From: Candidatus Kapaibacterium sp.
Lineage (GTDB): Bacteria; Bacteroidota; Ignavibacteria; Kapaibacteriales; UBA2268
Length of the DNA: 64,000 nucleotides
Reading direction: 5' to 3'
NCBI GenBank assembly: GCA_026390695.1
Contig: JAPLFL010000094.1
Location: 1-64,000, forward strand
The notes under the pieces were generated by a model, which saw only the letters and a program-made list of their open reading frames with translations, ran no database searches and was not told the origin of the DNA. Each line of letters starts with the position of its first letter. The stretch's first letter is position 1. The translations under genes and the position numbers were made by a program. This document shows positions 1-64,000 of the stretch, in pieces.

Positions 1-7
1 GACGGCG

Positions 8-808
8 ATGGAAACTTTGGGCAATGCCTTCGAGGTGTTTCAGCCCGATGCTTATTATTATGCTGATTATATCGGCGCGACCGAAACGAAGAATACGCAT
101 CGTGAGGCGTGTACGGTAAAACTAAGAGTGATAATGACTTACTTTAAAATTAAGTGGGGAGCTAATTCGTCGCAAGTGCGGAAGTTTGATGCAGGTGATA
201 TGACGAAGCAGGATGATAAGAGATTTTTGACGACTTGCCGGTTCGGTGTTGGGATTGCCAGGGAGTATCTTACTGATTTGACGTCGGTTGGGCTGACCGA
301 TGATATGATTGACGATCTGGAGGATACGGCGCAATTGATGGAAGACGCGATGAATGATATTGCGACGGCGCAGGAAACCCGTGATATTAAAACGGTTGAG
401 AGGATTGAGAAGGGAAATGAGATATATGCGCTTGTGAGCCGTTATTGCGAGATCGGGAAATATATCTGGGAGGATGTAAATGAAGCAAAGTATAATGATT
501 ACGTGATTTATGGCGGAACGGGGCTTGGCAAACCGCAGAATGTAACCGCGAATTGGGTGTTGCCTGAAACGGTTGTGACTTTGAATTGGGATGAAGTAAC
601 TGGAGCAAGTTCTTATGAAATATATACTTGTGCAGTGAATTTCGGATTGCCGTCTGACAGCTATACTTTATTGATGGAAGCGCCGGGGCCGCAAGGCGTT
701 GCTTTTGTTGCAGATAAACGCAATTATTATAAAATTAGAGCGAAGAATAGTTCTGCCATAAGTGATTATTCGGATGAGGCTTGGACGGAGGTAGTGATTA
801 ATGTTTAA
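8..808 (+). CDS. Hypothetical protein with C-terminal fibronectin type III domain
   Basis: I do not recognise the N-terminal two thirds (about residues 1-170). It is acidic and probably helical, with a run of Asp/Glu near residues 95-125. From about residue 175 the sequence looks like one Fn3 domain: a 'GLGKPQNVTA' lead-in, 'VTLNWDEVTGASSYEIY', and 'YYKIRAKNSS..SDYSD' near the end. Fn3 domains usually mediate extracellular or surface contacts. No signal peptide is seen at this ATG. The reading frame stays open to the left edge of the window, so the true start may lie outside and the gene may be N-terminally partial. Codon use looks richer in G and C than in the following genes. Function unknown. 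Confidence 0.7.
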   Translation: METLGNAFEVFQPDAYYYADYIGATETKNTHREACTVKLRVIMTYFKIKWGANSSQVRKFDAGDMTKQDDKRFLTTCRFGVGIAREYLTDLTSVGLTDDMIDDLEDTAQLMEDAMNDIATAQETRDIKTVERIEKGNEIYALVSRYCEIGKYIWEDVNEAKYNDYVIYGGTGLGKPQNVTANWVLPETVVTLNWDEVTGASSYEIYTCAVNFGLPSDSYTLLMEAPGPQGVAFVADKRNYYKIRAKNSSAISDYSDEAWTEVVINV

Positions 809-1160
809 GAAATCCCCCCTGCCACAAGAAAAATCCCCCCTGCCCCCCTTTTGCAAAGGGGGGTCTGGAAGCAACTTTCTTATTCCCCCTTTGAAAAAGG
901 GGGTTAGGGGGATTTTCCAAATGAAGAATGCAAAATGGAAGAAAGAAGAATAGAATCCAGATCATTTTGCATTAAAGTGAAATCCCCCCTGGAAGAAAGA
1001 AGAATAGAATCCAGATCATTTTGCATTAAAGTGAAATCCCCCCTGCCCCCCTTTTGCAAAGGGGGGGAAGGAAGGTGCTTTTAATTCCCCCTTTGAAAAA
1101 GGAGGTTAAGAAAGTAATTGTCTTACCCCCCTTTGAAAAAGGGGGGCAGGGGGGATTTTC
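809..1160. repeat. Cluster of C/G-rich dyad repeats (CCCCCTTT...AAAGGGGG)
   Basis: Several copies of a hairpin-forming unit lie here. The core is CCCCCCTTTTGCAAAGGGGGG or CCCCCTTTGAAAAAGGGGG, flanked by AATCCCCCCT / AGGGGGGATTTT. Arms occur near 833-864, 884-914, 1037-1067 and 1125-1156. The same family recurs at 21221-21300, and a shortened form acts as a terminator at 1746-1766. The copies are intergenic, point both ways and code for nothing evident, so I read them as dispersed palindromic repeats that can also stop transcription. Confidence 0.8.
936..1043. repeat. Perfect 54-bp tandem duplication
   Basis: Positions 936-989 and 990-1043 are identical over 54 bp. The unit begins TGGAAGAAAG and ends in the run of six Cs that opens a dyad repeat. 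Perfect identity suggests a recent slippage or recombination event inside the repeat cluster. Confidence 0.9.
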
Positions 1161-1214
1161 TGCTGCTTTCTTCGTTAAAATTGGAAAATGTGGGGATTTT
1201 TATTAGGTTTATGT

Positions 1215-1238
1215 GTTCCCAAGCAGGAGCTTGGGAAC
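1215..1238. repeat. Perfect 10-bp stem hairpin GTTCCCAAGC/GCTTGGGAAC
   Basis: GTTCCCAAGC, a 4-base loop AGGA, then GCTTGGGAAC. The arms match perfectly. It lies between the Fn3 gene and the HMA gene. No T-run follows, so it looks more like a dispersed palindromic repeat than a terminator. Confidence 0.7.
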
Positions 1239-1374
1239 AAGAATGAACCAGTCAGAATAAAATTCAGACAGAAGGAAAAATAAAATTTTCTATTTTATAC
1301 AATAATTCTCATTTTTAAACTTCAATAATCTTGAAATTTATTGATTTTTTAATATTTAAAATTTAGGTGTATTT

Positions 1375-1728
1375 ATGACTAATAAAAGAATAATCAGCGG
1401 ACTTGTTTCAGTATTATTGCTGTTTTTTGTATTATCAAATTATTCATTCGCGGCTGCTGAAGCAAAGGAAGTTAAAATAAAAACTTCTGCCGTTTGCGAT
1501 ATGTGCAAAGCGAAAATCGAAAAAGCAGTTAAAAGAGATGCCGGAGTCAGTGCAGTTGATCTTGATGTAAAAACCAAAATCGTTACTGTTAAATATGACG
1601 AAGCCAAGACCAATCCTGATAAAATCAAACTGATGATCAGCAGAGCAGGTTATGATGCAGATGCTGTGAAAGCCGATCCGAGAGCATATACCAGATTGCC
1701 CAAATGCTGCAAAGCAGATACAAAATAG
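1375..1728 (+). CDS. Exported heavy-metal-associated (HMA) domain protein, MerP/CopZ-like
   Basis: A 117-aa protein with a signal peptide (about residues 1-28, ending SFAAAEA) followed by one HMA domain. The metal-binding pair is Cys41 and Cys44 in 'SAVCDMCKAK', and the beta-alpha-beta pattern continues through 'VDLDVKTKIVTVKYDEAKTN' and 'ISRAGYDAD'. A second thiol pair, Cys111-Cys112 ('PKCCKADTK'), sits at the C-terminus. HMA proteins of this size bind soft metals such as copper, mercury or zinc; here the site would be periplasmic. No transporter gene is adjacent, so the metal cannot be assigned. A paralogue with the same layout is at 14401-14781. A hairpin terminator follows at once, so it is probably monocistronic. 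Confidence 0.88.
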   Translation: MTNKRIISGLVSVLLLFFVLSNYSFAAAEAKEVKIKTSAVCDMCKAKIEKAVKRDAGVSAVDLDVKTKIVTVKYDEAKTNPDKIKLMISRAGYDADAVKADPRAYTRLPKCCKADTK

Positions 1729-1745
1729 GATAATAAATCTCCCAA

Positions 1746-1772
1746 CCCCTCTTTGCCAAAGAGGGGTATTTT
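1746..1772 (+). terminator. Rho-independent terminator after the HMA gene
   Basis: CCCCTCTTT, loop GCC, AAAGAGGGG, then TATTTTATT. The stem is perfect and lies 18 nt after the stop codon. It resembles the C/G-rich dyad repeats seen upstream. Confidence 0.75.
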
Positions 1773-1801
1773 ATTAATTTTGTAAATAAAACTCTCTTTT
1801 T

Positions 1802-4381
1802 ATGATTAAACTTTTTACCTTATGTTTTTTATTAAGCGGCAATTTATTTTCAATTGACTTTTCGCATATTAAGGAAAATGACGAGGATAAATTCAAACTT
1901 CAGCGTGAAGAGTATTTCCGACAAATGCATCAGTGCGATCCCGAAATTGATTATAAAATAATAGACTTCGAAACAAGATATTCAAAATTTTTAAACAGAA
2001 ATTCTCAGTCTTCCGATAAGTTAAAAACTAATCAATTACAAGCTGACAGCAAACATAAGAGTTGGATTGATGGCACTTGGAAGGAGATTGGCTCAAATAA
2101 TTTAGCAGGTAGAATCCGAGTTGCCGATATTGACTTTAACAGCCAATTAATTTATGCCGGGTCAGACGGCGGAAATCTGTGGCGCGGATCAATCGACGGT
2201 ACAAACTGGACATGTTTGAATAATTATTTTAAATATCATGAATTTCGTGCTGTTTATGCTTTGCCGGCAGGCAATTCGAGAAGAATTATTTGCGCCACGA
2301 ACAGTCCGGCGAAAATTTGGTATTCCGATGATGAGTGGCAAACAGTTAAATTTGCAAGCGGTTTAGATACATTAACAAATGTCGGTGGTTCAATCAAAAG
2401 ATGCTTGATTTCCGGTACTAATAATGATTTTATTTATGTTTTGGCTTCAATGTGGGATTCCAAATCAAATGCTAATATTCATATAGTCTATTCTTCAAAT
2501 GATTTAGGAAATTCATTTAAGAAAGTTTATCAGTATAAAGAAAGTTCGGATTGCAGTGATATATGGACTTCACGCTATTACTTAGGCGATTTATATCTCA
2601 ATCATGCTGATTCAATAATTACGATTAATAATACTACCGTTAAGAATCAAATAAAATCGGATTATAAATATTCTCAAGGTACAAATTTACTTTTAAACGG
2701 ATTTTATAATAATAAAACTTCAAGTACAAATCTTTATTTATTAGTCAGATCCGGCTCCAAATCAACTCTTTGGGCATCGGATAATCTTGGATCGAATTGG
2801 ACAAATGTATCTTCGGTCAGTACTGATCTTTTTGATAGAAATTCTTTTGCAGTATCAGCTACAAATGGAGATTATATTTATTGCGGCAATCAGGAATTTT
2901 ATTATACAACTAATTTTGGAATAAGCTGGCAAAAGAAAAATACTTGGCCTGAATATTACCAAAATATGCAATCAAAGCTACATGCTGATATTCCTGGCAT
3001 TTTTTGCTTAAAATCACCTGCTGGAGTTGATTTTACCTTGATTGGAACTGACGGAGGACTTTATATTTCGAATGATTTATGTACGAATGTTAAAAATGTT
3101 TCTTTAAAAGGATTAAACGTCGGGCAATATTATTCCACCTATTCTCTGCCACATAATCCCGATTATGTATTATCGGGTTCGCAGGATCAAGGATTTCAGG
3201 CATATCAATCTATTTCGGATGATAAGTTTTCATTTACTCAGGTAATTAGTGGAGATTATGGCCATTTAAGTTCGGCTGACAGCGGGAAACATCTCTGGCT
3301 TGTATATCCTGGAATAACTTTTTTAGCGGAAGAACCAAACTCGCAAAGATTATCAAGAATGGATTTTCAGGGTCAAAATCGTTTATGGATATCGCCAATT
3401 TGTGCTGATATATCAAATCCTTCACAGGCATATCTTTCAAATGGTGGCCAGACTGGAACGGCTCAGGAGGCAAACTCATCTTTTTTATGGAGAATGAGTT
3501 ATGATGGCAATAGCATTACTGGCTCTCCCCTGCCTTATGATTTTCAGGAAGGCAAATCCGGCAGATTAGTATCAGCTGTTGCAGTTTCACCAATCAATCC
3601 TACGACTGTTTATTCGTTGAATAATGCCGGTCACTTTTATATCTCAACCGACCGTGCTAATTCATGGACAAAGTGCGATTCAAGTACTGGATTATCACCT
3701 CATTATTTTTATGGCTCATGTATCTGCCCTTCCAAAGTTAGTTCAGGTAAGGTTTTTATTTGTGGCAGCGGATATAACGGAAAAGGTGTTTTTGTTACGG
3801 ACGATTACGGGAAAATTTTTAAGTCCATCACCAGCGGTCTGCCAAGCACAATGATATATCGTATTGCAGCCAGTGATGATGATGAATTTGTTTTTGCAGC
3901 AACCGAAGTTGGGCCTTATGTATATGTTGCTAAAAAAAATCAATGGTATGATATTTCCGATGGTTCGGCTCCGGATCAAATTTATTGGTGGGTTGAATAT
4001 ATTTCCAAAACAAAAACAGCCAGATTTTCAACTTATGGACGCGGAATCTGGGATTATAGAATCACAAAATATATCACTGAGGTAACTCAAAATGAAGAAT
4101 TTAGAGATAATGAGATTCAAATAAAAGCTGAACCCAACCCATTTCAAAATGAACTTAATTTTAAAATTGATCTTCCTGCACAAACCTTAATAAGAGTATG
4201 TATTTATGACCTTGAAGGCAGAATAATCAAGAAATTTGCAGAAAATTTTAATATTAGTAAAGTATTAAGTTTAAAATGGGATGGCATCTCAGATAATGGT
4301 ACCGAAGCGCCAAAAGGTATTTATCTTTTGACAGTATCTGCAAACGGAATTTCAAATTACTCTAAAATTATTAAATTATAA
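1802..4381 (+). CDS. Secreted beta-propeller protein with T9SS C-terminal sorting domain
   Basis: An 859-aa protein with a short hydrophobic signal (residues 1-17). The body holds repeated units of the sortilin/VPS10-like or BNR kind: 'IYAGSDGGNLWRGSIDG', 'LWASDNLGSNWTNVSS', 'FYISTDRANSWTKCDS', 'VFVTDDYGKIFKSITSG', each with the S/T-x-D-x-G-x-x-W style motif. The tail from about residue 777 ('AEPNPFQNELNF...YDLEGRIIKKF...APKGIYLLTVSANG..YSKIIKL') is a typical T9SS type A sorting domain, so the protein should cross the outer membrane and be anchored or released. It may be a protein-binding or glycan-active surface factor; no catalytic residues can be named. Isochorismatase begins 11 nt downstream, so the transcript may continue into it. 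Confidence 0.87.
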   Translation: MIKLFTLCFLLSGNLFSIDFSHIKENDEDKFKLQREEYFRQMHQCDPEIDYKIIDFETRYSKFLNRNSQSSDKLKTNQLQADSKHKSWIDGTWKEIGSNNLAGRIRVADIDFNSQLIYAGSDGGNLWRGSIDGTNWTCLNNYFKYHEFRAVYALPAGNSRRIICATNSPAKIWYSDDEWQTVKFASGLDTLTNVGGSIKRCLISGTNNDFIYVLASMWDSKSNANIHIVYSSNDLGNSFKKVYQYKESSDCSDIWTSRYYLGDLYLNHADSIITINNTTVKNQIKSDYKYSQGTNLLLNGFYNNKTSSTNLYLLVRSGSKSTLWASDNLGSNWTNVSSVSTDLFDRNSFAVSATNGDYIYCGNQEFYYTTNFGISWQKKNTWPEYYQNMQSKLHADIPGIFCLKSPAGVDFTLIGTDGGLYISNDLCTNVKNVSLKGLNVGQYYSTYSLPHNPDYVLSGSQDQGFQAYQSISDDKFSFTQVISGDYGHLSSADSGKHLWLVYPGITFLAEEPNSQRLSRMDFQGQNRLWISPICADISNPSQAYLSNGGQTGTAQEANSSFLWRMSYDGNSITGSPLPYDFQEGKSGRLVSAVAVSPINPTTVYSLNNAGHFYISTDRANSWTKCDSSTGLSPHYFYGSCICPSKVSSGKVFICGSGYNGKGVFVTDDYGKIFKSITSGLPSTMIYRIAASDDDEFVFAATEVGPYVYVAKKNQWYDISDGSAPDQIYWWVEYISKTKTARFSTYGRGIWDYRITKYITEVTQNEEFRDNEIQIKAEPNPFQNELNFKIDLPAQTLIRVCIYDLEGRIIKKFAENFNISKVLSLKWDGISDNGTEAPKGIYLLTVSANGISNYSKIIKL

Positions 4382-4392
4382 TTACTGATAAA

Positions 4393-5043
4393 GTGAAAAA
4401 AGAAGAGTATTTTACAAGTGATAATATTGAAATGCGTTCAAAAGAGCTCATAACTTCAATCTATTCTCAAGTAAGAAGAAGAGAATTAAAGATAAATAAA
4501 GCCGCACTTATAGTCTGTGATATGCAGGATTATTTTTTAGATGCCGTTTCACATGCTTTTGTACCATCATCCAAAGCAATAATATCAAATATAAATTTAT
4601 TGATCAATTTGTTTAAAAGTAATGATCTACATGTTATTTTTACTCAGCATTTGAATAATGATCAAAATGCACAAATGCTTGCTCTATGGTGGAAAGATAC
4701 TATCAATGAATTGAAACCATTATATAAAATCAATAAAGATATTGAATATAATTCCGAAAAAATAATAAGAAAAACTCAATATGATGCTTTCTTTAAAACA
4801 GAATTAAATGATTTTCTGAGTGAAAATAATATTGATAGTGTTATAATTTGTGGTGTAATGACCCATTTATGCTGCGAATCAACCGCCAGAGCTGCTTTTC
4901 ATTTCGGATACAATGTTATTATTCCTATTGACGGAACTGCAACATACAATTTCAAACTTTTTGAAGCATCCTTGCTTATTATGGCACATGGATTTGCTCA
5001 TATTGATACAACCCAAAATATTCAAGGAGCAATAAATAAATAA
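4393..5043 (+). CDS. Isochorismatase-family cysteine hydrolase
   Basis: A 216-aa cytoplasmic protein with a GTG start. The family catalytic triad can be placed: Asp43 in 'LIVCDMQDYF', Lys127 in 'IIRKTQYDAFF', and the nucleophile Cys160 in 'GVMTHLCCESTARAAF'. Cys161 replaces the usual hydrophobic residue after the nucleophile. A cis-peptide region precedes the Cys as in nicotinamidases and isochorismatases. The family includes nicotinamidase, isochorismatase, N-carbamoylsarcosine amidase and many uncharacterised amidases; the substrate cannot be read from the sequence. The N-terminal 35 residues extend beyond the usual family start. Its stop overlaps the next start (TAATG), so translation is probably coupled to the flavoprotein that follows. 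It forms a three-gene operon with the next two genes. Confidence 0.85.
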   Translation: MKKEEYFTSDNIEMRSKELITSIYSQVRRRELKINKAALIVCDMQDYFLDAVSHAFVPSSKAIISNINLLINLFKSNDLHVIFTQHLNNDQNAQMLALWWKDTINELKPLYKINKDIEYNSEKIIRKTQYDAFFKTELNDFLSENNIDSVIICGVMTHLCCESTARAAFHFGYNVIIPIDGTATYNFKLFEASLLIMAHGFAHIDTTQNIQGAINK

Positions 5044-5894
5044 TGATATACGATGTGGCAATAATAGGAGCAGGTCCAGCCGGAATTGCAGCAGCAACGC
5101 AACTTAAAAGGCAAGGCATGAGTTTTATTATTTTCGAGAAAAGTCGTGTAGGTGGATTAATACTAAATGCAAATCTTATTGAAAATTATCCCGGTTTTCC
5201 GAATGGCATTTCAGGAGAAGATTTTAGTAAATTGCTTGATCAGCATTTGAATATTTTGAAAATTGATATTATTTACCAGCAGGTTCTGACAGTATCATAT
5301 AATTATTGTTATACAATTAATACTGAAACGGATTCTTATAATTCAAAATATTGTATTTTTGCATGCGGTACTTTGCCAAATAAATTACAGAAAAGCTTAT
5401 TGATAAATGATCCTAAAATTCATTATGATTTAAGTTCTTTAAAAACTGTTAGAAATGCTGATATTTTAATCATTGGAAGCGGAGACGCTGCGTTCGATTA
5501 TGCACTGAGTTTATCAAAATACAATAATATACATATTTTCTCACGTACAGAGAAAATGAAATGCTTGCCATTGCTTGTTCATCGTGCTAAGTTAGTTAAG
5601 AATATAAAAATTGATCCTAATATTGAAATTCAAAATATTAAAAAAACAAGCGCTAAAACAATTGTTAATTTTAAGCAAAAAGGTAACGATAATGAATTAG
5701 AATTTGATTATATTCTTGCTGCAATCGGTCGTTATCCTGATTCGTCACTATTTGAGACTGTTAAAGAAATTATTCCAGTTAATAGCTCTTTCGTTATTGG
5801 TGATACGATTTCTGATAATTGCAGACAAGCATCAATATCGGTTGGAAGCGGTATCAAGGCAGCAATGCAGATTTTTCATAAAATAAATTTTTAA
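5043..5894 (+). CDS. Thioredoxin reductase-like FAD/NAD(P) oxidoreductase without redox CxxC
   Basis: A 283-aa class II pyridine-nucleotide flavoprotein. The FAD site is GAGPAG (residues 9-14), the NAD(P) site is GSGDAA (145-150), the mid-domain 'ACGT' is at 108-111, and 'VIGDT' near 251-255 binds the FAD tail. 'IENYPGFPNGISG' (46-58) matches thioredoxin reductase closely. The CxxC pair that thioredoxin reductase carries just before the NADPH site is missing: that stretch, 'KSLLINDPKIHYDLSSL', has no Cys. It therefore cannot reduce thioredoxin by the classical route. It may be a ferredoxin/flavodoxin-NADP reductase-type enzyme or may oxidise a small molecule. It sits between the isochorismatase-like hydrolase (1-nt overlap) and the radical SAM protein (start directly after the stop). 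It could supply electrons to the radical SAM cluster; that is inference. Confidence 0.84.
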   Translation: MIYDVAIIGAGPAGIAAATQLKRQGMSFIIFEKSRVGGLILNANLIENYPGFPNGISGEDFSKLLDQHLNILKIDIIYQQVLTVSYNYCYTINTETDSYNSKYCIFACGTLPNKLQKSLLINDPKIHYDLSSLKTVRNADILIIGSGDAAFDYALSLSKYNNIHIFSRTEKMKCLPLLVHRAKLVKNIKIDPNIEIQNIKKTSAKTIVNFKQKGNDNELEFDYILAAIGRYPDSSLFETVKEIIPVNSSFVIGDTISDNCRQASISVGSGIKAAMQIFHKINF

Positions 5895-6824
5895 ATGCAA
5901 ATAATAGCTCAGACAAATAATTCTAAAATAGCCAAAGTCTTTCTTGGCAAATTAAATAGCGGTGTAACAGTAGAATTTGTTGAATCTTTTCAGCCTCCCA
6001 ATCCCGTAGAAAAGAAGATTATTTATTTAATATCAACAATGTGCGGATGTCCGATAAAATGTAGTTTTTGTGATTCCGGTGGATTCTATCAAGGCAAACT
6101 AACAAAAGAGGAAATGTTTGAACAAATTGACTATTTAGTTCGACTTCGTTTTGAAACAAATGATATTACAACAAAAAAATTTAAAATTCAGTTTGCTCGT
6201 ATGGGTGAACCAGCACTGAATATGGCAGTATGCGATGTATTAGAAGAATTTAATTCCAGATACACAGCTCCGGGATTTCTTCCATCCGTCTCAACGGTAG
6301 CACCAAAAGGAACAGATGCTTTTTTCGATCGAATCATTGATATAAAAAAGCGACTTTATGATATGAATTTCCAGATGCAATTCTCAATTCATTCTACAAA
6401 TTTGGAATATCGTGATAAATTAATACCGGTGAAAAAGTTAAGTTTTCAGGAAATTTCTAAGTTATCCGAGAGATTCTATAGTTCTGGTGGTAAAAAAACT
6501 TCACTCAACTTTGCATTAGCCGGACAGGCAGAACTTGATGAAAATATTCTTGCCGGTTTTTTCAATCCGGAATTAGTAATTTTAAAAATCACACCGGTTA
6601 ATCCCACAGCAGCAGCTAAAAGGTCGGGAACAATATCGGAGAAGTTAGATTCGGACTATTTCAAAGAAAAAGTTGATAAAATAAAAGACAAAGGATTTGA
6701 AGTTATTATAAGTATAGGAGAATTGGAAGAGAATCTGATAGGTTCCAATTGCGGACAGTATATAAGCAATTATTTAAAATCCGACGAAGAGCTCGAAGAT
6801 GCCTATAAGTATGAATTTGAATAA
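5895..6824 (+). CDS. RlmN/Cfr-related radical SAM protein, N-terminally short
   Basis: A 309-aa radical SAM enzyme. The cluster motif is Cys52-x3-Cys56-x2-Cys59 ('CGCPIKCSFC'). Three further blocks match the 23S rRNA methyltransferase RlmN: 'FARMGEPALN' (SAM-binding GEP), 'FSIHSTNLEYRDKLIPVKK' (RlmN: SLHAPNDELRDKLMP) and 'GSNCGQYIS' with Cys286 where RlmN has its methyl-carrying Cys (ACGQL). Two differences stand out. The N-terminal RlmN domain of about 70 residues is missing, and the resolving Cys seven residues before the cluster is Leu45. It may methylate RNA or a different substrate, or it may use a methyl-Cys-like chemistry on a small molecule. It is the last gene of a tight operon with a hydrolase and a flavoprotein. 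I am confident in the superfamily, not in the substrate. Confidence 0.8.
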   Translation: MQIIAQTNNSKIAKVFLGKLNSGVTVEFVESFQPPNPVEKKIIYLISTMCGCPIKCSFCDSGGFYQGKLTKEEMFEQIDYLVRLRFETNDITTKKFKIQFARMGEPALNMAVCDVLEEFNSRYTAPGFLPSVSTVAPKGTDAFFDRIIDIKKRLYDMNFQMQFSIHSTNLEYRDKLIPVKKLSFQEISKLSERFYSSGGKKTSLNFALAGQAELDENILAGFFNPELVILKITPVNPTAAAKRSGTISEKLDSDYFKEKVDKIKDKGFEVIISIGELEENLIGSNCGQYISNYLKSDEELEDAYKYEFE

Positions 6825-7137
6825 GTAAACATATACCTTAATACCAATTTTTACAATGGAAATAGTGCTATCACCAATCAAAAGTTGTTTTTAGAACAAC
6901 ACTTAACCTTGATAATTTTCCTAATAAACTAAGTTCGAATATTTTTTTTATGACCAATAATTTATTTTATTAGGTTATAATAAAATTTAATTGTAATTTA
7001 CATGAATGTTAATTTATATCAGTATGGTTCCTGATATATTTTTAATAAATAATTAAACAACAATTTTTGAACCAAACTTCATTTAAAATTAATTGGGCAG
7101 TAATTTAAATGATAAATTTTCTTAAATTGAGGCTTAT
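6825..7137. other. AT-rich intergenic stretch, no gene seen
   Basis: About 310 bp with no convincing reading frame on either strand and no strong hairpin. It separates the radical SAM operon from the lipoprotein island and probably holds the promoter for the latter. Confidence 0.6.
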
Positions 7138-8049
7138 ATGAATAATAAAATATTTATTAAAATTGCTTTAGCAGTGATTTTTCTATCAGCATGCACCGAA
7201 AATAAAAGTATAAATCCAATTATCATAGCTCAGATTTCAAGTATAACGCCAAGTTCAGGAAAAATTAATGATACTATTACGATTTTTGGTAATAATTTTG
7301 GCGATATTGGTTCTTTTTACTACGATGGTGGTTATGTTTCATTTAATAGTACAACTGCTTCAAGATACTTGAGTTGGGGCGATACTAAAATAATCGTAAT
7401 TGTGCCACCAGAAGCTAAAAGTGGTAAGGTTTATGTAAGCATCAAGTCTAAAAAAAGCAACGAAGTCGATTTTACGGTAACTCCTATTATTTACGAATCT
7501 GTTACTATCGGTACTCAGGTTTGGATGAAAACAAATCTTGATGTAGATCATTACAGGAATGGAGATCAGATTCCAAATATCTGGGATGAATCTGTATGGG
7601 CTAATTCCAAAACCGGTGCTTGGTGCATGCAAGATCATAATGGAACATTAGCTTATGGGAAATTATATAATTGGTATGCAGTTCATGATCCTCGTGGATT
7701 GGCTCCTGCTGGATGGCATGTGGCGAGTGATGCAGAATGGATCAAACTAATACAATATCTTGGTGGAGATAGTGTAGCTGGCCATACAATGATTATTCCA
7801 AGTGCCTGGTCATGCTTTAGAGCGACTGATTCTAATTCAAGTGGCTTTTCTGCATTAGCTGGTGGAATGCTTAATATTAATGGAAGTGGATATTTAACAC
7901 AACTTAAACTCGATGGCTATTGGTGGACTTCTACGGAAAGAAATATTAATAATGCGCTGTATTGGGGGCTCTCATGCGGAAACTTAACGAATTATAAATC
8001 TGATTTTGAAAAAAGTTATGGTTTTTCAGTCAGATGTGTGAAGGATTAA
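7138..8049 (+). CDS. IPT/TIG plus FISUMP-domain lipoprotein (copy 1)
   Basis: A 303-aa predicted lipoprotein: hydrophobic start and lipobox LSAC with Cys19. Residues about 30-115 form an IPT/TIG domain ('ISSITPSSGKINDTITIFGNNFG', 'VIVPPEAKSGKVYVSIKSKKSN'). Residues about 120-303 form a FISUMP domain (Fibrobacter succinogenes major paralogous domain), shown by 'TIGTQVWMKTNLDVDHYRNGD', 'YGKLYNWYAVHDPRGLAPAGWHV', 'GYWWTSTE' and the terminal 'SVRCVKD'. The function of FISUMP is not established; it occurs in surface proteins of FCB bacteria, often in multigene families. A small lipoprotein gene starts 1 nt after the stop, and the pair is repeated directly downstream (8458-9841). Confidence 0.88.
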   Translation: MNNKIFIKIALAVIFLSACTENKSINPIIIAQISSITPSSGKINDTITIFGNNFGDIGSFYYDGGYVSFNSTTASRYLSWGDTKIIVIVPPEAKSGKVYVSIKSKKSNEVDFTVTPIIYESVTIGTQVWMKTNLDVDHYRNGDQIPNIWDESVWANSKTGAWCMQDHNGTLAYGKLYNWYAVHDPRGLAPAGWHVASDAEWIKLIQYLGGDSVAGHTMIIPSAWSCFRATDSNSSGFSALAGGMLNINGSGYLTQLKLDGYWWTSTERNINNALYWGLSCGNLTNYKSDFEKSYGFSVRCVKD

Positions 8050-8050
8050 A

Positions 8051-8449
8051 ATGAAAAATGTAATTATTTTTTTCTTGTTCTCGACTTATACTTTTTTCTC
8101 ATGCGAATCATCGATCAGTCCTGACAAAGCAAAGATACAGCATGATATAACAGGAAAATGGACATTCTGGATAAATCCATTTTTTAATGAGTACAGTGGG
8201 ATAGATTTAGTTATTACCTTAAATAACGATTCTATTATTGGTACATCAACTTTCTGGTCAACAAGTCCCTCAAATAATACTCGGCAAGTTTATCCTTTAA
8301 CTGGGATTTATCAATACCCCGATCTTAAAATGGATTTTGGAAATTCCAAACATGCTGAAGGAAAACTCACAAACGAAACTATTATGATACTAACTGTTAC
8401 AAATAATCAAACAAAAGATAGCCTTAAGATGGCTTTTAATAAACAATAG
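8051..8449 (+). CDS. Small lipoprotein of unknown function (copy 1)
   Basis: A 132-aa protein with a hydrophobic N-terminus and Cys18 in 'TFFSC'. The rest reads as beta strands: 'GKWTFWINPFF', 'IDLVITLNNDSIIGTSTF', 'LTGIYQYPDLKMDFGNSKHAEGKL'. The G-x-W start and alternating strands suggest a small lipocalin-like or beta-sandwich fold, which I infer only from pattern. It pairs with the FISUMP lipoprotein upstream (1-nt gap), and its paralogue at 9413-9841 shares 'NNDSI.GT..F', 'GxYxxPxxxxxxG.S.HA.G' and the ending '.KQ'. Confidence 0.72.
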   Translation: MKNVIIFFLFSTYTFFSCESSISPDKAKIQHDITGKWTFWINPFFNEYSGIDLVITLNNDSIIGTSTFWSTSPSNNTRQVYPLTGIYQYPDLKMDFGNSKHAEGKLTNETIMILTVTNNQTKDSLKMAFNKQ

Positions 8450-8457
8450 GTTATGTA

Positions 8458-9411
8458 ATGAAGAAAATATTTTTTCTATCCTCCATATCAATAATTATTT
8501 TTATTTTATCATGCAATAATTATCAATATAATTTAGATTTAACTACAAAGGATAAAATTTATCCACCGCTTATCACAAGAATTGATCCAGATACAGCGAT
8601 TGTTGGTGATTATATTTATATATGGGGCCAACATTTATGTTATGATAATCGGGTTATGTATGTTTCTTTTAACGGAGTAAAAGTTGGAATGATCGATAGT
8701 TGTTATTGTAACAGCGATGCGGTATTTGCAAAAGTTCCTGTTGGAGCCACCAGTGGTAAAATAAATGTCAAAACAGAAAAAGGAGACATTAGTAATGACA
8801 TGGAATTTGTTATTATTCCTCCATATAAAAAAATTTTTGGAACAGTTCAGGATATTGAAAATAATAGTTATAAAACAGTCAAGATTGGCAACCAGATTTG
8901 GATGGCAGAAAATTTAAATGTAAGTCACTACCGCAATGGTGATACTATTCCATTTGTTCAAATACATGCCCAATGGCTTGATTTAATAACTTGTGCAATT
9001 CTTGGTACAAGCTTCGGAAAGTTATATAATTGGTTTACTGTGAATGATCCACGTGGATTAGCGCCCATCGGATGGCATATTGCAAGTGATTCGGATTGGA
9101 AAGTTCTTGGCTGGTTTCTTGGCGGTGATGGCTATGCTGGTGGCAAATTAAAAGAAGTTGGAACTGATCACTGGCGAAGTCCAAATTACAAAGCAAGCAA
9201 TCAGTTCGGTTTCACTGCATTAGCAGGCGGAATGTGTAACAGCAAGAATGAGATACACAATTTTGATAAACAAGAAGGTTATTGGTGGACTTCTACCGAA
9301 ATTGATTCGCAGTTAGTGTGGAGCAAGGTCATTTATGATAACAATTGTGCTCTGATTAGTTTTAGAAATATAAAAACAGATGGGTTTGCTGTCAGATGTG
9401 TGAAGGATTAA
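8458..9411 (+). CDS. IPT/TIG plus FISUMP-domain lipoprotein (copy 2)
   Basis: A 317-aa paralogue of the protein at 7138-8049. Lipobox FILSC (Cys19); an IPT-like domain about residues 35-125 ('ITRIDPDTAIVGDYIYIWGQHL', 'VFAKVPVGATSGKINVKTEKGD'); a FISUMP domain about 135-317 ('KIGNQIWMAENLNVSHYRNGD', 'FGKLYNWFTVNDPRGLAPIGWHI', 'GYWWTSTE', 'AVRCVKD'). The two copies differ most in the IPT part and in the loop after HYRNGD. At the DNA level the 3' ends are nearly identical across the stop codon and into the next start, which supports duplication of the two-gene unit rather than of one gene. Confidence 0.88.
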   Translation: MKKIFFLSSISIIIFILSCNNYQYNLDLTTKDKIYPPLITRIDPDTAIVGDYIYIWGQHLCYDNRVMYVSFNGVKVGMIDSCYCNSDAVFAKVPVGATSGKINVKTEKGDISNDMEFVIIPPYKKIFGTVQDIENNSYKTVKIGNQIWMAENLNVSHYRNGDTIPFVQIHAQWLDLITCAILGTSFGKLYNWFTVNDPRGLAPIGWHIASDSDWKVLGWFLGGDGYAGGKLKEVGTDHWRSPNYKASNQFGFTALAGGMCNSKNEIHNFDKQEGYWWTSTEIDSQLVWSKVIYDNNCALISFRNIKTDGFAVRCVKD

Positions 9412-9412
9412 A

Positions 9413-9841
9413 ATGAAATATAATATGCATACAACGATACAATCTCAAAAAAAATATCTACTTTGCTTCATGTTAATTATTATTTTTATTTCTTGTGAAA
9501 ATTCAAGCAATATAATAATCATAAAACCTAAACCATTTTTAAACGGCTCTTGGCGATGGGTTCATTTTATAAGTTATTTTAGTACTGAAAGCATCGAATT
9601 GGTATTGACCCAAAATAATGATTCTATCTCTGGAACAGCAAAATTCACAACTGCCAGTTTGATGAGTTATCATGAGGAGATATTCGGTTTAAACGGGACT
9701 TATAAATTCCCAAATATTGAATTGAATATCGGAGTTTCTTATCATGCTAAGGGAACAGTTAACGATTCTTCAGGTATATCACTGATTTTAACAAATATTA
9801 ATACAAATGAAGATATTTCGACTTATTTTGATAAACAATAA
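9413..9841 (+). CDS. Small lipoprotein of unknown function (copy 2)
   Basis: A 142-aa paralogue of 8051-8449 with lipobox-like 'IFISC' (Cys28). It keeps the same strand pattern: 'GSWRWVHFI', 'IELVLTQNNDSISGTAKF', 'LNGTYKFPNIELNIGVSYHAKG'. The N-terminus is longer than that of copy 1; Met5 (MHTTIQ) is another possible start. It begins 1 nt after the FISUMP gene, exactly as in copy 1. Role unknown; probably a partner or accessory of the FISUMP lipoprotein. Confidence 0.7.
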   Translation: MKYNMHTTIQSQKKYLLCFMLIIIFISCENSSNIIIIKPKPFLNGSWRWVHFISYFSTESIELVLTQNNDSISGTAKFTTASLMSYHEEIFGLNGTYKFPNIELNIGVSYHAKGTVNDSSGISLILTNINTNEDISTYFDKQ

Positions 9842-9874
9842 AACTCTTTGTTTCATCTAACCGAGATTAGTTCA

Positions 9875-10912
9875 GTGAAATTATACGATTATTTATTATC
9901 TTTTTTTAATATTTTAACTATTAGTTTTCTCATTGATTCATGTGGTGGAATGGGACCAATAACTATTGATAATAAAATTTATTATCCAAGTCAAGTATCT
10001 TTAGGAATGGTTTTAAAAAATTCGATTCAAAAAAATACTTGTACTATTGGCAATGATTGCCCTAATGACATATACCTATATGTTTCTATAGAGGGAAAAG
10101 ATAAGGATTTTTTTTCAATTGATAAAACCTCATTATTTTTAAAAGGTGCTACTTTAACTTCAAAGGCTGGATCTGACAATCTTGTTATTGGATTTTCTCC
10201 AATGGAGAATAGAGATTATTCCGCAATAATAAAAATGAAAACTAACCAAGGTAATTACGAAATTCAATTAACAGGAACAGGAACCAATTTTTGTATCAGT
10301 CCATCTCTGATTCTTAATTTTAATGATGCGCCATGGGCGGCTGTTACAAGAAAATCAATCATTATTAAAAATATTTATAATGCCGATATGATTATCTCCC
10401 CAAAAATAGAAGGTGTTGATAAAGATGCGTTTAGTTTTGATTATCAACCTTCATGTCCAATAGCAACTAATACTTCCGATAGCATTGTAATTAAATTTTT
10501 TGGCGATTCCTCATCTAAACTCTTTAATGCTCAAATTTACATAGATGAAAATAAAAAATATTCAGTCCAGTTAAAAGGTTGTTATGGTAATGTTTATTCT
10601 CCTAATATTGAATTTGTACCAACCAACAGATATTTAGATTTTGGAGTGGTTTTTAAGAATACTAAAAATGAAAGATTTTTCCAGTTGACCAACCGATGGG
10701 AGTGGCCACATATTTTAACTAATTTCAGGATTGAAGGAAGTCCAAATTTTAAATTGGATAGTATCGGCGATCTGTCAATCAAACCAAATGATCCAGTCAA
10801 TATTAAAGTTTCATTTTCAGGATCTTCACCCGGAACTTATTTTGGGAAATTAAGGTTTGACGTACTACAGGACGCAGGTTGTTATATTTTACTAAAAGCA
10901 ATTGTTCACTAA
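9875..10912 (+). CDS. Choice-of-anchor D-like (ASPM/SPD-2/Hydin) repeat lipoprotein
   Basis: I place the start at GTG 9875 because it gives a clean export signal, 'MKLYDYLLSFFNILTIS', with Cys23 in 'LIDSC'. An upstream in-frame TTG at 9848 would add nine polar residues. The mature part has about three Ig-like repeats of the choice-of-anchor D kind: a hydrophobic opening, 'GKDKDFFSIDKTSLFLKG', 'LVIGFSPMENRDYSAIIKMKT', 'LTGTGTN', 'GVDKDAFSFD', and 'VSFSGSSPGTYFGKLRFDV'. This repeat is common in large secreted proteins of Ignavibacteria relatives and probably acts as a structural stalk. It lies in the same orientation after the duplicated lipoprotein module and before an outer-membrane protein, so it is likely part of the same envelope island. 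Confidence 0.7.
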   Translation: MKLYDYLLSFFNILTISFLIDSCGGMGPITIDNKIYYPSQVSLGMVLKNSIQKNTCTIGNDCPNDIYLYVSIEGKDKDFFSIDKTSLFLKGATLTSKAGSDNLVIGFSPMENRDYSAIIKMKTNQGNYEIQLTGTGTNFCISPSLILNFNDAPWAAVTRKSIIIKNIYNADMIISPKIEGVDKDAFSFDYQPSCPIATNTSDSIVIKFFGDSSSKLFNAQIYIDENKKYSVQLKGCYGNVYSPNIEFVPTNRYLDFGVVFKNTKNERFFQLTNRWEWPHILTNFRIEGSPNFKLDSIGDLSIKPNDPVNIKVSFSGSSPGTYFGKLRFDVLQDAGCYILLKAIVH

Positions 10913-10957
10913 ATTATAGGAAATTCTTATTAATTATTAATTTATATCAGAATACAA

Positions 10958-11668
10958 ATGAAATCTAATCTACAATCTATCTTAAGTTATATTCTAATTG
11001 CTTATGCCATACTCTCTTTGATGGGTTCTTCCTGCAGAATGAGCCATTGTTATAATCCTTCACTGAATCTTCCTGTAAGAGCTCCATCCGGAGCAGGTGA
11101 TTATAGAATTTTTGCAAGTACCGGTTACTATCCAGAGGCAATGCCGGAAAATGTAAATCAATCTCATCAATTATCCGCCGGAGGAGGAGTCATGGTATCT
11201 CTTTCTAAAGAAACATCTTATAATATTTTGATGAATGCCGGATATGCAACCTTTGATTTTGGGACTGGATTTACTTTTTTTATACCTACTAAAAATGAAC
11301 ATAAGCCTTTCATTTTCAATATGAGATATCAAAGAGCCTGGGCATTCTGGGCAGGTGAAGGCAATGGGCTTGCATTTCAGGGTGGAACTTATATTTATCA
11401 CGATGACAAATCTTCTATATTTTTTATGACAGGCATGGGTTTAGCTTTTGCCTCCAATCAAGTCAGGAAATCAATTACAAGTGAGGAAAATTATCAAACT
11501 ATTGATGGTCTTGGATATGGTTTTGTAAATAATTTTGGTTACGGCTATGAGTTTACCCAAAAAACATCAATACATTTTGAGACAAGTATAATTTATCAGT
11601 ACAATGATTATAATAAGATTGACAGGCTGATAATATCCCCAAATTTATGTATCATGGTAAAATTCTGA
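10958..11668 (+). CDS. Outer-membrane beta-barrel-like protein
   Basis: A 236-aa protein with an N-terminal hydrophobic segment and 'MGSSC' (Cys26), so possibly a lipoprotein. The body has short amphipathic strands rich in Gly and aromatics: 'SAGGGVMVSLS', 'ILMNAGYATFDFGTGFTFFI', 'FMTGMGLAFAS', 'GLGYGFVNNFGYGYEF', and the C-terminal strand ends in 'ICIMVKF'-like hydrophobics with a final Phe, as in many barrels. No family name can be given. It closes the lipoprotein island, 45 nt after the anchor-D gene. Confidence 0.65.
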   Translation: MKSNLQSILSYILIAYAILSLMGSSCRMSHCYNPSLNLPVRAPSGAGDYRIFASTGYYPEAMPENVNQSHQLSAGGGVMVSLSKETSYNILMNAGYATFDFGTGFTFFIPTKNEHKPFIFNMRYQRAWAFWAGEGNGLAFQGGTYIYHDDKSSIFFMTGMGLAFASNQVRKSITSEENYQTIDGLGYGFVNNFGYGYEFTQKTSIHFETSIIYQYNDYNKIDRLIISPNLCIMVKF

Positions 11669-11754
11669 AATTTAATCAAAAGGATGGTTCCCAACATTTG
11701 AATTTTTTATACTTCTGGGTTACCGACAGCCTGCTTTGCTCGCTGTAAAACAAT

Positions 11755-12150
11755 GCAATGGCATTTGTATAAATAAATAATTAAACTTGCACAATTTTGC
11801 ATAGTCTATTATGCAAGCAAGTACCGCTGCTGTTCTGCCTTCTAATGCCATTTGCATATATATATGGTTAAACTTGCACAAATTTGCATAGCCCATTATG
11901 CAAGCAAGTACCGCTGCTGTTCTGCTTTCTAATACCATTTGCATACTTTTGCATACTTTTTCAATCCTAACAATTTATCATTAACCATTTGCATAGTCCA
12001 TTATGCAAGCAAGTACCGCTGCTGTTGCTCTTTTTAATGCCATTTGCATATATATATGGTTAAACTTACACAAATTTGCATAGTATAATATGCAAACAAG
12101 ACACGCCACTATTCTACTTTCTAATGCCTTTTGCATACTTTTGCATACTT
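11755..12150. repeat. Array of four TTGCATA/TATGCAA-containing repeats
   Basis: Four copies of a unit of about 50 bp lie near 11797-11849, 11884-11937, 11988-12043 and 12076-12128, 87-104 bp apart. Each has TTTGCATAG..(6 nt)..ATTATGCAAGC, an imperfect inverted repeat of TTGCATA, followed by AAGTACCGCTGCTGTT and CTTTCTAATGCC. The linkers share CATTTGCATATATATATGG and TTAAACTTGCACAAATTTGCATAG, or contain GCATACTTTTGCATACTTTTTC. Copy 4 is the most diverged. No spacer diversity of CRISPR type is seen. A minus-strand frame through it is only the repeat read as codons. Possible roles: protein-binding iterons, a recombination or attachment array, or a decayed repeat element. Confidence 0.8.
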
Positions 12151-12216
12151 TTTCTATAATAAAAATTTCCCATCATCCTTAACTTTAAACGCTACAAACT
12201 TTTTGAACTGTAAAAA

Positions 12217-12411
12217 CTGAAAAATAAACAGAAACGCAAAAATATTAGTTTAGAATTTAATATCAAGAAAACCGCTTGCAAACAACTCACAAAATATTTT
12301 GAAAAATATGATGAGAAAAGTTTGGAATGTTCCCTAAAGCCTGATGTTATTTTTGAGATTATTTGTGCTTCTGCAATTTTAGTTTTTGCAGCTTTTTCTG
12401 TATTAATATGA
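12217..12411 (+). other. Short start-less frame with one membrane segment, possible gene relic
   Basis: A 64-codon frame closed by a stop upstream and TGA at 12409. It ends in a plausible membrane helix ('FEIICASAILVFAAFSVLI') after a basic region ('KKTACKQLTKYFEKY'). No ATG, GTG or TTG occurs in frame, only CTG, so it is either a relic or chance. It lies between the TTGCATA array and the T9SS protein. Confidence 0.2.
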
Positions 12412-12545
12412 TAGAAGGATTATATTCAGAAGAGTGCCAAACAAAACGCCAATTGAGGTTTCAATAAACTGCAAAAAACAACGAATGGAATTGGAATATT
12501 TAGTAAAAATTCATTATATTGCTTTTTTGATTTTGGGCAATTATT

Positions 12546-14291
12546 ATGAAAACGCCATCAATAATATTTCTTTTGATAATATTATTATACTACACTTGTT
12601 TTTGTCAAACACATTCGTGGCCCCCCGAACCTTTAACTGCCTCAACTGCTTTTAAAAATTACAAACTATTAGACAGTAAAATAATTCCTTCAAGCAAGCG
12701 ATGGAACTTAGTATGGGCTGATCAGATTGTTCCAGGTTGGGTTTCACAAAGACAATTTGAGTTTTCTGCTAATAATTACATTGGCACTCAGAAAATTTTT
12801 ACGTCACAATTGAAGCAATTTGAAGTATTAAATAAGAATTTCCTTGTTTTGACTTATCATCTGGCAGCAGGACTTAATCCTGAAAAAAATGATGACTGTC
12901 CGAATCCGAAAAATCTATCAGGAACTGGTTTTATTGGAGTAGTTGCTCCTAAAGGATATATCTCGGAATACAATGAATACTTTCGACCTTGGTGCGATTC
13001 AAACAAAATAACAGAAAATTCAATCCCTTTTGAATCAATGTTCCAGCATTATGATGATCAAAAAAAAGCAAACCGTGTGTGGCACAGCGATCCTGCTTGG
13101 CTGATGAACCTATCTGATACTAACTGGAGAGCATATATTGCTATAACCTGCCTTGATTGGATGAATGGGAATAGAAATCAAGGTGTGTTTTTCGATGTTG
13201 CGGTTGAAACCAATTGCTCGCTTTATAATCCGAAAGCCACTAATCCTACACCCGGAAATTTTGATTGGTGGCTCAGTCCGCATAAACCCTACGCTTACTC
13301 AGGAGAGCTGACTACGAGACTGCAATTTACTGATTTCATGAATAAATCTTACCGCCAATATTTTCAATTTATTTATAAATCATTTCATACTTCATCAATT
13401 GATTATCTGATTATTCCAAATGTGGATCAGATGATAACTACTGTTTATGATCCTTTGTGGCTGGATGGTGACTCGATCGGCGAAACAATTGACGGTGCAA
13501 TGATAGAAAGTTTTGGAAGAGCTACCGGTCAAGATATGTATTTGACTCTCGAACGAACTATCAGACATATCACCGGTCGTGGAAAGATTCTGATAGCTCA
13601 ATCCTATCCCGATCAGTCAACTAACAGGATCAGACTTATCGGAATGTATATGTTGGTTAAGAATGAGAACAGCTATATTAACTTACTGTCAGGTTCAGCT
13701 CCAGAGTGGTTTCCCGAATATGAAATTGATCTTGGAAATCAGACTAAATTACCAGTTGATTTAGAGGTTTTACGTGTTAAAGGAACTGACTGGCACTCGG
13801 TTTGGAGACGTAATTACGATAATGGGATGGTGCTGTGCAATACGTCCGATCAGCCAATAGATTACAATCCTTACGGTGAATACTGGAGATACATCAAAAC
13901 AAGCGGTGGCGGCCAAATTGACTCAGCCGGGAACATGAAACCACAAAAAATCGAAACAATAACTTTTGCAGGAAAAATAACGATTCCCCCGTCAGATTGC
14001 ATTATTCTAATAAAAGATACTACAAGTTCCGTAAATAATAATTTTAATTCCGATAAACCCACAATAGAAGCCAATCCTAATCCAGCCATTGATTTTATAA
14101 ATATGTTCTGTAATAATCTAAATATACATGAATTAAAATTATTTGATGTTTATGGGAATGAAATAAATTTATCAAATATTTCGGACATCCAAGATGTAAG
14201 GAATCAATTGAGAATAAATATTTCAAACTTAGCATCAGGAGTGTATTTTATTAGATATGGAACATCAGTAATAAGATTTTTAAAGATTTAA
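12546..14291 (+). CDS. Secreted TIM-barrel glycoside hydrolase-like protein with T9SS tail
   Basis: A 581-aa protein with a signal peptide (MKTPSIIFLLIILLYYTCFC). The middle (about residues 40-430) looks like a putative glycoside hydrolase TIM barrel of the unclassified kind: 'LVWADQIVPGWV', 'FLVLTYHLAAGLNPEKN', 'WLMNLSDTNWRAYIA', 'GVFFDVAVETNC', 'LIIPNVDQMI', 'DGAMIESFGRATGQ', 'ILIAQSYP'. Acidic residues at strand ends (FFDV, ESFG) are candidate catalytic groups, by analogy only. The tail from about residue 500 ('IEANPNPAIDFINMF...LFDVYGNEIN...NLASGVYFIRYGTSVIRFLKI') is a T9SS type A sorting domain. A TATATTG-type promoter element lies just upstream. No neighbouring polysaccharide-utilisation genes are seen, so the substrate is open. 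Confidence 0.75.
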   Translation: MKTPSIIFLLIILLYYTCFCQTHSWPPEPLTASTAFKNYKLLDSKIIPSSKRWNLVWADQIVPGWVSQRQFEFSANNYIGTQKIFTSQLKQFEVLNKNFLVLTYHLAAGLNPEKNDDCPNPKNLSGTGFIGVVAPKGYISEYNEYFRPWCDSNKITENSIPFESMFQHYDDQKKANRVWHSDPAWLMNLSDTNWRAYIAITCLDWMNGNRNQGVFFDVAVETNCSLYNPKATNPTPGNFDWWLSPHKPYAYSGELTTRLQFTDFMNKSYRQYFQFIYKSFHTSSIDYLIIPNVDQMITTVYDPLWLDGDSIGETIDGAMIESFGRATGQDMYLTLERTIRHITGRGKILIAQSYPDQSTNRIRLIGMYMLVKNENSYINLLSGSAPEWFPEYEIDLGNQTKLPVDLEVLRVKGTDWHSVWRRNYDNGMVLCNTSDQPIDYNPYGEYWRYIKTSGGGQIDSAGNMKPQKIETITFAGKITIPPSDCIILIKDTTSSVNNNFNSDKPTIEANPNPAIDFINMFCNNLNIHELKLFDVYGNEINLSNISDIQDVRNQLRINISNLASGVYFIRYGTSVIRFLKI

Positions 14292-14400
14292 TTTTAGTTT
14301 ATGTAGAATAAATAATTTTTTTTTAAACATTAAACACTAAAAAAAACATCAGTTCGTCAATGCTTTTGTATATGTTTATTTTTTAAAATACAGGTGATAA

Positions 14401-14781
14401 ATGAAAAAACTAACTCAAATCTTCGCAATAGCAGTCGTTGCTTTTGCATTGTTCGCATCTGCAGCATTCGCTGAACAGATTAAAGAACTCGTCATAAAAT
14501 CGAATCCACATTGTGCAAACTGCAAAACAAAGATAGAAGCCGGCTTGCAAAAGCTTGACGGTATCAAAACCGCATCAGTTGACGTTTCTAAGAAAACAGT
14601 TACAGTTTCTTACGATGCTGACAAAGTTCAAGATAATCAAATCCGTCAGTCAATTTCTGATTTAGGATTCAAAGCCGACAGAATCAAAGCAAAATCAGCC
14701 GAATGTAAAGATGATGCTTCAGCATGCAAAGATAAAAAAGGCAACAAAAATAAAAATTGCTGCAAAACCAAAGAAGGTTAA
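14401..14781 (+). CDS. Exported HMA-domain metal-binding protein (second copy)
   Basis: A 126-aa protein with signal peptide (residues 1-24, ending ASAAFAE) and one HMA domain with Cys38 and Cys41 in 'NPHCANCKTK'. The beta-alpha-beta pattern follows ('GIKTASVDVSKKTVTVSYDADKV', 'ISDLGFKAD'). The tail is Cys- and Lys-rich: 'SAECKDDASACKDKKG' and Cys120-Cys121 in 'NCCKTKEG', a possible extra metal site. It shares the layout of 1375-1728, including the paired Cys at the end, but the two differ enough to be old paralogues. It is monocistronic with its own terminator. Confidence 0.88.
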   Translation: MKKLTQIFAIAVVAFALFASAAFAEQIKELVIKSNPHCANCKTKIEAGLQKLDGIKTASVDVSKKTVTVSYDADKVQDNQIRQSISDLGFKADRIKAKSAECKDDASACKDKKGNKNKNCCKTKEG

Positions 14782-14798
14782 TAACGATTAAAAAAAAG

Positions 14799-14836
14799 AA
14801 AAGCGCTGTCAGGTCAAACTGCGGCGCTTTTTTTTT
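14799..14836 (+). terminator. Rho-independent terminator after the second HMA gene
   Basis: AAAAGCGC (14799-14806) pairs with GCGCTTTT (14824-14831), followed by a run of Ts. It ends about 20 nt after the HMA stop codon. Confidence 0.85.
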
Positions 14837-14865
14837 GTAAAGTATCGAATTTTTTCATAAATTTG
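14834..14865 (+). promoter_or_regulatory. Bacteroidota-type promoter for tRNA-Val
   Basis: TTTG (14834-14837) and TAAATTTG (14858-14865) are 20 nt apart, matching the Bacteroidota -33 TTTG / -7 TAnnTTTG consensus. The tRNA begins 66 nt downstream. The -33 element overlaps the preceding terminator's T-run. Confidence 0.5.
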
Positions 14866-14931
14866 TACTATATTTTGATCCAATTTAAATAACCATTAAC
14901 TTTATCACTTTCAACTTTCTACTAAAATAAA

Positions 14932-15009
14932 GCGCGTTTAGCTCAGCCGGTCCAGAGCGTTCGCCTCACACGCGAAAGGTCGCAGGTTCAAATCCCGCAA
15001 CGCGCACCA
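14932..15009 (+). tRNA. tRNA-Val (anticodon CAC)
   Basis: A full cloverleaf can be drawn. Acceptor GCGCGTT (14932-14938) pairs with AACGCGC (14999-15005), discriminator A, and CCA is encoded (15007-15009). The D stem is GCTC/GAGC, the anticodon stem TTCGC/GCGAA with loop CTCACAC gives CAC, which reads the valine codon GUG. The T arm is GCAGG-TTCAAAT-CCCGC; its middle pair is an A-C mismatch, the only flaw seen. Confidence 0.92.
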
Positions 15010-15143
15010 CTGGCCGTAATTGTCACAGTTAAATATTCAAAAAGTTTTCATACAAACACTTTAATTACTTTAAATAAGTCTTTGTAATAAAATTTAAATT
15101 TAATTAGTGAAAGATAGATTTTTAATCAGTTTATTGAATTTTA

Positions 15144-15174
15144 TTTGGTTATTTCAGGAAAAGTCCGTAAATTG
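15144..15174 (+). promoter_or_regulatory. Putative promoter of rpmI-rplT
   Basis: TTTG (15144-15147) lies 20 nt before TAAATTG (15168-15174), one T short of the TAnnTTTG consensus. The -7 region is embedded in CCGTAAATTGCAAGTCT, which recurs with one mismatch upstream of the tyrosine phenol-lyase gene (56078-56094). Confidence 0.4.
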
Positions 15175-15234
15175 CAAGTCTGTACAATTAGTTATTTGAA
15201 AAAGTTTATTTTTTATATAGATTAGGAATAAGAA

Positions 15235-15432
15235 ATGCCTAAGATGAAAACAAATTGCTCTGCCAAAAAGAGATTTAAACGCACAGCAAGCGGTCTATTC
15301 AAACGTGAGAAAGCCTTTAAGAGCCATATTCTCACCAAGAAATCCCGTAAACGGAAGAGAAATCTTCGTCAGGCCACTCTGGTCTCTGCAGTTGATCTAC
15401 CACGCGTAAAAAGACTGTTAGCACAGGGCTAA
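15235..15432 (+). CDS. rpmI: 50S ribosomal protein L35
   Basis: A 65-aa, very basic protein of family length. It begins '[21 protein letters not shown]' and continues with '[17 protein letters not shown]', both hallmarks of bL35. It is part of the large ribosomal subunit. rplT follows after 119 nt, the usual order. The translation factor gene infC, which commonly precedes rpmI, is not upstream here: the 225 nt between tRNA-Val and rpmI hold no frame of that size. Confidence 0.97.
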
Positions 15433-15445
15433 TCATTAATTTCGA

Positions 15446-15480
15446 GCAGATTAAAGTAAATTACTTTATCTGCAAATTTT
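15446..15480 (+). promoter_or_regulatory. Hairpin between rpmI and rplT, possible attenuator
   Basis: GCAGAT-T-AAAGTAA pairs with TTACTTT-ATCTGC (15446-15473) around a single-base loop, with one bulge, then AAATTTT. The short T-run makes it a weak terminator or a processing site; an L20-binding regulatory role is possible, as rplT leaders often bind their own product. Confidence 0.4.
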
Positions 15481-15551
15481 ATTAACAGGCTACAGGGGCT
15501 AATTTTGCGACACTCTCCCTCAGCCGACTTATTATCTATAAGGAGTTTATT

Positions 15552-15896
15552 ATGCCAAGAGCAAAAAACAAAGTAGCTTCGCACCGCAAACGCAGAAACT
15601 TTCTCAAATTAGCTAAGGGCTACTGGGGCAAACGTAAGAATGTCTGGACTATAGCCAAAAACCATATTGAGAAAGGTTTACTCCATGCTTATGTGGGACG
15701 CAAGCTGAAAAAACGCGAGTTCAGAAGCCTTTGGATCGTTAGAATCAACGCTGCTGCACGTGAAAACGGTACAACTTATTCACGTCTTATCCATGCTTTG
15801 AAGGACAAGAACATCGCTATTAATAGAAAAATTCTTGCCGAATTAGCAATGAACAGACCTACTGTATTTGCTGCTATTGTGAAGAATGCAATGTAA
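15552..15896 (+). CDS. rplT: 50S ribosomal protein L20
   Basis: A 114-aa protein of family length: '[31 protein letters not shown]', '[29 protein letters not shown]', '[24 protein letters not shown]'. bL20 binds 23S rRNA early in assembly. It has a strong Shine-Dalgarno sequence (AAGGAG, 7 nt before the ATG), better than most genes nearby. A terminator follows. Confidence 0.98.
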
Positions 15897-15918
15897 ATTA
15901 AGTCCAAACTTAAAATTA

Positions 15919-15950
15919 AAACAGGAGCTAATTAACTCCTGTTTTTTTTT
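15919..15950 (+). terminator. Rho-independent terminator after rplT
   Basis: AAACAGGAG (15919-15927), loop CTAATTAA, CTCCTGTTT (15936-15944), continuing into a long T-run to 15950. Confidence 0.9.
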
Positions 15951-16005
15951 ATAAAATTCTGTTAAGTAATGAAATATTTGTGTTTGTAAGCCTCAGGATA
16001 ACATT

Positions 16006-16380
16006 ATATCATTTCCTTAATGAATTAGAAATTCTTGTCATTCTTCCGAAAATAATCAATTCATGAGGCTGTATCAAAAGCCACATATTTAACAAAGATG
16101 TCATTCCTGCGTATGCAGGAATCTCCTTCCAGTGCCACTTTAGGGGATTCCTACATTCGCAGGAATGACAGAAATGAGGCTTTTGAGACAGCCTCATGAA
16201 TAATATTTTCATACTAATTTGTGATTTTTTTTAATCATGACAGTTCCCGCGCATGAGACTGTGTGAAAACATGAAATATTCACGTGTCTGTCATTCCAGC
16301 GAATGCGGGAATCCCCTTCCAGTACCAATCAGGAGATTCCGCATTCTCAGTAATGACAGCTTTCAAGTAGGAAACGATAT
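16006..16380. mobile_element. MITE-like composite repeat element E1
   Basis: A 375-bp non-coding element. One end is ATATCATTTCCTTAATGAAT, the other (reverse complement) is ATATCGTTTCCTACTTGAAA, so both share an 11-bp terminal inverted repeat ATATCRTTTCC and then differ. Inside lie nested dyads: TGAGGCTGTATCAAAAGCC (16064-16082) against GGCTTTTGAGACAGCCTCA (16178-16196), and the hairpin TGTCATTCCTGCGTATGCAGGAATC / GATTCCTACATTCGCAGGAATGACA form. The centre carries CCAGTGCCACTTTA. No transposase is encoded. Related elements are E2 (17348-17775) and E3 (45758-46153). Confidence 0.7.
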
Positions 16381-16462
16381 TCCACCAATTATTCCGTTTT
16401 CACACAATCTTTTTGTTTGGATAAAAAATTGTAATAAAAAGACCGAATTAGAAACCTCTCCC

Positions 16463-17035
16463 CTACTTCAACAACTTTTCAATTTGTTCGGATAATGCAG
16501 CAGGTGTCACTTTTGAAGGGAAACGATCAACAACATTCCCTTCTTTATCGACAAGAAATTTTGTAAAATTCCACTTAATATCATCACTACCTAATGCCGA
16601 AAGTTCTTTTGTAAGATATTTATAGAGTGGATGCGCCTTTTCGCCATTTACTTCAATTTTATCAAAAATCCGAAAAGTTACTCCATAGTTCAAAGTGCAG
16701 AATTTTTGAATATCTTCATTGGATCCGGGTTCCTGAGCTCCGAACTGATTGCAGGGAAAGCCAATAATTTCCAGTCCCTGATCTTTATATTTCATGTAAA
16801 GCTCTTGCAGACCTTTATATTGTGGTGTATAGCCGCAGTAGCTCGCAACATTTACAATAAGCAGAACTTTCCCCTTGTATTGAGAAAGATTAATTTCTTT
16901 TCCGTCATTTGATTTAGCAGAAAAGTCATAGATAGATTTATTCATGGAAGCACCTTTGCATTGTGAGAAGAAGAACAGTAGTGGCGCTAAAACAGTTATT
17001 AGCGATAAAATCTTATATTTTTTCATTAGTTGCAC
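16463..17035 (-). CDS. Glutathione peroxidase-family peroxidase, lipoprotein-like
   Basis: A 190-aa GPx-fold thiol peroxidase. Peroxidatic Cys67 sits in 'NVASYCGYTPQY', with Gln101 in 'GFPCNQFGAQEPG' and Trp155-Asn156 in 'IKWNFTKFLVD', which together form the usual catalytic tetrad. Cys95 in 'FPCNQ' is the conserved site used as resolving Cys in some members, and Cys113 is another candidate. The N-terminus has a hydrophobic stretch ending 'FFFSQC' (Cys26), which suggests a lipid-anchored, periplasm-facing enzyme. Bacterial members usually take electrons from thioredoxin rather than glutathione. It stands alone, facing the element E1. Confidence 0.92.
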   Translation of the reverse strand: MQLMKKYKILSLITVLAPLLFFFSQCKGASMNKSIYDFSAKSNDGKEINLSQYKGKVLLIVNVASYCGYTPQYKGLQELYMKYKDQGLEIIGFPCNQFGAQEPGSNEDIQKFCTLNYGVTFRIFDKIEVNGEKAHPLYKYLTKELSALGSDDIKWNFTKFLVDKEGNVVDRFPSKVTPAALSEQIEKLLK

Positions 17036-17347
17036 CTAAATTATTAAATTGAACAATGTAATTATTATTTTAAGACGGTTTTGCGGGTAAAATGTTGTTT
17101 TTTTCGACTGTGCATATTCTAAAAGATAAAATCCACTTTCAATTGTCATAGTTATTCGGTAAATTACATTTAAAAAAAAATTCAAAGAATTGATTCTATT
17201 TTTTCTTCCTTAACGCATAGAGATTATATAACGATAGAAATCATCATCCGCCACCCTTTTGTTATCACTTAGCGATTATATATTGGTAGAAAACTAAGTT
17301 CTGCTAACATTTTTTAGCTTCTTTAAGGAGTTTTTCTTGACTGTATT
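17036..17347. other. Intergenic stretch with degenerate GATTATAT repeats
   Basis: About 310 bp upstream of the glutathione peroxidase gene, with no gene. Two similar short repeats, GAGATTATATAACGATAGAA (near 17219) and GCGATTATATATTGGTAGAA (near 17273), occur; a third, GCGATTATATTGTAGAATC, is at about 17788 beyond element E2. Confidence 0.45.
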
Positions 17348-17775
17348 ATATCATTTCCTACTTGAAGGCTGTCATTTGTGCGAATGCAGGAATCCCATAA
17401 AGTGGCACTGGAAGGAGATTCCTGTATACGAGACTGTGTGAAAACTTCAATTTCTGTCATTTGTGTGAATGCAGGAATCCCCTAAAGTGGCACTGGAAGG
17501 AGATTCCTGCATACGAGACTGTGTGAAAACTTCAATTTCTGTCATTTGTGCGAATGCAGGAATCCCCTAAAGTGGCACTGGAAGGAGATTCCTGCATGCG
17601 AGACTGTGTGAAAACTTCAATTTCTGTCATTCCTGCGAATGCAGGAATCCCCTAAAGTGGCACTGGAAGGAGATTCCTGCATACGCAGGAATGACATTTC
17701 ATTGGAATTTCATAGTTTTCACACAGTCTCATGCGGGGAATGACAATAATTCCTAATTCATTAAGGAAATGATAT
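17348..17775. mobile_element. MITE-like composite repeat element E2 with 85-bp tandem units
   Basis: A 428-bp non-coding element with ends ATATCATTTCCTACTTGAAG and (reverse complement) ATATCATTTCCTTAATGAAT, the same two end types as E1 in the opposite order. It contains four tandem 85-bp units starting at 17371, 17456, 17541 and 17626. Each has TGTCATT..GCGAATGCAGGAATCCC, AAAGTGGCACTGGAAGGAG, ATTCCTGCAT, and (except the last) GAGACTGTGTGAAAACTTCA. No spacers separate the units, so it is not a CRISPR array. Confidence 0.75.
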
Positions 17776-17803
17776 TATAAATCTTTCGCGATTATATTGT
17801 AGA

Positions 17804-17833
17804 ATCAAAAAAGGCAGGATCAAGCCTGCCTTT
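17804..17833 (-). terminator. Terminator of the zinc-ribbon gene
   Basis: Read on the minus strand: AAAGGCAGG, loop CTTGAT, CCTGCCTTT, then TTTGATT. It lies about 30 nt after the stop of the gene at 17864-18601. Confidence 0.85.
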
Positions 17834-17863
17834 GTAAATAAATATTAAAATCCTTTGGGGAAA

Positions 17864-18601
17864 TTAAAATGCTTCGAGAGTATCGTCATTAATGATAATG
17901 TCTTCGCTATGAATTATTCTACCACAATGTTCACAAGCATAGATAGTATCAAGATTGTTGCGCATCTCCACTATTTTTTGAGGTGGAACAGCACTGAAAC
18001 AGCCCATACAACTGTTTTTCTTGACTCTGGCAACCGCTTCGGTGTGATATTTCCGAACGCGGTGATAAGCTGCCATGAACTCTTCGCCGATATTTTCCAT
18101 AATGGCTTTACGTATCCTGAAAAGTTCTTTGACCTCTTCATTTTGATCGCTGGCAAGAGTCTCAAATTCTGATTGCTTTTCAGTAAGATTTTTTTCTGCT
18201 TCTTGTAAATCATTCTTTTGAGTTTCAAGAATAGCAACAAGATTATCCTGTTTCATAGATTCAGAGCGTCCTTTTTCGGTAAGCTTGGCATATTCATCCT
18301 TCAAGAAAGCAATTTCCTTCTGAATGGCATCAAATTCTTTATTATTCTTTGCCATAAATTGTTGTTTTGAAAGTTTATCTTCCTTATCTTTCATTTCGCG
18401 CATGCTAATTGAGGAAGTGGAGAGAAAGCGTCTTATATCGTTGAGGATTTCCTCAGTCTCTTTCACGAGAGACTGGGTTTGATTAACCTTTTTTTCGCGT
18501 TCTTTGAGCTGGGAAGGTAAATCGCCGAATTCTTCTTTTAATTCGTCTAATCGGACATCGACATAAGATAAAGCTGCAAGATAATGGATTTGTGATTCCA
18601 T
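17864..18601 (-). CDS. Coiled-coil protein with C-terminal zinc ribbon (COG1579-like)
   Basis: A 245-aa protein. Residues about 10-180 are strongly charged and heptad-like, a long coiled-coil hairpin ('LKEREKKVNQTQSLVKETEEILNDIRRF', 'LSKQQFMAKNNKEFDAIQKEIAFLKDEYAKL'). The C-terminus has a C4 zinc ribbon: 'CMGCFSAVPPQKIVEM' and, 20 residues on, 'ACEHCGRIIH'. This layout is COG1579, a widespread family proposed to bind nucleic acid, without a settled function. It is transcribed after the Nif3 gene with a 40-nt gap, a pairing often seen in Bacteroidota and Firmicutes, and ends at a clear terminator. Confidence 0.88.
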   Translation of the reverse strand: MESQIHYLAALSYVDVRLDELKEEFGDLPSQLKEREKKVNQTQSLVKETEEILNDIRRFLSTSSISMREMKDKEDKLSKQQFMAKNNKEFDAIQKEIAFLKDEYAKLTEKGRSESMKQDNLVAILETQKNDLQEAEKNLTEKQSEFETLASDQNEEVKELFRIRKAIMENIGEEFMAAYHRVRKYHTEAVARVKKNSCMGCFSAVPPQKIVEMRNNLDTIYACEHCGRIIHSEDIIINDDTLEAF

Positions 18602-18641
18602 TTGTTTTCACCATTTATTTATTATAAGTAATTTTTCATTA

Positions 18642-19478
18642 TTAATTATTTGATAGATAACCTTGTTGAAATTTAGTAAAATTTTCTTCGGGAAAGAATC
18701 GGACAGGGTTGGTTAAGGCTTTTGATCTTTTTACGAATTCGAGATCAGCTCCGGTATTTTCCGAAATAAATTTTTGTAGTCCTTCGGGAACAAATTGTTC
18801 CATTTCATAATGTCCAGGATCTATTATCATCATTTTTCCCTGAACACGATGAAACGTGTGATAGGTAATATCAGCCGTAATAAACGCATCTGCACCCGAT
18901 TTCAGAGCATCATTTAAAAATGAAGAGCCTGAGCCGCCAACGATAGCAATCCGCTCGATTAAATAATTTTTCCCTTCGCAATATCTTATCGGTGAATTGC
19001 AAATTTCGGACACTTTTTTTATAAATTCCAAATATGGAACAGGTTGTTTCGTGTGAGCAAGAATTCCCATTCCACAGCTCTGAATGCTTGGATCTGGAAT
19101 AAGGAACCCATCATTTATCAGATCAAGTTTATCAGCAAATATTTTACTTGTTCCACCTATAAAAGAATCAAAATTCGTATGAATTGCAACCAGAGCGATG
19201 TTATTACGAATTAGTTCTGAGCAGAGCTGGCCGACTCTTTCATTTTCTGTTATAGATAAAATGGGATTAAAGATAAGGGGATGAAAAGTAATAATGCAGT
19301 CTGAACCTAATTCAATTGCTTCTTTAATAATTTCAGGCGTTACTTCGAGAGTTATCAGGATTCTCTTCACAAAATTTCTACCGCTCTGAATTTGCAGTCC
19401 TATCCTATCGTTTGCCATGGCAGTCGAAGCGGGCAGGCTTTTTTCTATTATGCTCAATAAATTCTCAAGAATCATCAA
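18642..19478 (-). CDS. Nif3-like dinuclear metal centre protein
   Basis: A 278-aa NIF3/YbgI-type protein. Family marks: 'ANDRIGLQIQSG' near the start, 'DCIITFHPLIFNPI' (metal-binding His), 'VAIHTNFDS', 'IAIVGGSGSSFLNDALKSGADAFITADITYHTFH', and 'IIDPGHYEMEQFVPEGLQKFI' with the final metal-binding His and Glu. The usual short form of the family is about 250-280 aa; the long form with an inserted domain is absent here. Members form hexamers with a two-metal site; a GTP cyclohydrolase-like role has been proposed. It is the first gene of a two-gene operon with the zinc-ribbon protein. Confidence 0.93.
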   Translation of the reverse strand: MMILENLLSIIEKSLPASTAMANDRIGLQIQSGRNFVKRILITLEVTPEIIKEAIELGSDCIITFHPLIFNPILSITENERVGQLCSELIRNNIALVAIHTNFDSFIGGTSKIFADKLDLINDGFLIPDPSIQSCGMGILAHTKQPVPYLEFIKKVSEICNSPIRYCEGKNYLIERIAIVGGSGSSFLNDALKSGADAFITADITYHTFHRVQGKMMIIDPGHYEMEQFVPEGLQKFISENTGADLEFVKRSKALTNPVRFFPEENFTKFQQGYLSNN

Positions 19479-19674
19479 TCTCCCGATTCAAAGCGAACTT
19501 TGTGATTATTCATCCTTTTGTTCGACATTTATATTTTCAAATTACACTTTCCACAATTGTAAATTACAAAAAATCGCTCACCTGTACAATTATCTCATGT
19601 TAATTTCGTGATTTATCTGAATTTTGTATCGAATTTTAATAAATATTAAGTTAAAGTAACTCAAAAGTATATAA

Positions 19675-20403
19675 TTGAAATCAAATTTTGAAATTTTCAC
19701 AGCAATTGTTTTTGTTCTATTTTTTGGATTAAGCAGCTCTGATGCTTATTCTCAAATGAAAGGTGTCCCTGAATCCAGAAAGCCGTTCAATGAAGACAGC
19801 GTCTTTATTTTTGAATCACCGCGTACATTAATTAGTGTACAATCTAAGGACAATGAAATAAGAAATGCTTATGGTTTGGAATTACTTTTTTCAAATAATG
19901 GCTTTGCAGGCGGGTTCTTCTTTGATAAAAGATTGGGGAAAGGATTTTTTGCTTTTGCAGATGCTTTTATTTCTAACGCCAGAAATACGGACGAAATTCC
20001 TGCTTACGATCCTTATTATTACCAGTATGTGCCCGGAAAGATCAACAGCTTGATAATGATCCCGCTGAGTTTCGGTCTTCAGAAATTTATTTTGGAGGAT
20101 GTTTTGTTTGAGAATTTGAAACCATACTTTGAAGCCGGAGCAGGTCCAACCTTTATTTTTGCAGCACCCTACGATTACAAAGCGCTCTTGCCGAATATCT
20201 TCAAAGGAAATTCTTATACAAGGTTGAACACATTTCTCGGTTTCGGTGTTAATATGGGTAGTATAGCCAATTCGTTCTTAGGGCTGAATATCCGTTATTA
20301 TTACATTCCGTTTGGTGGAAATGGTATTGAAAGCGTAATTGATCATCCGATTAAGGATTTCGGTGGAATATTTCTGTCTCTTAAATTAGGAACAAGATTT
20401 TAG
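19675..20403 (+). CDS. Probable outer-membrane beta-barrel protein
   Basis: A 242-aa protein with a TTG start; this start gives a good signal peptide (SNFEIFTAIVFVLFFGLSSSDAYS). The mature part has barrel-like strands: 'GLELLFSNNGFAGGFFFDKRLGKGFFAFADAFIS', 'SLIMIPLSFGLQKFI', 'PYFEAGAGPTFIFAAP', 'LGLNIRYYYIPF', and it ends 'FLSLKLGTRF', a strand with C-terminal Phe recognised by BAM. The pattern resembles small porin-like proteins of FCB bacteria. Function unknown. It is divergent from nif3 (about 195 nt between) and stands alone. Confidence 0.72.
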   Translation: MKSNFEIFTAIVFVLFFGLSSSDAYSQMKGVPESRKPFNEDSVFIFESPRTLISVQSKDNEIRNAYGLELLFSNNGFAGGFFFDKRLGKGFFAFADAFISNARNTDEIPAYDPYYYQYVPGKINSLIMIPLSFGLQKFILEDVLFENLKPYFEAGAGPTFIFAAPYDYKALLPNIFKGNSYTRLNTFLGFGVNMGSIANSFLGLNIRYYYIPFGGNGIESVIDHPIKDFGGIFLSLKLGTRF

Positions 20404-20661
20404 AATTGTTTATGGAAAAATAACTCTGGTCTGAGTGGCGCGAAATTTGAAGGAGAAAAGATATTGATTTGAGTTTTTATAATTATTGATTTTGACTTAT
20501 TGAATTTTGTAAAATTAAAATAATTGTATTTTCATTTGAGTTTAAATAATTAACTATAAATGTATTTTCCCTCAATCCCGATCTCCAATTTGACTCGAAC
20601 TTCTGATTAAATATCCAACGATTGAACAAAAAATTAATTCCTTTACAATATTTATTCAATC

Positions 20662-20700
20662 AAAGACATCTTTTAATACTACTAAGATGTCTTTTTTTTT
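20662..20700 (+). terminator. Strong hairpin terminator
   Basis: AAAGACATCTT (20662-20672), short loop, AAGATGTCTTT (20683-20693), then Ts. An outer TCAATC/GATTGA pair extends it. It lies about 260 nt after the outer-membrane protein gene. Confidence 0.75.
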
Positions 20701-20761
20701 GATTGAACATCCTTTTTTATTAAAGTTATTCAAAATAAACTAATTAATCACTCTTTACAAT

Positions 20762-20980
20762 TTGTCTCTAATACTATTTACGAAGAAGATACATCTTTTT
20801 AAGAAGGAAAAACATCTTTTTAAGGAGGAAAATACTCTTCTAAAGGAGGAAAATACTCTTTTAAAGGAGGAAAATACTCTTTTAAAGGAGGAAAATACTC
20901 TTTTAAAGGAGGAAAATACTCTTTTAAAGGAGGAAAATACTCTTTTACTCTTTTTACAGATTCAAAGAGAGGTTATTTAA
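20762..20980 (+). repeat. 21-bp tandem repeat with Shine-Dalgarno-like core; encodes KEENTLL heptads if translated
   Basis: From about 20780 to 20955 the unit AAAGGAGGAAAATACTCTTTT repeats six times or so, preceded by two or three degenerate units (AAGAAGGAAAAACATCTTTT). The period of 21 is a multiple of 3, so one frame stays open: a TTG-started 72-codon frame reading KKEKHLF then KEENTLL repeated, with two Leu every seven residues. Each unit carries AAAGGAGG, a near-perfect anti-Shine-Dalgarno match, but no ATG follows any copy. It may be a real small coiled-coil peptide, an RNA element that attracts ribosomes, or simple slippage DNA. I call it a repeat and leave coding open. Confidence 0.75.
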
Positions 20981-21220
20981 TTAAAAAATACTCTTGATTG
21001 TGTTAGTTATATCTTCGACAATCTAAATATTATCATTGACAGATTAAATTATACATTTGATTCCTTAAAAACAATATTTGACAAATTAATAAATACTTTG
21101 GTATTCATCAGTTTTATTAAATTCTATCATAATTCAATTATTGTATTTGTTCATTTTATACTTGTTACCATAAATTATAATATCAACAATATTAATCCCA
21201 AATATTTCATTAGGCAAAAG

Positions 21221-21300
21221 AAAATCCCCCTACCCCCATTTTCAAAGGGGGATTTAACTAAATTCCCCTCACCCGCAAAAGAGGGGCAGAGGAGATTTAA
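21221..21300. repeat. C/G-rich dyad repeats (same family as 809-1160)
   Basis: AAAATCCCCCTACCCCCATTTTCAAAGGGGGATTT followed by TTCCCCTCACCCGCAAAAGAGGGGCAGAGGAGATTT-type sequence, here given only in outline: two C-rich arms facing G-rich arms. The rest of the 20404-21511 gap is AT-rich with no gene seen apart from the tandem repeat and hairpin listed. Confidence 0.7.
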
Positions 21301-21410
21301 GAAAGCTCTTTATTAGCATATAATATTTCAATTACGTTAAATCTTAATGAAATATTTGGGTTAATGAAATCAAATCATTCTTAATTTTTAATTTTGCATT
21401 TTACATTAAT

Positions 21411-21442
21411 AAAAAAGCCCCTTCTTTCACGAAGAGGCTTTC
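21411..21442 (-). terminator. Terminator at the end of the ATP synthase operon
   Basis: On the minus strand AAAGCCTCTTC, loop GTGAAA, GAAGGGGCTTT then TTTATT. One internal mismatch. It lies about 70 nt after atpG. Confidence 0.8.
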
Positions 21443-21511
21443 CAAATTTTTAATCATCGAATACTTTATAAACTTTCTGATGTTTAAGAAATTTATAAAC
21501 TCAGGTTATTT

Positions 21512-22396
21512 TTAACTTTTCTTCAAGGCTTCGGCTCCACCGACAATCTCTAACATTTCTTTGGTAATTGCTGCCTGACGTTCTTTGTTATAAACAAGTT
21601 GAAGATTATGAATAAGATCTCTGGCGTTGGTTGTTGCATTATCCATTGCCATCATTCTTGCGGCTTGTTCGGCGGCATTAGATTCAAGAAGTGTGCGGAA
21701 CATCTGAATATCGAGTAATTTTGGCAGAAGTTCATCCATAATTTCTGTTTGTCCGGGCTCAAAGATATAATCGGTTGTTACTGCTTTCTTTTCTGCTTGG
21801 TGAGTTTGGATAGGTAGCAGAGTTTTGATTGAAGGTAATTGTTTTATAATATTAATAAACTCGTTAAAATAAACCAAAACTAAATCATAAGTCCCATCGG
21901 CGTATCCATTTTTAACAATACTGATCACATCTTTGGCAGTTTGAAATTTTAATGGCTGATAAATACCCTGAAATTCGGCAATAATAGGAAATTTTTCCTT
22001 AGAAAGGGTAATACATCCACGTTTTCCAACTGGTAGTAATGAAATCTTTGCGTTTGGATATTCATTTAACATATTTTGTTTTAAATTAACCATAGCAGAT
22101 CTTACAAGATTGGTGTTAAAACTGCCGCACAGCCCGCGATCAGAGGTAACGATTATCACTGCAATGGATTTAACTTCTTTATGCTTCAAAACCAGGGGAT
22201 GTGAATAATCATCTCCAACATTAGCAACTAAATTTGAAAGCATTTCTTCCATTTTTTTTACGTAAGGACGGGCATTCATGATTGCGTCCTGAGCACGGCG
22301 AAGCTTGGCTGCTGAAATCATCTTCATCGCCTGAGTAATTTTCGCAGTACTTTTGATCGCATTAATTCTGCGCATCATATCTCTTAAAGTTGCCAT
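21512..22396 (-). CDS. atpG: F-type ATP synthase gamma subunit
   Basis: A 294-aa central-stalk subunit. The N-terminal helix 'MATLRDMMRRINAIKSTAKITQAMKMISAAKLRRAQ', 'ITSDRGLCGSFNTNLVR'-like block ('VTSDRGLCGSFNTNLV') and the C-terminal 'AARMMAMDNATTNARDLIHNLQLVYNKERQAAITKEMLEIVGGAEAL' are all diagnostic. It rotates inside the alpha/beta hexamer and couples proton flow to ATP synthesis. It is the last gene of the operon, separated from atpA by hldD. The beta and epsilon genes are not in this window. Confidence 0.98.
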   Translation of the reverse strand: MATLRDMMRRINAIKSTAKITQAMKMISAAKLRRAQDAIMNARPYVKKMEEMLSNLVANVGDDYSHPLVLKHKEVKSIAVIIVTSDRGLCGSFNTNLVRSAMVNLKQNMLNEYPNAKISLLPVGKRGCITLSKEKFPIIAEFQGIYQPLKFQTAKDVISIVKNGYADGTYDLVLVYFNEFINIIKQLPSIKTLLPIQTHQAEKKAVTTDYIFEPGQTEIMDELLPKLLDIQMFRTLLESNAAEQAARMMAMDNATTNARDLIHNLQLVYNKERQAAITKEMLEIVGGAEALKKS

Positions 22397-22450
22397 TGTT
22401 ATTTATTCCTTAATTATTACTTTTCAAATTTAAGTTTTATTAAAATCTTA

Positions 22451-23416
22451 TTATAAATACTGCCAGTCTTGATTCAAATGAGTACGGACATAATCTGCGA
22501 TACTTGTTTCCAAAGAATCAAAACTAAATTTAATGCCTGTATTGGTTAATTTAGTCATTTCAGCACATGTATAATTCTGATATTGCTTGGAAATATCGTC
22601 TGGCATGTCAACATATTCAATATCAACAGGCTTGTCCAAGGCATTGAAGACAGCGTTTGCAAGTTCATTCCAAGAATGCGCTTTGCCTGTTCCGAGATTA
22701 TAAATACCATGAATATTATCGTCATTAAAAATAGTCCATAACAAATTACAAACATCTTTGATATAAACAAAATCGCGCAGTTGCCCGCCATCGGGATAAT
22801 CAGAATGATTAGTTTTAAAGAGTTTGACTTTTCCGGTATCTCTAATTTGATTATGCGCTTTATAAATCATACTGGCCATTTCGCCCTTATGATATTCATT
22901 TGGCCCGAAAACATTAAAGAATTTCAGACCGACTAATTTTTTATCGAATCCTCTTTCTAAAACCCATAGATCGAACAATTGTTTTGAAAATCCATAAAGA
23001 TTTAGAGGTTTTAAATGAAAGAACTCAGCATCGCCATAGCCGGCAGCTCCATTACCATAAGTAGCGGCGCTGCTGGCATAAATCATCTTAATTTCATTTC
23101 TAATAGCAAATTCTGCAATATCTTTGCTATAGGAAAAATTATTGTTCAACAGATAATCGGCGTCTTTTTCCGTCGTTGTGCTGCATGCCCCAAAATGAAT
23201 TATTCCGCTAATCTTACCATCATAAACTTTATTAAGTAATTTATTGCGGAATACATCTTTATTTTCATAGTACAAGAATTGTTTACCGACTAAATTTTTC
23301 CATTTTTCACCGTGTCCGAGATGGTCAACAACCAAAACATCACTAAATCCATGCTGATTAAGATAATGTAAAAAGCATGAACCGATAAAACCTGCACCAC
23401 CGGTAAGCAAAATCAT
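22451..23416 (-). CDS. hldD: ADP-L-glycero-D-manno-heptose 6-epimerase
   Basis: A 321-aa extended short-chain dehydrogenase. The NAD(P) site is TGGAGFIGS (residues 5-13); 'ACSTTTEKDADYLLNNNF', 'YASSAATYG' and the Tyr-x3-Lys pair in 'NLYGFSKQ' form the active site; 'FFNVFGPNEYHKG' and 'GGQLRDFVYIKDV' are typical of HldD/RfaD. It converts ADP-D-glycero- to ADP-L-glycero-manno-heptose for the LPS inner core. Its start is 3 nt after the atpA stop and it precedes atpG by 54 nt, so it lies inside the ATP synthase operon, an unusual place. Cytoplasmic enzyme. Confidence 0.93.
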   Translation of the reverse strand: MILLTGGAGFIGSCFLHYLNQHGFSDVLVVDHLGHGEKWKNLVGKQFLYYENKDVFRNKLLNKVYDGKISGIIHFGACSTTTEKDADYLLNNNFSYSKDIAEFAIRNEIKMIYASSAATYGNGAAGYGDAEFFHLKPLNLYGFSKQLFDLWVLERGFDKKLVGLKFFNVFGPNEYHKGEMASMIYKAHNQIRDTGKVKLFKTNHSDYPDGGQLRDFVYIKDVCNLLWTIFNDDNIHGIYNLGTGKAHSWNELANAVFNALDKPVDIEYVDMPDDISKQYQNYTCAEMTKLTNTGIKFSFDSLETSIADYVRTHLNQDWQYL

Positions 23417-23419
23417 AAT

Positions 23420-24973
23420 TTATTTCAAAGACTTTTTAAATGTTTCAACAAATTTACTAATAGCTTCATTCAATTTAGCTTCAATTTCGGTTGTTAAAGA
23501 TTTAACTTCGATAATTGAATAAAGTAAATTCGAATAATTATCATCAAGATACTGGAAAAACTCTTTTTCAAAACGAGCAAGTGATTCGACGGGCAAAGGA
23601 TCTAAATATCCGTTTGTTGCACAGAAAATCAAAGCAACTTGTTTTTCAACTTTTACAGGAGAAAATTGTTTTTGTTTTGTAATTTCAGTTAATCGTGAAC
23701 CACGGCGAAGCTGCTTTTGGGTTGATTCATCAAGATCAGAGCCAAATTTAGCAAAAGCCTCTAATTCCCTGAACATTGCAAGTTCAAGTTTAAGCGGACC
23801 AGCAACCTTTTTCATAGCTTTTATTTGGGCATTACCACCTACACGTGAAACAGAGATACCAATATTTAAAGCAGGACGAATTCCAGCATTAAATAAGTTT
23901 GGTTCAAGATAAATCTGACCATCGGTAATAGAGATAACGTTAGTCGGGATGTAAGCCGAAACGTCACCAGCTTGTGTTTCAATCACAGGAATAGCAGTAA
24001 GAGAGCCACCACCCATTTTATCGGAGAATTTTGCAGCACGTTCCAATAAACGTGAATGCAAATAGAAGATATCTCCCGGATAGGCTTCACGTCCAGGTGG
24101 GCGGCGAAGCAACAAAGATACCTGACGATAAGCAGCAGCTTGTTTGGACAAATCATCATAGATAATTAAAGCATGTTTTCCATTATCGCGGAAATATTCT
24201 CCCATGGAGCAACCGCAATAAGGAGCAACAAACTGCATTGATGCAGGATCAGAAGCATTGGCAGCAACAATAATCGTATAATCCATGGCTCCGTATTGCT
24301 CAAGGTAAGCAACAACGTTAGCAACGGTCGATCCTTTTTGTCCAATCGCAACATAGATACAGTAAACAGGCTCAATACCAAGTTTTTTTGCTTCTTCAGT
24401 ATGAGTGAATTTCTGATTAATGATCATATCCATACAAATTGCTGTTTTACCGGTTTGGCGATCGCCAATAACAAGCTCGCGCTGACCACGTCCAATCGGA
24501 ATCAAAGCATCAATGGCCTTTAATCCGGTCTGTACCGGTTCTTTAACCGGTTGACGGAAGATTACGCCCGGTGCTTTACGTTCGATAGGTAAGAACTCTG
24601 TAGTTTTCACAGGGCCTTTACCGTCGATAGGAGCACCTAATGGGTTTACAACTCTACCTAAAAGTTCATTACCAACAGGTACTGATGCAATTCTTCCTGT
24701 TCGGCGAACAGTATCACCTTCTTTAACAAGGCTGTCCTCGCCGAAAAGCATGATACCAACATTATCTTCTTCAAGATTAAGTACCATACCAAATACATCA
24801 TTTGGAAACTGAACAAGTTCAGAAGCCATTACTTTATTTAAACCATAGACGTGTGCAACACCATCACCGACTTGCAATACTGTACCAACTTCATAGATAT
24901 CGGCTTCATTTTCAAAGCCTGATAACTGACGGCGTAAAATCGCCGATATTTCTTCTGGTCTGACATCTGCCAT
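23420..24973 (-). CDS. atpA: F-type ATP synthase alpha subunit
   Basis: A 517-aa subunit. The nucleotide-binding P-loop is GDRQTGKT (residues 170-177); '[28 protein letters not shown]' and '[36 protein letters not shown]' are classic alpha signatures, the latter with the arginine finger region. Length matches the family (about 500-520). It alternates with beta in the F1 head. It follows atpH with a 54-nt gap. Confidence 0.99.
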
Positions 24974-25027
24974 AATTTATTAGCCTTAATATAAAAAAAA
25001 ATTCAAAATTTATTAATTAGTGATTAG

Positions 25028-25570
25028 TTAAGCTTCAGATATTAAACTCTTGTACATGAGATCAAGCTGATTTTTTACCGAAGCATCAAAAACCCAATCG
25101 TGGATATTAATAGTGAATCCACCCTTGAGACTTTTATCAATTTTATATTCAGGAAGAACTGTCATTTTTGAATATTCTCCGATTTTTTCAACTAATCTGT
25201 TTTTAAGTTCATCACTGAGTTCAGTTGCAGAGTGTACGTCAATTGGCAGCAGGTTATTATCAGAATTATACTGAATTTCATATTGCTCTAAGATATCATC
25301 GAAAAGTGATTCACGGCGCTTTTTGGTTAGTAAAACAAAAAATGCCATAGTCAATTTAGATAACTGTGCTTCAAATATTTCCTGAAAAATTTTAACTTTA
25401 CGCCAGTGCTGTATTATAGGGCTATGGATGAGCATCTTCAGTTCTCGCGATGAATGAATGACATCCCTCATTATCTGGAAATCACTTTTGACTCTATCGG
25501 TGATTCCATTTTCTTTGGCAAGATCGAATAATGCTTTTGCATAGCGGGCAGATACTTTTTGTTCTTTCAT
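25028..25570 (-). CDS. atpH: F-type ATP synthase delta subunit
   Basis: A 180-aa peripheral-stalk protein (OSCP homologue). 'VSARYAKALFDLAKENG' at the N-terminus is the family opening, and 'IDKSLKGGFTINIHDWVFDASVKNQLDLMYKSL' near the end matches the conserved delta C-terminus ('GGF.I.....D.S....L..L'). It joins F1 to the b-subunit stalk. It sits between atpF and atpA, the standard place. Confidence 0.95.
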   Translation of the reverse strand: MKEQKVSARYAKALFDLAKENGITDRVKSDFQIMRDVIHSSRELKMLIHSPIIQHWRKVKIFQEIFEAQLSKLTMAFFVLLTKKRRESLFDDILEQYEIQYNSDNNLLPIDVHSATELSDELKNRLVEKIGEYSKMTVLPEYKIDKSLKGGFTINIHDWVFDASVKNQLDLMYKSLISEA

Positions 25571-25590
25571 TGTTGCATTACTCCGATGGC

Positions 25591-26085
25591 TTAGTTTTTA
25601 GGTAGTTTTTCAATATAATTTTCAATAAATTTCATATCTCTTGAAGGGTCAAGCTTCTCCTGAAGTATTCTTTCAGTTGCGTTGATAACCAAATCTGCGA
25701 CTTCAGTTCGCAATTCTTTTAGAGCTGCATCTTTACTGCGATCAATTTCGCGAAGTGCTTCTTTAACTTTATTGTTTTTCACGATGTCCGAATCTTCCGT
25801 AGCTTTATGGAGGATATGTTCATATTGTTTCCTCGCATCGGCAACTATATCTGCATGTTCTTTTTCGGAGGCATCTACCTTGGATTGCGCTAATTTCAGC
25901 AGTTTCTGAGCTTCATGATTGATTTTTTCAGCATTAGTGATCTCAGAAGCAATTCTGTTCTCACGTGCTTTGAAGTATCCCATAATCGGCTTTGCAAAGA
26001 ATTTGATAACGATAAAAAGAAACAAAGAAAAATTAATGATTGTCCAGATCATTAGTCCCGGATTAACACTTACAAGATTATCCAT
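25591..26085 (-). CDS. atpF: F-type ATP synthase b subunit
   Basis: A 164-aa subunit with one N-terminal membrane helix ('PGLMIWTIINFSLFLFIVIKFF') followed by a long charged coiled coil ('ENRIASEITNAEKINHEAQKLLKLAQSKVDASEKEHADIV') and a C-terminal region that meets delta. It forms the peripheral stalk. Length is normal. A 290-bp gap with a hairpin separates it from atpE upstream. Confidence 0.95.
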   Translation of the reverse strand: MDNLVSVNPGLMIWTIINFSLFLFIVIKFFAKPIMGYFKARENRIASEITNAEKINHEAQKLLKLAQSKVDASEKEHADIVADARKQYEHILHKATEDSDIVKNNKVKEALREIDRSKDAALKELRTEVADLVINATERILQEKLDPSRDMKFIENYIEKLPKN

Positions 26086-26225
26086 TATTTTACCTTATAT
26101 TTATAATAAATTTCATTTTAAAGAACAGATTGACTGTTTAAATCTCATTAATTACGGAAACTATCCGTTGATTTGAATTTCGCCGCTAACGTAACTCAAA
26201 TCTATAAGATTTACTTAATATTTCA

Positions 26226-26268
26226 TTTTAGTCCGGAAGTTAGGAAAACTAATACCCCCGGACTAAAA
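26226..26268 (-). promoter_or_regulatory. Hairpin in the atpE-atpF spacer
   Basis: TTTTAGTCCGG (26226-26236) pairs perfectly with CCGGACTAAAA (26258-26268). No clear T-run follows on the minus strand, so it is more like an RNA-stabilising or processing hairpin than a full terminator. The whole 26086-26375 spacer has no gene. A transcript ending or cut here would favour c-subunit production; that is inference. Confidence 0.55.
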
Positions 26269-26375
26269 ATTCAATTATTTTCGATTTCAAATTCAAAATT
26301 TATTTAAAGCTGTTTTTAATAATATTTACTATCAACTTAATAAATTTTACGAACTTAATAAACTCTATAAACTAA

Positions 26376-26612
<237 letters not shown>

Positions 26613-26677
26613 CTAAATAATAAAAAATATTGTGAAAAGAAAAAGAATTCATTATATATATTCAAAAATTTCAATAA

Positions 26678-27757
26678 TTAATGCGCATGAGCAGCTTCTT
26701 CATGGCCATCGTGGCCATGATCCCCAATTCCCATTCCGACAAATGTTGCAACAAGCATAGTAAATATATATGCCTGTAAATAAGCTACTAATAATTCTAA
26801 TAAATAAATAAAGATTGAAAAACCGATAATTGCAGGTGAAATCAGAATGGTCTTAAACATAAACATCATTCCAAGTAAAGATAGTAGAATAACGTGTCCT
26901 GCAGTCATATTCGCAAAAAGACGTATGGTAAGTGCGAATGGTTTGATAAACATTGAGAGAATCTCAATCGGTACCATAAGCGGAGCAAGATAAACGGGTG
27001 CACCACCTAATAGATGTTTAAACCATGATCCGATACCTGCAAATCTGATTGCAGATAAATTTATTGCTAAAAATGCTGTGACTGCAAGTCCACCGGTAAC
27101 ACTGAGAGAACCTGTGGCTGTGTGACCTCCGGGAATCAATCCTAATAAATTTAAAACAATGATAAAGAAAAACAATCCGAGGAAATAAGGCAATAGTTTA
27201 TCGCCGATATTTTTATTAGCAATTGAAGCATAAACAATATCGTTCCTGATAAACTCAATTGCTCTTTCAATTATATTCTGCATACCTGATGGCGCTATAA
27301 AAGGATTTTTCTTGTATTTACGACCTACTCCAAGAAATACCAGAAAAACAATAAACATACCAACCCATTGGAAGAATATCAGATTAGTGATTGACATATC
27401 AAGAGCAGGATTGCCCATATCTGATTTCCGTGCAGGTTTGCCATGGTGCATTGTGTATAGACCGGCTTCTTCCATTTTCTCCTGTGATGTATAAAAATGG
27501 AAGCCGTTATCGACTAAAATTATCGGAAGTGGTGCAACTTCATAAGGACCGATAACAAGAGCATAATTATCACCAAGTTCACCTAACAAATGATTAAATG
27601 AAAACTCTTCTTTACCATGATGTTCAGTACTTGCAACGTGCTCAGTAGTCAAAGTTCCCGAAGATGCACTGACTGTGCTTGAAGATATGTTATTGGAATG
27701 ATTAGTCTCATTTATTTGTGTGTGCTCGGCAATTAAATCATTATTTTTATGAAGCAT
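26678..27757 (-). CDS. atpB: F-type ATP synthase a subunit
   Basis: A 359-aa integral membrane subunit. The essential Arg is in 'FALTIRLFANMTAGHVILLSLLG'; 'PYFLGLFFFIIVLNLLGLIPG' and 'LELLVAYLQAYIFTMLVATFVG' are further hallmarks. It is longer than the E. coli protein (about 270 aa): the first 130 residues are an extracytoplasmic, Ser/Thr- and His-containing extension, as in other Bacteroidota/Chlorobiota a subunits. The C-terminus is His-rich (GDHGHDGHEEAAHAH). It forms the proton half-channels next to the c ring. Confidence 0.97.
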   Translation of the reverse strand: MLHKNNDLIAEHTQINETNHSNNISSSTVSASSGTLTTEHVASTEHHGKEEFSFNHLLGELGDNYALVIGPYEVAPLPIILVDNGFHFYTSQEKMEEAGLYTMHHGKPARKSDMGNPALDMSITNLIFFQWVGMFIVFLVFLGVGRKYKKNPFIAPSGMQNIIERAIEFIRNDIVYASIANKNIGDKLLPYFLGLFFFIIVLNLLGLIPGGHTATGSLSVTGGLAVTAFLAINLSAIRFAGIGSWFKHLLGGAPVYLAPLMVPIEILSMFIKPFALTIRLFANMTAGHVILLSLLGMMFMFKTILISPAIIGFSIFIYLLELLVAYLQAYIFTMLVATFVGMGIGDHGHDGHEEAAHAH

Positions 27758-27781
27758 TTTTAAAACCTTTATTTTAAGTAT

Positions 27782-28081
27782 TTATTTCCTTCTGAAAGAA
27801 GCTTTATTAGAAAAACTATTTAGAATCAAAACTTCCATCCCGAGAAAAATTATATATGTTATGAAAAAAGTCAGTGCAAAAGCAAGTTTTGGGAAATTAA
27901 AAAAAACGATGCAAATATAAAATGTAGCTAAAACAATTATAAAGCGTAAAGCAACTGAAGTAAATAAACGTTTGATAAATATCTCCCAATCACTTTTACC
28001 AATTCTTTTAAGATAAACAAGAGAAATAGAAAAGATAAGTAAATTCAAAGTAATGGCTGCTAAAGCTGCTGTTAGGTTCAT
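27782..28081 (-). CDS. Small membrane protein of the ATP synthase operon, AtpI-like
   Basis: A 99-aa protein with three or four hydrophobic segments ('LNLLIFSISLVYL', 'LRFIIVLATFYICIVFF', 'FALTFFITYIIFLGMEVLIL'). Position between atpZ and atpB and the topology fit AtpI-type assembly factors, which help form the c ring, but sequence similarity alone is too weak for me to name it firmly. Its ATG overlaps the atpZ stop (4-nt overlap), so translation is coupled. Confidence 0.7.
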   Translation of the reverse strand: MNLTAALAAITLNLLIFSISLVYLKRIGKSDWEIFIKRLFTSVALRFIIVLATFYICIVFFNFPKLAFALTFFITYIIFLGMEVLILNSFSNKASFRRK

Positions 28082-28335
28082 TTCCTCATCCTCTCTTCTT
28101 TTTCTCTCTTTTTGTCTTCAAGTAGAACTGTTTTAAAGAAAGAATAGAACCCAATAATTATGCCTAAAACAGAAAGAATCAAAGTCCAGAGCGGAGTTCC
28201 TGGCTTACCTTTATCAATCCACCACCCTAAAAGAGCACCCAATAGAATCGGAGTTACTAATTGAAATCCAAGGTTCAAATACGGTGCAAGCAAGCGAACA
28301 GTATTATCCTTACTATTTATTTCGTCTTTTTTCAC
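28078..28335 (-). CDS. atpZ: AtpZ/AtpI-family protein, first gene of the ATP synthase operon
   Basis: An 85-aa protein with two membrane helices. 'PYLNLGFQLVTPILLGALLGWWIDKGKPGTPLWTLILSVLGIIIGFYSFFKTVL' matches the AtpZ pattern, including 'G.G..LG..LD......P' and the helix-breaking Gly-Thr-Pro turn. The tail is very basic/acidic (EDKKREKEERMRK). AtpZ/AtpI proteins are linked to Mg2+ handling and c-ring assembly. It heads the operon atpZ-I-B-E-F-H-A-hldD-G. Confidence 0.85.
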   Translation of the reverse strand: MKKDEINSKDNTVRLLAPYLNLGFQLVTPILLGALLGWWIDKGKPGTPLWTLILSVLGIIIGFYSFFKTVLLEDKKREKEERMRK

Positions 28336-28448
28336 TATTTTTCAAAGTACACAATTTAAAGCTACAAAATTAAGATAATTCTGTACTTTGAGCAAGAAAA
28401 AGTTATTAACTTTTTATTTTTAATTCAATATTCGTATTTCGCAATTAA

Positions 28449-29276
28449 TTATAAGTGGCTTTTGGCTCTGAATCTGATGGAATCAACAACGGAGCTTGGG
28501 ACAACAAATTTACCAAAATTTGATTCTTCATATTCTGCAATTCCGTGGAAATCTGAACCACCGGTTTCCAACAGCCAATACTGGCTTGCTATAGAATGAT
28601 AATATTTCTGAAGATAAGGTGTGTGAGAAGGATGTATCACTTCAATACCATCCAGACCGTATTTAATGAATCTATAGAGCGTGGATTGATCGGTTGAATT
28701 GGCAGGATGAGCCAGAACAGCCACTCCACCACTTTTATTAATCAACTCAATAGCGTTCCGAACAGAAAAATACATCTTTTGTACGTAAGCAGGACAGCCG
28801 TCTCCGATATAATGCAGGTAGGCATCTTTTAAATTTGTAACATAGCCTTTATCAAACATAAGTTCAGCTATATGCGGTCTTCCTATAGCTGCTTCTGCAA
28901 CCCTTGTTACAAGCTGATCCATTTCAAGTTTGATTCCGAGAGAACTTAGCTTTAACAGTATTTTCTCAGCTCGGATCAGCCTGCTCTTTTTCATGTTAAT
29001 TGTGTGTTCACGTAGATTATTATTGTTAAGATCAAAATTATAACCGAGAATGTGGAACTCGGATGTACCCTCATATCCACTCAATTCTATGCCGGTTATT
29101 AAATCTATTTTCGGGGTTATTGAGTTAGATTGCAAGTAATCATAAGCTCCCAGAGTATCGTGATCACTAATGCTAATTGTGGTTAATCCACGGCCTAAAG
29201 CTTTATCAATAAGTTCTTCCGGAGACAGTTTGCCATCCGAAAAGTAAGTATGAGTATGTAAGTCTGCAAATTTCAC
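28449..29276 (-). CDS. PHP-domain phosphoesterase (TrpH/YciV/RNase AM type)
   Basis: A 275-aa protein with a GTG start. Metal-binding motifs of the PHP fold are plain: 'DLHTHTYFSDG' (His-x-His), 'ISISDHDTLGAYD', 'GIELSGYE', 'AEAAIGRPHIAELM', 'VAVLAHPANS', and the final 'ETGGSDFHG'. The order and length match the TrpH/YciV group; E. coli YciV (RNase AM) is a 5'-3' exonuclease that trims rRNA and degrades short RNAs, and others hydrolyse 3',5'-bisphosphonucleotides. The start overlaps the LptF/G stop by 1 nt (TAGTG), so the two are co-translated. Confidence 0.92.
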   Translation of the reverse strand: MKFADLHTHTYFSDGKLSPEELIDKALGRGLTTISISDHDTLGAYDYLQSNSITPKIDLITGIELSGYEGTSEFHILGYNFDLNNNNLREHTINMKKSRLIRAEKILLKLSSLGIKLEMDQLVTRVAEAAIGRPHIAELMFDKGYVTNLKDAYLHYIGDGCPAYVQKMYFSVRNAIELINKSGGVAVLAHPANSTDQSTLYRFIKYGLDGIEVIHPSHTPYLQKYYHSIASQYWLLETGGSDFHGIAEYEESNFGKFVVPSSVVDSIRFRAKSHL

Positions 29277-31021
29277 TATTTATTCAATATCCTTTTGAAA
29301 AAAGCCTTGAAAGGTAGTCCCAGAGATTCGTTATTTACTTTCAATGTCAATATTATACCAATAAGTCCAACGATAATATTCCCAAACCACATGCTCAGGT
29401 AAGGAGACATATAGTTCCTATCGGATAATTTCTCTCCTCCGATAAGACAGGCCCAGTATAAAATATAAAATCCGATACTAATACCTGCGCTCCAGCCAAA
29501 ATTACCTCCGCGGGTTATTATGCCAAGTGGCGCTCCAACAAATACAAATATAAAACAAGCAAATGGAATAGCATATTTTTTTTGTATTTCAACAATAAAT
29601 TTATCTGCACGCTCATGTCCTTCTTTTAACTGGAAGGTCTCGGATCCGATAGCAGACCGGAAAGATTGAATTCTTCTTTGAACAGCCTCCAATGCGTCTA
29701 TTTTGCTATTAATTTCTTCTTTCGAAAGCTTCGAATAAATATTTGAATCTGCTTTTTGTTCTATTTGAGTGATTGTACTGCTTTTTGTACTGTCTTTTGG
29801 AATATTGCGAACAGAATCTTTTGGAATCACAGTCTTATGGCCGATACTAACACCTTTTTCATTTTTAGTAATATTGCCATTTTTGCTCAATTGAGAAATA
29901 CTATCTCTTAATCTATTAATTTGTTCCTCAAAACTCAATTGTTTAACTGGAATTTTTTTAGACTTAAGGTTACTGGGTAATTTCTTTCGTTCTGGCTCGG
30001 TTTCTACTGTAAAAGATTTTGGAGATTCTGGTGGTTTAGAAATATTTTTTGTATGTTTTTGAGTTGAAATAGTATCAATCTTGGGTTTATTAACTGTTGC
30101 AGGCTTTATTCCGGGATTTTCAAATCCAGTATTAAGATAGAGCCACTGTTTATCAAGTTCAGAATTTATTTTCTTTAAGGCAGACTGATAGCGTGATTCA
30201 GCCTCGTCAACAATTTTTTGCATATCGGCTATCTTCATTTCCCTATCGGATCTGGATACAGAGGCTTCATCAGAGCGTGTGAAGGAGAATCCATCGGCAT
30301 GCATAACAAGCTGGTACTTCTTAAAGAGTGTTTTTCTTTCATTCATCCCCGAACCAACAACTAAATATTGATTTTCACCATCAAACAGAGTCAGGATCAA
30401 GCGTGAATAATCTCCGGTAAAGGCTACTATACCTGAATCTGCCGATGTTACAAAGGCTTCGGCTGTTTTACGGTTATCATATATCGTTACTCCGTATAAC
30501 TTGCCTGAAACAGAATCCACATATCTGGATAAAATAGTATAGCCTTCGAGTTCGGAAGAAAACTGCCCTGATTCTATATTAAGCGTTGGTTTCTTGCGTT
30601 GAATATCAATCATCAGAGTTTTTGCACTGTGATTAGTTTCGGGTAATATTTGATCGTTAAACCAATAAAGTCCATAAGAAAAGACCATCCCCAAAATAAT
30701 AACCGGAGCCATCATACGAATCAGACTGGCTCCTGATGACTTTAGCACAACAATTTCGTTGGAAGCCGACATACCTCCGAAAGCCATCAAGGTTGACAGT
30801 AAAATTCCCATCGGAACAGCAAGAACAGCCATCCAAGCCAGATTAAAAAGAATCAATTGGATAATCACCCATACACTCAGTCCTTTACCTACAAGCTTAT
30901 CTAAATTATTAAGCAGAAACTGCATTAAATTTAGAAACATAACTATAATAAAACCGAATAAAAACGGGCCTATATGCTCCTTGACTATGACTCTGTCTAT
31001 TATTTTTACCAAAACTAACAA
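29276..31021 (-). CDS. LptF/LptG-family LPS export permease with enlarged periplasmic domain
   Basis: A 581-aa YjgP/YjgQ permease. Three membrane helices at the N-terminus ('GPFLFGFIIVMFLNLMQFLL', 'VIIQLILFNLAWMAVLAVPMGILLSTLMAFG', 'MMAPVIILGMVFSYGLYWF') and three at the C-terminus ('IPFACFIFVFVGAPLGI', 'SAGISIGFYILYWACLI', 'MWFGNIIVGLIGIILTL') enclose a periplasmic region. 'PMGILLSTLMAFG.MSASNEIVVLKSSGASL' is the coupling-helix signature for LptB. Typical members are about 360-400 aa; here roughly 200 extra residues (about 240-445) are low-complexity, Ser/Lys/Pro-rich and coiled-coil-prone. It extracts LPS from the inner membrane. No second LptF/G gene is in the window. Confidence 0.92.
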   Translation of the reverse strand: MLVLVKIIDRVIVKEHIGPFLFGFIIVMFLNLMQFLLNNLDKLVGKGLSVWVIIQLILFNLAWMAVLAVPMGILLSTLMAFGGMSASNEIVVLKSSGASLIRMMAPVIILGMVFSYGLYWFNDQILPETNHSAKTLMIDIQRKKPTLNIESGQFSSELEGYTILSRYVDSVSGKLYGVTIYDNRKTAEAFVTSADSGIVAFTGDYSRLILTLFDGENQYLVVGSGMNERKTLFKKYQLVMHADGFSFTRSDEASVSRSDREMKIADMQKIVDEAESRYQSALKKINSELDKQWLYLNTGFENPGIKPATVNKPKIDTISTQKHTKNISKPPESPKSFTVETEPERKKLPSNLKSKKIPVKQLSFEEQINRLRDSISQLSKNGNITKNEKGVSIGHKTVIPKDSVRNIPKDSTKSSTITQIEQKADSNIYSKLSKEEINSKIDALEAVQRRIQSFRSAIGSETFQLKEGHERADKFIVEIQKKYAIPFACFIFVFVGAPLGIITRGGNFGWSAGISIGFYILYWACLIGGEKLSDRNYMSPYLSMWFGNIIVGLIGIILTLKVNNESLGLPFKAFFKRILNK

Positions 31022-31132
31022 TATCTAATCTCAAAAGATTTAAGTTTATAAATGACGAATTTATTTAATTATATTTTAAATACTAATTTAATTATGTAAG
31101 GGCTTGAATTCCCTCATTTATTAAAAATTTCA

Positions 31133-31140
31133 TATATTTG
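31133..31140 (+). promoter_or_regulatory. TAnnTTTG promoter element of the UDG gene
   Basis: TATATTTG matches the Bacteroidota -7 element exactly and lies 33 nt before the start codon. A good -33 TTTG at the usual spacing is not obvious. Confidence 0.4.
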
Positions 31141-31173
31141 TAGTTTTTCAAATTTGAATATTCATTAATTATT

Positions 31174-32016
31174 TTGACATTACATAAATCAATATTGGAA
31201 TTAACCGAGCAATATCTTAGTTATCAAAAAGATTTGTCAGGAAATAATTTATATTTGAATCAACATTTCAATTTTAAAAATAATGAAAAAACTCATCAAC
31301 AAGATAAATTAATAACTAATTCCGAAAATAAATTACAATTGGACAAATCACCGAAGAAATCAATTTCTAACAGCCACGCGGTTAACAATCTAATCTCTGA
31401 TCAAACAAAAAATCAGAATGAAACAATAAGTAAAGATTGGGCTGATGCCACTTCTATGGCTGAATTAAATACCAAAATCGAGAACTGTAAAAACTGCATC
31501 CTGGGAAACTCCCGATTGAACTTTGTATTCGGAACCGGTAATCATCATGCTGATATTTTGATTATTGGTGAAGCTCCCGGCGCAGATGAAGATGAACTCG
31601 GCAAACCTTTTGTCGGACGCGCAGGACAGCTTTTAACAAAAATTTTAGAAGCTATAAATCTTTCGCGGGAAGAAGTTTTTATTGCTAATATTCTAAAATG
31701 CCGTCCGCCCAACAACAGGGTTCCGACTCCTGCCGAGGTAGAACAGTGTGAGCCTTACTTAAAAAAACAAATTGAACTGATAAAACCCGAATTTATATTA
31801 GCATTAGGTCTGACTGCGGCTAATACGCTTTTTAAGAGTAATTTTAAAATGGCTGATATCCGTGGTCAAATAAAAATTTATAACAATATTAAAACTCTTG
31901 TTACTTACCATCCATCAGCACTACTGCGCAATCCGAACTGGAAAACCGCTACATGGGAGGATGTAAAGTTGTTAAGATCAATGTATGATGAATATTTAAA
32001 ATCAAAAATAAATTAA
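31174..32016 (+). CDS. Type-4 uracil-DNA glycosylase (Fe-S)
   Basis: A 280-aa protein starting at TTG. The catalytic core runs from about residue 95: Cys105 and Cys108 ('NCKNCILG'), Cys176 ('LKCRPPNN') and Cys192 ('EQCEPYL') bind a 4Fe-4S cluster. The uracil pocket is 'GEAPGADEDELGKPFVGRAG' (132-151) and the DNA-binding loop is 'HPSALL' (246-251). It removes uracil from DNA in base excision repair. The first 90 residues are a polar, Asn/Lys/Gln-rich extension with no recognised domain; family-4 enzymes are usually about 190-230 aa, so a later start is possible, though no better start codon precedes the core. Confidence 0.93.
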   Translation: MTLHKSILELTEQYLSYQKDLSGNNLYLNQHFNFKNNEKTHQQDKLITNSENKLQLDKSPKKSISNSHAVNNLISDQTKNQNETISKDWADATSMAELNTKIENCKNCILGNSRLNFVFGTGNHHADILIIGEAPGADEDELGKPFVGRAGQLLTKILEAINLSREEVFIANILKCRPPNNRVPTPAEVEQCEPYLKKQIELIKPEFILALGLTAANTLFKSNFKMADIRGQIKIYNNIKTLVTYHPSALLRNPNWKTATWEDVKLLRSMYDEYLKSKIN

Positions 32017-32026
32017 AGGATTTATA

Positions 32027-33064
32027 ATGAATATAGCCGTTGTATTCGGCGGAATTTCACCCGAGAGAAATGTTTCAATAAATGGTGGTCGTGCTATAAC
32101 AGAGGCTTTAAGAGCTGCAGGACATAATGTAATTCCTATTGATCCAGCCTTTGGAGCCGATGCTGCCCGTTCGGAAGAATTATTGGCAGACGCCTCTGCC
32201 TTCCCTACTACGGAGGAATTGGCTGCATTTTCACCACGCAATTTAATAAATTGTGTTAATTCAAATTTATTTGATAATATTGATATTGCTTTCCTTGTAT
32301 TGCATGGCAAAAACGGGGAGGATGGCTTGTTTCAGTCTTTACTTGAATTAAGGGGAATTCCTTATACAGGCAGTAAAGTTTTGGCAAGCGCCTTGGCTAT
32401 GAATAAACTTGCAGCCAAACTCGTGTTTTCATCAGTTGGAGTGAATACACCGCCATGGAGTGTGATTCGGAAAAATGATTATAATAATTTGCAATTGTTT
32501 AAGGAAATAATTTCGGAATTTACGGACGGAGTTGTAGTCAAACCTGTCGATCAAGGCTCTTCAATAGGAGTTTCGGTAGTATTAAGCGCAGATGTTGCCG
32601 AAGTTCACCGCGCTGTACTTGAAGCTGCAAAATTTTGTGAAACTGTAATTATCGAACAATTTATCGAAGGACGTGAACTTCACATTGGTATTATCGGAGA
32701 TCAGGTGTTGCCAATTGTCGAGGTAGTTACCGATAGTGGCTTCTATGACTATTCTCATAAATATACAAAAGGTAAAACTCAGTATTTCTGTCCTGCTGAT
32801 TTAACAGAAGATATTACTGAATTTGCTCAAAACATGGCTATTACTGCTTTTAATGCTTGTGGATGTACAGGTTTCGGTCGTGTTGATTTCCGATTAGACG
32901 AAGATGGAGTGCCATACTGTCTGGAAGTAAATACTTTACCCGGTTTTACAACAACGAGCCTTGTTCCGATGGCTGCCAGTCATGCCGGATTTAATTTTAC
33001 AGAATTATGTGAACTTATTATAAATAATACATTAGGAATTGATGCAAATGAATCAGATGAATAA
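32027..33064 (+). CDS. ddl: D-alanine--D-alanine ligase
   Basis: A 345-aa ATP-grasp enzyme. Motifs: 'VVFGGISPERNVSINGGRAI' at the N-terminus, 'VLHGKNGEDGLFQSLLELRGIPYTGS', 'VVKPVDQGSSIGV', 'IIEQFIEGRELHIGI', and 'GRVDFRLDEDGVPYCLEVNTLPGFTTTSLVPMAA' with the metal ligands. It joins two D-Ala residues for peptidoglycan precursors in the cytoplasm. It follows UDG by 10 nt, with AAAGGA before its ATG, and its 3' end overlaps the kinase gene. Confidence 0.97.
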   Translation: MNIAVVFGGISPERNVSINGGRAITEALRAAGHNVIPIDPAFGADAARSEELLADASAFPTTEELAAFSPRNLINCVNSNLFDNIDIAFLVLHGKNGEDGLFQSLLELRGIPYTGSKVLASALAMNKLAAKLVFSSVGVNTPPWSVIRKNDYNNLQLFKEIISEFTDGVVVKPVDQGSSIGVSVVLSADVAEVHRAVLEAAKFCETVIIEQFIEGRELHIGIIGDQVLPIVEVVTDSGFYDYSHKYTKGKTQYFCPADLTEDITEFAQNMAITAFNACGCTGFGRVDFRLDEDGVPYCLEVNTLPGFTTTSLVPMAASHAGFNFTELCELIINNTLGIDANESDE

Positions 33065-34049
33065 AGATATACAGTTATGTGGTATAGGAAATGGTTTAGT
33101 CGATTTTCAGTTTGAAGTTTCTTTTCAGGAATTGGAAAATCTTGGTTATCGACGTGGTGAAATGCGTTTGATAGATATTACAGAAGTACCGGATATACTA
33201 TTCAAGGTAAAAGATAAAAAACATAATAAATGTAGCGGTGGATCAGCGGCTAATTCTGTCATAGCTTTCACGGAATTTGGCGGAAAAGCAGCATACAAAA
33301 CATCACTTGGCGATGATGATTTAGGTCATTTTTATTCAAATGAATTTAAGGATATGGGTATAGAACTCAGAACTGCTTTTTTGCAGTCCGATCCGACAGG
33401 TGTCTGTCTGGTTTTTATCACTCCTGATTCTGAGAGAACGATGATAACAGCATTAGGAGCGACGGCCAAGTTTGATGATAAAAATCTTGATTCTGAAATT
33501 ATCAAACGCTCAGATTGGCTCTATCTGGAGGGATATGGTTTTACCCAAAAACCGACAACTAATGCGATTTATAAAGCTGTCGATTATGCTTTGGAATCCG
33601 GCACCAAAATCTCAGTTTCATTTTCTGATTTTTTTGTAACTGAAAATTTCCGTGATGATTTGAAGTATGTTGTAGATAGATCTGATCTTGTTTTTTGCAA
33701 CGAAACAGAAGCATTATCTTATACTCAAACAACGAATCTTGAAGACGCTTTCAACTTTCTTAGCAAAACCTGCCCTAATCTTGTGATAACGATGGGAGCA
33801 AGAGGCTCGAAAATAAAATGGGGTAATCAAATTTATCAGATTGATCCTTTCGAGACTAATTCTATTGATAGTACCGGAGCAGGTGATATGTTTGCCGGAG
33901 CTTTCTTATTTGGTATGTACAAATGGAATGATGCCGCTAAAGCTGGTCAGTTAGCATCATTAGCAGCTTCGAAGGTTATTGCTCAATTAGGAGCCCGTCT
34001 GAAGGAGGATTATAATGCAATTCTCGAATCAATTAACATTAACCATTAA
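33048..34049 (+). CDS. PfkB-family carbohydrate/adenosine kinase
   Basis: A ribokinase-fold kinase of about 333 aa. 'KCSGGSAANSVIAFTEFGGKAAYKTSLGDDDLG' is PfkB signature 1 and 'IDSTGAGDMFAGAFLFGMYKW' is signature 2 with the catalytic Asp (GAGD). The general N-terminus 'LCGIGNGLVDFQFEV' and 'EPTGVCLVFITPDSERTM'-like block ('DPTGVCLVFITPDSERTM') resemble adenosine kinase-type members, but the sugar or nucleoside cannot be fixed. Several in-frame starts exist (TTG 33039, ATG 33042, 33048, 33057); I chose 33048 for its spacing from AGGA at 33034. All overlap the ddl end, so the genes are translationally coupled. Confidence 0.88.
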   Translation: MNQMNKDIQLCGIGNGLVDFQFEVSFQELENLGYRRGEMRLIDITEVPDILFKVKDKKHNKCSGGSAANSVIAFTEFGGKAAYKTSLGDDDLGHFYSNEFKDMGIELRTAFLQSDPTGVCLVFITPDSERTMITALGATAKFDDKNLDSEIIKRSDWLYLEGYGFTQKPTTNAIYKAVDYALESGTKISVSFSDFFVTENFRDDLKYVVDRSDLVFCNETEALSYTQTTNLEDAFNFLSKTCPNLVITMGARGSKIKWGNQIYQIDPFETNSIDSTGAGDMFAGAFLFGMYKWNDAAKAGQLASLAASKVIAQLGARLKEDYNAILESININH

Positions 34050-34058
34050 CCATTCAAT

Positions 34059-34793
34059 ATGGTCCTTTTTATTTCAGATGTACACTTAGGCTTTTTTGAG
34101 CGAAACGAAGATAAAATTATCGAAGATAAACTTATTGCCTTTTTAAGTTCTATTCCTGAACAGTGTAAAAAATTGCTTATTGTCGGAGATTTGTTCGATT
34201 ATTGGTTTGAATATAAAACGGTTATTCCACGAATTTATATTCGAACTTTAGCTGAATTATACAATTTGAAAAAGAGAAATATCGAAATTGAATTTATTAT
34301 TGGCAATCATGATTTCGGATTGATTGATTTTTTCGAGACCGAATTGGATATTAAAACTTACCGTGAAGACATTGAGCGGGAATTTTATGGTAAAAAGTTT
34401 TATATTTCTCATGGAGACGGGAAATCAGAAAATGATACCGGATATAAAATATTAAAATCTATATTGAGACATCAGCTATCAATGCGCTTATTCCAAGTGC
34501 TACATCCAGACTTTGGGATTTATTTAGCAAAATATAGTTCCCAAAAAAGTCGTAAACATACTGATAAAAAAAATTATGGTAATGACTCAATGATTAAATT
34601 TGCCAAACAAAAAAATGATGAAGGGTTCGATTATGTAGTTATGGGACACTGCCATAAACCTATAATTATCAAGAATCAAACAGGTTCGTATATTAATCTT
34701 GGCGCTTGGATGAAGGAACCTCAATTTGGAATTTTCGATGGTGAAGTCTTCAAATTATTAGATTTCGATTATTTTATAAAGAAAAAATTGTAA
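34059..34793 (+). CDS. lpxH: UDP-2,3-diacylglucosamine diphosphatase (LpxH-type)
   Basis: A 244-aa calcineurin-like metallophosphoesterase. Metal motifs: 'ISDVHLG' (Asp7, His9), 'GDLFDYWFEY' (Asp44), 'IGNHDF' (Asn83-His84), 'SHGDG', and 'MGHCHKP'. The 'FDYWFEYKTVIPR' block separates LpxH-like enzymes from general phosphatases. It cleaves UDP-2,3-diacylglucosamine to lipid X in lipid A synthesis, at the inner face of the inner membrane. It follows the PfkB gene by 9 nt and precedes the CBM9-like gene by 9 nt, so all are likely one operon. Confidence 0.9.
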   Translation: MVLFISDVHLGFFERNEDKIIEDKLIAFLSSIPEQCKKLLIVGDLFDYWFEYKTVIPRIYIRTLAELYNLKKRNIEIEFIIGNHDFGLIDFFETELDIKTYREDIEREFYGKKFYISHGDGKSENDTGYKILKSILRHQLSMRLFQVLHPDFGIYLAKYSSQKSRKHTDKKNYGNDSMIKFAKQKNDEGFDYVVMGHCHKPIIIKNQTGSYINLGAWMKEPQFGIFDGEVFKLLDFDYFIKKKL

Positions 34794-34802
34794 ATTACAT
34801 AC

Positions 34803-36143
34803 ATGACAAAAAAGCTTAACATATTACTTCTAACTCTGATAACTATATTTTGTCCCTTGTTTCTTTCGGCTCAATCGGGCATGAAGTTTGCTGATTTAGT
34901 AGAACGGCTGGAACCATATTTCGACAAAGAAATGATAAATGACATCAAAAAACAGTTGCCACAGGGGAGCGATTTCACTATTTGGGGATGGGATGTCGGA
35001 GATTTTTCAGGTGACGGAAATATTGATCTGGCTTTTTCGATTAAGTTAGCTGCAGAGAAAAAGAAAGTGATGGAAGTTTACTTATTCGTTGATATAGAAA
35101 ATTATTTAACAAAAGTTGGTCAGGTTCCTTTTGATTATTTTGAAATGCCGCTCGAAGTCGGTGTTTCCATAAGAAAAAATGCTTGCTATGTTACACGTAA
35201 ACGCAAACAATATGACTGGCTCATACGTGGTTATTCTTTCACCGATGGAACTCTCGTTTTACTTGATGAGTACCAGACCTTTCCTTATGGCAGATATACT
35301 CGCGAAACATATAGGAATTACCAAACACTACGCAATACAGAAAAATTTATTCCAAGTTCAAAATCTAAAGAGGATTTCTCTGCGGACTATTCCGTAATCC
35401 CTTGTTATGAGCGAGGCAGACAGATATTTAAGGGCTATGTGGGAGAAGTTAATCCCATTGATATAGATTATGTCCCAAAAGGTGCATTTTATTGGACTGG
35501 CAAGGAAGATGCTTCTTTTTCCGTTAGTGCTAATTATGATAATCAGTTTATTTATATGACAATCAATGTCAAAGATGATAAATTGGTCAGTGCCGAATGT
35601 GATACATGTATCAGCGACCATGCCGATGTATGGTTTTCAGTCGGGAATTTAAGTGAAGACCGCTTCTGTAAAAAAGATAAAGATAAAATTGAATTTAATA
35701 CAAATGCCGATGGCGGAGTTTTCTGCATTTCATTCTTCCCCGGAGATTTCATTGATCGTTCCAAAACTAATTTTACAATTTCAACCACTGATGAACTTGA
35801 AATTTTCCAGAAAGCCGCCACAAAAAACATTAAAGTAATCTCAGCTTTGCGCAATGACGGCTATATTCTAAAGTGTAGAATTCCATTTGCCGTACTTGGA
35901 TTTGAGCATTCTCCGGTTGATGAGCAAAATCTGGTTGAATTAGGTTGTACAGTCGTACTTCACGATTTTGACAATCAGTTCCGACCCGAAGAAGAGACAA
36001 TTATCAATTCCTCAAAATTTTCTTCGCTTATTCCCGCATCTTATGGTGTATTGGTTCTGGTGCCACCTGGCAAATGGTACGGCGAAGCAATTAACATTTA
36101 CCAAGATGACATTATGAAATATCTAACAGAATATGGCTTTTAA
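34803..36143 (+). CDS. Exported protein with C-terminal CBM9-like domain
   Basis: A 446-aa protein with a signal peptide (residues 1-23, ending PLFLSAQ). Residues about 25-190 hold a calcium-loop-like 'GDFSGDGNIDLAFSI' segment, as in VCBS/FG-GAP repeats, followed by unassigned sequence. Residues about 215-446 resemble a CBM9/DOMON-type beta sandwich: 'KGAFYWTGKEDASFSVSANYDNQFIYMTINVKDDKLV', 'DHADVWFSVG', 'GYILKCRIPFAVLGF', 'VELGCTVVLHDFDN'. Such domains bind sugars or heme in secreted enzymes; no catalytic domain is seen. It is the last gene of the UDG-ddl-kinase-lpxH run. A bidirectional terminator follows. Confidence 0.75.
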   Translation: MTKKLNILLLTLITIFCPLFLSAQSGMKFADLVERLEPYFDKEMINDIKKQLPQGSDFTIWGWDVGDFSGDGNIDLAFSIKLAAEKKKVMEVYLFVDIENYLTKVGQVPFDYFEMPLEVGVSIRKNACYVTRKRKQYDWLIRGYSFTDGTLVLLDEYQTFPYGRYTRETYRNYQTLRNTEKFIPSSKSKEDFSADYSVIPCYERGRQIFKGYVGEVNPIDIDYVPKGAFYWTGKEDASFSVSANYDNQFIYMTINVKDDKLVSAECDTCISDHADVWFSVGNLSEDRFCKKDKDKIEFNTNADGGVFCISFFPGDFIDRSKTNFTISTTDELEIFQKAATKNIKVISALRNDGYILKCRIPFAVLGFEHSPVDEQNLVELGCTVVLHDFDNQFRPEEETIINSSKFSSLIPASYGVLVLVPPGKWYGEAINIYQDDIMKYLTEYGF

Positions 36144-36235
36144 TTAATGGTTAATGTTGGAATGCCTGAATCCTTTCATTTGTGAAAGTCAGATTGAAAA
36201 TCTGATTTTAGGGAATGGATATTTACTATGATATA

Positions 36236-36273
36236 AAAATGCAGAATGAAATTGGTTTTCCATTCTGCATTTT
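36236..36273. terminator. Bidirectional terminator between convergent genes
   Basis: AAAATGCAGAATG (36236-36248) pairs with CATTCTGCATTTT (36261-36273). A/T tails on both sides let it serve the plus-strand CBM9 gene and the minus-strand deoxyhypusine synthase-like gene. Confidence 0.85.
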
Positions 36274-36283
36274 AAATTTTACA

Positions 36284-37309
36284 TTATTCAAAAATATCTG
36301 CGAACCGATTTTCTTTACGTCCCTCATAAGATTTTTTCTGGTAGGCGTATCCCGCAATCAATGGAACGGCGATGGTTGCTTCGGAAAATACCATTTGCTC
36401 ATAAGTTGTTTCAACTTTTCCCCAAGAGTTTGCTTCCTTTAAAGTCGAACCGGATAATCCTCCGTCACGTTCGTCGGCTACTGTCACTTGAATGGCGTAT
36501 TTGTGCATTTCTGCTTCAATGTCAAGCACTTCGCAAGCCACAACTATGTCCTGAGTGAAATTTTTAGGGACTCCCCCGCCAATCATAAAGATTCCGGTTC
36601 TTCCAGCTTTCATTTTCACTTTGGTTAATTCGAGAAAATCCTTAGCTGAATCTATTGAAACGACTGGCCCATCGGTATTATATTGATGATGAATTAATCC
36701 AAAACCTGCAGAGCAGTCGGAAAATGCAGGTACGAAGATCGGAACTCCTTTTTCATAAGCAGTGCGGATGACCGAATCCTCGCCTTTTTCATTTAAAACG
36801 AGCCATTGTCCCATTTCGGAGATGAATTCGCGGGATGAATAAGCACCGGGTTCGAGGGAATTTGCAATTTCTGCAACGGTCATATCGCAAACGCGAAGTT
36901 CATCCTCATCAATGTAGGTGTCATAAATTCTGTCGATCATTAATTCTCTGAGTTCATTATCATTTACACATTGTGTGCCCTGATAATGGCGAAAACCCAG
37001 TCCCTCGAAGAAATCCTGATCAACTATTAATGCACCGGTTGAAACTATTGCATCCACCATATTATTTTTGATCATATCGACAACGATTTTCTTTAAACCG
37101 GCACTGAAAATTGAACCTGCAAGTGTTAAGATAACGGCACAGCTTTGATCTTCTAACATTTTGACGTAAATATTTGCTGCACGGTGCAGGTTTCTTGCCT
37201 GAAAAGCGGTTTTACCCATGGCATCAACGATGGGCACTACATCAAGTTTTGTAATATCAATATGTTCAACAAGATGTTCGGGATTTAGGAAATCTTTTTT
37301 TTCTGACAT
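36284..37309 (-). CDS. Deoxyhypusine synthase-like protein
   Basis: A 341-aa protein of the DHS fold. The catalytic Lys is kept: Lys298 in 'EANSWGKVETTYEQ' matches human Lys329 (SWGK). NAD contacts are present ('LAGSIFSAGLKKIVVDMI', 'STGALIVDQDFFE', 'FVPAFSDCSAGFG', 'MIGGGVPKNFTQD'). Where human DHS has Lys-His-His after GGG, this protein has Lys249-Asn250-Phe251, the form common in bacterial homologues. Bacteria lack eIF5A, so the usual substrate is missing; some bacterial relatives make homospermidine or other polyamines. No polyamine genes are adjacent. Monocistronic, with a terminator. Family certain, reaction open. Confidence 0.88.
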   Translation of the reverse strand: MSEKKDFLNPEHLVEHIDITKLDVVPIVDAMGKTAFQARNLHRAANIYVKMLEDQSCAVILTLAGSIFSAGLKKIVVDMIKNNMVDAIVSTGALIVDQDFFEGLGFRHYQGTQCVNDNELRELMIDRIYDTYIDEDELRVCDMTVAEIANSLEPGAYSSREFISEMGQWLVLNEKGEDSVIRTAYEKGVPIFVPAFSDCSAGFGLIHHQYNTDGPVVSIDSAKDFLELTKVKMKAGRTGIFMIGGGVPKNFTQDIVVACEVLDIEAEMHKYAIQVTVADERDGGLSGSTLKEANSWGKVETTYEQMVFSEATIAVPLIAGYAYQKKSYEGRKENRFADIFE

Positions 37310-37472
37310 GTCAGTTCTTTCTTTAATAAGTTTATGATATTTAGATATTTTTTATGTTAATTATTGAGAATGAATCATTCATTGATTGAATGCTAAGGAG
37401 AATAATATCGAATTATAATTTTCATGATTTCGGAGATAAATTCTGATTGTTAGGGATTAAAATTCGGTACAT

Positions 37473-38327
37473 TTAGGAAATGTGTTTAGAATATTCATCT
37501 AAAAATTTAATTTCATCAGGACTTAGAGAATCCTTTCCTTTATCATTGATTTTGTCTAAAATTAAATTTAATGTATCTTCATTTAATTCAGTTGAATCAA
37601 ATTCCATTTTATTATATTCGTCAATCAGACTCGAATTGAACTTAGCTAATTTTGACTGAGAAAGTATTGCCAAAGAAAGTTCGGTAGCTGAGGGCATTTC
37701 GATTTTATCTTTGACTCTGTTTTTCATGATTATTCTTTGTAAATAAAGAATTTGTGCATAAGCCATTCCACCTGTTATCCCGCCAAATACTATTGAGAAT
37801 GAAGAATATAATTCATGTATCTGTCCAGTCATATAAAAACTTGACAGCTTGACCATCATCCAGACAAAAACGAGAAATATGCTAACCCAAATCAAACGAA
37901 AACGAAGTAAACCAGAAAATTTTATATTATATTTATAATTTAAAAGAGAGAATAAAGTGATGATAAAGAATGAAATTCCTTCTAATCCGGCAATTGCCAC
38001 ATGTGTTTTCCAGAACACAATTGTAAAAATTATTCCCTGCAAACTTATTAATAATAAATTCAAAACAGTATAGAAGGGATTACGTAATTGTTCCTCTAAT
38101 TTAGGTGAAATATAGTAAAATGCAAAGAAAGCAATTAAAAAACCCTCGAAACTTCCCGTTGCAAGAGGGAAAGTAATTAATCGCCAGAATTCCATTGTTG
38201 TAACAAGTTTTCCAGTATCAAGACTAAACAAAGGATCTAATTTTCCGCCAACTACAATATTAAGCAAATACACAAATGAAAATGCAACAAATAGTTTTCG
38301 GGACAATATTTTCTTTGAATTTGGCAT
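37473..38327 (-). CDS. Rhomboid-like membrane protein lacking the catalytic serine
   Basis: A 284-aa protein with five or six membrane helices in residues 10-200 and a soluble tail. Rhomboid features: 'EFWRLITFPLATG' in the first loop and helix 4 with 'AIAGLEGISFFIITLFS'. The active-site motif GxSG reads Gly-Leu-Glu-Gly (114-117), so the nucleophile Ser is Glu. The helix-6 His motif is also gone ('IVFGGITGGMAYAQILYL'). The tail 'LNLILDKINDKGKDSLSPDEIKFLDEYSK' is the DUF6576-type domain found after rhomboids in Bacteroidota. I infer a catalytically dead, iRhom-like protein. It directly follows the anchor-D lipoprotein gene with no gap. Confidence 0.8.
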   Translation of the reverse strand: MPNSKKILSRKLFVAFSFVYLLNIVVGGKLDPLFSLDTGKLVTTMEFWRLITFPLATGSFEGFLIAFFAFYYISPKLEEQLRNPFYTVLNLLLISLQGIIFTIVFWKTHVAIAGLEGISFFIITLFSLLNYKYNIKFSGLLRFRLIWVSIFLVFVWMMVKLSSFYMTGQIHELYSSFSIVFGGITGGMAYAQILYLQRIIMKNRVKDKIEMPSATELSLAILSQSKLAKFNSSLIDEYNKMEFDSTELNEDTLNLILDKINDKGKDSLSPDEIKFLDEYSKHIS

Positions 38328-40676
38328 TTACTTAATCGATAAAATAATAACATACGGATTATTCATTCCAAAATGGCTTGGTCTCCAAACATTAGCACCA
38401 TTCAAATATTCCCAAGTATAATATTTACGGACATTATCAAAAAAAGCTATCGAAAAAGGATAATCTTTTCCTGACTGAAAAACGACATCACCTCCGTCTA
38501 CATTTTCGGTTGCAAGTGCGCGGGCAAATTCCACAGTCCAAACGCCATTAGCCCACACACCTTTTGCTCGTACATCACTCCTTTGATTGAACATATTATC
38601 CTGCCCCTGCAATTTCCAACCCGAAACAAAATCACCAACTGCAAAAGGTTTACCAGTTAAAGGATTATTCTGTCCTGTGAATGGTTCGCTTGTATCATCC
38701 CAAATGTAACGTTTGTTTAAATTACCGTTATCTCCAGCAGCCAAAGAAATAGGTAGCTTTTTACCATTAACCATAAAATTATTAGTCGAAAATGGACGAC
38801 CGGGAATATCACCTGTACGAATCGAAGGATTTGAACTAATGTCATTACCATTTGCATTATGGTCATCGGCATATCCGAGTGGGTTTGTCAGCCCTGCTTG
38901 CCAGACCCAAATATCAGTTTTTCCAAGATAAGGGAAAAATCCTCCTTCATAGTTATTCGTATAAACGGCTGTGTGACAAGAAGTGAAACAACCAAAATCG
39001 GCAAATTTCTTTGATCCTTCTCCAACAACATTTGCTGAAATCGGAAACACAAAACTTATTCCATCTTGTCCGTTTGTATCTAATTTCCAGTTTGATTCAA
39101 GTTTAGGATCACCACCTGTAAAAGTAAATTTATTAGGAATATCATCCATTGAAGGATCATCAATCTTAACAATGAAATAAATACTATCTTTTGTATGAAC
39201 TGATCTGACTGAAGCAGGAAATATTCTTTTATCATTAATTGTTGATTCAATTTCATAAAGATTTACTTTAACTTCAGTAGCAGAAGCCCAGCAAGCATCA
39301 TTATCAATTCCATCAAGAGCTGGTGCAGCGGCAGTATTACAAATTAAAGTCGGTGGAGTTTTCGAACTTGATGTACAATTTCCTTTGAGATTAAGAGTAG
39401 CATCCACAGCGGAAGCAGTAATTGTAATTAATCCGTTAAAAATACCGGAACTTGTTGGTGCAAATGAAATATTTGAATTGATAGTGGCATTAGCTGCAAT
39501 TGTAGCAGGAATTGTATGTGTATATGCTGATGAACCGATACCGGTTAATTTAACCGTTAAACTCTGAACTGATGATGTTAAATTAGTAATTTTAACTATA
39601 GTGTCCATTTTATTATTCACGGAAACAGTTCCGAAATCAAGAATATTTGGACTAATTTGAATAATGGCAGAGGCAAACCCCTGACCAGTTAAATTTGCAC
39701 TCACGGTTTTAGCAGCATCAATAAATATAACCGCATTGTATGTTTTGGCTTCTGTGGGACTAAAGCGAACTGTAACGCTATCAATTGTTCCCTGAGCTAA
39801 TGCAGAAGCAGGTGTATATTCTATTTTAAAATTGGATGCATCCGTTCCGCTTAAGCTTGGTTGAACAGTAAAGGGATTGGCATTCAAATTTTGAAGGCTA
39901 ATTTTCTTGATTAATGATGTGCCAATCGATAAAGTTTTAAAATCAAGCATTGTCGGAGAAACAGTTACTTGCGCTCCAAACGAACATATACCGACTAATT
40001 GTACCTTAGCATAAGACCCGATATTCAAAACTGCATGATGAGTTTTTTCAATTGAGGGACTGAAAACTGCATCAATTGTTCCGGTTTTTCCTGATCCAAT
40101 AGATAAAGTTGTTTGTTTCACCGAAAAAACTGATTTGTCTGATCCATCAATAGAAAAATTAAGATTGAGACTATCTGTAGAAACATTTTGAATAGTTAAT
40201 TTGAGAGTTTGAGTATCGTTTGGTTTGACATTTGAGAAAGTTAAAGTATCGACCACTGAGATTTTTATTGTAGAAGAACCGCTACCACTCAAATTCACAG
40301 TCTTTTTAGATCCGATTTTCAAAACAGCAGTAAATGATCTTTCTGCATTAGGTGTGAATGTTATAGGAATGATCAGGCTCTTCTTGGAAGTAATTTTAAC
40401 TGTAGAACTTAAACTTGTGCCAAAGTAAGTCTTATCGATTCCATCGATTGAAAGCGGTAAGTCAATATCGGATTCATTCAAATTCTCAACAGTTACATTC
40501 ATGGATTTCGTTTGATTTAGCGCCACAGTAGCGAAATTTAAATCAGTAGGAGAAATATTCAGGTTTGAGTCCGAAGCCGATGGGTTAGTAGAATTATCGC
40601 CACACTTGATAAATAAAAATATAGCAAGAGTTAAAAATAAAGTTGTACTAATCCAGTGTTTATTGTTCTTCAGCAT
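38328..40676 (-). CDS. Choice-of-anchor D protein with C-terminal ethylbenzene dehydrogenase-type heme domain
   Basis: A 782-aa exported protein. A hydrophobic N-terminus leads to Cys25 (a poor lipobox, 'LFIKC'). Residues about 30-440 hold four or five choice-of-anchor D repeats ('ISPTDLNFATVALNQTKSMNVTVENLNESDI', 'ITFTPNAERSFTAVLKIGSKKTVNLSGSG', and so on). From about 445 the sequence changes: 'PALDGIDNDACWASATEVKV', 'GQDGISFVFPI', 'GCFTSCHTAVYTN', 'WVWQAGLTNPLGYADDH', 'GVWTVEFARALATENVDGGDVVF', 'FSIAFFDN'. This fits the ethylbenzene dehydrogenase gamma-related, heme-binding family, with a CxxxCH motif as a likely heme or metal site. It may be an exported electron-transfer or sensing protein. 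Upstream of the pseudo-rhomboid. Confidence 0.8.
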   Translation of the reverse strand: MLKNNKHWISTTLFLTLAIFLFIKCGDNSTNPSASDSNLNISPTDLNFATVALNQTKSMNVTVENLNESDIDLPLSIDGIDKTYFGTSLSSTVKITSKKSLIIPITFTPNAERSFTAVLKIGSKKTVNLSGSGSSTIKISVVDTLTFSNVKPNDTQTLKLTIQNVSTDSLNLNFSIDGSDKSVFSVKQTTLSIGSGKTGTIDAVFSPSIEKTHHAVLNIGSYAKVQLVGICSFGAQVTVSPTMLDFKTLSIGTSLIKKISLQNLNANPFTVQPSLSGTDASNFKIEYTPASALAQGTIDSVTVRFSPTEAKTYNAVIFIDAAKTVSANLTGQGFASAIIQISPNILDFGTVSVNNKMDTIVKITNLTSSVQSLTVKLTGIGSSAYTHTIPATIAANATINSNISFAPTSSGIFNGLITITASAVDATLNLKGNCTSSSKTPPTLICNTAAAPALDGIDNDACWASATEVKVNLYEIESTINDKRIFPASVRSVHTKDSIYFIVKIDDPSMDDIPNKFTFTGGDPKLESNWKLDTNGQDGISFVFPISANVVGEGSKKFADFGCFTSCHTAVYTNNYEGGFFPYLGKTDIWVWQAGLTNPLGYADDHNANGNDISSNPSIRTGDIPGRPFSTNNFMVNGKKLPISLAAGDNGNLNKRYIWDDTSEPFTGQNNPLTGKPFAVGDFVSGWKLQGQDNMFNQRSDVRAKGVWANGVWTVEFARALATENVDGGDVVFQSGKDYPFSIAFFDNVRKYYTWEYLNGANVWRPSHFGMNNPYVIILSIK

Positions 40677-40704
40677 CTCAATCCTTGTTATTTTTTAATA
40701 AAAT

Positions 40705-41178
40705 TTAATTAAGAGATTCAAGTAATTTATCAATTGATTCAATGGAAGATAATTCATAATAATCTTCATTAATTACTACTACTGGTGCACCCCCGCAAGC
40801 GCCCATACATTCCACTTCTTCGAGTGAGAATTTACCATCAGAGGTAGTTTCCATATTTTTCAAACCATATTTCTTTGAAACATGATGATAAATTGAATCC
40901 CCGTCCATTAGCATGCAAGACACATTCGTACAGACCTGCACATGATATTTACCCATCGGCTTTTTGAAGTACATGGTATAGAAGGTGGCAACACCCTCAA
41001 CTTGAGCAAAAGGCAAATGAAGCAAGTCAGCAACATATTGCATCACATCTGGAGAAATCCAGCCGAATGTTCTTTGAGCTAACCATAAAACTGGCATCAG
41101 AGCGGCCTGTTCCGTTGGATAATGATCTTTAATTTTATTTACACGTTCCAATTCTTGGGCATTAAAAGCTATTTCCAT
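40705..41178 (-). CDS. nuoE: NADH-quinone oxidoreductase subunit E (24 kDa, 2Fe-2S)
   Basis: A 157-aa thioredoxin-like ferredoxin. The four cluster cysteines are in 'QVCTNVSCMLMDG' and 'EVECMGACGGAPVVVINEDYY'. The N-terminal 'QAALMPVLWLAQRTFGWISPDVMQYVADLLHLPFAQVEGVATFY' block is typical of NuoE/HndA. It carries the N1a cluster in complex I or in NAD-linked hydrogenases and formate dehydrogenases. No nuoF or nuoG gene is nearby, so it is a stand-alone copy here. It lies between secA and the anchor-D gene on the same strand. Confidence 0.93.
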   Translation of the reverse strand: MEIAFNAQELERVNKIKDHYPTEQAALMPVLWLAQRTFGWISPDVMQYVADLLHLPFAQVEGVATFYTMYFKKPMGKYHVQVCTNVSCMLMDGDSIYHHVSKKYGLKNMETTSDGKFSLEEVECMGACGGAPVVVINEDYYELSSIESIDKLLESLN

Positions 41179-41296
41179 TTTATTCTCAATTAATTTTAAA
41201 AAAACTCTAAATTAATTATTAATTACGAATTTCAAGTTATCAATTATATATAATAAATCGCAAATCTAAATTTTTTCTTCCAATCATCATTTACCA

Positions 41297-44200
41297 TTAA
41301 TCAAAGTTTTCATTCTTACCATGACATTGCTTGTACTTCCTACCAGAACCGCAATAACATTTATCATTACGTCCGATCTTTGGCTGGCTGCGGCGAACCA
41401 TTGTAACGGTTTCGGTTTCTTGCTGTTGCTGTTCAGGATTTGCATTCGGATTTGCACGCAGGTATGATGGTATTTCAGAAGAATGCTGATAATTTAAAGC
41501 TGCCTTGGTGGGTTGCTTTGTACGTAAGCGGGGAATTTCAGCAGTTTTTCTGCCTTTTCCCTGATCAAGACGGCCATCAATCCCGTAATTTCTTGGATAT
41601 GTCTTAAACACTAATCCAAGGGTTTCTTTATTAATATCATCTAATAAATTAACAAAAGAGCGGTAAGCTTCGCCCTTATACTCAAGCAGTGGATCTTTTT
41701 GACCATAAGCACGAAGGTGAATACCTTCTTTCAAATCATCCATAACTCGCAAATGTTCACGCCATTTATCATCAATAGTCTGAAGTATGGCTACTCTTTC
41801 AAGGTATGCCATAAATTCGGATCCAAGGATTTCTTCTTTTCTTGTATAAAACTCATCAGCAGCCGTTACAACACGCTGGATGAAGGTTTCAAGTTTCATA
41901 TTTTCAAATTCTTTTAGCTCAATCTTTGGTTCACAGAGAAAAAGTGCCCTTGTATGTTTGATAATTTCATCAAGTTGAACTTTTGGATGAAATTCTTCGA
42001 ACCAATTCTCAGCGATATTCTCCACGTATTCAAAAAGTTCACCCTTCAATCTCTCACCACTCAGAGCCTGCCGACGACGAGTATAAATTACCTCACGTTG
42101 CTGATTCATAACGTTATCGTAATCCAATAATCTTTTACGAATTGCAAAGTTATTTTCCTCGACCTTTTTCTGTGCCTTTTCAACTGATTTAGTAATTAAA
42201 GAATGCTGAATTGGCTCCCCTTCTGGCACTTTCATCCGCTGCATAATAGAAGCTATTCTCTCACCTCCGAAAAGGCGCATCAGATCGTCCTCAAGTGAAA
42301 TAAAAAACTGGGTACTACCCGGATCGCCCTGACGTCCGGAACGACCACGCAACTGCCTGTCAATACGCCGTGCATCATGGCGTTCAGAGCCAATGATGCA
42401 AAGTCCACCATTTTTCTTAACTTCATGATCAAGTTTAATATCGGTACCACGCCCAGCCATGTTGGTTGCTATTGTTAGAGCGCCTTTACGACCGGCTCCA
42501 GCAACAATTTCGGCTTCTCGTGCGTGTTGCTTGGCATTCAATACATTGTGATGAATTCCTTGTCTGAGTAAAATTTTACTCAATATTTCCGAAACTTCAA
42601 CGCTTGTGGTTCCAACGAGAACAGCTCTTCCTTTTTGAATTTGTTCACGTATTTCTTTTACGATAGCTGCATATTTTTCTTTCTTTGTACGATATATCAA
42701 ATCATCAGAATCTTCGCGGATTATTGGTTTATTGGTTGGTACGACAACCACATCAAGATTATAAATTTTTTCAAATTCACCTGCCTCAGTTTCGGCTGTA
42801 CCAGTCATTCCGGCTAATTTTTTATACAAGCGGAAATAATTCTGCAAAGTAATTGTTGCAAAAGTTTGAGTATCTTTTTCAACTGTAACGTGTTCCTTGG
42901 CTTCTATAGCTTGATGTAAGCCCTCGGAATAACGTCTCCCGTCCAATATACGACCGGTAAATTCATCGACTATCATGACTTTACCTTCTTGAATCACATA
43001 TTCAATATCTTTTTCATAAAGTGAATATGCCCGTAAAAGCTGACTGATAGTGTGAATACGGTCACTGCGCTCGGCATAGACCAAATAAATTTCATCTTTT
43101 TTAATTTGCTTTTCCTCAGAGGTCATCGAATGATCTGCTTCAAATATACTCATCTGTGATGCAATATCAGGAATAACAAACATTTCTGCATCCTCCGTAG
43201 CAGAACACAGTAACTGACGCCCTTTTTCAGAAATATCAATGTTATGATTTTTCTCATCAATGGTATAATAAAGATCATCATCAATTTCGTGCATTTTCCG
43301 ACCCTGATCCTGAAGATAGAACAGTTCGGTTTCACGGAGTAATTTCTGATAATCAGGTTCCTGCATGAGTTTAAGTAGTTTTTTATGTTTAGGCAAAGCG
43401 CGATGAGCTGAGAGAAGATTCTTTCCGGCTCGCTCACGATCTTCCTTTTTGTCGGTTTTCAATAAATTTTCCGCTTCAAAAGCCAATTGATTAATTAACT
43501 TATTTTGGGCTTCTACCAATCTGCGTACCCTTGGATTCATTTCATCGAATTTCTGATCTGACTGGCCAACAGGGCCTGAAATGATAAGTGGCGTTCTTGC
43601 TTCATCTATCAAAACTGAGTCAACCTCATCAACTATTGCATAAAAGTGCAGTCTCTGGACTAACTGTTCTGATTCATGAACCATATTATCTCGCAAATAA
43701 TCAAAACCGAACTCATTATTTGTACCATAACTAATATCACAATTGTAAATTCGTTTTCTTTCCTCGGATTCCATATTAGACTGAATAGCACCAACTGTTA
43801 GCCCTAAGAACTCAAAAACTGGGGTCATCCACTGGCTGTCACGCAATGCAAGATAATCATTTACGGTAACAAGATGTACACCAAGACCAGCTAATGCATT
43901 CAAATAAAGCGGAAGAATCGCAACAAGAGTTTTACCTTCTCCAGTGGCCATTTCAGAGATTTTTCCATGATGCAGAATCATACCACCGATCAACTGCACG
44001 TCAAAAGGAACCATATCCCATACGTAGTGCTGACCAGCATATTCATAACCAAAACCTTGCTCTTTTAATCTGCGGCATGCTTGTTTAACGGCTGCAAAAG
44101 CCGGAGGAAGCAATTCATCCAAAGTAGCTTTAATTTCTTCAATAATTTCCTTGTCTAATTCCTTAACGCGAGATGATAATTCAAAAGAATCAGCCGCATT

Positions 44201-44425
44201 CAGTGCCTCAGCTTTCAATCTATCAATGATGCTTTTCTTTTCTTCTTCAAAGTCTAATATTCTTGACTGAATTATTTCTTTAAATTCCTGAGTTTTTGCC
44301 CTGAGATCATCGTCCGACAAACTATTAAATTCATTATAGAATTTGTGTACTTCTTGCAGAACAGGCTGTAGTTTTTTAACATCTTTTTCGTGCTTAGATC
44401 CAAACAACATTTTGAGAATATTCAT
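41297..44425 (-). CDS. secA: Preprotein translocase ATPase SecA
   Basis: A 1042-aa motor protein. Walker A is 'MATGEGKTLVAILPLYL', Walker B lies in 'AIVDEVDSVLIDEARTPLIISGP', 'GMTGTAETEAGEFEKIY' and 'ATNMAGRGTDIKLDHEV' are helicase motifs, and 'GRSGRQGDPGSTQFFISLEDDLMRLFGG' is motif VI. The C-terminus has a Zn-binding SEC-C motif, 'NDKCYCGSGRKYKQCHGK', which binds SecB or the ribosome. It is about 100 aa longer than E. coli SecA, mostly from an insertion near residues 330-370, as in Bacteroidota/Chlorobiota proteins. It drives export through SecYEG, needed by the many secreted proteins here. Confidence 0.99.
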   Translation of the reverse strand: MNILKMLFGSKHEKDVKKLQPVLQEVHKFYNEFNSLSDDDLRAKTQEFKEIIQSRILDFEEEKKSIIDRLKAEALNAADSFELSSRVKELDKEIIEEIKATLDELLPPAFAAVKQACRRLKEQGFGYEYAGQHYVWDMVPFDVQLIGGMILHHGKISEMATGEGKTLVAILPLYLNALAGLGVHLVTVNDYLALRDSQWMTPVFEFLGLTVGAIQSNMESEERKRIYNCDISYGTNNEFGFDYLRDNMVHESEQLVQRLHFYAIVDEVDSVLIDEARTPLIISGPVGQSDQKFDEMNPRVRRLVEAQNKLINQLAFEAENLLKTDKKEDRERAGKNLLSAHRALPKHKKLLKLMQEPDYQKLLRETELFYLQDQGRKMHEIDDDLYYTIDEKNHNIDISEKGRQLLCSATEDAEMFVIPDIASQMSIFEADHSMTSEEKQIKKDEIYLVYAERSDRIHTISQLLRAYSLYEKDIEYVIQEGKVMIVDEFTGRILDGRRYSEGLHQAIEAKEHVTVEKDTQTFATITLQNYFRLYKKLAGMTGTAETEAGEFEKIYNLDVVVVPTNKPIIREDSDDLIYRTKKEKYAAIVKEIREQIQKGRAVLVGTTSVEVSEILSKILLRQGIHHNVLNAKQHAREAEIVAGAGRKGALTIATNMAGRGTDIKLDHEVKKNGGLCIIGSERHDARRIDRQLRGRSGRQGDPGSTQFFISLEDDLMRLFGGERIASIMQRMKVPEGEPIQHSLITKSVEKAQKKVEENNFAIRKRLLDYDNVMNQQREVIYTRRRQALSGERLKGELFEYVENIAENWFEEFHPKVQLDEIIKHTRALFLCEPKIELKEFENMKLETFIQRVVTAADEFYTRKEEILGSEFMAYLERVAILQTIDDKWREHLRVMDDLKEGIHLRAYGQKDPLLEYKGEAYRSFVNLLDDINKETLGLVFKTYPRNYGIDGRLDQGKGRKTAEIPRLRTKQPTKAALNYQHSSEIPSYLRANPNANPEQQQQETETVTMVRRSQPKIGRNDKCYCGSGRKYKQCHGKNENFD

Positions 44426-44590
44426 ATTCTTTTGATTCCATTTTGATAATATTTAAATGACTAAGTATAGACGCTTCATTTCAAAAAATATTGAATTTTC
44501 ATATAAATTTATCAGTTTTTTTTCTGTCAAAGATTTATTGTAATTTGATTTTGTATAATATTCAAATTAACCAATAGTTTCATAGCTATT

Positions 44591-45025
44591 ATGAAAGATT
44601 TAAATATGTTGAAAGTAGAGCGTTGGAAGTTAAGATTTGAAAATTACGAGAAAGCATTTCTGAAATTATCACGGATTGTCAAAAGAGATAATCTTGACGA
44701 ACTTGAATTGATGGCTCTGATTCAAGCTTTCGAGTTCACTTTTGAACTTGCTTGGAAGACCTTGAAAGATTATTTAACTGAAAACGGATTTAGCACAAAA
44801 AGTCCTAAAGAAACACTGAGACAAGCAATTCAATCGGAATATATAGAATTTGGTCAAATTTGGATGGATGCAATTGAAAAAAGAAATGAATCATCCCATG
44901 CTTATGACGACACGATTTTAATTAATACAACGAATTTTATTATCAATGAATTTTATAAAGCATCTGAAGAGTTTTATAAAGATTTTAAATTAAAAATAGG
45001 ATTAAATGCGCTTTGGGTTGACTGA
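44591..45025 (+). CDS. HEPN toxin / nucleotidyltransferase-substrate-binding protein (HepT/HI0074 family)
   Basis: A 144-aa all-helical protein. 'LMALIQAFEFTFELAWKTLKDYL' is the family block of nucleotidyltransferase substrate-binding proteins. The HEPN RNase motif RX4HXY is intact: Arg98, His103 and Tyr105 in 'KRNESSHAYDD'. In characterised HepT/MntA pairs this Tyr is adenylylated by the partner, which blocks RNase activity. Its 3' end overlaps the MNT gene by 20 nt, so they are co-translated. It is divergent from secA. Confidence 0.87.
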   Translation: MKDLNMLKVERWKLRFENYEKAFLKLSRIVKRDNLDELELMALIQAFEFTFELAWKTLKDYLTENGFSTKSPKETLRQAIQSEYIEFGQIWMDAIEKRNESSHAYDDTILINTTNFIINEFYKASEEFYKDFKLKIGLNALWVD

Positions 45026-45308
45026 CAGGCAGATTTCAATTATTGAGGAAATTTTTACAAATTATCCTGAAATCATTCAGGTAATCATTTTTGGGTCCAG
45101 AGCCGATGGTACAAATAGTACTGCTGCGGATATTGATCTTGCACTCAAAACAAGTTCAGAAAGGTTCAGCAAACTTGGGAGTTTAATTAGTGCATTTGAG
45201 GAAAGCAGTTTGCCTTATTTTGTCGATATCATTGATTATAATCAGATGCAATCTCAAAAATTAAAATCAAATATAGATTTATACGGTAAAATTTTTTATC
45301 AGAAATGA
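45006..45308 (+). CDS. MNT-domain nucleotidyltransferase antitoxin (MntA-like)
   Basis: A 100-aa minimal nucleotidyltransferase. The catalytic motif GSX10DXD is complete: Gly30-Ser31 in 'IIFGSRADGTN' and Asp42/Asp44 in 'ADIDLAL'; the third acidic residue is probably Asp74 in 'YFVDIIDY'. It is the expected partner of the HEPN protein: in known type VII toxin-antitoxin systems it transfers AMP to the toxin's Tyr. A composite repeat element (E3) lies 450 bp downstream. Confidence 0.88.
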   Translation: MRFGLTDRQISIIEEIFTNYPEIIQVIIFGSRADGTNSTAADIDLALKTSSERFSKLGSLISAFEESSLPYFVDIIDYNQMQSQKLKSNIDLYGKIFYQK

Positions 45309-45352
45309 AATATTTTCCTATTAACTGCTTCCATTCTGCATTTTTCATTAAA

Positions 45353-45694
45353 TTACATTTTTCTGTCAACAACAAATCCACTTGAATTTGCTTTAAAATC
45401 ACGATTTGAAATTGTACTACCATTTGATAGATACTGATAATTCCCAATTGATTTTAATTGATTATAAATATGAAGAGCCGCAGCAGGAGGCTGTATTTTG
45501 ATCACATTGGTTTGGCTGGAGTTAATAGCAGAATCAATAACGAGATCAGCAGTTGTTTTCTGCTTTCTCTTTTGTTTATCCGAATACCTGTCAAAGCCTT
45601 CTGCATCATTTATTAAGACAGCAGAATGGCCAGAATCAGACTTCAGATTGTTGATTATATTTTGTTTTCTCCCAACCACAAAAATAAATTCCAA
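45353..45694 (-). CDS. Hypothetical protein
   Basis: A 113-aa reading frame on the minus strand between the MNT gene and element E3. It has no signal peptide and no recognised domain. Composition is mixed and polar, with a basic stretch near residue 40 (KQKRKQKTTADLV). It could be a small regulatory or orphan protein, or a chance frame in an accessory spot; the codon pattern does not decide it. Confidence 0.4.
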   Translation of the reverse strand: MEFIFVVGRKQNIINNLKSDSGHSAVLINDAEGFDRYSDKQKRKQKTTADLVIDSAINSSQTNVIKIQPPAAALHIYNQLKSIGNYQYLSNGSTISNRDFKANSSGFVVDRKM

Positions 45695-45757
45695 TCTAAA
45701 AGATTATCAAATATAGAATAATTCAAAAAGTTTCAGATAAGTAGAAATACGGGATTA

Positions 45758-46153
45758 ATATCGTTTCCTACTTGAAGGCTGTCATTCCTGTGTATGAGAC
45801 TGTGTGAAAACTTCAATTAATTGTCATTCCTGCGAATGCAGGAATCCACTGATTGGTACTGGAAGGGGATTCCCGCATGCGCGACTGTGTGAAAACTACC
45901 TTTTCTTGTCATTGCTGCGAATGCAGGAATCCCCTAAAGTGGCACTGGAAGGAGATTCCCGCATGCGCGACTCTGTGAAAATTACCTTTTCTTGTCATTC
46001 CTGCGAATGCAGGAATCCCTTAAAGTGGCACTGGAAGGAGATTCCTGCATTCGCAGAAAGACATTTTTGTTAAATATGAGGCTTTTGAGACGGCCTCAAT
46101 TGATTATTTTCGGATGAATGACAATAATTCCTAATTCATTAAGGAAATGATAT
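45758..46153. mobile_element. MITE-like composite repeat element E3
   Basis: A 396-bp non-coding element, ends ATATCGTTTCCTACTTGAAG and (reverse complement) ATATCATTTCCTTAATGAAT. Three tandem units of about 84-89 bp carry TGTCATTCCTGCGAATGCAGG, AAAGTGGCACTGGAAGGAG and GCATGCGCGACT.TGTGAAAA. The right part holds GAGGCTTTTGAGACGGCCTC, as in E1. The plus-strand frame across it (reading CHSCECRNPL) is translated repeat, not a gene. It lies between the toxin-antitoxin region and moxR. Confidence 0.75.
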
Positions 46154-46236
46154 AAACCATTTCAAATATTAATCTAAGCAAAAAAAAGGAATACTATTTT
46201 ATTAATATCCCTATTAAAAATTCATTAAAAATCAAA

Positions 46237-47232
46237 TTAAGACTTTTTTACTTCTTCCATTAATTTTGCAACAATATCAGTAGCACTTACATTTTCAGCA
46301 TCAGCACTGAAGTTTGTTACCATACGGTGACGTAAAACCGGAGCTGCAATAGCACGTATATCGTCAATTTCAGGAGTGAATTTACCAAGAATGGCTGCTC
46401 TGGCTTTTGCACCAATAATCAAATATTGAGATGCACGAGGGCCGGCTCCATAGCTCACATAATCTTTAACAATTTTAGATGATGTTTCGCTCGGCCTTGT
46501 GGCTCGAACCAATCTGACTGCATAATCTATGACATTATCGGCAACAGGTACTCTACGTATCAAATCTTGAAATTTTATAATATCATCAGCATGAAGAACT
46601 TTCTGCAAATTCGGCACGTAGTCAGCGGTTGTAGATTTAACAATTCTGATTTCTTCCTCTTTACTTGGATAATCTAACCAAATATTAAACATAAACCTGT
46701 CTAATTGCGCTTCAGGCAAAGGATATGTTCCTTCCTGTTCGATAGGATTCTGAGTTGCAAGAACGAAAAATGGCTCTTGTAGTTTATATGTAGTACCTGC
46801 GGCTGTTACTTCATGCTCCTGCATCGCTTCAAGCAAGGCAGCTTGAGTTTTAGGAGGAGTACGATTAATTTCATCAGCTAATACAATGTTTGAAAAAATT
46901 GGGCCCCTGATAAATCTGAAATTCTTCTGACCGGTCGAAATATTTTCTTCAATAATTTCATTCCCTGTAATATCGCCGGGCATAAGATCTGGAGTGAACT
47001 GAATGCGACTATAGTTCAAGCTCAACGCATCACCAAGTGTACGGATAAGAAGAGTTTTTGCAAGTCCTGGAACACCAATCAACAAGCAGTGTCCGCGAGA
47101 GAACAAAGCAATTATCAATTCATCAATAATTTGATTTTGCCCGATGATTACCTTAGCAATTTCTTTTTTTACTTTATCAATAGAATCTGCTAAAGATTCT
47201 ACCAATTGTATATCTTTCGGCTTTTCGCTCAT
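46237..47232 (-). CDS. MoxR-family AAA+ ATPase
   Basis: A 331-aa ATPase taking Met at 47232 (MSEKPKDIQ) as the start; an upstream ATG would add 15 residues unlike the family. Walker A is 'GVPGLAKT', Walker B 'IVLADEINRTPPKTQAALLEAMQEHEVT', sensor 1 'FVLATQNPIEQEGTYPLPEAQLDRFM', and 'GAGPRASQYLIIGAKARA' is the sensor 2 region. MoxR proteins act as chaperones that activate enzymes or membrane complexes, usually with DUF58 and VWA genes downstream. None of those partners is seen here; the gene is flanked by E3 and an OmpA gene. Confidence 0.95.
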   Translation of the reverse strand: MSEKPKDIQLVESLADSIDKVKKEIAKVIIGQNQIIDELIIALFSRGHCLLIGVPGLAKTLLIRTLGDALSLNYSRIQFTPDLMPGDITGNEIIEENISTGQKNFRFIRGPIFSNIVLADEINRTPPKTQAALLEAMQEHEVTAAGTTYKLQEPFFVLATQNPIEQEGTYPLPEAQLDRFMFNIWLDYPSKEEEIRIVKSTTADYVPNLQKVLHADDIIKFQDLIRRVPVADNVIDYAVRLVRATRPSETSSKIVKDYVSYGAGPRASQYLIIGAKARAAILGKFTPEIDDIRAIAAPVLRHRMVTNFSADAENVSATDIVAKLMEEVKKS

Positions 47233-47469
47233 AAATCCGTTTACATCCTGATTAAATAAAACATGAATAGAATTCATCGACGTTTTGAGATGAATAAAAT
47301 TTTAGATAATGCTAATTATCACAACAGAGACGTTATTATTATTTAATCAATAGTTGCTATAGAAGCCACTTCCCATACGAGTAATCACAACATATTTCGA
47401 CTATAGAAAATCAGAACAAGTTAAAAGAATCAGATTCAATCCTCTAACTTTATAACTTATAACTTTCAA

Positions 47470-49500
47470 CTATCTGACCGGAGTCTCAACTCTTATGTGT
47501 ACATATCTGCTATAGAAGCGCCCTTCGGGAACCTCGTCATAGTATGAATCTGTTTCACCTTCACCTACTGCAATAATTTCATTTGCTTTGCATCCCATGC
47601 CTCTTTTAGTACTCATTGCACGAGAATCGGAAAGCTGTTTATTACGATCTGAATTCCCCAATTTATCGGTAAACCCGCTGATTATCACTTTTGAATTAAC
47701 CTTTATCGACTCACACACGAGTTCGAGAATTTTTTTGTGGATTTCGGTAAGCTGAGGTGAATCATAATCAAACATTATCAAACGAAATTCATCAATTTCA
47801 ATATCATTCACCCTCAAACTTCTTTTTTTCTTCAATGTAATCTGCTCTACTGGCAATTCTTTGGAGATTGTACTGTGTTCATCATTTTGATTGACTACGT
47901 TTAATCTATATAAAAGCGGTGAATCCATTCTTGGGATAGAAGCTCGATCACGGCTCAGATCCCAAGTATAACTTTGCTCCATAATAGAAAATCCAGGAAT
48001 GCGCTTAAGAGGATTGGCATCAAAACTCGCATTTTGTCCGGCAAGAATTTCCCATTGAGCAATACCTGACTCAGAGCGATAAACGGGGTAAAACTTAACC
48101 ATCGGAGGCGTTGCTTGTCTTAGTGTGTCATAAACGATAAGTGGTTTTATTATATCCCAATCATCGGAACTGATTTCAACTCTCCGATTTTCCTGCTGAT
48201 GCTCTCTGGTTGTGCCTTTTGTAAATTTATCAGGAAGATTTAATGATTTGATCAAAATTCTATTTGTATCAATTCCCCAAATCTCAAATAAATATTTTCT
48301 GACTGATTCTGCTCGCCGTAAGGATAGATCAATGTTTCCAGTCTCATTCTTAGTATCGGCATTGCATCCGGTCAGAGTAATTTTAGTTGATACTCGCTTC
48401 CTGAGCCTATTTCCAAGGATATTTAACACATCATAATAAACAGTCATATTGTCCGAGTTGAAATATTTTTTATCCATATTATATAATGAAGTCTCATTGA
48501 CAGCCATTCTTGAATAGCGTATTGGTATAACATCAGAATTTTCACTAAAGAAGATATAAGGTAAAATAGGATAAGCCTGACGAGATAAATATTCTTCAAT
48601 TTTAACGGTAAGTATAGTATCTTCGTGCTTATCTTCATAAAGACCATGAGCAATAATATCAATATATGCTTTGGACTGAGCTTTTTCAATACTTGGCATT
48701 AGAGGCTGTGGTGCTGGATATATAGGCTCAGGTTTAGTGGAATGTAAATTCACTGCAAAAGATAGACCTATCCTTATTAAATCAGCCTTCCATTTATTTC
48801 CCTTAATAAAATCATTAAAGTCATATCCATAGCCAATTTCGGGTGAAAAGATATAATTATCAAGTTTAATGTCATAACTCAAACTACCGAAAGCATACAT
48901 GAACAAAGGGCTTGTATTCTCAATTTTACCGGATTTTTGATTACGAACTTTTAATCCGTTTTCAAAAGTTGCATTATTGGGATAAATCAGATTTTCACTC
49001 TGATCAAAACTTGATGAGAATGGCAGTTTAAACTGTAATCCTAAATTAATATTGAATGGTACTGAAAATGGCTGATAGCTCAATAATGGCGATAGTTCTA
49101 TAACATTAAAACTTGAATTCAAAATGTATTCGGAACTTCCAGTTGTATCTCTTTTAAAATTATCTATATAAACATTGCCAATATTGGTGTCTGACTTCTG
49201 CATTTTGCCACTAATTAATGAATAGCCTAATCGGAGCTGCCACTTTATGTTTTCATTAAATTGTGATTTGTAAAATAATCCTAAAGCCAGACCTGATCCG
49301 GTTCCACTATTAAAGCCACTATTGCACGTTAAGCAACCTGACAATGATTTGATATCAGTTTTGTGATTAAAATATTGATAAAAAGCATAAGCTCCGAAAT
49401 AATTTGCTGACTGTTCAGCCGCTACAGTGGATATTATTCCAACAATTAAAACAATAATTGTAGTAATGATCACATTTTTGATATTGTTAAGTTTTTTCAT
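47470..49500 (-). CDS. Outer-membrane barrel with two OmpA-like domains
   Basis: A 676-aa exported protein. An N-terminal helix (about residues 10-28) acts as signal. Residues about 30-255 look like a beta-barrel ('FGAYAFYQYF', 'LALGLFYKSQF', 'WQLRLGYSLISGK', 'IRIGLSFAVNL'). Two OmpA-type peptidoglycan-binding segments follow: the first near 370-450 ('KITLTGCNADTKNE', 'LSLRRAESVRKYLF', 'QENRRVEIS'), the second at 580-676 ('KVIISGFTDKLGNSDRNKQLSDSRAMSTKRGM', 'SRYVHIRVE'). They anchor the outer membrane to the cell wall. It is 13 nt after the 1514-aa surface protein gene, so the two are probably co-expressed and may work together. Confidence 0.85.
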   Translation of the reverse strand: MKKLNNIKNVIITTIIVLIVGIISTVAAEQSANYFGAYAFYQYFNHKTDIKSLSGCLTCNSGFNSGTGSGLALGLFYKSQFNENIKWQLRLGYSLISGKMQKSDTNIGNVYIDNFKRDTTGSSEYILNSSFNVIELSPLLSYQPFSVPFNINLGLQFKLPFSSSFDQSENLIYPNNATFENGLKVRNQKSGKIENTSPLFMYAFGSLSYDIKLDNYIFSPEIGYGYDFNDFIKGNKWKADLIRIGLSFAVNLHSTKPEPIYPAPQPLMPSIEKAQSKAYIDIIAHGLYEDKHEDTILTVKIEEYLSRQAYPILPYIFFSENSDVIPIRYSRMAVNETSLYNMDKKYFNSDNMTVYYDVLNILGNRLRKRVSTKITLTGCNADTKNETGNIDLSLRRAESVRKYLFEIWGIDTNRILIKSLNLPDKFTKGTTREHQQENRRVEISSDDWDIIKPLIVYDTLRQATPPMVKFYPVYRSESGIAQWEILAGQNASFDANPLKRIPGFSIMEQSYTWDLSRDRASIPRMDSPLLYRLNVVNQNDEHSTISKELPVEQITLKKKRSLRVNDIEIDEFRLIMFDYDSPQLTEIHKKILELVCESIKVNSKVIISGFTDKLGNSDRNKQLSDSRAMSTKRGMGCKANEIIAVGEGETDSYYDEVPEGRFYSRYVHIRVETPVR

Positions 49501-49513
49501 GATTTCCCCTCCT

Positions 49514-52500
49514 CTATCTTTCCGAAACTATGATTTTATAGAAAGAGCATCGTGATCCCTCACAATATCTCAGATGGTAAATACCAGCTTTAATTTTACT
49601 CAAATCCAGTGCTACATCTAATATTTCAGGCATTAGTAGCGCTTCGGCTGATTCATTCGTCCATTCTTTTGTCATAAGTTTGTTGCCAAGAATATCGACT
49701 AATTCTAAACGGCAGTTTCCGGCATATTTATAAGTACTTATATTCACGGTAACATCTCCTGATGCAGGTATCGGGCGGACTGAAATTATCCCGATATTAT
49801 TACTATATTTCAATAAACGCGCTGAATCAGTCTCACAGATCCCGTTCAATTTAATTTCTCCATCATCTAACTGTGTTTTAACAATTAGATTTCCAAACGA
49901 AACGGAATCAAAATGAAGTGGCGCTGATGGCAAAGATCCGAGTATTGCATCAGCAATAATTTCTGCAATGACCGTAGTTGATGAATTAATCTGCGCTCCG
50001 GGAATACTAATGTTGATGAGCCAGTATGGCCAATTGAGAACTTTTGAAAATGTTAATGAATTATCAGTTAATTTGATAGGATTCAGTACATTCATATCAA
50101 CTTTAATTTTTAAATTTACAATTGAAGGTGCGCAGCTAATCAGAGATTTCTCAGAAACCAGTGCGATGGGAATCTTAACATTTTTTGCACGAACATCAAG
50201 TTCGAGTTTAGGCAGAGATAGGTGTAATTCAGGATAAATGGGATTTATTTTGAATGAATCCACACTCACACAGCCTTTTGAATCTATTAATGTAACTATG
50301 TAGTTTGATAATTGAGATACATTCGCTTTCAGAGTCATTGTTGTGGCTGTTGAATCTATTACCTTCAAACTATCTTTCGTTGAAAAAATAAACTTATAGG
50401 AAGGGCTGCCTTCAGAAGCCGATATTTTAATATTTGCAGGCACTCCAGCACAATATTCCTTGTCGTAAATAATATTTAATTTTGGGTTCGCAATCACATT
50501 CAATGATACTGAATCGCTGCTTGCGCATCCAGTCTCTCTGTCAATAACAATAACTTTGTACTGAAATTTCCCTGTTTTAGCAGGTCTGACTCTGACTTGA
50601 ATTAAAGTATCTTTATCAATATTATCGGAAATATTAATCCATTTCACAGAATTATTACTTGAGTTATTTGACCCTGAATTATTATTACAAACTAAAGTAG
50701 CAATAGTGCCAAAGCAGATTTCCGTAGGGAAAACACTTACTTTTATAGTAGGTGGATTATTTACTTGAACCTCATAAAAAGCATCACCACTACAGCCATT
50801 TTCATCAATTACATGGAGCTTAATTTTAGCAGCCCTACTTATTTTCATTGCATTTGTATTATTCCCATTAACTATTGTATCATTAACATACCATCTATAA
50901 CTTAGATACTTAGCTCCTGTGGCTGAATCTGAAGGGGATATAATTAATGTTGCAGAAGAATCTCCGCAAATTGATATTTTATTTAGTATCCCATTTGATG
51001 TGATTTGTGGCTTTGGCGGTATATTTACAGTGATTTTGACCTTTGCACTATCAATACAATTTGTTGTTAGACTTTTAACTATTACAGTATATGATGTTGT
51101 TTTAATTGGCGATGCTTTTGGATTCGATATATTAGGATTGCTCAATCCTGTGACTGGTTGCCACTTGTAAGAAACCGAAGGATAATTTGAGCATGATGCA
51201 GTTAAACTGATTGAATCACCAAGACAGATGCTAATATCTTTGCTTATACTGATTAGTGGCTGCGGATTGAAATTCAAAGTGATTGAATCTTTACCAAGAC
51301 AAGCGAATTCATCTTTCACATTTATTATATATTTCCCGCCCGGCTTGGAAACCTGAATTGTTGCGACATTTGAAATTTCTTGACCAAGCACAACTTGACC
51401 TTTATACCATTTATATTCTGTATAACCAGGGCCAGCGCTTAGGATCGCTGTTTCGTTTTCACAAAATTGGATAATCCCGCTCGGATCATCAGGTTTTATT
51501 GTAGGATTGAGTTCATCATTTATTGGAACATTGACAAGTATCGTTCTTGAACATCCCGATGAGTCAATCTTAGCTGATAATTCAATTGTTCCTGTGGGGC
51601 CTGTGCCCCATGTTATATAAATGGAATCGGTTGATTTTGCACTTAGCCCGTCAACGGCTATAGTACCACCTGAACTTGTACTTATGATTTTCCCTCCACT
51701 TATTTTCCATGAATATGTAACCGCATTTTGTTTTGAAATACCATAAGGCACTGTCGATTTTGGGCATGCAGCATTCTGATTATAATAATTAAGTTTTGGT
51801 AACGGATTTACTTGAATTGTAATAGTATCATAGCCAGTGCAGCCATCTGATGAAATCCCCTTGACAATAAAAGATGTTGTGGTGTCAAGTATCACAGAAT
51901 ACTTTTGACTGTTTCCAACAATAATATTTTTCAAAAACCAAGTATATGTTTGAGCACCTGTGGCAGTCAAATCGACGGAAGTTCCTGCACAAACCGGTGC
52001 TACACCAGCAATTTGAACATCTGGTTTTGCGAAAATATGAATTTTTACACTATCAATAGTTAAGCAATTATTAGAATCTTTAATTGTTATATAATACACC
52101 TGATCTGACTTAGGAAAGGCCATTGTGAGGGATGAATCAGGTTTTGACAGATTCAAGGTGGGATTCCAGGTGACTTTATAAGGGATATTGCATAGTACAA
52201 CAGCATTGCCGATATTAATTGTATCACCTGGACAAATTGAATAATTGCGTTGCAAATTGATTGAAGGTTTGGGCAAAACAGTAATTAATACAGAGTCAGT
52301 GCCAATACAGCCATTTTTATCTCTAACCAGAAGCCTATAAATTGTAGTTTGATTAGGCGTTGCCTGTGTTTGTTCACTATTTAAATCAGAAAGTCCGGTT
52401 GATGGCTCCCACACAAAAGAATATGGCGGAGTGCCTCCAGATGTAGTCTTCCCTATTTTCACTGACGATCCCGCACAAATTGATTGACTTATTCCCGCTT

Positions 52501-54058
52501 CAACCTGTGGTGGCGCGTTTATAGTAATTTCCGTCGATGCAGTATCCTGATTACAGGAATTAATTAATTGATAAATTACTTTGATTTTTTTCTTGCCCGG
52601 ACTCTGATAAACCTTTGTAATATTAGTCTGAGTGCCACTTGTACCGTCTCCATACTCAATTTTTATTAAGGTAACGTCGGGGTCTATCTTAATATGCAAA
52701 TCGATCAAATCGTTTACACAATATACAGAATCATTAGTCTGAATGCCGTGATGATAAGATTCAGTTACAACGAACATATTATCAAGAGTAGCGCCGCAAG
52801 AATAGCCATAAGACTCATACTGGGCAGTACAATATACATAAGCAATAAACCCGTCCGTTCCTGTTGAATTTAACAAATGATTTCCTGAGCTTACAACCAT
52901 GTTACAATAAGAATAGTTATTATTAGCCGGAACACTCTGAAAATTCAGATTGGCTCCATCCAGAGTTACATTGTTGCCGGTTTTTGTTATTATATTTACG
53001 CTATATACGGCATTAGGAGTGAGTGTTGGAATTGCATTAAATGTAATGTTTTTCAGTTGTTGTTCAACAGGACTTAATAATATCATAAAAGGATCACCAA
53101 TTCCGCTTTCACAAGTCCCTCCTCTCATGTATTGCATAATACTGATAGGATTATTTGAACTGATCCATTTAGGACTTGAAGTTTGGAACTCATAAGAAGC
53201 ACCTGTTCCAAGAGTTGAAACAAAAGCTCCGTTTATTATAATATCCGTAGCTGGTTTCATAGCAATTATTCGGAAAACATCAGTTCGTGGTTTAAAAGGA
53301 ATGGTTATAAACTCCTTACCCCAAGTTACGGTTGGAAACATTTGTTCATATAAATGATCGCAGGAACCGCAATTCTGATCAACGTTCGTGCATCTGGTAC
53401 CAGAGAAAACAGCGAATTTATTACAATTTCCCGTTGATGAAATATAGGAGCCAGTCAGGTCTCCGCTGGATTGAACCTGATAGGTTTCACCTCTGTTCAA
53501 ATTAATATTAAAAGGAACATTTGCAGCATGGTTGCCAAGTGTAGCAGTTTTCGGTGTAATTGTAATCACTGTATTATCTTCGGTAGCGGCAATTCCGAAT
53601 TCCGAACCCCAGGCTGGATTGGATTTATAAGTCTGACAATAATAACTGCCTCCCAAAGCATCGATTGGAAGAATTACCGACGCATCAGCAGTATATAAAG
53701 CCCAGTTCAAAGCATAAACCGTGATTGAGTCACTTGCATTAATAAAAATTCCGGTCTGTGAAACTGCTTCAGAGCCATAAATATAAGCCAATGGCAGAGT
53801 GAGAGTCATACTTGTTGTAGTATTAGCAGCAACTGAAAAATTAGCTGAATAACTTTTCTTAGGAATTGTCAGAGTACCGGTCACATTTCGGTCAGAGCTT
53901 ATATAAACCGTCAGTTGGCTTGGCCTTCCGGGTTCATCAATATTTTGAAGAAACATCAGACAAAATTCTTTACCTTTTGTAGAGGTCTTCGCATAGCTTG
54001 AACTGGTAATAAGGATTATAAAAGAGAAAATAAAAAACAGTCGAACAAACTTTATCAT
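49514..54058 (-). CDS. Large surface protein: IgGFc-binding domain, PKD-like repeats, T9SS tail
   Basis: A 1514-aa protein with signal peptide (residues 1-23). Residues about 25-420 match the IgGFc-binding protein N-terminal domain ('GKEFCLMFLQNIDEPGRPSQLTVYISS', 'DTSVILP'-like 'DASVILPIDALGGSYYC', 'FAVFSGTRCTNV', 'YEQMFPTVTWGKEFITIPF'). Residues about 440-1230 contain many PKD/Ig-like repeats with the recurring 'CxGxxxxLTA' and 'VxxxPxIxIxxD..ICxGD' pattern; each repeat has a Cys that may pair. The C-terminus ('SVRPIPASGDVTVNISTYKY', 'LVDILGNKLMTKEW', 'KAGIYHLRYCEG') is a T9SS sorting tail. It is probably a cell-surface adhesin. First gene of an operon with the double-OmpA protein, divergent from pgk. 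Confidence 0.85.
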   Translation of the reverse strand: MIKFVRLFFIFSFIILITSSSYAKTSTKGKEFCLMFLQNIDEPGRPSQLTVYISSDRNVTGTLTIPKKSYSANFSVAANTTTSMTLTLPLAYIYGSEAVSQTGIFINASDSITVYALNWALYTADASVILPIDALGGSYYCQTYKSNPAWGSEFGIAATEDNTVITITPKTATLGNHAANVPFNINLNRGETYQVQSSGDLTGSYISSTGNCNKFAVFSGTRCTNVDQNCGSCDHLYEQMFPTVTWGKEFITIPFKPRTDVFRIIAMKPATDIIINGAFVSTLGTGASYEFQTSSPKWISSNNPISIMQYMRGGTCESGIGDPFMILLSPVEQQLKNITFNAIPTLTPNAVYSVNIITKTGNNVTLDGANLNFQSVPANNNYSYCNMVVSSGNHLLNSTGTDGFIAYVYCTAQYESYGYSCGATLDNMFVVTESYHHGIQTNDSVYCVNDLIDLHIKIDPDVTLIKIEYGDGTSGTQTNITKVYQSPGKKKIKVIYQLINSCNQDTASTEITINAPPQVEAGISQSICAGSSVKIGKTTSGGTPPYSFVWEPSTGLSDLNSEQTQATPNQTTIYRLLVRDKNGCIGTDSVLITVLPKPSINLQRNYSICPGDTINIGNAVVLCNIPYKVTWNPTLNLSKPDSSLTMAFPKSDQVYYITIKDSNNCLTIDSVKIHIFAKPDVQIAGVAPVCAGTSVDLTATGAQTYTWFLKNIIVGNSQKYSVILDTTTSFIVKGISSDGCTGYDTITIQVNPLPKLNYYNQNAACPKSTVPYGISKQNAVTYSWKISGGKIISTSSGGTIAVDGLSAKSTDSIYITWGTGPTGTIELSAKIDSSGCSRTILVNVPINDELNPTIKPDDPSGIIQFCENETAILSAGPGYTEYKWYKGQVVLGQEISNVATIQVSKPGGKYIINVKDEFACLGKDSITLNFNPQPLISISKDISICLGDSISLTASCSNYPSVSYKWQPVTGLSNPNISNPKASPIKTTSYTVIVKSLTTNCIDSAKVKITVNIPPKPQITSNGILNKISICGDSSATLIISPSDSATGAKYLSYRWYVNDTIVNGNNTNAMKISRAAKIKLHVIDENGCSGDAFYEVQVNNPPTIKVSVFPTEICFGTIATLVCNNNSGSNNSSNNSVKWINISDNIDKDTLIQVRVRPAKTGKFQYKVIVIDRETGCASSDSVSLNVIANPKLNIIYDKEYCAGVPANIKISASEGSPSYKFIFSTKDSLKVIDSTATTMTLKANVSQLSNYIVTLIDSKGCVSVDSFKINPIYPELHLSLPKLELDVRAKNVKIPIALVSEKSLISCAPSIVNLKIKVDMNVLNPIKLTDNSLTFSKVLNWPYWLINISIPGAQINSSTTVIAEIIADAILGSLPSAPLHFDSVSFGNLIVKTQLDDGEIKLNGICETDSARLLKYSNNIGIISVRPIPASGDVTVNISTYKYAGNCRLELVDILGNKLMTKEWTNESAEALLMPEILDVALDLSKIKAGIYHLRYCEGSRCSFYKIIVSER

Positions 54059-54170
54059 AATTTCTCCATGTAAAAAATTGAATATAATAAATAAATCTAT
54101 TGTTTAAGGATAATTATTAAAATATTCTTAATTTTGAAAGTTCAATTTTGAAATATAAGGAAAACAAATT

Positions 54171-55358
54171 ATGATAAAATCAATTTATGAAGCACATTTT
54201 GATGGTAAAAATGTTCTGGTTCGTGTTGATTTCAATGTCCCGATGGATGCAAACAGAAATATTACAGACGATACGCGGGTACTGGAAACTCTACCTACTA
54301 TTGATAAAATCATCGATGATGGCGGGTTACCAATTCTCTGCTCGCATCTGGGACGCCCCAAAGGAACAAGAGATGAAAAATATTCTCTTGCCCCTGTTGC
54401 TAAATTATTAGAAGATAAGTATGGTTACAAAGTTTTTTTTGCAAATGATTGTATCGGAGAAACTGCTAAAAAAGCCATTGCAGATGCGGAATTAGGTTCA
54501 ATCGTATTATTAGAAAATTTAAGGTTTTATAAAGGTGAAACAGATAATGATCCTGAATTTTCCAAAGCACTTGCTTCCTTGGGTGATATTTATGTAAATG
54601 ATGCTTTCGGAGCGGCACATCGTGCACATGCAAGCGTAGTTGGTGCTGCAGAACTATTTTCCGAGCGATTTGCAGGAAAATTGATGAAGGCTGAATTGTT
54701 GAGTTTATCAAAAGCAACAAGTAATCCCGCAAAACCATATACAGTGATAATCGGAGGTGCAAAAATTTCAGGAAAGATAGATGTAATCAGGAATTTGATG
54801 AATATTTGCGATAATATCCTGATTGGTGGCGGTATGATGTTCACATTCTTCAAAGCACAAGGTCTGGAAATAGGGAAATCTATTCTTGAAGAAGATAAAA
54901 TTGACTTAGCAAAAGAACTATTGGAATTAGCTCAGCACTCGAAAGTTAATTTGGTATTACCGATTGACACTGTCACAGCCGATTCATTCTCAAATGATGC
55001 AGCAACTTCCATTGTTAAAGTGAACTCAATCAAAAGTGATAAACTTGGAATGGATATTGGTCCCGAAACATGCAAGTTATTTGCTGATATTATAAGTCAG
55101 GCAAAAACTATTGTTTGGAATGGTCCGATGGGTGTTTTTGAAATGGAGAATTTTGCTAACGGAACCTTCCAAATTGCTCAGGCAATTGCTCAGGCAACCT
55201 CAAGAGGCGCATTTTCGGTTATTGGCGGCGGTGATTCGGTTTCTGCCATAAAGAAAACAAAATTGGATAGAGAAGTTTCTCATATCTCCACTGGTGGCGG
55301 AGCTTCACTTGAATATTTAGAAGGAAAAGAATTACCGGGAGTGAAAGCCCTGGAATGA
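54171..55358 (+). CDS. pgk: Phosphoglycerate kinase
   Basis: A 395-aa glycolytic enzyme of normal length. 'VLVRVDFNVPMDANRNITDDTRVLETLPTI', 'LCSHLGRPKGTRDEKYSLAPVAKLL', 'ENLRFYKGE', 'YVNDAFGAAHRAHASVVG' bind 3-phosphoglycerate; 'KPYTVIIGGAKISGKIDVI', 'GGGMMFTFFKAQG' and 'GGGDSVSAIKKTKLDREVSHISTGGGASLEYLEGKELPG' bind ATP. It makes ATP from 1,3-bisphosphoglycerate. A Shine-Dalgarno-like AAGGA precedes the ATG. A terminator follows, so it is monocistronic. Confidence 0.99.
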   Translation: MIKSIYEAHFDGKNVLVRVDFNVPMDANRNITDDTRVLETLPTIDKIIDDGGLPILCSHLGRPKGTRDEKYSLAPVAKLLEDKYGYKVFFANDCIGETAKKAIADAELGSIVLLENLRFYKGETDNDPEFSKALASLGDIYVNDAFGAAHRAHASVVGAAELFSERFAGKLMKAELLSLSKATSNPAKPYTVIIGGAKISGKIDVIRNLMNICDNILIGGGMMFTFFKAQGLEIGKSILEEDKIDLAKELLELAQHSKVNLVLPIDTVTADSFSNDAATSIVKVNSIKSDKLGMDIGPETCKLFADIISQAKTIVWNGPMGVFEMENFANGTFQIAQAIAQATSRGAFSVIGGGDSVSAIKKTKLDREVSHISTGGGASLEYLEGKELPGVKALE

Positions 55359-55384
55359 TAAAATTGCAATATTAAAAATCATAA

Positions 55385-55428
55385 AAATGGTTTAAATACA
55401 TAACTCTTGTTTAATATTTAAACCATTT
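55385..55428. terminator. Bidirectional terminator between pgk and the DUF4234-like gene
   Basis: AAATGGTTTAAATA (55385-55398) pairs with TATTTAAACCATTT (55415-55428); GTTTTATTT follows on the plus strand. It sits between convergent genes and can serve both. Confidence 0.8.
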
Positions 55429-55444
55429 GTTTTATTTAAATTTA

Positions 55445-55903
55445 TTATGCTTGTTCCTGAATAAATAATTTATTTGACATTAAATTGATTTTTATCCAGT
55501 AAACAATCCAGAAGAAGATTCCGGTAAAACCAAAAATATAACTGAATACAAAGAAGTATGGTACTGAAAGAAAAAGTAAATAAAAAAGCATAAAGATTAA
55601 TGCTCCGAAAGTTAATACCCAAGACCATAGGCCATATTTTTTTCCATAATCACGTCTCTGTCCTAATCCACGTTTTTGGAATTCTAATTTAAGAGCTTTT
55701 TCGATTTCATTTATTACCCTAAACATCCAATAAACATTAAGAACAGGAATACTTAATAACCAGACCATAATAGGTTCCATACTTCGATTTTCCGTTTCAC
55801 AAAGGTCTAAGGCTCTCTGAAGACTTAAAACAAAAAGTACCCACATAAAAATTATAGCAAATAGAATCAACAAAGTTGGACCTGAAAATAAATTCTCAAT
55901 CAT
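55445..55903 (-). CDS. Small membrane protein, DUF4234-like
   Basis: A 152-aa protein with four hydrophobic segments ('PTLLILFAIIFMWVLFVLSL', 'PIMVWLLSIPVLNVYWMFRVI', 'LTFGALIFMLFYLLFLSV', 'FSYIFGFTGIFFWIVYWI'). The pattern 'NVYWMFRVINEIEKALK.E' with a charged loop and two C-terminal helices ending 'YWIKINLMSNKL' resembles DUF4234/DUF4328-type membrane proteins, whose role is unknown. Monocistronic, divergent from the tyrosine phenol-lyase gene. Confidence 0.65.
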   Translation of the reverse strand: MIENLFSGPTLLILFAIIFMWVLFVLSLQRALDLCETENRSMEPIMVWLLSIPVLNVYWMFRVINEIEKALKLEFQKRGLGQRRDYGKKYGLWSWVLTFGALIFMLFYLLFLSVPYFFVFSYIFGFTGIFFWIVYWIKINLMSNKLFIQEQA

Positions 55904-56076
55904 GAGATATACCGTAATTTATTTAAACTTAGTAATTTCAGTAAACATAATAGAATAATAACCATAAAACAATGAACAAATAAATTTAGTTTAAATTAAT
56001 ACTTTATTTTATAACAAAACTATATAAAACGATTAAAATTCACTTAATTTTTTTTAATTTATTATTTATCAAATTA

Positions 56077-56098
56077 TCCGTAATTTGCAAGTCTTTAC
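56077..56098 (+). promoter_or_regulatory. Conserved upstream motif CCGTAATTTGCAAGTCT
   Basis: It lies 62 nt before the tyrosine phenol-lyase start and is shared, with two mismatches over 22 nt, with the site upstream of rpmI (15164-15185). It contains TAATTTG, close to the TAnnTTTG -7 element. Probably a promoter core. Confidence 0.45.
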
Positions 56099-56150
56099 TA
56101 AACCAAATTCATTTCAATTATTTAATCATTATTGCTATTTAATTTTTTAA

Positions 56151-57545
<1,395 letters not shown>

Positions 57546-57553
57546 TAAGCATA

Positions 57554-57588
57554 CCACAACCCCTCTCATAATTGCTGAGGAGTTGTGG
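57554..57588 (+). terminator. Hairpin after tyrosine phenol-lyase
   Basis: CCACAAC (57554-57560) pairs with GTTGTGG (57582-57588), and CCTC inside pairs with GAGG. The downstream tract is AATATATTTC, without a clean T-run, so termination may be partial. Confidence 0.5.
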
Positions 57589-57618
57589 AATATATTTCAT
57601 CACGACACAATTTTTAGC

Positions 57619-57626
57619 TATATTTG
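57619..57626 (+). promoter_or_regulatory. TAnnTTTG promoter element upstream of the DUF3098 gene
   Basis: TATATTTG is an exact match to the Bacteroidota -7 element, 48 nt before the ATG. The -33 position reads TTTC, a near match to TTTG. Confidence 0.45.
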
Positions 57627-57673
57627 TCGTTTATATCATTTGAATAATTGAAAACAATAAATTAAGGTAAACT

Positions 57674-58021
57674 ATGAGCAAAGAGATCAAATCTTCAGCA
57701 AATAAAAGTGCAACAGCGTCTAAGCAGGCAAACTACGGTCGCAAACCTGCTAAACAGGCAGCAAAAACTTTAAAATGGGTTTTTCCACTAGAAAAGAACA
57801 ATATGATAGTTTTGCTGATCGGGTTTGTAACTATATTAATTGGCTATGGGTTAATGGCAACAGGTATCACGACAAATGAACCTTCGGTTGTGGACGGTAA
57901 GTGGAATAATTTCTTTGCAATCACTTTAGCACCTATTGTACTGATTATTGGCTATGTCGTCATCATTCCTTATGGAATTATGAAAGTCTTCAAGAAAAAG
58001 GATGTGAATCCTATATCATGA
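57674..58021 (+). CDS. DUF3098-family membrane protein
   Basis: A 115-aa protein with a basic N-terminus (residues 1-37, Lys/Ser-rich) and two membrane helices ('NNMIVLLIGFVTILIGYGLMATG', 'FFAITLAPIVLIIGYVVIIPYGIM'). 'WVFPLEKNNMIVLLIGFVTILIGYGLMATG' is the DUF3098 signature. The family is typical of Bacteroidota and relatives and is of unknown role; it is often located next to cell division or LPS genes. The stop overlaps the era start by 4 nt. Confidence 0.87.
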   Translation: MSKEIKSSANKSATASKQANYGRKPAKQAAKTLKWVFPLEKNNMIVLLIGFVTILIGYGLMATGITTNEPSVVDGKWNNFFAITLAPIVLIIGYVVIIPYGIMKVFKKKDVNPIS

Positions 58022-58911
58022 TGACTAAATGCGGATTTGTTGCAATTATTGGTAAGCCAAATTCGGGCAAATCCACATTGCTGAATACAATTTTGGGAGA
58101 AGATCTTTCAATAGTGACTCCTAAACCTCAGACTACAAGAAAAAATGTTCTCGGAATATACTCCTGTGAAAATATTCAGATTATTTTTACTGATACTCCC
58201 GGTATTTTAAAACCACGTTACGAGCTACAGCGCTCGATGATGGGCTATGTTGCCGAAACATTGGAAGCAACCGATCTGGTCTTGGTAATTGTTGATGCTG
58301 AAAAATTTACGGAAATTGGCCGTTATTTTCATTCTGAAGTTGTGGAAAGCCTCCGCAGTTGCGGCAAAAAGCTTATATGCGTTTTAAACAAAACAGATCT
58401 GTTTATAGATAAAAAAGAATTGCTTCCGAAAATTTCTGATCTTGCAAAGAGTAATTTATTTTCTGAAATAATTCCAATCTCTGCTCTGAAAGCCGATAGT
58501 ATAACAACATTAATTGAATGTATTACTAAAAATATTCCTGAGTCTGAATTTCATTACGATGATGAATACCTCTCTAACCAAAGCGAAAGATTTTTTGTAG
58601 CTGAATTAATACGTAAATCGATATTCACTCTCTTTGAAGACGAGCTGCCATACTCGACTGAAGTAGTTATTATCGCATTCAAAGAGCGCGAACATGGGAA
58701 ATGGTATATCTCTGCCGATATAGTGATTGATAAAAATTCCCAAAAAAGAATTTTAATTGGTGAAAAAGGTAATAAAATTCGATTATTAGGTGCTCAGGCA
58801 CGCGAAGAGATCGAAAAGCATCTGGCAAAGCCGGTTTACCTTGAGTTATTCGTTAAAGTTCGCAACAATTGGCGTAACGATAAAGCCATGTTACGTTCTT
58901 TTGGATATTAA
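58018..58911 (+). CDS. era: GTPase Era (30S ribosome assembly)
   Basis: A 297-aa protein. G1 is 'GKPNSGKST' (12-20), G2 'PQTTRKNVLGI', G3 'FTDTPGILKP', G4 'LNKTD', G5 'ISALK'. The C-terminal KH domain has 'ILIGEKGNKIRLLGAQAREEIEKHL', which binds the 3' end of 16S rRNA. Length is standard. The ATG overlaps the DUF3098 stop. It converges with hflX, the stop codons overlapping by 4 nt with no terminator between. Confidence 0.97.
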   Translation: MMTKCGFVAIIGKPNSGKSTLLNTILGEDLSIVTPKPQTTRKNVLGIYSCENIQIIFTDTPGILKPRYELQRSMMGYVAETLEATDLVLVIVDAEKFTEIGRYFHSEVVESLRSCGKKLICVLNKTDLFIDKKELLPKISDLAKSNLFSEIIPISALKADSITTLIECITKNIPESEFHYDDEYLSNQSERFFVAELIRKSIFTLFEDELPYSTEVVIIAFKEREHGKWYISADIVIDKNSQKRILIGEKGNKIRLLGAQAREEIEKHLAKPVYLELFVKVRNNWRNDKAMLRSFGY

Positions 58912-60194
58912 ACATTTTTTACCATATAATTTTTAAACGAATTATCGAACTGCAGCCGCCGCTCTTCGTTCACCCTTAACTCGAACCTTATACCTTCGTC
59001 CAAATCATCTTTTTTCAACACGTCTGCAATCATATAAAGCTGTGAAATTAGTTTCATTTCACTGTATGGCAGCACTAATTTAATAATATTGGATTTCTCG
59101 TGATATAATATCTGCATTTTATCTAATAAATTCACGACATTTATTCCACGAGTTGCCGATATAAAAATACAAGATGGAAATTCCTTCTCAATTGCGACCA
59201 GTTCATACTTATCAAGCATCATGTCAACTTTGTTGAATACGAGAATTATCGGTTTATCTTCTATTTTCAGAGCTTTTAGTGTGTCATTTACAACTTTTAT
59301 ATGTTCTCTGAAAAAACTATGATTAATGTCCACCAAATGTAGCAACACATCTGCTTCTGCAGCCTCTGAAAGGGTAGATCGGAAGGATGCGATCAAATGA
59401 GTCGGTAATTTTCTGATAAACCCAACAGTATCGGACAGTAGCGCTTTTTGACCATTTGGGAATTCAAAAACACGTACAGTTGTATCTAAAGTTGCAAACA
59501 GTTTGTCTTCCACATAAACATCGGCATTTGTCAAAGTATTCATTATTGTTGATTTGCCGGCATTTGTATAACCGACAAGTGCAAAACGTGGGAATGATTC
59601 ACGGTTTTTGCGCTGTTGTACTTTTTGATTATCAATAGCTTTTATTTTATCTTTCAGTGTGATAATTCGTTGGCGAATCATTCTACGGTCAGTCTCAATC
59701 TGTGTTTCGCCGGGCCCTTTTGTTCCAACACCGCCATATTGCTTGGAAAGATGCGTCCAGAGCCGTGTTAAACGCGGAAGCATATATTGCAGTTGGGCGA
59801 GTTCCACTTGAGTTATTGCTTCAAGAGATTTTGCGCGTTTTGCAAAAATATCAAGAATTATATTTGATCTGTCTAAGGCTTTAATATTTAATTCACGTTC
59901 AAGATTTCTGACTTGTGCCGGACTTAATTCATCATCAAAAATAATTACTGAGACTTGGTTTTCGTCAACAATCGCTTTAATTTCCTCCAATTTTCCTTTT
60001 CCGACTACGGTTGAAGGATTTGGTTTTTCTAACTCCTGATATATTTTTTCAATTACAAACGCACCTGCTGTCTCGGCTAACAGATCGAGTTCATCTAAAT
60101 GCTCCATAGCAAGTTTGCGGTCATAACCTTTTTTTTGAACGGATACAGCTAATGCTTTTTCCGGCTTTTCAATATTGTCGTACATTTTTATCAT
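58908..60194 (-). CDS. hflX: GTPase HflX (ribosome-associated)
   Basis: A 428-aa GTPase. The N-terminal domain holds 'ERLLDEIQPDVVIFDDELSPAQ'-like sequence ('VSVIIFDDELSPAQVRNLE'), followed by 'ERTNIILDIFAKRAKS' and 'LPRLTRLWTHLSKQYGGVGTKGPGETQIETDRR', the HflX signature. G1 is 'GYTNAGKST', G3 'LLSDTVGFIRKLPTHLIASF', G4 'FNKVD'. HflX splits stalled 70S ribosomes under heat or antibiotic stress. It follows the AlbA_2 gene by 14 nt. Confidence 0.97.
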   Translation of the reverse strand: MIKMYDNIEKPEKALAVSVQKKGYDRKLAMEHLDELDLLAETAGAFVIEKIYQELEKPNPSTVVGKGKLEEIKAIVDENQVSVIIFDDELSPAQVRNLERELNIKALDRSNIILDIFAKRAKSLEAITQVELAQLQYMLPRLTRLWTHLSKQYGGVGTKGPGETQIETDRRMIRQRIITLKDKIKAIDNQKVQQRKNRESFPRFALVGYTNAGKSTIMNTLTNADVYVEDKLFATLDTTVRVFEFPNGQKALLSDTVGFIRKLPTHLIASFRSTLSEAAEADVLLHLVDINHSFFREHIKVVNDTLKALKIEDKPIILVFNKVDMMLDKYELVAIEKEFPSCIFISATRGINVVNLLDKMQILYHEKSNIIKLVLPYSEMKLISQLYMIADVLKKDDLDEGIRFELRVNEERRLQFDNSFKNYMVKNV

Positions 60195-60208
60195 TTTTGA
60201 ATTTCAAT

Positions 60209-60853
60209 TTAAAGTAAAGTAAAATAATCGTGCGATGAATCATTATGAATCTGAATTACCTTAGCTCGTACAAGACTGATTAGAAGCCTTTCAGCACGTC
60301 TATCAGATATATTTACGAGGTTAGCAAAATCCTTGACTGTACACCTTGTGTGAACTTCCAGATAATCAAATAATCTTTTTTCTCTATCCCCTATCGCAAT
60401 CTTCAGAGGACGTGATTTAGGGCTCATTTCACTTAGTAAACGATACATTTCACGACTTGCCATCAATGTTTGCTCACCAACTCTGATATATGCGCGCCTA
60501 ATTTTCTTACCATCCTCTTCTATATAGATCAGATGCGGCTTTGTAAGAGATTCATAAATAGTAATAGCCAGTACATCTTTATCATAAATATTAATAATTT
60601 CAATTTCCGGAACAACAGAAGGAAAAATTTCGAACTCGCATGCCAGTTCAATAGTTTCTATTTCTTCTTTCTCGCTTTCAATGCCATAAATATCCCCATT
60701 GTCATCTACTCCGACTAACAGAGTTCCACCCTTTGTATTAGCAAAAGAAGCAATTTCTCGTGCAATTTTTTGTGGCGAACTCAGCTTTCTCTTGAATTCC
60801 AAAACTGTAGATTCACCTTCATTGATTAATTCCTTAAGCTGTCTGGGAGTCAT
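60209..60853 (-). CDS. Putative transcriptional regulator, AlbA_2 (Schlafen-like) domain plus wHTH
   Basis: A 214-aa protein. Residues about 8-125 form an AlbA_2/Schlafen divergent-AAA domain ('GESTVLEFKRKLSSPQKIAREIASFANTKGGTLLVGVDDNGDIYGI', 'IRRAYIRVGEQTLMASREMYRLL'). The C-terminal part (about 150-214) is a winged helix-turn-helix ('FANLVNISDRRAERLLISLVRAKVIQI'). Such proteins are DNA-binding regulators of unknown target. It is the first gene of an apparent operon with hflX. Confidence 0.82.
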   Translation of the reverse strand: MTPRQLKELINEGESTVLEFKRKLSSPQKIAREIASFANTKGGTLLVGVDDNGDIYGIESEKEEIETIELACEFEIFPSVVPEIEIINIYDKDVLAITIYESLTKPHLIYIEEDGKKIRRAYIRVGEQTLMASREMYRLLSEMSPKSRPLKIAIGDREKRLFDYLEVHTRCTVKDFANLVNISDRRAERLLISLVRAKVIQIHNDSSHDYFTLL

Positions 60854-60857
60854 TCTT

Positions 60858-61010
60858 AGTTATGAGTTGTCAGTTATGAGTTATGAGTTAAGAATTGACA
60901 GTTATGAGATAGGAATTATCAGTTATGGGTTGTAAGTTATTAATTTAAACTGTGATTGAATTTAGCTTAATAATGAATCAAATTATCACTCATAACTCAT
61001 AACTTACAAC
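60858..61010. repeat. Low-complexity GTTATGAG repeats
   Basis: Left of about 60942 the motif AGTTATGAGTT recurs five or six times; near 60985-61010 its complement (CATAACTCATAACTTACAAC) occurs, so a dyad can form. Non-coding, between hprK and the AlbA_2 gene. Confidence 0.65.
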
Positions 61011-62030
61011 TTACTCATTGTCTCCCTGGAAATAGGTTATCATTCTTCTATCGTGGAAGGCTTGCTGTGGGCCTGATTTTTTAGCTATTGAATTAGTTAG
61101 CATTTCTGCAAATACCTTTGGTGCATTATATCCATAAGTTCTGAGTAAATAATTCAATGCAATAACTTCAGTGATAACTGTGATATTCTTCCCAGGAAAA
61201 ATCGGTAGTTTTAAAAACTGTATGTCTATTCCTAAAATATTGGCTGGCTCATCTTCAAGTCCAAGCCTTGTATATTCATGATCCGGCTGGTACTGCTCCA
61301 AATGAACAATTATCTCAAGACGCTTCTGAAATCTGGTGGACCGTATTCCAAACATTTCGCGTACATTAATTATTCCCAATCCTCGGATTTCCATAAAATG
61401 CTGTGCTGTGTTAGTGCCAGTTCCCATCAGTATAGATTCACGTTTTTTTGTCAGCATTACGATATCATCTGCTACTAATCTATGGCCACGTTCCACAAGA
61501 TCAAGAGCTACTTCACTTTTGCCTATTCCACTTTGGCCATGAAACATCATTCCTACTCCATAAACGTCCACAAGTGAACCATGAACAACAACCTGAGGAG
61601 CAAACTGATCATCAAGAAATTCGGACAATCCAAAAACTAATTTTGTGGAATCAAAAGGTGATGAAAAAACCGCAATATTCCGCTCGTTGGCAATTTCCAT
61701 CAATTCCGGCTCTAACACTTTGTTTCCGGTCAGAACTATACAAGGAACTTCAAACTGAGAAATATTTCGGAACGATTTTATACGATCTTCATTACTAAGA
61801 CTTTTCAAATAATAAAATTCAGTATTTCCGAAAATCTGAACCCTGTTATTTGTAAAAAACTCAACAAAGCCTGCCAGTGCAAGTTGTGGGCGAGATAAAT
61901 TTTTATTAGTTATTCTATTGTCATTTCCGATATCCCCATTTAATTTTTCCAATTTCGCGGGAGATTTGTATAGAATTTCAACTGGAATAAAATCTTGTTG
62001 TAAAACATTTAAATTTTTAAAAATATCCAT
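61011..62030 (-). CDS. hprK: HPr kinase/phosphorylase
   Basis: A 339-aa bifunctional enzyme. His150 in 'VVHGSLVDVYGVG' and Walker A GQSGIGKS (165-172) form the active site; 'LVADDIVMLTKK' and the HprK signature 'EIRGLGIINV' (214-223) follow, with the C-terminal 'KNITVITEVIALNYLLRTYGYN' region. It phosphorylates Ser46 of HPr and reverses this, linking sugar supply to regulation. No ptsH/ptsI gene is nearby. HprK without a full PTS is known in Chlorobiota relatives. Divergent from yqeY. Confidence 0.94.
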   Translation of the reverse strand: MDIFKNLNVLQQDFIPVEILYKSPAKLEKLNGDIGNDNRITNKNLSRPQLALAGFVEFFTNNRVQIFGNTEFYYLKSLSNEDRIKSFRNISQFEVPCIVLTGNKVLEPELMEIANERNIAVFSSPFDSTKLVFGLSEFLDDQFAPQVVVHGSLVDVYGVGMMFHGQSGIGKSEVALDLVERGHRLVADDIVMLTKKRESILMGTGTNTAQHFMEIRGLGIINVREMFGIRSTRFQKRLEIIVHLEQYQPDHEYTRLGLEDEPANILGIDIQFLKLPIFPGKNITVITEVIALNYLLRTYGYNAPKVFAEMLTNSIAKKSGPQQAFHDRRMITYFQGDNE

Positions 62031-62161
62031 CTTGAATGTCGTTTCTAAGGTATAACTGAAAATAAAACTTAAATTAAAATAAATAAGTCAATTATCCAAA
62101 AAAAACATTAATTTTGAGAAAGAATTATGTAATAATTTTATTTATTAAAGCTGGATCAATA

Positions 62162-62614
62162 ATGAATTTTGAAGCAAAAATAAACGAGGAGTTAAAAACT
62201 GCAATTAGAGCCGGAGATAAAATTCGCCTTGAAACTATACGCGGCTTACGTGCACGAATTATTGAATTTAATAAAAGTGGCTCTCAACGCGACCTAAATG
62301 AAGATGATGCCATAAAAATTTTGAATTTTGAAGCTAAAAAGCGAAAAGATGCTATCGAAATGTACGAAAAAGGTGGTCGGGCAGACCTTGCAGATCGGGA
62401 AAAAGCAGAATTGAAGGTAATTCAGGAATTTCTTCCTCAGCAATTAACCATTGAAGAAATCACTGCTATGGCTGAGGAACTGATCATCAAATTTGATGTG
62501 CGCGATTCAAAAGATTTTGGTAGAATTATGGGTGCCTTAATGCCAAAAGTCACCGGAAAAGCGGATGGGAAGGTAGTTACTGAAATTATTAAAAACTTAC
62601 TTTCTAATTCGTAA
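62162..62614 (+). CDS. GatB/YqeY domain protein
   Basis: A 150-aa protein taking ATG 62162 (MNFEAKINEELKTAIRAGDKIRLETIRGLRARI), which matches the family start; an upstream TTG frame adds a hydrophobic, unlikely 16-residue lead. 'ALMPKVTGKADGKVVTEIIKNLL' is the YqeY C-terminal block, resembling the tail domain of GatB. Role uncertain; it may help tRNA amidation. It precedes mutS2 by 1 nt. Confidence 0.9.
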   Translation: MNFEAKINEELKTAIRAGDKIRLETIRGLRARIIEFNKSGSQRDLNEDDAIKILNFEAKKRKDAIEMYEKGGRADLADREKAELKVIQEFLPQQLTIEEITAMAEELIIKFDVRDSKDFGRIMGALMPKVTGKADGKVVTEIIKNLLSNS

Positions 62615-62615
62615 T

Positions 62616-64000
62616 ATGACTAAAAACAATTCTTCTGAAAATAATAGATTTAATAATTCTGAAACATTGGATGCTACACATTTTGCTGATTCCGACGGGG
62701 ATTCCCGCATTCGCAGCAATGACCTTTCTGTATTAGAAAATAGTTTGATAATTGAAACCTTGAAAGAACTTGAATTTTATTCAGTTTTAGATATTATCAG
62801 CAAAAATACTATTTCCGATTATGGTGCAGAAATCATCAAAAGATCCTTCCCTTCTGCCGATTACGACGCTCTCAATCGTGAGTTGCAGCTTGTTGATGAA
62901 ATGAAGGAACTGATTGTTATGGAGGAGTCGCTGCCTTTCGGTGGTTTCACCGATGTTCGTCCTTTTCTGCATAAGGCTACCATCCAAAATTCTGTATTAT
63001 CTGCTACAGAAATGCTTACAGTGCGTGATCTGATGCGAATATCGCGAATGATTAAGAGTTTTATTAATTTACGACGTGATAGATTTCCAAATATATTCAA
63101 TGAAGCAATTTCAATATTTGAAAATAGATTATTAGAAAAACATATCGACGAAGTATTAGACGATGACGGCAATATCCGAGATAATGCTTCGAGAGAACTG
63201 ATGCGGATCCGCGGTGATATTTATTCTAAATCTGCTCACCTGCGTTCAAGACTGCAAAAAATTCTCCGCCAAGTTGCTGATGAAGATATGGCACAAGAGG
63301 AATTTGTTACCATGCGCGAGGAACGATTCGTCATACCTGTTAAAGCAGAGCACAAGCGCCATATTTCGGGTATCATACATGGTGTGTCTCAAACCGGATC
63401 GACTGTTTATGTGGAGCCATCGGAAATTATTGAAATGAACAATGATTTATCTCTTCTTTATAATGAAGAGAAACGCGAAATATATAAATTGTTATTTAAT
63501 CTCACCCGTGAGATTGCCGAAAACGCCGTGCAGTTTCTTATTTCCACCGAGATTGTCGGGCATTTCGACGCCGTTTCAGCTAAAGCACGATATGCTATGG
63601 AATACGGTGGAATCAAACCTAACGTCAGCGAGCTTAATGAAATATATTTAAACAAAGTCAAGCATCCCATACTATGTAAAACGAAGGGAATCAAACATGT
63701 CCTGCCTCTTTCTGTAACTTTTTCTGAAGCAAAACGCGGTTTTCTTATCTCCGGACCTAATGCAGGAGGCAAAACAGTCGCATTGAAAAGCATGGGACTC
63801 AGTATTCTAATGGCATTATCCGGTATTTTCCCTCTTGGAGAATGTTCCACAAATTACAGAACTGTTTTTTCTTCTATCGGAGATCGTCAGTCAATCGAAA
63901 ATGATCTGAGTACCTTCAGCTCGCAGATGTTGGCGCTCAAAAAAATATTAGATGTATGCGATTCTCATTCACTAATTCTCATTGACGAATTGGGTTCCGG
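62616..64000 (+). CDS. mutS2: Endonuclease MutS2, 5' part (cut by window end)
   Basis: About 461 codons, running off the right edge. After a variable N-terminus the family begins: 'TLKELEFYSVLDIISKNTISDYGAE', 'DVRPFLHKATIQNSVLSATEMLTVRDLMR', 'DEDMAQEEFVTMREERFVIPVKAEHKRHISGIIHGVSQTGSTVYVEPSEIIEMNN', 'HPILCKTKG', and Walker A 'GPNAGGKTVALKSMGL'; Walker B 'LILIDELGSG' is just reached. The C-terminal Smr nuclease domain would lie beyond. MutS2 suppresses homologous recombination and helps rescue stalled ribosomes. Residues 27-36 (DGDSRIRSND) come from a piece of the intergenic MITE-like repeat (62694-62723). Confidence 0.95.
   Translation, partial: MTKNNSSENNRFNNSETLDATHFADSDGDSRIRSNDLSVLENSLIIETLKELEFYSVLDIISKNTISDYGAEIIKRSFPSADYDALNRELQLVDEMKELIVMEESLPFGGFTDVRPFLHKATIQNSVLSATEMLTVRDLMRISRMIKSFINLRRDRFPNIFNEAISIFENRLLEKHIDEVLDDDGNIRDNASRELMRIRGDIYSKSAHLRSRLQKILRQVADEDMAQEEFVTMREERFVIPVKAEHKRHISGIIHGVSQTGSTVYVEPSEIIEMNNDLSLLYNEEKREIYKLLFNLTREIAENAVQFLISTEIVGHFDAVSAKARYAMEYGGIKPNVSELNEIYLNKVKHPILCKTKGIKHVLPLSVTFSEAKRGFLISGPNAGGKTVALKSMGLSILMALSGIFPLGECSTNYRTVFSSIGDRQSIENDLSTFSSQMLALKKILDVCDSHSLILIDELGS
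62694..62723 (+). repeat. Fragment of the E-type repeat inside mutS2
   Basis: GGGGATTCCCGCATTCGCAG followed by CAATGAC closely matches the E1-E3 arms (GGATTCCCGCATGCGCGACT; CATTCGCAGGAATGAC). It is in frame and adds about ten residues to the N-terminus of MutS2. Confidence 0.65.

Follow-up and report, generated by a model that had tools for sequence, protein, structure and literature searches.

A solitary palindromic repeat unit, probably translated, at the 5′ end of mutS2 in a Kapabacteria genome

The 5′ part of mutS2 (62616-63998, plus strand) closes the window, that is, the whole 64,000-nucleotide stretch of Candidatus Kapaibacterium DNA analysed here, and belongs to an 832-residue open frame that runs on past the window end. 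Positions 62694-62723 (plus strand), which start with the codon of residue 27 and encode DGDSRIRSND (residues 27-36), resemble a repeat otherwise seen between genes. This raises the question of whether an intergenic repeat has become part of a protein. The preliminary description of this DNA had answered that a repeat fragment was captured into coding sequence, in frame and ahead of the conserved domain. The position given there was right: the segment is part of the mutS2 open frame, and the MutS2 model TIGR01069 starts at residue 47, which leaves the repeat on its N-terminal side.

The match to the repeat is equally sound. Over 30 nt the segment is 90% complementary to positions 16290-16319 (pair I25), where a unit of the family lies on the minus strand (16289-16317), and its 24-mer core (62700-62723) shows a single mismatch to the repeat consensus GATTCCYGCATWCGCRGGAATGAC. 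When the genome (4,633,311 bases in 129 contigs) was searched for this 24-mer with up to three mismatches, 505 copies were recovered, against 0 for its reversed form. The only other site within one mismatch of the MutS2 27-mer is 45908-45934, contained in an array of units of the same family (45784-46064). The window holds a second such array at 17369-17697 and, at 16099-16170, two oppositely oriented units (16099-16127 and 16142-16170) that form a pair.

To describe the unit we used an 810-kb sample composed of the window and 40 stretches, mostly chosen where repeats were already listed. A script allowing up to four mismatches found 208 units in 89 clusters, and reversed controls gave 0. The unit is about 29 bp long. 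Its tag is TGTC in 198 of the 208 cases, and its stem keeps all eight pairs in 127 units, seven in 41 and fewer in 40. The stem starts with AT in 203 units, in line with the complementary A/T that opens the stem of CGTC-1 REPs at its first two positions. The loop, whose 4-nt length is presupposed by the scan, reads GAAT (93 units), GTAT (48) or GCAT (41), and the 3-nt tail CCC (128), CTC (60) or CCA (10). Sixty-six of 77 intergenic adjacent inverted pairs have their tags outside (HH) at a spacing of 44-48 nt, which is 45 nt in 35 of them and 46 nt in 24. The accessible text of Di Nocera, De Gregorio and Rocco (2013, PMC3733652) describes CGTC-1 REPs in the same terms: a tag of which TGTC is a named variant, an 8-bp stem opening with A-T pairs, a 4-nt loop, a 3-nt tail, tags-outside pairs, and a mostly intergenic location with some copies in genes. 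The tail, however, is mostly CCA there and mostly CCC or CTC here. According to the same text, this class includes Neisseria dRS3 and RPE-6 of R. conorii, and a gonococcal sequence printed in the accessible part of PMC7593972 contains units of this kind. The pattern also recurs closer to the host: of 23 other family genomes 10 have it, each with between 2 and 132 copies, as do 2 of 16 additional genomes from the order.

The MutS2 copy is one whole unit with its own small hairpin. Six of its eight stem pairs are left and its tag is GGTC instead of TGTC, which fits a partly decayed REP of the CGTC-1 type. The best candidate for an inverted partner upstream reached 12 of 24 identities, no better than shuffled sequence (median 12, 95% at 14), and the unit hence stands alone. 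The repeat origin put forward in the preliminary description is thus confirmed, whereas the word fragment is not, since what we find is a complete, solitary REP. As a separate observation, a cluster of diverged units in short open frames (L225, C13:22315-24045) shares 79% identity with the MutS2 region along 53 nt.

Comparison of MutS2 N-termini, which had been proposed as a check, turned out in favour of capture. None of 33 related mutS2 loci carries the unit, the best match having at least seven mismatches; about 31 of these loci are distinct (L061 and L063 apparently repeat L005 and L011), L025 comes without its 5′ end, and all are from outside the host genus, with no close-range empty site among them. 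The tail before Thr48 (62616-62756, plus strand) has 47 residues, and that of the 28 relatives with a readable start has 10 to 51, with a median of 15. The unit accounts for just 10 of the roughly 32 residues in excess of this median, so that an insertion may have had other borders than those of the unit; the remaining extra residues, outside the unit, are rich in Asn and Ser. The sole relative with a longer tail (L005, 51 residues) is devoid of any unit, so long tails can arise without the repeat. The event may have been an insertion, or the 5′ end of the gene may have grown over a repeat.

Whether the unit is translated depends on the start codon. In 24 of 29 relatives yqeY (GatB/YqeY; here 62159-62614, plus strand) lies directly upstream of mutS2. 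The ATG at 62616 is 1 nt past the yqeY stop, and we favour it as the probable start over a TTG behind the repeat because the two genes are similarly close in 12 of these 24 relatives (gaps of -4 to 2 nt). With a start at TTG 62745 or 62760, the repeat would lie in the leader of mutS2 and the frame through it would be open by luck. Both codons exist, and the conserved domain begins at residue 47, behind the repeat. Moreover, 6% of shuffled sequences also give an open tail this long, and openness alone is therefore weak evidence of translation. The accessible text of PMC3733652 cautions that many N-terminal REPs are perhaps extragenic owing to misannotated starts, and two other ORF calls of this genome (L079:2-5059 and L070:14099-15040) look alike by eye. 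On the other hand, TTG 62745 would leave a gap of 130 nt, when the largest among the 24 relatives with yqeY upstream is 85 nt. All in all, we consider a start behind the repeat unlikely.

Capture of the repeat into a translated 5′ end of mutS2 is thus the best reading of the sequence: very probably, a single, partly decayed CGTC-1-type REP sits where the 5′ end of the gene is free of constraint, and its translation would give a polar segment within the non-conserved tail. An AlphaFold model of MutS2 (5 rows, mean pLDDT 61.7) places residues 1-53 below 50, and we considered describing the tail as disordered. This was dropped, as the conserved residues 331-461 fall below 50 as well and a helix is drawn from residue 29.

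The claim of capture gains further support from other genes. Besides mutS2, at least seven genes of this genome contain pairs or arrays of the repeat in frame, a lower bound, since the genome searches, run in two frames, scored the best 150 of 355 and the best 150 of 431 candidates. In the 810-kb sample, only 9 of the 89 clusters (24 units) overlap ORFs, nine in number and called with our own simple ORF caller, whereas a coding fraction of 0.749 predicts about 67. The two ORF calls mentioned above were dropped as genes with inserts, the repeat seeming by eye to lie ahead of a later start; the remaining seven are mutS2 and six genes with in-frame pairs or arrays. The genes with inserts encode valyl-tRNA synthetase (ValRS; L085:12429-15260, minus strand), NAD synthetase (NadE; L076:9325-10512), acetoacetate-CoA ligase (L073:11893-14091), an SbcD-like nuclease (L074:12307-13683, minus strand), a glutathionylspermidine-synthase-like protein (L070:16332-17654), a glycosyltransferase (L120:7575-8987) and a type ISP restriction-methylase (L222:1766-5176), the last found when the genome was searched with the alternative open frame.

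The clearest of these cases is ValRS, in which the insert is missing in all 23 relatives that could be aligned, out of 29 searched, and the compared stretch measures 101 residues against 54-66 in relatives. This is the only ValRS detected in the genome, other matches being far weaker synthetase paralogues or repeats. A clean insert of 60 residues in the SbcD-like nuclease is missing in the three relatives aligned, of six with any match, and residues 230-334 of the acetoacetate-CoA ligase (105 residues) face 18 residues in PDB 4wd1. The NadE array falls after the matched core (end at residue 214-223) and before the C-terminal end; it includes a run of N that makes its length uncertain. The genome showed no second NAD synthetase, and the relatives' NadE matches, mostly to longer proteins and over part of the length, yield no empty site. 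In the array itself (L076, about 10122 to 10242), tandem steps of 14 residues (SGDSCIRRNDSDDT) are interrupted by the N run, and it may be longer than it appears. The synthase-like protein, the glycosyltransferase and the type ISP methylase were assessed only through domain matches that flank or adjoin the insert, two of the three having no PDB match; in the methylase the unit pair (residues 1012-1035) lies beyond the best stretch (692-981) of the C-terminal domain match. A single 23-residue query for in-gene arrays, covering nine of the ten family relatives with the repeat, returned a partial match to a 576-residue open frame (G014, E 0.37) and two open frames of 292 and 539 residues with a stop inside the match. 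Misassembly is an unlikely cause of the in-gene inserts, because the gene and its frame are the same on both sides of each insert. Compared with inserts in the middle of enzymes such as ValRS, which are more striking, the case at the front end of MutS2 is the mildest, and is minor in itself.

Inside genes, the spacing of head-to-tail units is a multiple of three in 7 of 7 cases, versus 8 of 27 outside (P 0.001), and in 6 of 6 when the case spanning Ns is left out (P 0.003), a result that is partly built in, the genes having been picked as frames that stayed open. The in-gene spacings are 42 nt five times, 93 nt and 144 nt. A bias is also visible in the choice of frame. Six of the seven paired in-gene inserts are read as VIPANAGIP-linker-GDSCIRRND, the exception being the type ISP gene that came from the search with the other frame, and the lone MutS2 unit is read in the same frame. 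Among intergenic pairs this frame accounts for 61 of 199 open readings, or 61 of 166 without frame B. The preference in genes has a binomial P of 0.004-0.012, calculated post hoc. We rejected hydropathy as the cause of this bias, with mean values of 1.08 (VIPANAGIP) and -1.52 (GDSCIRRND) for the preferred frame and of -0.69 (SFLRMQESP) and 1.08 (GIPAFAGMT) for the other. A broader proposal would be that proteins tolerate the repeat with a preference for the VIPANAGIP-linker-GDSCIRRND frame, and that in-frame growth by 42 nt (14 codons) in the single-copy NadE and SbcD-like genes gives rise to new repeat-derived loops, from 60 to about 100 residues long; taken as a whole, we hold it as rather doubtful.

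The same excess of one frame over its intergenic share could mean that the inserted peptides have been taken into use, for instance as binding or regulatory parts. We find this highly improbable: the proteins and the insertion sites are all different, the inserts are missing in the aligned relatives and so offer no conservation to weigh, and a cost of whatever kind attached to the other frames would yield an equal bias. As for an ordinary coding sequence that resembles the repeat by chance, it can practically be discarded, for, short as the segment is, the reversed control finds nothing in 4.63 Mb at three mismatches, where the 505 copies stand against it and the MutS2 site has one, and the related mutS2 loci lack the unit.

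The preferred reading, a tolerated and translated REP, starts from what is observed, namely the repeat match, its absence in aligned relatives, the open frame and the other in-gene arrays. For the remainder, we infer translation of the repeat, tolerance rather than benefit, and loss of harmful copies. REP pairs would arrive in the genome by some route, and in this lineage a unit would have settled at the 5′ end of mutS2, where constraint is lacking, as one of at least eight sites at which genes of this genome have taken up the repeat in frame. Gene-breaking copies were most likely lost, which would explain why nearly all others are intergenic. Those surviving in genes would be of frame-keeping length, in tolerant places, and would leave the protein whole; arrays within genes, as in NadE and the SbcD-like nuclease, may then grow by tandem steps of 42 nt. 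A Y1 (RAYT-type) transposase was considered as the mover. Across 24 genomes of the family, counts of Y1_Tnp and of units are correlated (Spearman 0.73), and 9 of the 11 genomes that have units possess Y1 genes versus 4 of the 13 that lack them (P 0.017), both figures being uncorrected for kinship and genome size. However, of 20 Y1_Tnp genes examined, out of about 60 listed, only 3 have a unit at a distance of about 2 kb or less, 1 of the 4 from this genome among them, and the transposase was not adopted. Random windows of the repeat-rich sample contain a unit with a frequency of 0.315, a baseline from this genome that is unmatched for the 16 Y1 genes of other genomes. In the accessible text of PMC3733652, CGTC-1 REPs are described as having no association with transposase genes.

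The type of event is already known. According to that text, REPs of its two superfamilies lie in frame inside genes, those for repair proteins and tRNA synthetases included, and REP clusters encode 43-82 residues. What is new, relative to the accessible text, is the host lineage and the host genes, that is, Kapabacteria and inserts in the genes for ValRS, NadE, acetoacetate-CoA ligase, the SbcD-like nuclease and the type ISP methylase. In the open-licence literature we found, among the matches listed, no report of in-gene repeats of this kind in Kapabacteria. The repeat works like the Rickettsia palindromic element (Ogata et al. 2000, as covered in the accessible part of the review PMC2229807), also a palindromic repeat found in frame in genes of conserved proteins. 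It is nonetheless no member, as size and host differ: the Rickettsia element spans 105-146 bp, whereas our units measure about 29 bp and occur in pairs or arrays. One product with such an element, Rickettsia Gmk, is translated and active according to the same review, which supports tolerance of the inserts. The enterobacterial RU elements (Delihas 2007, PMC2759123, in its accessible part), which we liken by description, are intergenic repeats with an open frame fused to genes as well, but at 103-168 bp they are longer than the units here. Our results add a 4.6 Mb genome, from a lineage far from Rickettsia, to those with in-frame intergenic palindromes in conserved proteins. ValRS and NadE, both expected to be essential, offer with their repeat-derived inserts a chance to test directly how proteins tolerate loops.

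Some further observations were made along the way. The window contains an array of 21-bp tandem repeats at 20773-20968 (family D2) and, at 7657-9421, a sequence of coding appearance in two diverged copies with a separation of about 1360 nt (D8, D15, D20), which by eye we take to be FISUMP-like. A second repeat family, of the CCCC..TTT..AAA..GGGG type, also present at 826-1149 of the window, seems by eye to be translated too: as HPLPLLTKEG in ValRS, immediately before the unit pair, as MPALSKEGKEA in the type ISP methylase, and as SPFLKGGLWGIL near residue 150 of L079. A strict DNA pattern for this family has 60 matches in the sample, one place of which, in L079, lies in an ORF call and is matched twice.
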